Source of the DNA: a bacterium
GTDB lineage: Bacteria; Krumholzibacteriota; Krumholzibacteria; LZORAL124-64-63
Direction: 5' to 3'
Length of the DNA: 14,091 bases
Assembly: GCA_003646045.1 (NCBI GenBank)
Contig: QNDV01000012.1
Coordinates: 1-14,091, forward strand
This document shows, piece by piece, positions 1 to 14,091 of this stretch; positions within the stretch are counted from its first letter, which is position 1; every line of letters starts with the position of its first letter. The notes beneath the pieces are model-generated. The model made no database searches, was not told where the DNA came from, and saw nothing but the letters and a program-made list of their open reading frames with translations. The position numbers were made by a program, and so were the translations under genes.

Positions 1-1443
1 CCCGAAGACCTGGGGGTAGACGGAGCCGCCGATCTCCCGGAGGCCGTGGGTACCGGTGCGTGCATATTCCGCAGTGGCAGCGACATTGCCGTGGAGTTCG
101 CTCCAGGTGGTCAAGGGCAGCACCAGAAAGTCATCCAGGTTGCCCTCGGTGTAACCGACGCGCCACGAACCGGCATTGGATCTGGCCGAGTACCAGATGC
201 GCAGCCAGGTGCCGGCAATCGTGAACGAGGCGCGGTAGACGTTGCTACTGTCCCAACTGCCCGCCACCGGTTGCAGGACGGCGCTACCGGTCACGCTCCA
301 GGCCAGTCCGTCGGAGCTCTCGGCATGGTACAGACTGGTATTTCCGCAGGAGGAGCCGTCAGGATAGGAGATGAACAGCATGGTATACAGGCTACCGTCG
401 AATTGGACGTCGAAGTGCCAGGGAATCCGTCCCGGTTGTACCAGGGTCACCGCTTGCTCCGGACCCCAGGACACGCCGTCCGCCGAGGTACGCCGGTAGA
501 TGTTCTGGTAGCTGGACGTGCACCCCGCGGGTGATTGCAGGTACCACATCGTGTAGTTGGTTCCGTCGTGTATCACCGCCGGCGACATGACATAGTTGGG
601 AATGGTCAACACCAGCTGCAGTTCGCCCCAGTCCACACCGTCGGTGGAGGCGAGACGCCTGAGATAGGACTGCCCGTCGTTGTTGGTCTCCACGTAGTAC
701 AGGATCATTTCGCCGTCCACCAGCAGCATGTCCACGTCGTCGTTGTGCCCCTGCGGTTCCGGCGCCAGGGGGTTGACCACTCCCGGCGGCACGACCCATG
801 CCACATTGTCGTTGCTCACCAGCAGCGACGGGTTTTCGTAATCGTCGTTGCTATTGGGATAGGGCGTCATGCCCATCCAGTATTCGTAGCCGTTCCAGCC
901 GCCCGGCACGTGCACCACATCCGGATGCACAACCTGCCCTGAACCCTCATATGTCGGCGTAACCAGGGGTACGGGCGCATTCCCGCCGTCGAGATCCACC
1001 AGCTCCTCGAAACCGCTGTAGAAAAGGAAGGTCGCCTCCCCGTCGCCAGCATCATCTGCATTGACATTGCCGACGTGCAGCACGAGTTCCCGGGTGCCGC
1101 CGGCATCCAGATCAGCCACGCGGACCCAGACCACACCTTGCTGTCCGGACGGATCCCAGGTCTCGATCCAATAGGGTAAAAGGGTCACCAGATCGGACTC
1201 GGTTACCCGCAGATCGGCGCCGCCCGGCCGGGCCAGGGTGAAATCGAAGTTTCCGGCGTCCAGCACGATCTTTACCTGGTAGTCCACCTGGGCCGCGCCG
1301 GGATTGGTGATGGTTACGGGGAACGCGTGGTCCCAGCCATCCAGGGCCTGGGCCGCAGGTGCGACCATAACGAAACAAGCCGCCAGCATGAGTGCCAGCG
1401 GCCAACAGGTGCAGGGTACGCTCTTGTCCGGTGATGTTCGCAT
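1..1443 (-). CDS. Secreted DUF2341/beta-propeller protein, tandem copy B (C-terminus beyond window)
   Basis: The minus strand is open without a stop for 481 codons from the ATG at 1443 to the window edge, so the gene is partial at its 3' end. AAGGA about 7 nt upstream of the ATG is a good ribosome binding site. The N-terminus is a signal peptide (hydrophobic about residues 14-33, likely cut after Ala-Gln-Ala). Residues about 37-147 are a DUF2341 module (Tyr-Gln-Val-Lys, Trp-Ile-Glu-Thr-Trp, ending in Phe-Tyr-Ser-Gly-Phe-Glu-Glu). A propeller-like region follows with repeated Ser-x-Asp-[Gly/Asn]-x-x-Trp blades and two conserved Cys. The window ends at the start of a LamG-like region. It aligns without gaps of note to the upstream gene, with most residues identical in the propeller. 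Function is unknown; an exported, possibly carbohydrate-related protein is inference. It is probably cotranscribed with the preceding gene, 51 nt away. Confidence 0.85.
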   Translation of the reverse strand, partial: MRTSPDKSVPCTCWPLALMLAACFVMVAPAAQALDGWDHAFPVTITNPGAAQVDYQVKIVLDAGNFDFTLARPGGADLRVTESDLVTLLPYWIETWDPSGQQGVVWVRVADLDAGGTRELVLHVGNVNADDAGDGEATFLFYSGFEELVDLDGGNAPVPLVTPTYEGSGQVVHPDVVHVPGGWNGYEYWMGMTPYPNSNDDYENPSLLVSNDNVAWVVPPGVVNPLAPEPQGHNDDVDMLLVDGEMILYYVETNNDGQSYLRRLASTDGVDWGELQLVLTIPNYVMSPAVIHDGTNYTMWYLQSPAGCTSSYQNIYRRTSADGVSWGPEQAVTLVQPGRIPWHFDVQFDGSLYTMLFISYPDGSSCGNTSLYHAESSDGLAWSVTGSAVLQPVAGSWDSSNVYRASFTIAGTWLRIWYSARSNAGSWRVGYTEGNLDDFLVLPLTTWSELHGNVAATAEYARTGTHGLREIGGSVYPQVFG

Positions 1444-1464
1444 TGCATCTTCCTTGTTGGTATA

Positions 1465-1488
1465 GGAGCCTCCCCGCAGGGAGGCTCC
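1465..1488 (-). terminator. Intercistronic hairpin between the two paralogues
   Basis: Perfect inverted repeat with 10-bp arms (GGAGCCTCCC at 1465-1474 and its complement at 1479-1488) and a 4-nt loop. It starts 6 nt after the stop codon of the upstream gene and ends 21 nt before the ATG of the next. No T-run follows on the minus strand, so it may be a partial terminator or an mRNA-stabilising or processing hairpin that sets the ratio of the two proteins. Confidence 0.6.
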
Positions 1489-1494
1489 ACTGGG

Positions 1495-3696
1495 TCATTT
1501 AACAAGCATCAGTTTCCTGCTGACCACCCGCCGTGGCGTGACCAGTCGATAGAGATAGGTACCGCTGGCGGCAAAATTGCCGCGCTCGTCACGGCCGTCC
1601 CAGGTCACGGTGTTGCGACCCTCGCTTCGAGTCTCGGCCAGCAGCGTCCGCACGACACGCCCCCGCAGATCGATGATCTGCAGAGTGACGAACTCGGACT
1701 GGGGCAGGCTGAAGGCGATGCTGGTTTCGGGATTCAGCGGGTTGGGCACGTTCTGTTCCAGGATAACCATGGGTGTCGGGAGACGGTGTCCGGTTCCATC
1801 GTCCGGCCGGTCATCGATTCCGACCACGCCCGGCTCTCCCACCAGGGCCACGGGCTCGATTTCCGCATACCGGCGCACATACGCATCATCGAAATAGCCG
1901 GTGCCGCCACGGTAGCCCTCCACCGAGAACCGGTTGAGCAGGGCGGGATCCAACGCGCCGGTGGTTGCCACCGTCGTACCGTCCACCCGCAGTTCCGCCG
2001 CACCGGTACCCACCGCGATGGACAGGTGACGCCAGCCCGAGGTCCGCGGCACCCCCGTAGCGGCATAGCTGAAGCCCTCGTTGTGCCAGCTGTAGTTGGC
2101 GGTGGAGGTTCCGGTCCAGATGCCCGTGCCGATACAGTGGTAGGGCGATACCGAGGTGTCCGAATCCCACAGGCGCAGCAAAGCCATGAAATTGACGGCC
2201 GTGCTCATTTCCTCCCAGTACCACACGTTCACGCACACGCCGCCACCGGCGAGATCAGCAAAGACCTGGGGATACGTACTGCTGCCGATTTCCCTCAGGC
2301 CGTGGGTTCCGGTGCGGGGATGGTCGGTTGTCGCAGCGACATTGCCGTTTACCTCGGTCCAGGTATCGGCAGGAGCCACTATGAAGTCGTCCAGGTCGCC
2401 CTCCGTGTAGCCCACGCGCCATTGACCGGCATCGGACCGGGCCGAGTACCAGAGGCGCAGCCAGGTGCCGTCCAGGATATAGGAGGCCCGATAGATGTTG
2501 TTGCTGTCCCAGCCGGAGGCACTCGGTACCAGGATGGGCTCCGGATTGGCTGTCCAGCTGGTGCCGTCTAGGCTTTCGGCGTAATAGAGCTGGGTGTTGC
2601 CACAGGAGGATCCGGCAGGGTAGGAAATGAACACCATGGTGTAGGTGCCGTCCACGAGTTGCACATCGAGATGCCACAACACGCGGCCCGGATGGTCCAT
2701 GAATGCCGCTTCTTCGGGCCCCCAGGCAATGCCGTCCACCGAGGTGCGACGGTAGAAATCCTGTACCGGCGCGGTACAGCCGCCCGCCGAACTCACATAC
2801 CACATGGTGTAGACACTGCCGTCGTGGATCACCGTGGGAGACATGACGTAGTTGGGCAGGGTGATGACCGTCTGGGCCGTTCCCCAGTCGGCACCGTCGG
2901 TTGATGCCAGGCGCTTCATGTAGGTGGTGCCGTTGTTGTTGGTCTCGTTGTAGTACATGATCATCTCGCCGCCGACCAGCAGCATGTCCACATCGTCGTT
3001 GTGTCCCGGCGGTTCGGGAGCCAGCGGGTTGACCGCCCCCGTCGGTACGACCCAGGTCGTGTTGTCATTGCTCGCGAGGATAGACGGATTCTCGTAGTCG
3101 TCATTGCTGTTGGGGTAGGGCGTCATGCCCATCCAGTACTCGTAGCCGTTCCAGCCTCCCGGCACGTGGATCACGTCCGGATGCACGACCTGGCCCGAGC
3201 CGTCGTAGGTCGGAGTCACCAGCGGCAGGGGTGCGTTCATTCCCGCCGAGACGACAAGCTCCTCGAAGCCGCTGTAGAAAAGAAAGGTCCCTGTGCCGTC
3301 ACTGGCGGCAACTGCTTCCGGATTGCCGGCCAGCAGGGCGATGACGGTGGTACCCCCGGCAGGCAATGCCGGCAAGCGCACCCAGGCCACGGCATGCTCC
3401 GCCACCGGGTCCCAGGTCTCGATCCAGAAGGGGTACGCCACGCCGTCGAGATCAGTGAAGCGCACATCCGCACCGTCGGATTCGGCCAGACTGAAGTCGA
3501 AGTTGGCGCTGTTCAGGACAACCTTGACCTGGTAGTCGGTGAGCGCACCGCCCGGATTGGTTACGGCGACGGGCCATTGATAAGCCCAGTCGTTCATCAA
3601 CTGGGCACCGGCCGGTACAGCCAGGGCAAGGCAGACGGCCAGTAGACCCGCTACTGTGAGCATTCGACCGTGGGTCGTGATCATTGGATGATTCAT
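1495..3696 (-). CDS. Secreted DUF2341/beta-propeller protein with FlgD-like sorting domain, copy A
   Basis: A 733-residue exported protein of unknown function. The open frame extends to 3789, but the ATG at 3696 (or its neighbour at 3699) follows a GGGGGA ribosome site and leads directly into a signal peptide, likely cut after Ala-Gly-Ala near residue 31. Domain order: DUF2341 (about 38-145), a propeller-like region (about 158-435) with Ser-x-Asp-x-x-x-Trp motifs starting at 209, 265, 319 and 375, a LamG/concanavalin-like module (about 445-615), and a C-terminal beta-sandwich (about 645-733). The last has a Gln-Asn-Val-Pro-Asn-Pro-Leu-Asn-Pro start, a Gly-Thr-Tyr-Leu-Tyr-Arg motif and a Lys-Leu-Met-Leu-Val-Lys end, as in FlgD-like/type IX-secretion sorting domains. 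The protein is therefore probably secreted or surface-anchored. The propeller could be a glycosidase-like or purely binding module; I see no assignable catalytic residues. Confidence 0.9.
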   Translation of the reverse strand: MNHPMITTHGRMLTVAGLLAVCLALAVPAGAQLMNDWAYQWPVAVTNPGGALTDYQVKVVLNSANFDFSLAESDGADVRFTDLDGVAYPFWIETWDPVAEHAVAWVRLPALPAGGTTVIALLAGNPEAVAASDGTGTFLFYSGFEELVVSAGMNAPLPLVTPTYDGSGQVVHPDVIHVPGGWNGYEYWMGMTPYPNSNDDYENPSILASNDNTTWVVPTGAVNPLAPEPPGHNDDVDMLLVGGEMIMYYNETNNNGTTYMKRLASTDGADWGTAQTVITLPNYVMSPTVIHDGSVYTMWYVSSAGGCTAPVQDFYRRTSVDGIAWGPEEAAFMDHPGRVLWHLDVQLVDGTYTMVFISYPAGSSCGNTQLYYAESLDGTSWTANPEPILVPSASGWDSNNIYRASYILDGTWLRLWYSARSDAGQWRVGYTEGDLDDFIVAPADTWTEVNGNVAATTDHPRTGTHGLREIGSSTYPQVFADLAGGGVCVNVWYWEEMSTAVNFMALLRLWDSDTSVSPYHCIGTGIWTGTSTANYSWHNEGFSYAATGVPRTSGWRHLSIAVGTGAAELRVDGTTVATTGALDPALLNRFSVEGYRGGTGYFDDAYVRRYAEIEPVALVGEPGVVGIDDRPDDGTGHRLPTPMVILEQNVPNPLNPETSIAFSLPQSEFVTLQIIDLRGRVVRTLLAETRSEGRNTVTWDGRDERGNFAASGTYLYRLVTPRRVVSRKLMLVK

Positions 3697-3759
3697 CATA
3701 TCCCCCGTCTTTGTTTTCCGAAATATTACGGACATTTGGATACTTTTTGATGCTGGGGG

Positions 3760-3789
3760 ATTATTGCATATCTGATTTGTGGATATCAA
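3760..3789 (-). promoter_or_regulatory. Candidate sigma70-like promoter for the secreted-protein pair
   Basis: Minus-strand TTGATA (3789-3784), 18-nt spacer, AATAAT (3765-3760), in the most AT-rich stretch of the window. Transcription would start near 3753, leaving a leader of about 55 nt before the ATG at 3696. This supports the internal start codon over an upstream one at 3789. Confidence 0.4.
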
Positions 3790-3848
3790 TAGATTTAATA
3801 TACCGTGGATACCGATGTTCCTGCTCCGGCAGATGGTGCAGGATCGCA

Positions 3849-3866
3849 GTCGGGTACGAACCCGAC
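3849..3866 (-). terminator. Hairpin downstream of the radical SAM gene
   Basis: Perfect 7-bp stem (GTCGGGT at 3849-3855, complement at 3860-3866) with a 4-nt loop, 77 nt past the radical SAM stop codon and before the next promoter. No T-run follows, so it is a weak terminator candidate. The rest of the 3697-3942 gap holds the candidate promoter and no gene that I can support. Confidence 0.35.
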
Positions 3867-3942
3867 GGTATGCAAGGTGATGGCAGCGGCATGGATCATG
3901 GTTGCCGGCCGCGTACCGGCTTTGGCGATCACGTAGTCCGGT

Positions 3943-5058
3943 TCATGATTCCGGTTGAGACGATATCTCGCCAAGATCGAATTCCCGGTGGTAACAAAGG
4001 CGCGTGCGCCCTGTCCCCGGATCCTGGAGATGGAACGAGTTGCCCTGGCACAGGTCCCATTCGCTACAACCGACACACTCACCCGTACGCATCCAGCTAC
4101 GGTCGCGGAAGGGTTGATACCGGGTTTCCCACACCTCACAGAAGTCATCCTCGTGGATGTTCCCCTGGGAGAAGCTGCGATCGATATTGGGACAGGCCAG
4201 GATGGCTCCGTCGGCCATCACGCCGGCCACGTTGATTCCCGCGCGACAAAAGAAGGGGTGGTTGCGCACCGTCGTGTCGCAGGCACCCAGGTAGCCCGAC
4301 TCGCTGTAGGCAACGGTCGGACCCGGTGTCCCGCGACGGGCAGCGGTCCAGGCCATCAGGCGCTGGAATCCCACCTTGTCCAGCATCAGGTCGGGATCGG
4401 CGGTGGCACGACCGATGGGGGAGACAGTGAACAGACGCCAGTGCCTAACACCCAGTTCCGCCAACAGGTCGCGGGTCTCATCCAGGAGATCAAGGTTGCG
4501 CCGATGCACGCAGGTGACCACGTCCAGTTTCTGGATCCAGGGAGCTGCCGTCAGGAGGCGCAGGGCGGTACTGGCCCGCGCAAACGAACCGGTCCTCCCG
4601 CGCAGCCAATCGTGGACCTCCGGCGGGCCGTCCAAACTGACGGTAATAGTACGCATCCCCGCCACCCGCGCGGACTCGACCTCCTGCGGCGACCAGGCCC
4701 AGCCGTTGGTTACCATCCCCCAAGGGAATCCCAGTGCGGTGATGGACCGGCCCAGCTCGAAGAAGCCCCGGTACAACAGGGGTTCGCCGCCGGTCAGCGC
4801 CACGGTGATTCGCGACGGGTCGTGGCGGCGGCGAATGCCCTCCAATACCGCTATCACACTCTCTACCGGCAGGTCAGGCATGGAAGCGTCGGCGACACAG
4901 TCGCTGCCGCAATGGCGGCAGGCCAGATTGCAACGCTGGGTCAGTTCAAAAAATAGATAGTTGAGGTCGTGCAGCTTGCGCTGGGTCGCCTGGTGCAGGG
5001 GCAGCAAACGGCGGTGCAGCCAGCGGCCAACCGGACCCTTGTCCCGGATCGCATTCAC
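3943..5058 (-). CDS. Radical SAM/SPASM enzyme of the rSAM/lipoprotein system
   Basis: A 371-residue radical SAM enzyme. Cys43, Cys47 and Cys50 form the CX3CX2C motif for the SAM-binding 4Fe-4S cluster; Gly-Gly-Glu-Pro at 90-93 and Ser-Leu-Asp-Gly at 141-144 are further family motifs. The C-terminus is SPASM-like: Cys271-x12-Gly-x4-Cys289, then Cys328-x2-Cys331-x5-Cys337 and a final Cys355. The usual Cys after Cys337 is absent and replaced by Gln-Gly-Asn-Ser-Phe-His-Leu. That Gly-Asn-x-x-His-Leu tail and the lipoprotein partner match my recollection of the family catalogued as 'radical SAM enzyme, rSAM/lipoprotein system'. The start is GTG at 5058, overlapping the lipoprotein stop by 4 bases, which suggests translational coupling. 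Modification of the partner lipoprotein in the cytoplasm before export is inference; no product is known to me. Confidence 0.88.
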   Translation of the reverse strand: MNAIRDKGPVGRWLHRRLLPLHQATQRKLHDLNYLFFELTQRCNLACRHCGSDCVADASMPDLPVESVIAVLEGIRRRHDPSRITVALTGGEPLLYRGFFELGRSITALGFPWGMVTNGWAWSPQEVESARVAGMRTITVSLDGPPEVHDWLRGRTGSFARASTALRLLTAAPWIQKLDVVTCVHRRNLDLLDETRDLLAELGVRHWRLFTVSPIGRATADPDLMLDKVGFQRLMAWTAARRGTPGPTVAYSESGYLGACDTTVRNHPFFCRAGINVAGVMADGAILACPNIDRSFSQGNIHEDDFCEVWETRYQPFRDRSWMRTGECVGCSEWDLCQGNSFHLQDPGTGRTRLCYHREFDLGEISSQPES

Positions 5059-5564
5059 CGGTCGTCGCCGGTCGGCGGTGCCGGCAGTTCCACCTTGGCG
5101 ACGGGAGGCCCATATTCGACGGCATCACTCATAACGATATTGATGCCGTGCTGCTCCCACGTGCCAAGATCGAACGATCCGCTGCCGGGTTCGGTCTGGA
5201 CGAGATTCAACAAAACATCGGCGGTCGGGAAGGGGCCGCCGTTGTCGGCGCCATCGATGTCGCGAACCGTCAGCACACAGGCCTGCTGGTCATTGGTGAC
5301 ACAATTGATGAACGCATTTTCCCGGTCTATGGACCAGATACCACGAGCATCGGTAGTGTCTGTCCCGGTGTTGTGGAACGAGACCTCGATACCGGGAACA
5401 GGTACACCGAGATCATCCACCACCTGACCGTCGACAAGGACCTTGCCGGTGGGCACACCGTATTCGGGCATGGGTCCGTACTCGACCGGTTCCGTGGAGT
5501 CAGTGCAGCCGGAGCCGAGGATTGCGCCGAACACCAAGCAGAGACAGCGGTAGATCAGCCTCAT
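5055..5564 (-). CDS. Radical SAM-associated putative lipoprotein
   Basis: A 169-residue predicted lipoprotein. The ATG at 5564 has AAAGGTGG about 7 nt upstream and starts a typical signal peptide, so I prefer it to the in-frame GTG at 5582. The lipobox is Leu-Gly-Ser-Gly-Cys20, with Gly rather than Leu/Val at -3. After the Cys comes an acidic linker with Val-Glu-Tyr-Gly-Pro (27-31) and Glu-Tyr-Gly-Val-Pro (34-38). Next is a carboxypeptidase-regulatory-like beta fold (about 39-145) with Gly-Val-Pro-Val-Pro-Gly-Ile and Asp-Ile-Asp-Gly-Ala-Asp-Asn-Gly-Gly. A second Val-Glu-Tyr-Gly-Pro-Pro sits near the C-terminus (149-154). The Tyr-Gly-Pro element and the Asp-x-Asp-Gly-x-x-Asn-Gly-Gly motif resemble lipoproteins paired with radical SAM enzymes in Bacteroidetes. 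It is likely both the partner and the substrate of the next gene; that role is inference. Confidence 0.85.
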   Translation of the reverse strand: MRLIYRCLCLVFGAILGSGCTDSTEPVEYGPMPEYGVPTGKVLVDGQVVDDLGVPVPGIEVSFHNTGTDTTDARGIWSIDRENAFINCVTNDQQACVLTVRDIDGADNGGPFPTADVLLNLVQTEPGSGSFDLGTWEQHGINIVMSDAVEYGPPVAKVELPAPPTGDDR

Positions 5565-5639
5565 GGCAGGACCACCTTTCACCGGGATTCGGAATGAGAT
5601 TACGGGATTGAATCAGCGCCATCAACAGATATGTCCCCT

Positions 5640-5667
5640 ATGATACATTGGTTCTCTGAGGTATCAG
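5640..5667 (-). promoter_or_regulatory. Candidate promoter of the lipoprotein/radical SAM operon
   Basis: Minus-strand CTGATA (5667-5662), 16-nt spacer, TATCAT (5645-5640), giving a leader of about 70 nt before the ATG at 5564. A 6-bp inverted repeat (TGATAC at 5641-5646, GTATCA at 5661-5666) coincides with the two hexamers and could be either chance or an operator. The opposite strand has TATGAT at 5639-5644 without a convincing -35. Confidence 0.3.
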
Positions 5668-5684
5668 TCGGTGCGCGCAGGAAC

Positions 5685-5787
5685 ATGAAACACGACTTCG
5701 TCCACGGGGGTAACTCCTATCAGCCCTTTCACCGTCATAGGCACCACCCTGGCAGTCGTCCTGACTGTCCTCACCGCCCTCTCCCTG
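5685..5787 (+). other. Probable frameshifted 5' end of the alpha/beta hydrolase gene
   Basis: The hydrolase frame stays open upstream of its first ATG back to a stop at 5686-5688. It encodes a strongly hydrophobic stretch (5731-5790: Phe-Thr-Val-Ile-Gly-Thr-Thr-Leu-Ala-Val-Val-Leu and on) that looks like a membrane anchor, but has no ATG, GTG or TTG. In the next frame an ATG at 5685 sits behind AGGA. Removing one base from the G5 run at 5706-5710 would join that ATG to the hydrophobic segment and the hydrolase. Either the sequence has a homopolymer error or the gene carries a real frameshift. Confidence 0.55.
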
Positions 5788-6582
5788 ATGGTCCACCGCA
5801 GCTTCGGTGCGCCCTGCGTGGAAGAGAACTCGGACCCCGAAAGCCTGGGCTTCGCTTTTCGCCAGGCGTGGCTACCCACTGCACGAAGCAAGCGACTTTT
5901 CGCCTGGCTGCTGCCGGCGGGACACCCTGCCGCCACCGTGGTAATGATGCACGGCTGGGGCGGCAACGCCGAGTTCCTGTTGCCCCTGGCCGGCCCCTTT
6001 CTGGCCGTGGGGCTGAACGTGCTACTGGTGGACGCCCGCAACCACGGACGCAGCGACCATGACGGACATTCCTCCCTGCCCAGGTTCGCCGACGACCTGG
6101 GCAACGCCGTGGACTGGGTCCGGCAGCAGACCGAACACGCGGGCCCGGTGGCCCTGTGCGGTCATTCCCTGGGTGGCGGGGCCGCCCTGTTGTGCGCGGC
6201 GGAACGGGAAGACATCGCGGCGGTGATCAGCCTGGCCACCTTCGCCCACCCCACGGACATGATGCGCCGGTTCATGCGGAAGGCCCGGATTCCGGATCTG
6301 CTGGTCCCGTTGGTGCTGCGTTACGTGGAACGGGTGATCGGCCGACGTTACGACGACATCGCCCCGATCAATACCATCTGCCGCGTGACCTGCCCGGTCC
6401 TCGTGATGCACGGTTCATCCGACCGGACCGTCCCTCACGGGGACATGGAGGCGATGCGCAGGAAATGCCAGGGCCATCCCCCGGAATTCGTGGCCATACC
6501 CGGTGCCGGCCATTCGTCGGTCAAGAGGTTCATGGAGCACGAAGGGGCGTTGGTGGATTTCCTGAAACGGGCGGGTTTCTGA
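5788..6582 (+). CDS. Serine alpha/beta hydrolase, probably membrane-anchored
   Basis: A 264-residue alpha/beta-hydrolase fold protein counted from the first ATG in frame. The oxyanion region is His-Gly-Trp-Gly-Gly (55-59), the nucleophile elbow Gly-His-Ser127-Leu-Gly-Gly, the acid most likely Asp212 in Gly-Ser-Ser-Asp-Arg-Thr-Val-Pro, and the base His242 in Gly-Ala-Gly-His-Ser. Asp-Ala-Arg-Asn-His-Gly-Arg-Ser (82-89) is typical of esterase/lysophospholipase-like members. The substrate cannot be told from sequence. The ATG at 5788 has no ribosome site and lies at the end of a hydrophobic segment, so the true start is probably at 5685 with a frameshift between. The gene is divergent from the lipoprotein operon and convergent with hppA; no operon partner is visible. 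Confidence 0.85.
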   Translation: MVHRSFGAPCVEENSDPESLGFAFRQAWLPTARSKRLFAWLLPAGHPAATVVMMHGWGGNAEFLLPLAGPFLAVGLNVLLVDARNHGRSDHDGHSSLPRFADDLGNAVDWVRQQTEHAGPVALCGHSLGGGAALLCAAEREDIAAVISLATFAHPTDMMRRFMRKARIPDLLVPLVLRYVERVIGRRYDDIAPINTICRVTCPVLVMHGSSDRTVPHGDMEAMRRKCQGHPPEFVAIPGAGHSSVKRFMEHEGALVDFLKRAGF

Positions 6583-6623
6583 GGGGGGCGGTACCGGCGG
6601 TGTGCCGTGTGGGGCCCCGACGA

Positions 6624-6660
6624 CCAGCCGGCCCGCCCCACGGGGGGACGGGCCGGCTGG
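6624..6660. terminator. Shared hairpin between convergent hydrolase and hppA genes
   Basis: A 12-bp perfect stem (CCAGCCGGCCCG at 6624-6635 with its complement at 6649-6660), extended by four more pairs (6636-6639 with 6644-6647) after a single bulged A at 6648, and a 4-nt loop. It lies 41 nt past the hydrolase stop and 20 nt past the hppA stop. Neither strand has a T-run, so it may work as a bidirectional hairpin terminator or a 3'-end stabiliser. Confidence 0.6.
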
Positions 6661-6680
6661 AATCAGATACGCGTTGCAGC

Positions 6681-8699
<2,019 letters not shown>

Positions 8700-8721
8700 G
8701 GCGATTCCTCCTGCGGGGAGC

Positions 8722-8740
8722 GGCCCGAACTGCCCGGGCC
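8722..8740 (-). promoter_or_regulatory. Leader hairpin just upstream of the hppA ribosome site
   Basis: Inverted repeat GGCCCG (8722-8727) / CGGGCC (8735-8740) with a 7-nt loop, 9 nt upstream of the AGGAGG. It may be only a GC-rich chance stem. I see no strong promoter in the 8700-8773 leader. Confidence 0.25.
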
Positions 8741-8773
8741 ACGAAGGTCTGAAATGAGCGTGGGCTCGCAAAA

Positions 8774-8803
8774 GGCAGACGCCCCGTTATAGGAGCGTCT
8801 GCC
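8774..8803 (-). terminator. Rho-independent terminator after the FKBP lipoprotein gene
   Basis: A perfect 9-bp stem (GGCAGACGC at 8774-8782, complement at 8795-8803) with a 12-nt loop, followed on the minus strand by TTTT (8773-8770). It lies 76 nt past the FKBP stop codon and separates that operon from hppA. It is the only hairpin in the window with a T-run. Confidence 0.75.
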
Positions 8804-8879
8804 AGAGTTGCGCAGAAATGCTAGCAGCATACATCCCCGGGCGCAAGCAATCTGTCGGCAGCTGTCCGGGAACGGTTAT

Positions 8880-9665
8880 CTACTCGCCGCCAACCTTTAC
8901 CAGTTCCACATCGAAACACAAAGTGGAGTTGGGCGGAATGGATCCCGTACCGCGGCTGCCGTAACCCATGACCGACGGGATGATCAGGCGGGCGGAAGTC
9001 CCCTCCGCCATGCCCAGCAGGGCCATGTCCCAGCCGGGGATCACCATGCCCCGTCCCAGGGAGAAATCATAGGGTCGGCCCCGATCGCGGGATGAATCGA
9101 ACTGCTCGCCCTTGGCGCCGTCTTCCCACAACCAGCCCGTGTAGTGGACACTGATCTTGTCACCCAGTTCCGCCGCCGGGCCGGTGCCCGCAGTCAGGAT
9201 CTCGATGCGCACCCGGGGCAGATCGACAATCTCCACGTCGAACATCAGGGTGGCGTTGGCCGGAATCACCGGCGGCCTGCCGTCGGGGCCATAGGCCAGG
9301 TCGGGGCTGATCAGGAGGGTACGCTTGCCCCCCACGTGCATACCGGTGATGCCCTGCTCCCAGCCCGAAATCACCATACCGCGGCCGATGGGGAAACCGA
9401 TGGGTTCACCACGTTCCACGGAACTGTCGAAAGGCGTTTCGGCCTTGGCGCCGGTCTCCGTATTCCAGACCCAACCCGTGTAGTGGGCGAGCACGAAATC
9501 CCCGGGCTCCACGGTGTCACCCTGACCCAGGGTCGAATCCACGTAGGTCAGGCCGGGCGTAATTTCCAGCCAGGGCATTTCCTCTTCCTTGCAGCCGACG
9601 GCCGCCATCAGCAACAGGATCAGCAGGGCCGCCAGCGCGGGCCGAAGCAGGGATACGGTCATCAT
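8880..9665 (-). CDS. Lipoprotein with two FKBP-type peptidyl-prolyl isomerase domains
   Basis: A 261-residue protein. A signal peptide with Ala-Ala-Val-Gly-Cys25 marks it as a lipoprotein, so it acts outside the cytoplasm. Two FKBP domains follow (about 38-149 and 155-258), each with His-Tyr-Thr-Gly-Trp, Phe-Asp-Ser-Ser, Gly-Arg-Gly-Met-Val-Ile-x-Gly-Trp and a closing Phe-Asp-Val-Glu strand; the second also has an Ile-Pro-Pro-Asn-Ser-Thr loop. Such enzymes catalyse cis-trans isomerisation of prolyl bonds and help fold exported proteins. The start is a double ATG at 9665/9662 with GAGAGGA a few bases upstream; it overlaps the stop of the O-antigen ligase gene by 4 bases (ATGA), so the two are almost certainly one transcript. 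A folding role for envelope proteins is inference. Tandem FKBP domains in one lipoprotein are less usual than a single one. Confidence 0.93.
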   Translation of the reverse strand: MMTVSLLRPALAALLILLLMAAVGCKEEEMPWLEITPGLTYVDSTLGQGDTVEPGDFVLAHYTGWVWNTETGAKAETPFDSSVERGEPIGFPIGRGMVISGWEQGITGMHVGGKRTLLISPDLAYGPDGRPPVIPANATLMFDVEIVDLPRVRIEILTAGTGPAAELGDKISVHYTGWLWEDGAKGEQFDSSRDRGRPYDFSLGRGMVIPGWDMALLGMAEGTSARLIIPSVMGYGSRGTGSIPPNSTLCFDVELVKVGGE

Positions 9666-10933
9666 TCATCCTCTCGAAGCGGAGTTGTTTCGGGTCCAAC
9701 AGGCTGGGCGGACCGCGAGCCGGCCCAATGTCGCACACCTGTTGTCTCTTGGCAATTGCCCGCCGCGGCCAGGGCCAGACCCAGGACCACGTAGAGCAAC
9801 ATCTCCACCTCGTCATCGGTCTGGTAGACCTGGAACATCCCCGCCATCGTGATACCCGCCTGGACGGCGAGGGCACCAGCGGCCAGCCAGGCCCTGGATC
9901 CGCCTCGGCGCCAGGCCCGGAACAGAACCCAACAGACCGCCACCAACAGGGCCACAGCCGCCAGGATCCCCGGCAAGCCCGCGTTGACGCCGTGCATGAG
10001 CAGGTCATTGTGGGAATGGGCCCTGACCTCGTAGTATCCGCTTACCTCGTGGCCGGCCATCATCACATCGAAGTTGCCCGGACCCCAGCCTGTCAGTGGT
10101 CGGGCAGCGATGCCTTCGAGAGAACTTTCCCACAGGTTGAGGCGCGTCTCATGGCGATGCATCCAGGTCAGACGTTCCAGGTGCAGTCGCATCTCCGGCA
10201 AGGCCAGGCTCGCCAGCGCCGGTACCACCAGCAGAGCCGCACCCAGCAGACGCCGCCGCCCCCGCAGCAGTAGCACGAGCACGACGAAGCCCACCGCCAC
10301 GCCCAACAGCGGGCTGCGGGCGTAGGACCAGGCCAGGGCCAGGCCGTGCAGCGCCAACAACAATACGAGCCAGAGCCGCGCCCGCCGCCAGGATGTGAAC
10401 AGCAGCCATGCCGCCAGCATCAGGATCAGGATCAGCAGTTGCCCACCCCAGGACAGATGGTGTCCGAAGAAAGCCGCGGCCGAGTTGTGTCCCCACTCGG
10501 TCATCAGGCTGCGCCCGCCGCGCAGGGGATCTATCCCGGAAAAATGCTGCCAGATGCCGAAGAGTGACGCCACACCGCCGGCAACCAGGGTCACGCCGAT
10601 CAACCGCGGCAGATGGCGGACCCGGCCTCCCACCAGTACCGGAATCGCCACCAGCATCAGCTTGATCCACAGTTCCTCGCCGAACTTGTGCCAATGGCGG
10701 GGCGCCGGAGGAGCAGCCAGAACGGACACGAGATAGACTGCGACCAGCGCCGTCAGGGCCAGCAGCACCGCGCGCGGTGGCCAGGCTGCGCGGCTGCGCT
10801 CCCGCACGGCCACGATGATCGCTGCGACCAGAACCAGGCCGGTGCAGGTGCTGGCCACGCTCAGGGACACGGGCAGGGCCGCCGCAAGAATATAGAGCGG
10901 CAACAGGCGGAGGATTGTCTCGCGGTCGGTCAT
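9662..10933 (-). CDS. O-antigen ligase / Wzy-type polymerase family membrane protein
   Basis: A 423-residue protein with roughly a dozen hydrophobic segments. The large loop carries the Wzy_C-family features: Tyr-Ala-Arg-Ser-Pro-Leu (204-209), Arg-Pro-Leu-Thr-Gly-Trp-Gly-Pro-Gly-Asn-Phe (278-288), and the His-Ser-His-Asn-Asp motif at 306-310 followed by a helix with Asn-Ala-Gly-Leu-Pro-Gly. The family joins or polymerises lipid-linked glycans on the periplasmic face of the inner membrane; sequence alone does not tell ligase from polymerase. The ATG at 10933 is chosen because GGAGAGG lies 8 nt upstream; an in-frame GTG at 10966 has no such site. It stands divergent from a flippase operon, which fits a polysaccharide assembly locus, and it is coupled to the FKBP lipoprotein. 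Confidence 0.88.
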   Translation of the reverse strand: MTDRETILRLLPLYILAAALPVSLSVASTCTGLVLVAAIIVAVRERSRAAWPPRAVLLALTALVAVYLVSVLAAPPAPRHWHKFGEELWIKLMLVAIPVLVGGRVRHLPRLIGVTLVAGGVASLFGIWQHFSGIDPLRGGRSLMTEWGHNSAAAFFGHHLSWGGQLLILILMLAAWLLFTSWRRARLWLVLLLALHGLALAWSYARSPLLGVAVGFVVLVLLLRGRRRLLGAALLVVPALASLALPEMRLHLERLTWMHRHETRLNLWESSLEGIAARPLTGWGPGNFDVMMAGHEVSGYYEVRAHSHNDLLMHGVNAGLPGILAAVALLVAVCWVLFRAWRRGGSRAWLAAGALAVQAGITMAGMFQVYQTDDEVEMLLYVVLGLALAAAGNCQETTGVRHWAGSRSAQPVGPETTPLREDE

Positions 10934-10984
10934 GTGATCCCTCTCCTGCGGGCCTGCGAATTTCACCTATCACGGCGGACGGCC

Positions 10985-11014
10985 AGCATAAGCCTGGTCC
11001 GGGCGAACTGTCCA
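10985..11014 (-). promoter_or_regulatory. Candidate promoter of the ligase-FKBP operon
   Basis: Minus-strand TGGACA (11014-11009), 18-nt spacer, TATGCT (10990-10985). Transcription would start near 10978, about 45 nt before the ATG at 10933. Confidence 0.45.
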
Positions 11015-11022
11015 GACCAGGC
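10992..11022. promoter_or_regulatory. Perfect inverted repeat in the divergent control region (possible operator)
   Basis: GCCTGGTC at 10992-10999 is exactly complementary to GACCAGGC at 11015-11022, with a 15-nt spacer. It covers the spacer and -35 of the minus promoter and ends 7 nt before the -35 of the plus promoter, a position from which one regulator could control both operons. No regulator gene is in the window. Confidence 0.4.
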
Positions 11023-11028
11023 CACGCC

Positions 11029-11058
11029 TTGACCCTGTGGCACGACGGGACCTATCAT
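11029..11058 (+). promoter_or_regulatory. Candidate sigma70-like promoter of the flippase operon
   Basis: TTGACC (11029-11034), 18-nt spacer, TATCAT (11053-11058); each hexamer is one base from consensus. A transcript starting near 11065 would have a short leader and would start just upstream of the AGGGAA ribosome site at 11071-11076, supporting the ATG at 11082. Confidence 0.55.
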
Positions 11059-11081
11059 GGCCCGCCATGAAGGGAACTTCC

Positions 11082-12515
11082 ATGCGCGGCAAACGCGGCC
11101 TACTGCAAAACCTGGGTATGCTCACGGCGAGCCAGATCGCGGCCCAGCTGCTGAACGTCTGGGCCCTGGTCTATCTGGCGGACCGGCTGGGACCCCATTG
11201 GTTCGGCGTAGTGCAAGTGGGTGTGGCTTTCCTGGCCTACGCCCTGACCACCGCCGAGTGGGGCATGTTCAGCCTGGGCATCCGCGAGATCGCGCGTCAG
11301 GACAAACCCGAAACCATCCTCGCCTATGCCAGGTCCCACACCGGTATCATGGGCCTGCAGGCGCTGGTGGTCGCCGGCCTGGGCCTGCTTGTGCTGCCCC
11401 ACCTGCCGTTCTGGTCCAACGACCCCTGGATCTACGTGCTCTATCTGGCGGCGGTCCTGCCCCAGGTGTTCATGTATTCGTGGATCGGCGTCGGCCTGGA
11501 GCGCATCCCCTGGGTCGGAGTCGTCAAGTCACTGCGCAGCCTGGTGTACGCCGCGTTGATACTGTTGCTGCTGGACCCCCTGAGCCGCCTCACCGGGATG
11601 CCTGCGCCACGTTGGGTACCACTGCTTTTCCTGACCGCCATGATCGCCGGCAACGTGGTCATGGGTGTGGTGGTCCGCGGCTGGTTCGGTCAGTGGGTGT
11701 GGCCGACCCTGCCCGCCTGGTCCGAAGTGCGCCGGCGCTGGCGCGAGACGGTTCCCCTGGGCGCTGGTATCGTGGTGCTGCGCATCCTGTTGAACGTGGA
11801 CCTGATCATGCTGGGCGCGCTGGCTGCTCCCGCCATGGCCGGCCACTACGCGGCGGCCTCACGCATGATCTTCCTGATGGTGGTGGCCATCGAGGTGTTG
11901 TGGTCGGCCCTGCTGCCCCGGCTGTCGCGGCTGGCCCAACTGGACCACGCGGGGTTCCGCAGGGCCTTCAACCTGTACCTGGGATTCGTACTGGCCGGGC
12001 TGCTGCCCCTGGCGGTGGGCGGTGTCCTCACCGGACCTGATCTGGTGGCACTGTTCTACGGCCCCGACTATGTCGCCGCCGGCCCTGTCTTCCAGGTGCT
12101 GGCCGTGTCCTACTCGTTGCTGGCGGTGGCCATGTTCCTGGGCAACACACTGGTGGCCATGGACCGTCAGACTGCCTACTTTCCGCCCCTGCTGGCAGCC
12201 GCCGTGGTGGCTGTGGGAGCCAATGCCTTTCTGGTGCCCCGCAACGGCGTGGAGGGTGCCGCCTGGGGCATGTTGCTGGCCCACTCGGGCCTGGCCGTGT
12301 CATTGATATCCATCCAGCGCCGCCTGTTCGTTCGGCGCTTGGGACTGTTGTTGGCCCTGCTGGTCCCCGCGGTCCTGGCCATGGTGCTCGTAGTCAGGGT
12401 CGGTGCGGCCTGGCACGTCGCCCTGCGCATAGTCGCCGGCGCCACCGCGTACCTGCCCCTGGCCGCCGGACCGCTGCTCTGGTTCCGTCGGAGCCAACGA
12501 TGGGAGACGACGTGA
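11082..12515 (+). CDS. Wzx-like polysaccharide flippase
   Basis: A 477-residue, highly hydrophobic protein with about 12-14 predicted membrane helices, of the polysaccharide-export branch of the MOP superfamily. The N-terminus (Leu-Thr-Ala-Ser-Gln-Ile-Ala-Ala-Gln, then Leu-Gly-Pro-x-x-Phe-Gly near residue 36) and the central Asn-Val-Asp-Leu-Ile-Met-Leu-Gly with Ala-Gly-x-Tyr-Ala-Ala-Ala-Ser-Arg are typical. It should move undecaprenyl-linked oligosaccharides from the inner to the outer face of the cytoplasmic membrane for the ligase/polymerase. The ATG at 11082 follows AGGGAA with a 5-6-nt gap and a well-placed promoter; the in-frame GTG at 11037 and ATG at 11067 are less likely. Its stop overlaps the next start by 4 bases. 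Substrate is unknown. Confidence 0.9.
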   Translation: MRGKRGLLQNLGMLTASQIAAQLLNVWALVYLADRLGPHWFGVVQVGVAFLAYALTTAEWGMFSLGIREIARQDKPETILAYARSHTGIMGLQALVVAGLGLLVLPHLPFWSNDPWIYVLYLAAVLPQVFMYSWIGVGLERIPWVGVVKSLRSLVYAALILLLLDPLSRLTGMPAPRWVPLLFLTAMIAGNVVMGVVVRGWFGQWVWPTLPAWSEVRRRWRETVPLGAGIVVLRILLNVDLIMLGALAAPAMAGHYAAASRMIFLMVVAIEVLWSALLPRLSRLAQLDHAGFRRAFNLYLGFVLAGLLPLAVGGVLTGPDLVALFYGPDYVAAGPVFQVLAVSYSLLAVAMFLGNTLVAMDRQTAYFPPLLAAAVVAVGANAFLVPRNGVEGAAWGMLLAHSGLAVSLISIQRRLFVRRLGLLLALLVPAVLAMVLVVRVGAAWHVALRIVAGATAYLPLAAGPLLWFRRSQRWETT

Positions 12516-13552
12516 AAGCCTGGCGTGATCGCCGCCTGACGCTGCTGCTCGATTACCGGGATGCCCTGCGCCAACGGGTGCAGGAATACGAGAGTCTCGA
12601 CGTGGAAGCCCTCGGGGAGAATCTGCGCGAAGCCGGCTGGACCGTGGATATCCGCACCTTCGAGGATGTGGCCAATAGCGGCGAACTGCCCGGCGAGTGC
12701 ATCATCCACTACACCAGCAGTCAGGAACCTGGCTACCGGCGCTTCGTGGACGACCTGCTGTTCGAGTTGTCCCGGTCCAACGAACTGGTGCCCCGCTACG
12801 AGATCTTCCGCGCCCACGAGGACAAGCTATACCAGGAACTGCTGCGACGGCGCCTGGGCCTCGCCCCCCTGGCTGCACGGCTCTTCGGCAACCTCAAGGG
12901 CCTGACCGGACACATAGACGATCTGGCCTACCCGGCGGTACTCAAGACGGCGGCGGGCTTCCAGAGCACCGGCGTCTCCCTGGTGAGTGACGCGGACGCC
13001 CTGCGCCGGCGGGTGCGCCGCCTGAACCGGCCGCCGGGGCTGGCGATATACAGCCTGAAGCAGTGGCTCAAACGTTGGATCCTGCGGGGACGCTACCGTC
13101 CCGAACAGTACGAGGACTGCGTATATGGCGGACCATTCGTAGTGCAGCAATACGTGCCCGGCGCCACCAACGACTGGAAGGTGCTGGTTTTTGGTGACCG
13201 CTGCTGGGTACTGAGGCGTGGAGTGCGACAGGGTGATTTCCGGGCCAGCGGCAGTGGCATGTTCAGCTGGAAAACGCCGCCTGACGCGGTACTCGATCTG
13301 GCCTCCGACACCTTCGCGCGCCTGGACGTACCCCTGGTCTCACTGGATATCGTGGCAGCCAGGGGCAAGTGCCGGCTCATCGAATACCAGGCGCTGCACT
13401 TCGGCACCTACACCCTCGACCACGCCCCCGGCCACTTCCGGCGCGGCCCCGCCGGGTGGCGGCACCACGAGGGCAGCGCCGACCTGGACCAGGAGTACGC
13501 CCGCGCCCTGCTGCTCTGGCTCGAAAAGCACCGACAGGAGAACACCGCGTGA
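12512..13552 (+). CDS. ATP-grasp family protein in polysaccharide operon
   Basis: A 346-residue soluble protein. GTG at 12512 is preferred (GGGAG 5 nt upstream, GTGA overlap with the flippase stop), though an in-frame ATG at 12500 is possible. Residues about 1-115 have no clear motif. The ATP-grasp fold is indicated by Tyr-Pro-Ala-Val-Leu-Lys145, a Gly-rich loop (149-154), Gln-Gln-Tyr-Val-Pro-Gly (212-217), Asp-Trp-Lys-Val-Leu-Val-Phe-Gly (221-228), Phe-Arg-Ala-Ser-Gly-Ser-Gly (243-249), and the metal-binding strands Ser-Leu-Asp279-Ile and Ile-Glu291-Tyr-Gln. Gln293 replaces the usual Asn after the Glu. ATP-grasp enzymes join a carboxylate to an amine or thiol through an acylphosphate; here an amino-acid or other acyl decoration of a glycan is a plausible inference. 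It may belong to the sugar-transfer-associated ATP-grasp group. Confidence 0.8.
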   Translation: MKAWRDRRLTLLLDYRDALRQRVQEYESLDVEALGENLREAGWTVDIRTFEDVANSGELPGECIIHYTSSQEPGYRRFVDDLLFELSRSNELVPRYEIFRAHEDKLYQELLRRRLGLAPLAARLFGNLKGLTGHIDDLAYPAVLKTAAGFQSTGVSLVSDADALRRRVRRLNRPPGLAIYSLKQWLKRWILRGRYRPEQYEDCVYGGPFVVQQYVPGATNDWKVLVFGDRCWVLRRGVRQGDFRASGSGMFSWKTPPDAVLDLASDTFARLDVPLVSLDIVAARGKCRLIEYQALHFGTYTLDHAPGHFRRGPAGWRHHEGSADLDQEYARALLLWLEKHRQENTA

Positions 13553-14091
13553 AGATCCTCGTGCAGAACAGCATCTTCTTTCCCAACGTGATCGGGGGGG
13601 CGGAGATCTCGTCCCACCTGCTGGCCCTGCAATTGGCCCAGCGGGGTTGGCAGGTGGACGCCCTGGCCACCAGCGGTCGCCGCGACGGCCCCGCCGGCCT
13701 GTCCACGCGACCTCTCGGCGACACCGGCGGACAGGTGTTCGAGGCCACGTCCGCTGGGTTCTACGACCTTTACCGGGATGGGGGTCCGGCCCCCGCGCCG
13801 GGGATCCTGATCCGCGGCCTGCATCACTTCGCCGCCGTTCATTCTCCCCGCTGGCTGAAGCTGGCCCGCGAAGCCCTGGACCGCACCCGACCCGACCTGC
13901 TCCACACCAACACCATCGTGGGCATGACCCCCGTGGTTTGGCAGGCGGCCCGCGAACGGAATATCCCGGTGGTGCACACCCTGCGGGATTACCATCTGCT
14001 CTGCCCCCGCACGACCCTGCTACGATCGAATGGCGCGGAATGCGAGAACAAGCCGCTGCCCTGCGCAGTGCTGGCCCGGCTCAAATTGGCA
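13549..14091 (+). CDS. Group-4 glycosyltransferase (GT-B), N-terminal half, cut by window edge
   Basis: 181 codons, open to the window end. The GTG at 13549 overlaps the previous stop by 4 bases (GTGA) and has AGGAG 8-9 nt upstream. Near the start it has Ile-Gly-Gly-Ala-Glu (about 15-19) followed by a long helix, as in the acceptor-binding N-terminal domain of GT4 enzymes. Further on come Pro-Asp-Leu-Leu-His-Thr-Asn and Val-Val-His-Thr-Leu-Arg-Asp-Tyr-His. The nucleotide-sugar-binding C-terminal domain lies outside the window, so donor and linkage are unknown. It probably adds a sugar to the lipid-linked intermediate exported by the flippase two genes upstream. The frame contains a G7 run at 13596-13602, read through without interruption. 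Confidence 0.88.
   Translation, partial: MKILVQNSIFFPNVIGGAEISSHLLALQLAQRGWQVDALATSGRRDGPAGLSTRPLGDTGGQVFEATSAGFYDLYRDGGPAPAPGILIRGLHHFAAVHSPRWLKLAREALDRTRPDLLHTNTIVGMTPVVWQAARERNIPVVHTLRDYHLLCPRTTLLRSNGAECENKPLPCAVLARLKLA

Follow-up and report, generated by a model that had tools for sequence, protein, structure and literature searches.

Our analysis of a 14,091-nucleotide stretch of bacterial DNA (hereafter the window) identified a radical SAM/SPASM enzyme gene and an adjacent lipoprotein gene that, judged from their sequences, form a divergent TIGR04133/TIGR04134-type system. We propose that this pair is a protein-modifying system in which the enzyme would splice the lipoprotein at X-Tyr-Gly-x-Pro tails, a reading to which we assign a probability of about 0.5. 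That X-Tyr-Gly (XYG) is the reaction site appears likely in its own right. At the sequence level, the gene pairing, the XYG motif common to the partner proteins, the conserved signal peptide and a clade joining the enzyme with TIGR04103 are established. The rSAM/lipoprotein pair is known as a named system, of which the window pair is a divergent relative; what is new with respect to the literature searched is that the partners share XYG, and not the DIDGxxNGG loop. The pair has the following features:

3943..5058, minus strand: radical SAM/SPASM enzyme, TIGR04133-like, 371 aa, with a GTG start at 5058 (TIGR04133, Pfam and tree clade)
4909..4932, minus strand: CNLACRHC, whose CxxxCxxC residues C43, C47 and C50 are ligands of the iron-sulfur cluster that binds SAM (invariant in alignment A2 and in all 36 aligned enzymes)
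3994..4248, minus strand: SPASM region with C271, C289, C328, C331, C337 and C355 (invariant in alignment A2)
5055..5564, minus strand: lipoprotein, TIGR04134-like, 169 aa, the proposed substrate (TIGR04134 score; 91 homologues besides itself)
5055..5058, minus strand: GTGA shared by the lipoprotein stop and the enzyme start (from the sequence)
5505..5564, minus strand: signal peptide with the lipobox Cys20 (in 31 sequences, residues 1-20 have a mean pairwise identity of 0.82 and residues 41-145 one of 0.56)
5466..5483, minus strand: XYG site 1, EYGPMP, Tyr29 (Y29 in 26 of 31 sequences)
5451..5465, minus strand: XYG site 2, EYGVP, Tyr35 (Y35, G36 and P38 present in all 31 sequences)
5103..5117, minus strand: XYG site 3, EYGPP, Tyr151, in the C-terminal tail (Y151 and G152 in 27 of 31 sequences)
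5130..5444, minus strand: beta domain, residues 41-145, a predicted carboxypeptidase-regulatory/transthyretin-like sandwich (AlphaFold2, Pfam, Foldseek)
5235..5261, minus strand: DIDGADNGG loop of the beta domain, residues 102-110 (D102, D104 and G109 invariant in alignment A1)

On the minus strand, the lipoprotein ORF lies upstream and runs from an ATG at 5564 to a TGA at 5057-5055, and the enzyme ORF lies downstream and runs from a GTG at 5058 to a stop ending at 3943. The ORF list placed the lipoprotein start at a GTG at 5582; its relatives begin at the equivalent of 5564, and AAAGGTGG lies directly upstream of this ATG. The GTGA overlap suggests that both genes are translationally coupled and are probably translated together, and the position, strand and overlap of the two genes agree with the initial annotation. 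No third gene of the unit was seen around the lipoprotein and enzyme genes. A DUF2341 protein is encoded downstream of the pair on the same strand (1495-3789), and an alpha/beta hydrolase upstream in divergent orientation (5788-6582).

The best NCBIfam match of the enzyme was TIGR04133 (377.6 bits, E = 5e-113, model positions 8-347 of 350), below the curated cut-off of 425 bits. The following families were TIGR04053 (109.9 bits), AhbD (104.9 bits) and TIGR04103 (101.6 bits), which by profile score is thus not the nearest family, the TIGR04053 and AhbD matches covering the core only, and Pfam detected Radical_SAM (61.9 bits) and SPASM (26.3 bits) domains. The enzyme is 51-83% identical to 119 other enzymes (among the best 120 of 2315 matches listed), and in trees of 36 and 33 enzymes it groups with the TIGR04133 enzymes at 100/100 support, separately from the other SPASM families. 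In the alignment, W113, D179, C183 and H343 are near-invariant and peculiar to TIGR04133 enzymes. Across eight genomes, ten TIGR04133-like genes scored at least 345 bits, whereas no other radical SAM gene exceeded 151, so the family boundary appears fairly clear, although the window branch lies under the curated cut-off and a later search returned one intermediate enzyme (G042, 179.5 bits). A relation to anaerobic sulfatase maturases (anSME) was rejected given that TIGR04133 is the best NCBIfam match, though anSME is, together with SkfB and SuiB, among the nearest solved folds.

The lipoprotein matched TIGR04134 and no other NCBIfam model, its 40.1 bits passing the cut-off of 39.8 marginally. 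The HMM comparison proposed in the initial annotation thus returned the two families named there and, since TIGR04133 is far ahead for the enzyme and the lipoprotein matched nothing besides TIGR04134, no unrelated radical SAM family came out best; the pair is real and as described, and the family call is sound, with the qualification that the enzyme scores below the curated cut-off. As in other TIGR04133/TIGR04134 pairs, the genes are adjacent and in the same orientation, the enzyme has HCGSDC and CxGNxxH motifs, and the lipoprotein has a YG tail and a beta domain. Unlike them, the window pair combines a low-scoring enzyme and a Krumholzibacteriia host with a lipoprotein that has three XYG sites, one of them C-terminal, and Cys88 and Cys96, two residues that do not vary within its close family (A1).

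A single-sequence search detected 40 relatives of the lipoprotein besides itself, and a profile search 91. The AlphaFold2 model has a mean confidence per ten residues of mostly 93-98 in the beta domain (72 at residues 101-110 and 85 at 141-150) and lower values in the XYG tails (52 and 77 for residues 21-40, and 61-65 after residue 150). At E-values up to 0.01, Pfam returned solely CarboxypepD_reg, below its cut-off, and Foldseek gave low-coverage beta-sandwich matches only, including intradiol dioxygenases, DUF3823 and the SusC N-terminal domain. The signal peptide is more conserved than the beta domain. This is opposite to the usual pattern and is consistent with a cytosolic enzyme recognizing the protein before it is exported. 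The tail sites are not always kept together: four A1 homologues lost the C-terminal YGPP and kept the N-terminal site, whereas in the lipoprotein of genome G053 and in P0176-P0179 the N-terminal YG has been lost and a C-terminal LYGPP retained.

To define what the partner proteins have in common, we analyzed, by script and by eye, 85 enzyme loci, mostly from Bacteroidales, comprising the best 80 of 583 together with the window, L091 and three plasmid loci. A YG partner was found at 80 of the 85, including 79 in a curated list and L010, where the contig end leaves a partner fragment with CMYGTLPP and CMYGAPPS. Among the remaining loci, L045, L063 and L079 have at most 250 bases upstream, and L074 and L077 show no YG partner in the available flanking bases. 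The feature shared by the partners is XYG, usually X-Tyr-Gly-x-Pro, located in tails or directly after the lipidated cysteine. It is found in three forms of protein: a YG tail with a beta domain, as in the window; YG directly after the lipidated cysteine (FQAC-YGTPQ); and short proteins made up of a signal peptide, at least one XYG motif and a hydrophilic tail, such as those of L026 (CEKPGPDMYGPPLAMYGPPMYGPP...) and L041 (a 61-residue CYGAPH protein).

It should be noted that the 97 curated partners (104 minus seven unrelated ORFs, with L024, L025, L037, L038 and L043 added by eye because the automatic lipobox test had missed their partners) were picked for having YG, so that counts on them describe the motif and are no proof of it; independent of this choice are the comparisons of near with far ORFs and of upstream with downstream ORFs, and the counts on lipoproteins found by sequence alone. 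In the curated partners, proline stands at +3 after the first YG in 79 of 97 (another residue in 18), and the residue before the first tyrosine is Glu (32), Cys (32, in each case the lipidated cysteine), Met (17), Lys (5), Asp (4) or others. Nineteen of the 97 have at most 85 mature residues and still carry YG, and a DxD-type loop was matched in 43.

Lipobox-like ORFs carried YG.P in 83 of 146 cases within 1.5 kb of the enzyme and in 3 of 75 beyond 2.5 kb (Fisher 1.7e-16), ORFs between these distances being uncounted; YG alone was present in 106/146 and 20/75, respectively. The longest ORF just upstream of the enzyme had YG.P in 54 of 69 loci and YG in 60, and the longest ORF just downstream had YG.P in 9 of 70 and YG in 29, eight of the nine being the partner itself in a downstream position. 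Among 92 lipoproteins found by sequence alone (the window included), YG occurs in residues 16-75 in 84 and in the last 45 residues in 42; a tail YG was counted in 91 of the 92 by script and in 90 by eye. P0192 has its only YG inside the domain and also has MYAPP, and P0161 is a shortened piece.

Seven regions fetched later contained three new family enzymes, two repeats (L130, L131) and two non-family radical SAM enzymes (L128, L129). A YG lipoprotein lies beside all three family enzymes with previously unseen neighbourhoods (CYGVP, MYGCP and CYGMS), the partner at L125 being found by reading every frame of one strand after the pattern had not caught it. No YG lipoprotein was found at L128 and L129 by this pattern, which alone missed the L125 partner. 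When ten partners were compared with NCBIfam TIGR04134, one scored above the cut-off (L021), four below it and five gave no match; the curated model therefore misses many partners.

The initial annotation had drawn attention to Tyr-Gly-Pro motifs and a DIDGxxNGG motif in the lipoprotein. Both are present (EYGPMP, EYGVP and EYGPP; DIDGADNGG), but they are unequal, since YG is near-universal in partners whereas the DxD-type loop has the limited distribution given above and some partners are too short to hold a folded domain. The DIDGxxNGG loop is missing from the short partners and from the G053 lipoprotein, whose enzyme gene is adjacent and in frame. As a target motif it was set aside because short partners with no room for the domain exist and retain YG.

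The tails recall the substrates of spliceases. For this comparison we take IPR026482, the family of PlpX, to be the same family as TIGR04103. PlpX belongs to IPR026482 and PlpY is a truncated RRE (PMC11002830), and the splicease site is X-Y-G (PMC10533398). In the latter source, PlpXY works without a leader, its products were ligated with tetrazine at GYG sites, GYGLPI tags are functional at two sites in FtsZ and a GYG-containing tag is functional in an Affibody fusion; most listed FtsZ tag variants were unspliced, so XYG alone is insufficient for PlpXY (PMC10533398). In the window partner, the putative substrate, the X-Tyr-Gly of spliceases is found at each of the three sites.

A Nostoc plasmid enzyme annotated as TIGR04103 (853 bits) is encoded between a Nif11 precursor ending in ALYGLPPELF and a 71-residue protein; its AhbD profile score (154.1) lies just above that for TIGR04133 (152.0). 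In the 36-enzyme tree, TIGR04133 (17 rows, 100/100) is sister to TIGR04103/TIGR03913 and related enzymes with support of 95/95, and the same grouping received 99/96 in the 33-enzyme tree, from which three long branches had been removed. AU tests, with groups named after the first tree was seen, rejected a union of TIGR04133 with MftC (p = 0.0285), TIGR04053 (p = 0.0221) or NirJ/TIGR04347 (p = 0.0031). The trees include neither PlpX (WP_019503880.1) nor AhbD; searches for AhbD in 8 genomes and in 78 were negative at the E-value threshold set. TIGR04133 shares residues G51 (HCGS), T182, W207, A218, L226, G255 and R320 with the five core enzymes of TIGR04103/GDL; these residues are infrequent among the 11 other enzymes. 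Within the sister clade, the enzyme of L099 is fused to a Cys-rich tail that contains eight XYG motifs (three copies of EYGVEP, two of DYGILPP, and one each of EYGVLPP, DYGSEPP and DYGDLPP) and has the appearance of an enzyme with a built-in substrate; no XYG partner was seen in the stretches read at L100, L107 and L121.

The pair therefore resembles the PlpX/TIGR04103 spliceases in its X-Y-G site, followed by x-P in the Nostoc core, in its sister position in the trees and in the shared residues. It differs in that the proposed substrate is an exported lipoprotein, with a lipoprotein signal peptide in place of a Nif11 or NHLP leader, in the score of the window enzyme (101.6 bits against a TIGR04103 cut-off of 725) and in one missing SPASM cysteine, four residues after C337, where the aligned Nostoc enzyme has Cys. 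In addition, no PlpY-like gene was found: a search with the Nostoc 71-residue protein turned up no homologue in the window, the first 80 loci or some twelve further ones, no hit beyond the protein's own locus being better than E = 0.96, although a divergent PlpY could be missed because the query was this single 71-aa protein, assigned to PlpY's place by position. The GDL-motif/DUF1843 system (TIGR03913) belongs to the same sister clade and has YG near the N-terminus in 4 of 8 DUF1843 peptides, but these are small peptides without a signal peptide and the motif is relaxed. MftC and PqqE resemble the window pair as SPASM maturases acting on Tyr-containing peptides, but they lie outside the TIGR04133 and TIGR04103 clade (MftC in both trees, PqqE in the 36-enzyme tree) and have the chaperones MftB and PqqD encoded beside them.

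In the mechanism that we propose, the precursor would be bound through its signal peptide and tail, as their conservation suggests, and the enzyme would act in the cytosol on the unfolded lipoprotein tails at X-Tyr-Gly-x-Pro; we infer that the modification precedes export. Radical SAM enzymes use a 5'-deoxyadenosyl radical to abstract hydrogen, as the window enzyme would. By analogy with spliceases, tyramine, that is, most of a tyrosine, would be excised at up to three sites, with a predicted mass change of -135.0757 Da per site. The product would then be exported and lipidated, showing up to three electrophilic ketoamides near the membrane. Such groups might trap nucleophiles and thereby act, for instance, as protease inhibitors, a role that we guess from spliceotide activity and hold with low confidence; spliceotides have been reported as protease inhibitors (PMC11117315, PMC10373908).

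The same XYG tails could instead undergo another chemistry, such as a Tyr-centred crosslink (cyclophane or ether), an oxidation/decarboxylation as in mycofactocin, or an epimerisation, which we consider rather unlikely. SPASM enzymes catalyze many reactions (PMC8326336). The SPASM cysteine pattern unlike that of TIGR04103, the presence of MftC and PqqE among the relatives of the enzyme, and SkfB, SuiB and anSME among its nearest solved folds would all be in line with such a reaction; however, MftC and NirJ fall outside the TIGR04133 and TIGR04103 clade, as does PqqE in the 36-enzyme tree. Moreover, the tyrosine and the next glycine are kept while the following residue varies, which fits X-Y-G over the aromatic-x-x motif of cyclophanes.

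Two further readings place the reaction elsewhere. If the YG tails served for sorting or binding without being modified and the enzyme made something else (a small molecule or a lipid), the position of the first YG directly after the lipidated cysteine in a third of the curated partners would be accounted for, given that sorting signals sit at this residue. This is improbable considering that the enzyme and lipoprotein genes are nearly always close together, that strong matches to both occur in the same genomes (3/80 and 2/119, of which only G053 and G206 are independent), that the enzyme relatives of known function include peptide maturases, and that the signal peptide is unusually conserved. 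It is even harder to credit that the enzyme modifies a residue of the folded domain, at the DIDGxxNGG loop or the paired cysteines, with the YG tails merely docking the enzyme. The invariance of D102, D104, G109, C88 and C96 in the close family speaks for such a target, but domain-less partners stand beside the enzyme (the 19 of 97 mentioned above), the DxD-type loop occurs in only 43 of the 97, and the G053 lipoprotein, devoid of DIDGxxNGG, keeps LYGPP and an adjacent enzyme gene.

A literature search reaching few subscription papers found no paper on TIGR04133/TIGR04134, nor on this chemistry on lipoproteins, which agrees with the earlier remark that no modification had been described. Scott et al. 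2022 (Chem, 10.1016/j.chempr.2022.09.017), whose title names 'peptides and proteins', may already cover part of the splicing reading. Splicing at XYG would mean that the backbone of exported lipoproteins is spliced in gut and environmental Bacteroidales and in less-known phyla; lipoprotein ketoamides, if they exist, would provide a new handle on envelope biology, and the enzymes could be a source of protein-labelling tools that may work without a second protein. We tentatively extend splicing, at somewhat less than even odds, to the whole TIGR04133/TIGR04134 class (Bacteroidota, Spirochaetota, Myxococcota and Krumholzibacteriota), which would form a large splicease-like branch with membrane lipoproteins as natural substrates, the lipidated cysteine itself being converted in about one third of partners (32/97). 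Such lipoproteins would have an alpha-ketoamide at the membrane anchor itself; we know of no such cell-envelope modification.

By its gene similarities, the host is of Krumholzibacteriia type, outside Bacteroidetes. Among the best 80 of 583 loci, the closest enzymes with organism names are from Candidatus Krumholzibacteriia (79 and 76% identity). The proton pyrophosphatase encoded in the window shows 88, 90 and 83% identity, over the part that matched, to its counterparts in genomes G001, G002 and G053; ten genomes were searched, and in the other six that gave a match the identity is at most 68%. The GC content is 61-67%. A search of 80 genomes of the phylum located the enzyme (at least 354 bits) in G001, G002 and G053, and these three also gave the strong lipoprotein matches (E at most 6e-41); in three further genomes, lipoprotein matches were no better than E = 6e-5 and fell on parts of long ORFs. 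In a second set, which includes G090 and G206, strong matches to both genes occur in the same 2 of 119 genomes. The enzyme was known to be present in G001, G002 and G090 before the genome search, so that G053 is the independent case in the 80 genomes; the co-occurrence is thus thin evidence, its independent cases being G053 and G206. Weaker matches without a partner were found in G009, G014, G050 and G177 (lipoprotein profile) and in G042 (the intermediate enzyme), and the system is sporadic within its phylum. The expectation that a host outside Bacteroidetes would widen the known range holds for Krumholzibacteriia, but the system was already known beyond Bacteroidetes: RefSeq annotates an rSAM/lipoprotein system in Treponema saccharophilum, and the best 80 of 583 loci include enzymes in entries titled Myxococcota, Deltaproteobacteria, Spirochaetales and Spirochaetaceae.

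At locus L043, the partner encoded 1294 to 2067 bases after the start of the enzyme match carries YGAP immediately behind its signal peptide (IIAQYGAP). This signal peptide apparently lacks a lipobox cysteine, suggesting from sequence that lipidation of the partner may be dispensable. Tandem small lipoprotein genes precede a single enzyme gene at two further loci: upstream of position 2514 in L009 there are five, three of which are included in our curated list of 97 YG partners, and upstream of position 6001 in L055 there are four, encoding YG lipoproteins.

Among enzymes of the sister clade, a TIGR04103-like radical SAM enzyme (L099:1462-3483) carries a fused, Cys-rich tail in which the XYG motif occurs eight times, and the same deltaproteobacterial genome also encodes two TIGR04133-like enzymes. 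A distant sister-clade enzyme of genome G042 (L100:1459-2499) has as neighbors an ABC-type substrate-binding protein and a 60-residue ORF without YG that ends at 1456; this locus possibly represents another peptide system. In Tropicibacter (L121:1680-4488), a trypsin-like peptidase gene adjoins a TIGR03913-like radical SAM gene.

Two further gene pairs were noted in the window:

1-1443, minus strand, DUF2341 protein, first of two neighbors
1495-3789, minus strand, second DUF2341 protein, with a FlgD-like C-terminal domain
8880-9665, minus strand, lipoprotein-like protein containing two FKBP stretches
9662-10966, minus strand, O-antigen-ligase-like gene

The DUF2341 proteins resemble each other when compared by eye, and perhaps arose by tandem duplication. 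The end of the O-antigen-ligase-like gene shares four bases with the FKBP lipoprotein-like gene.
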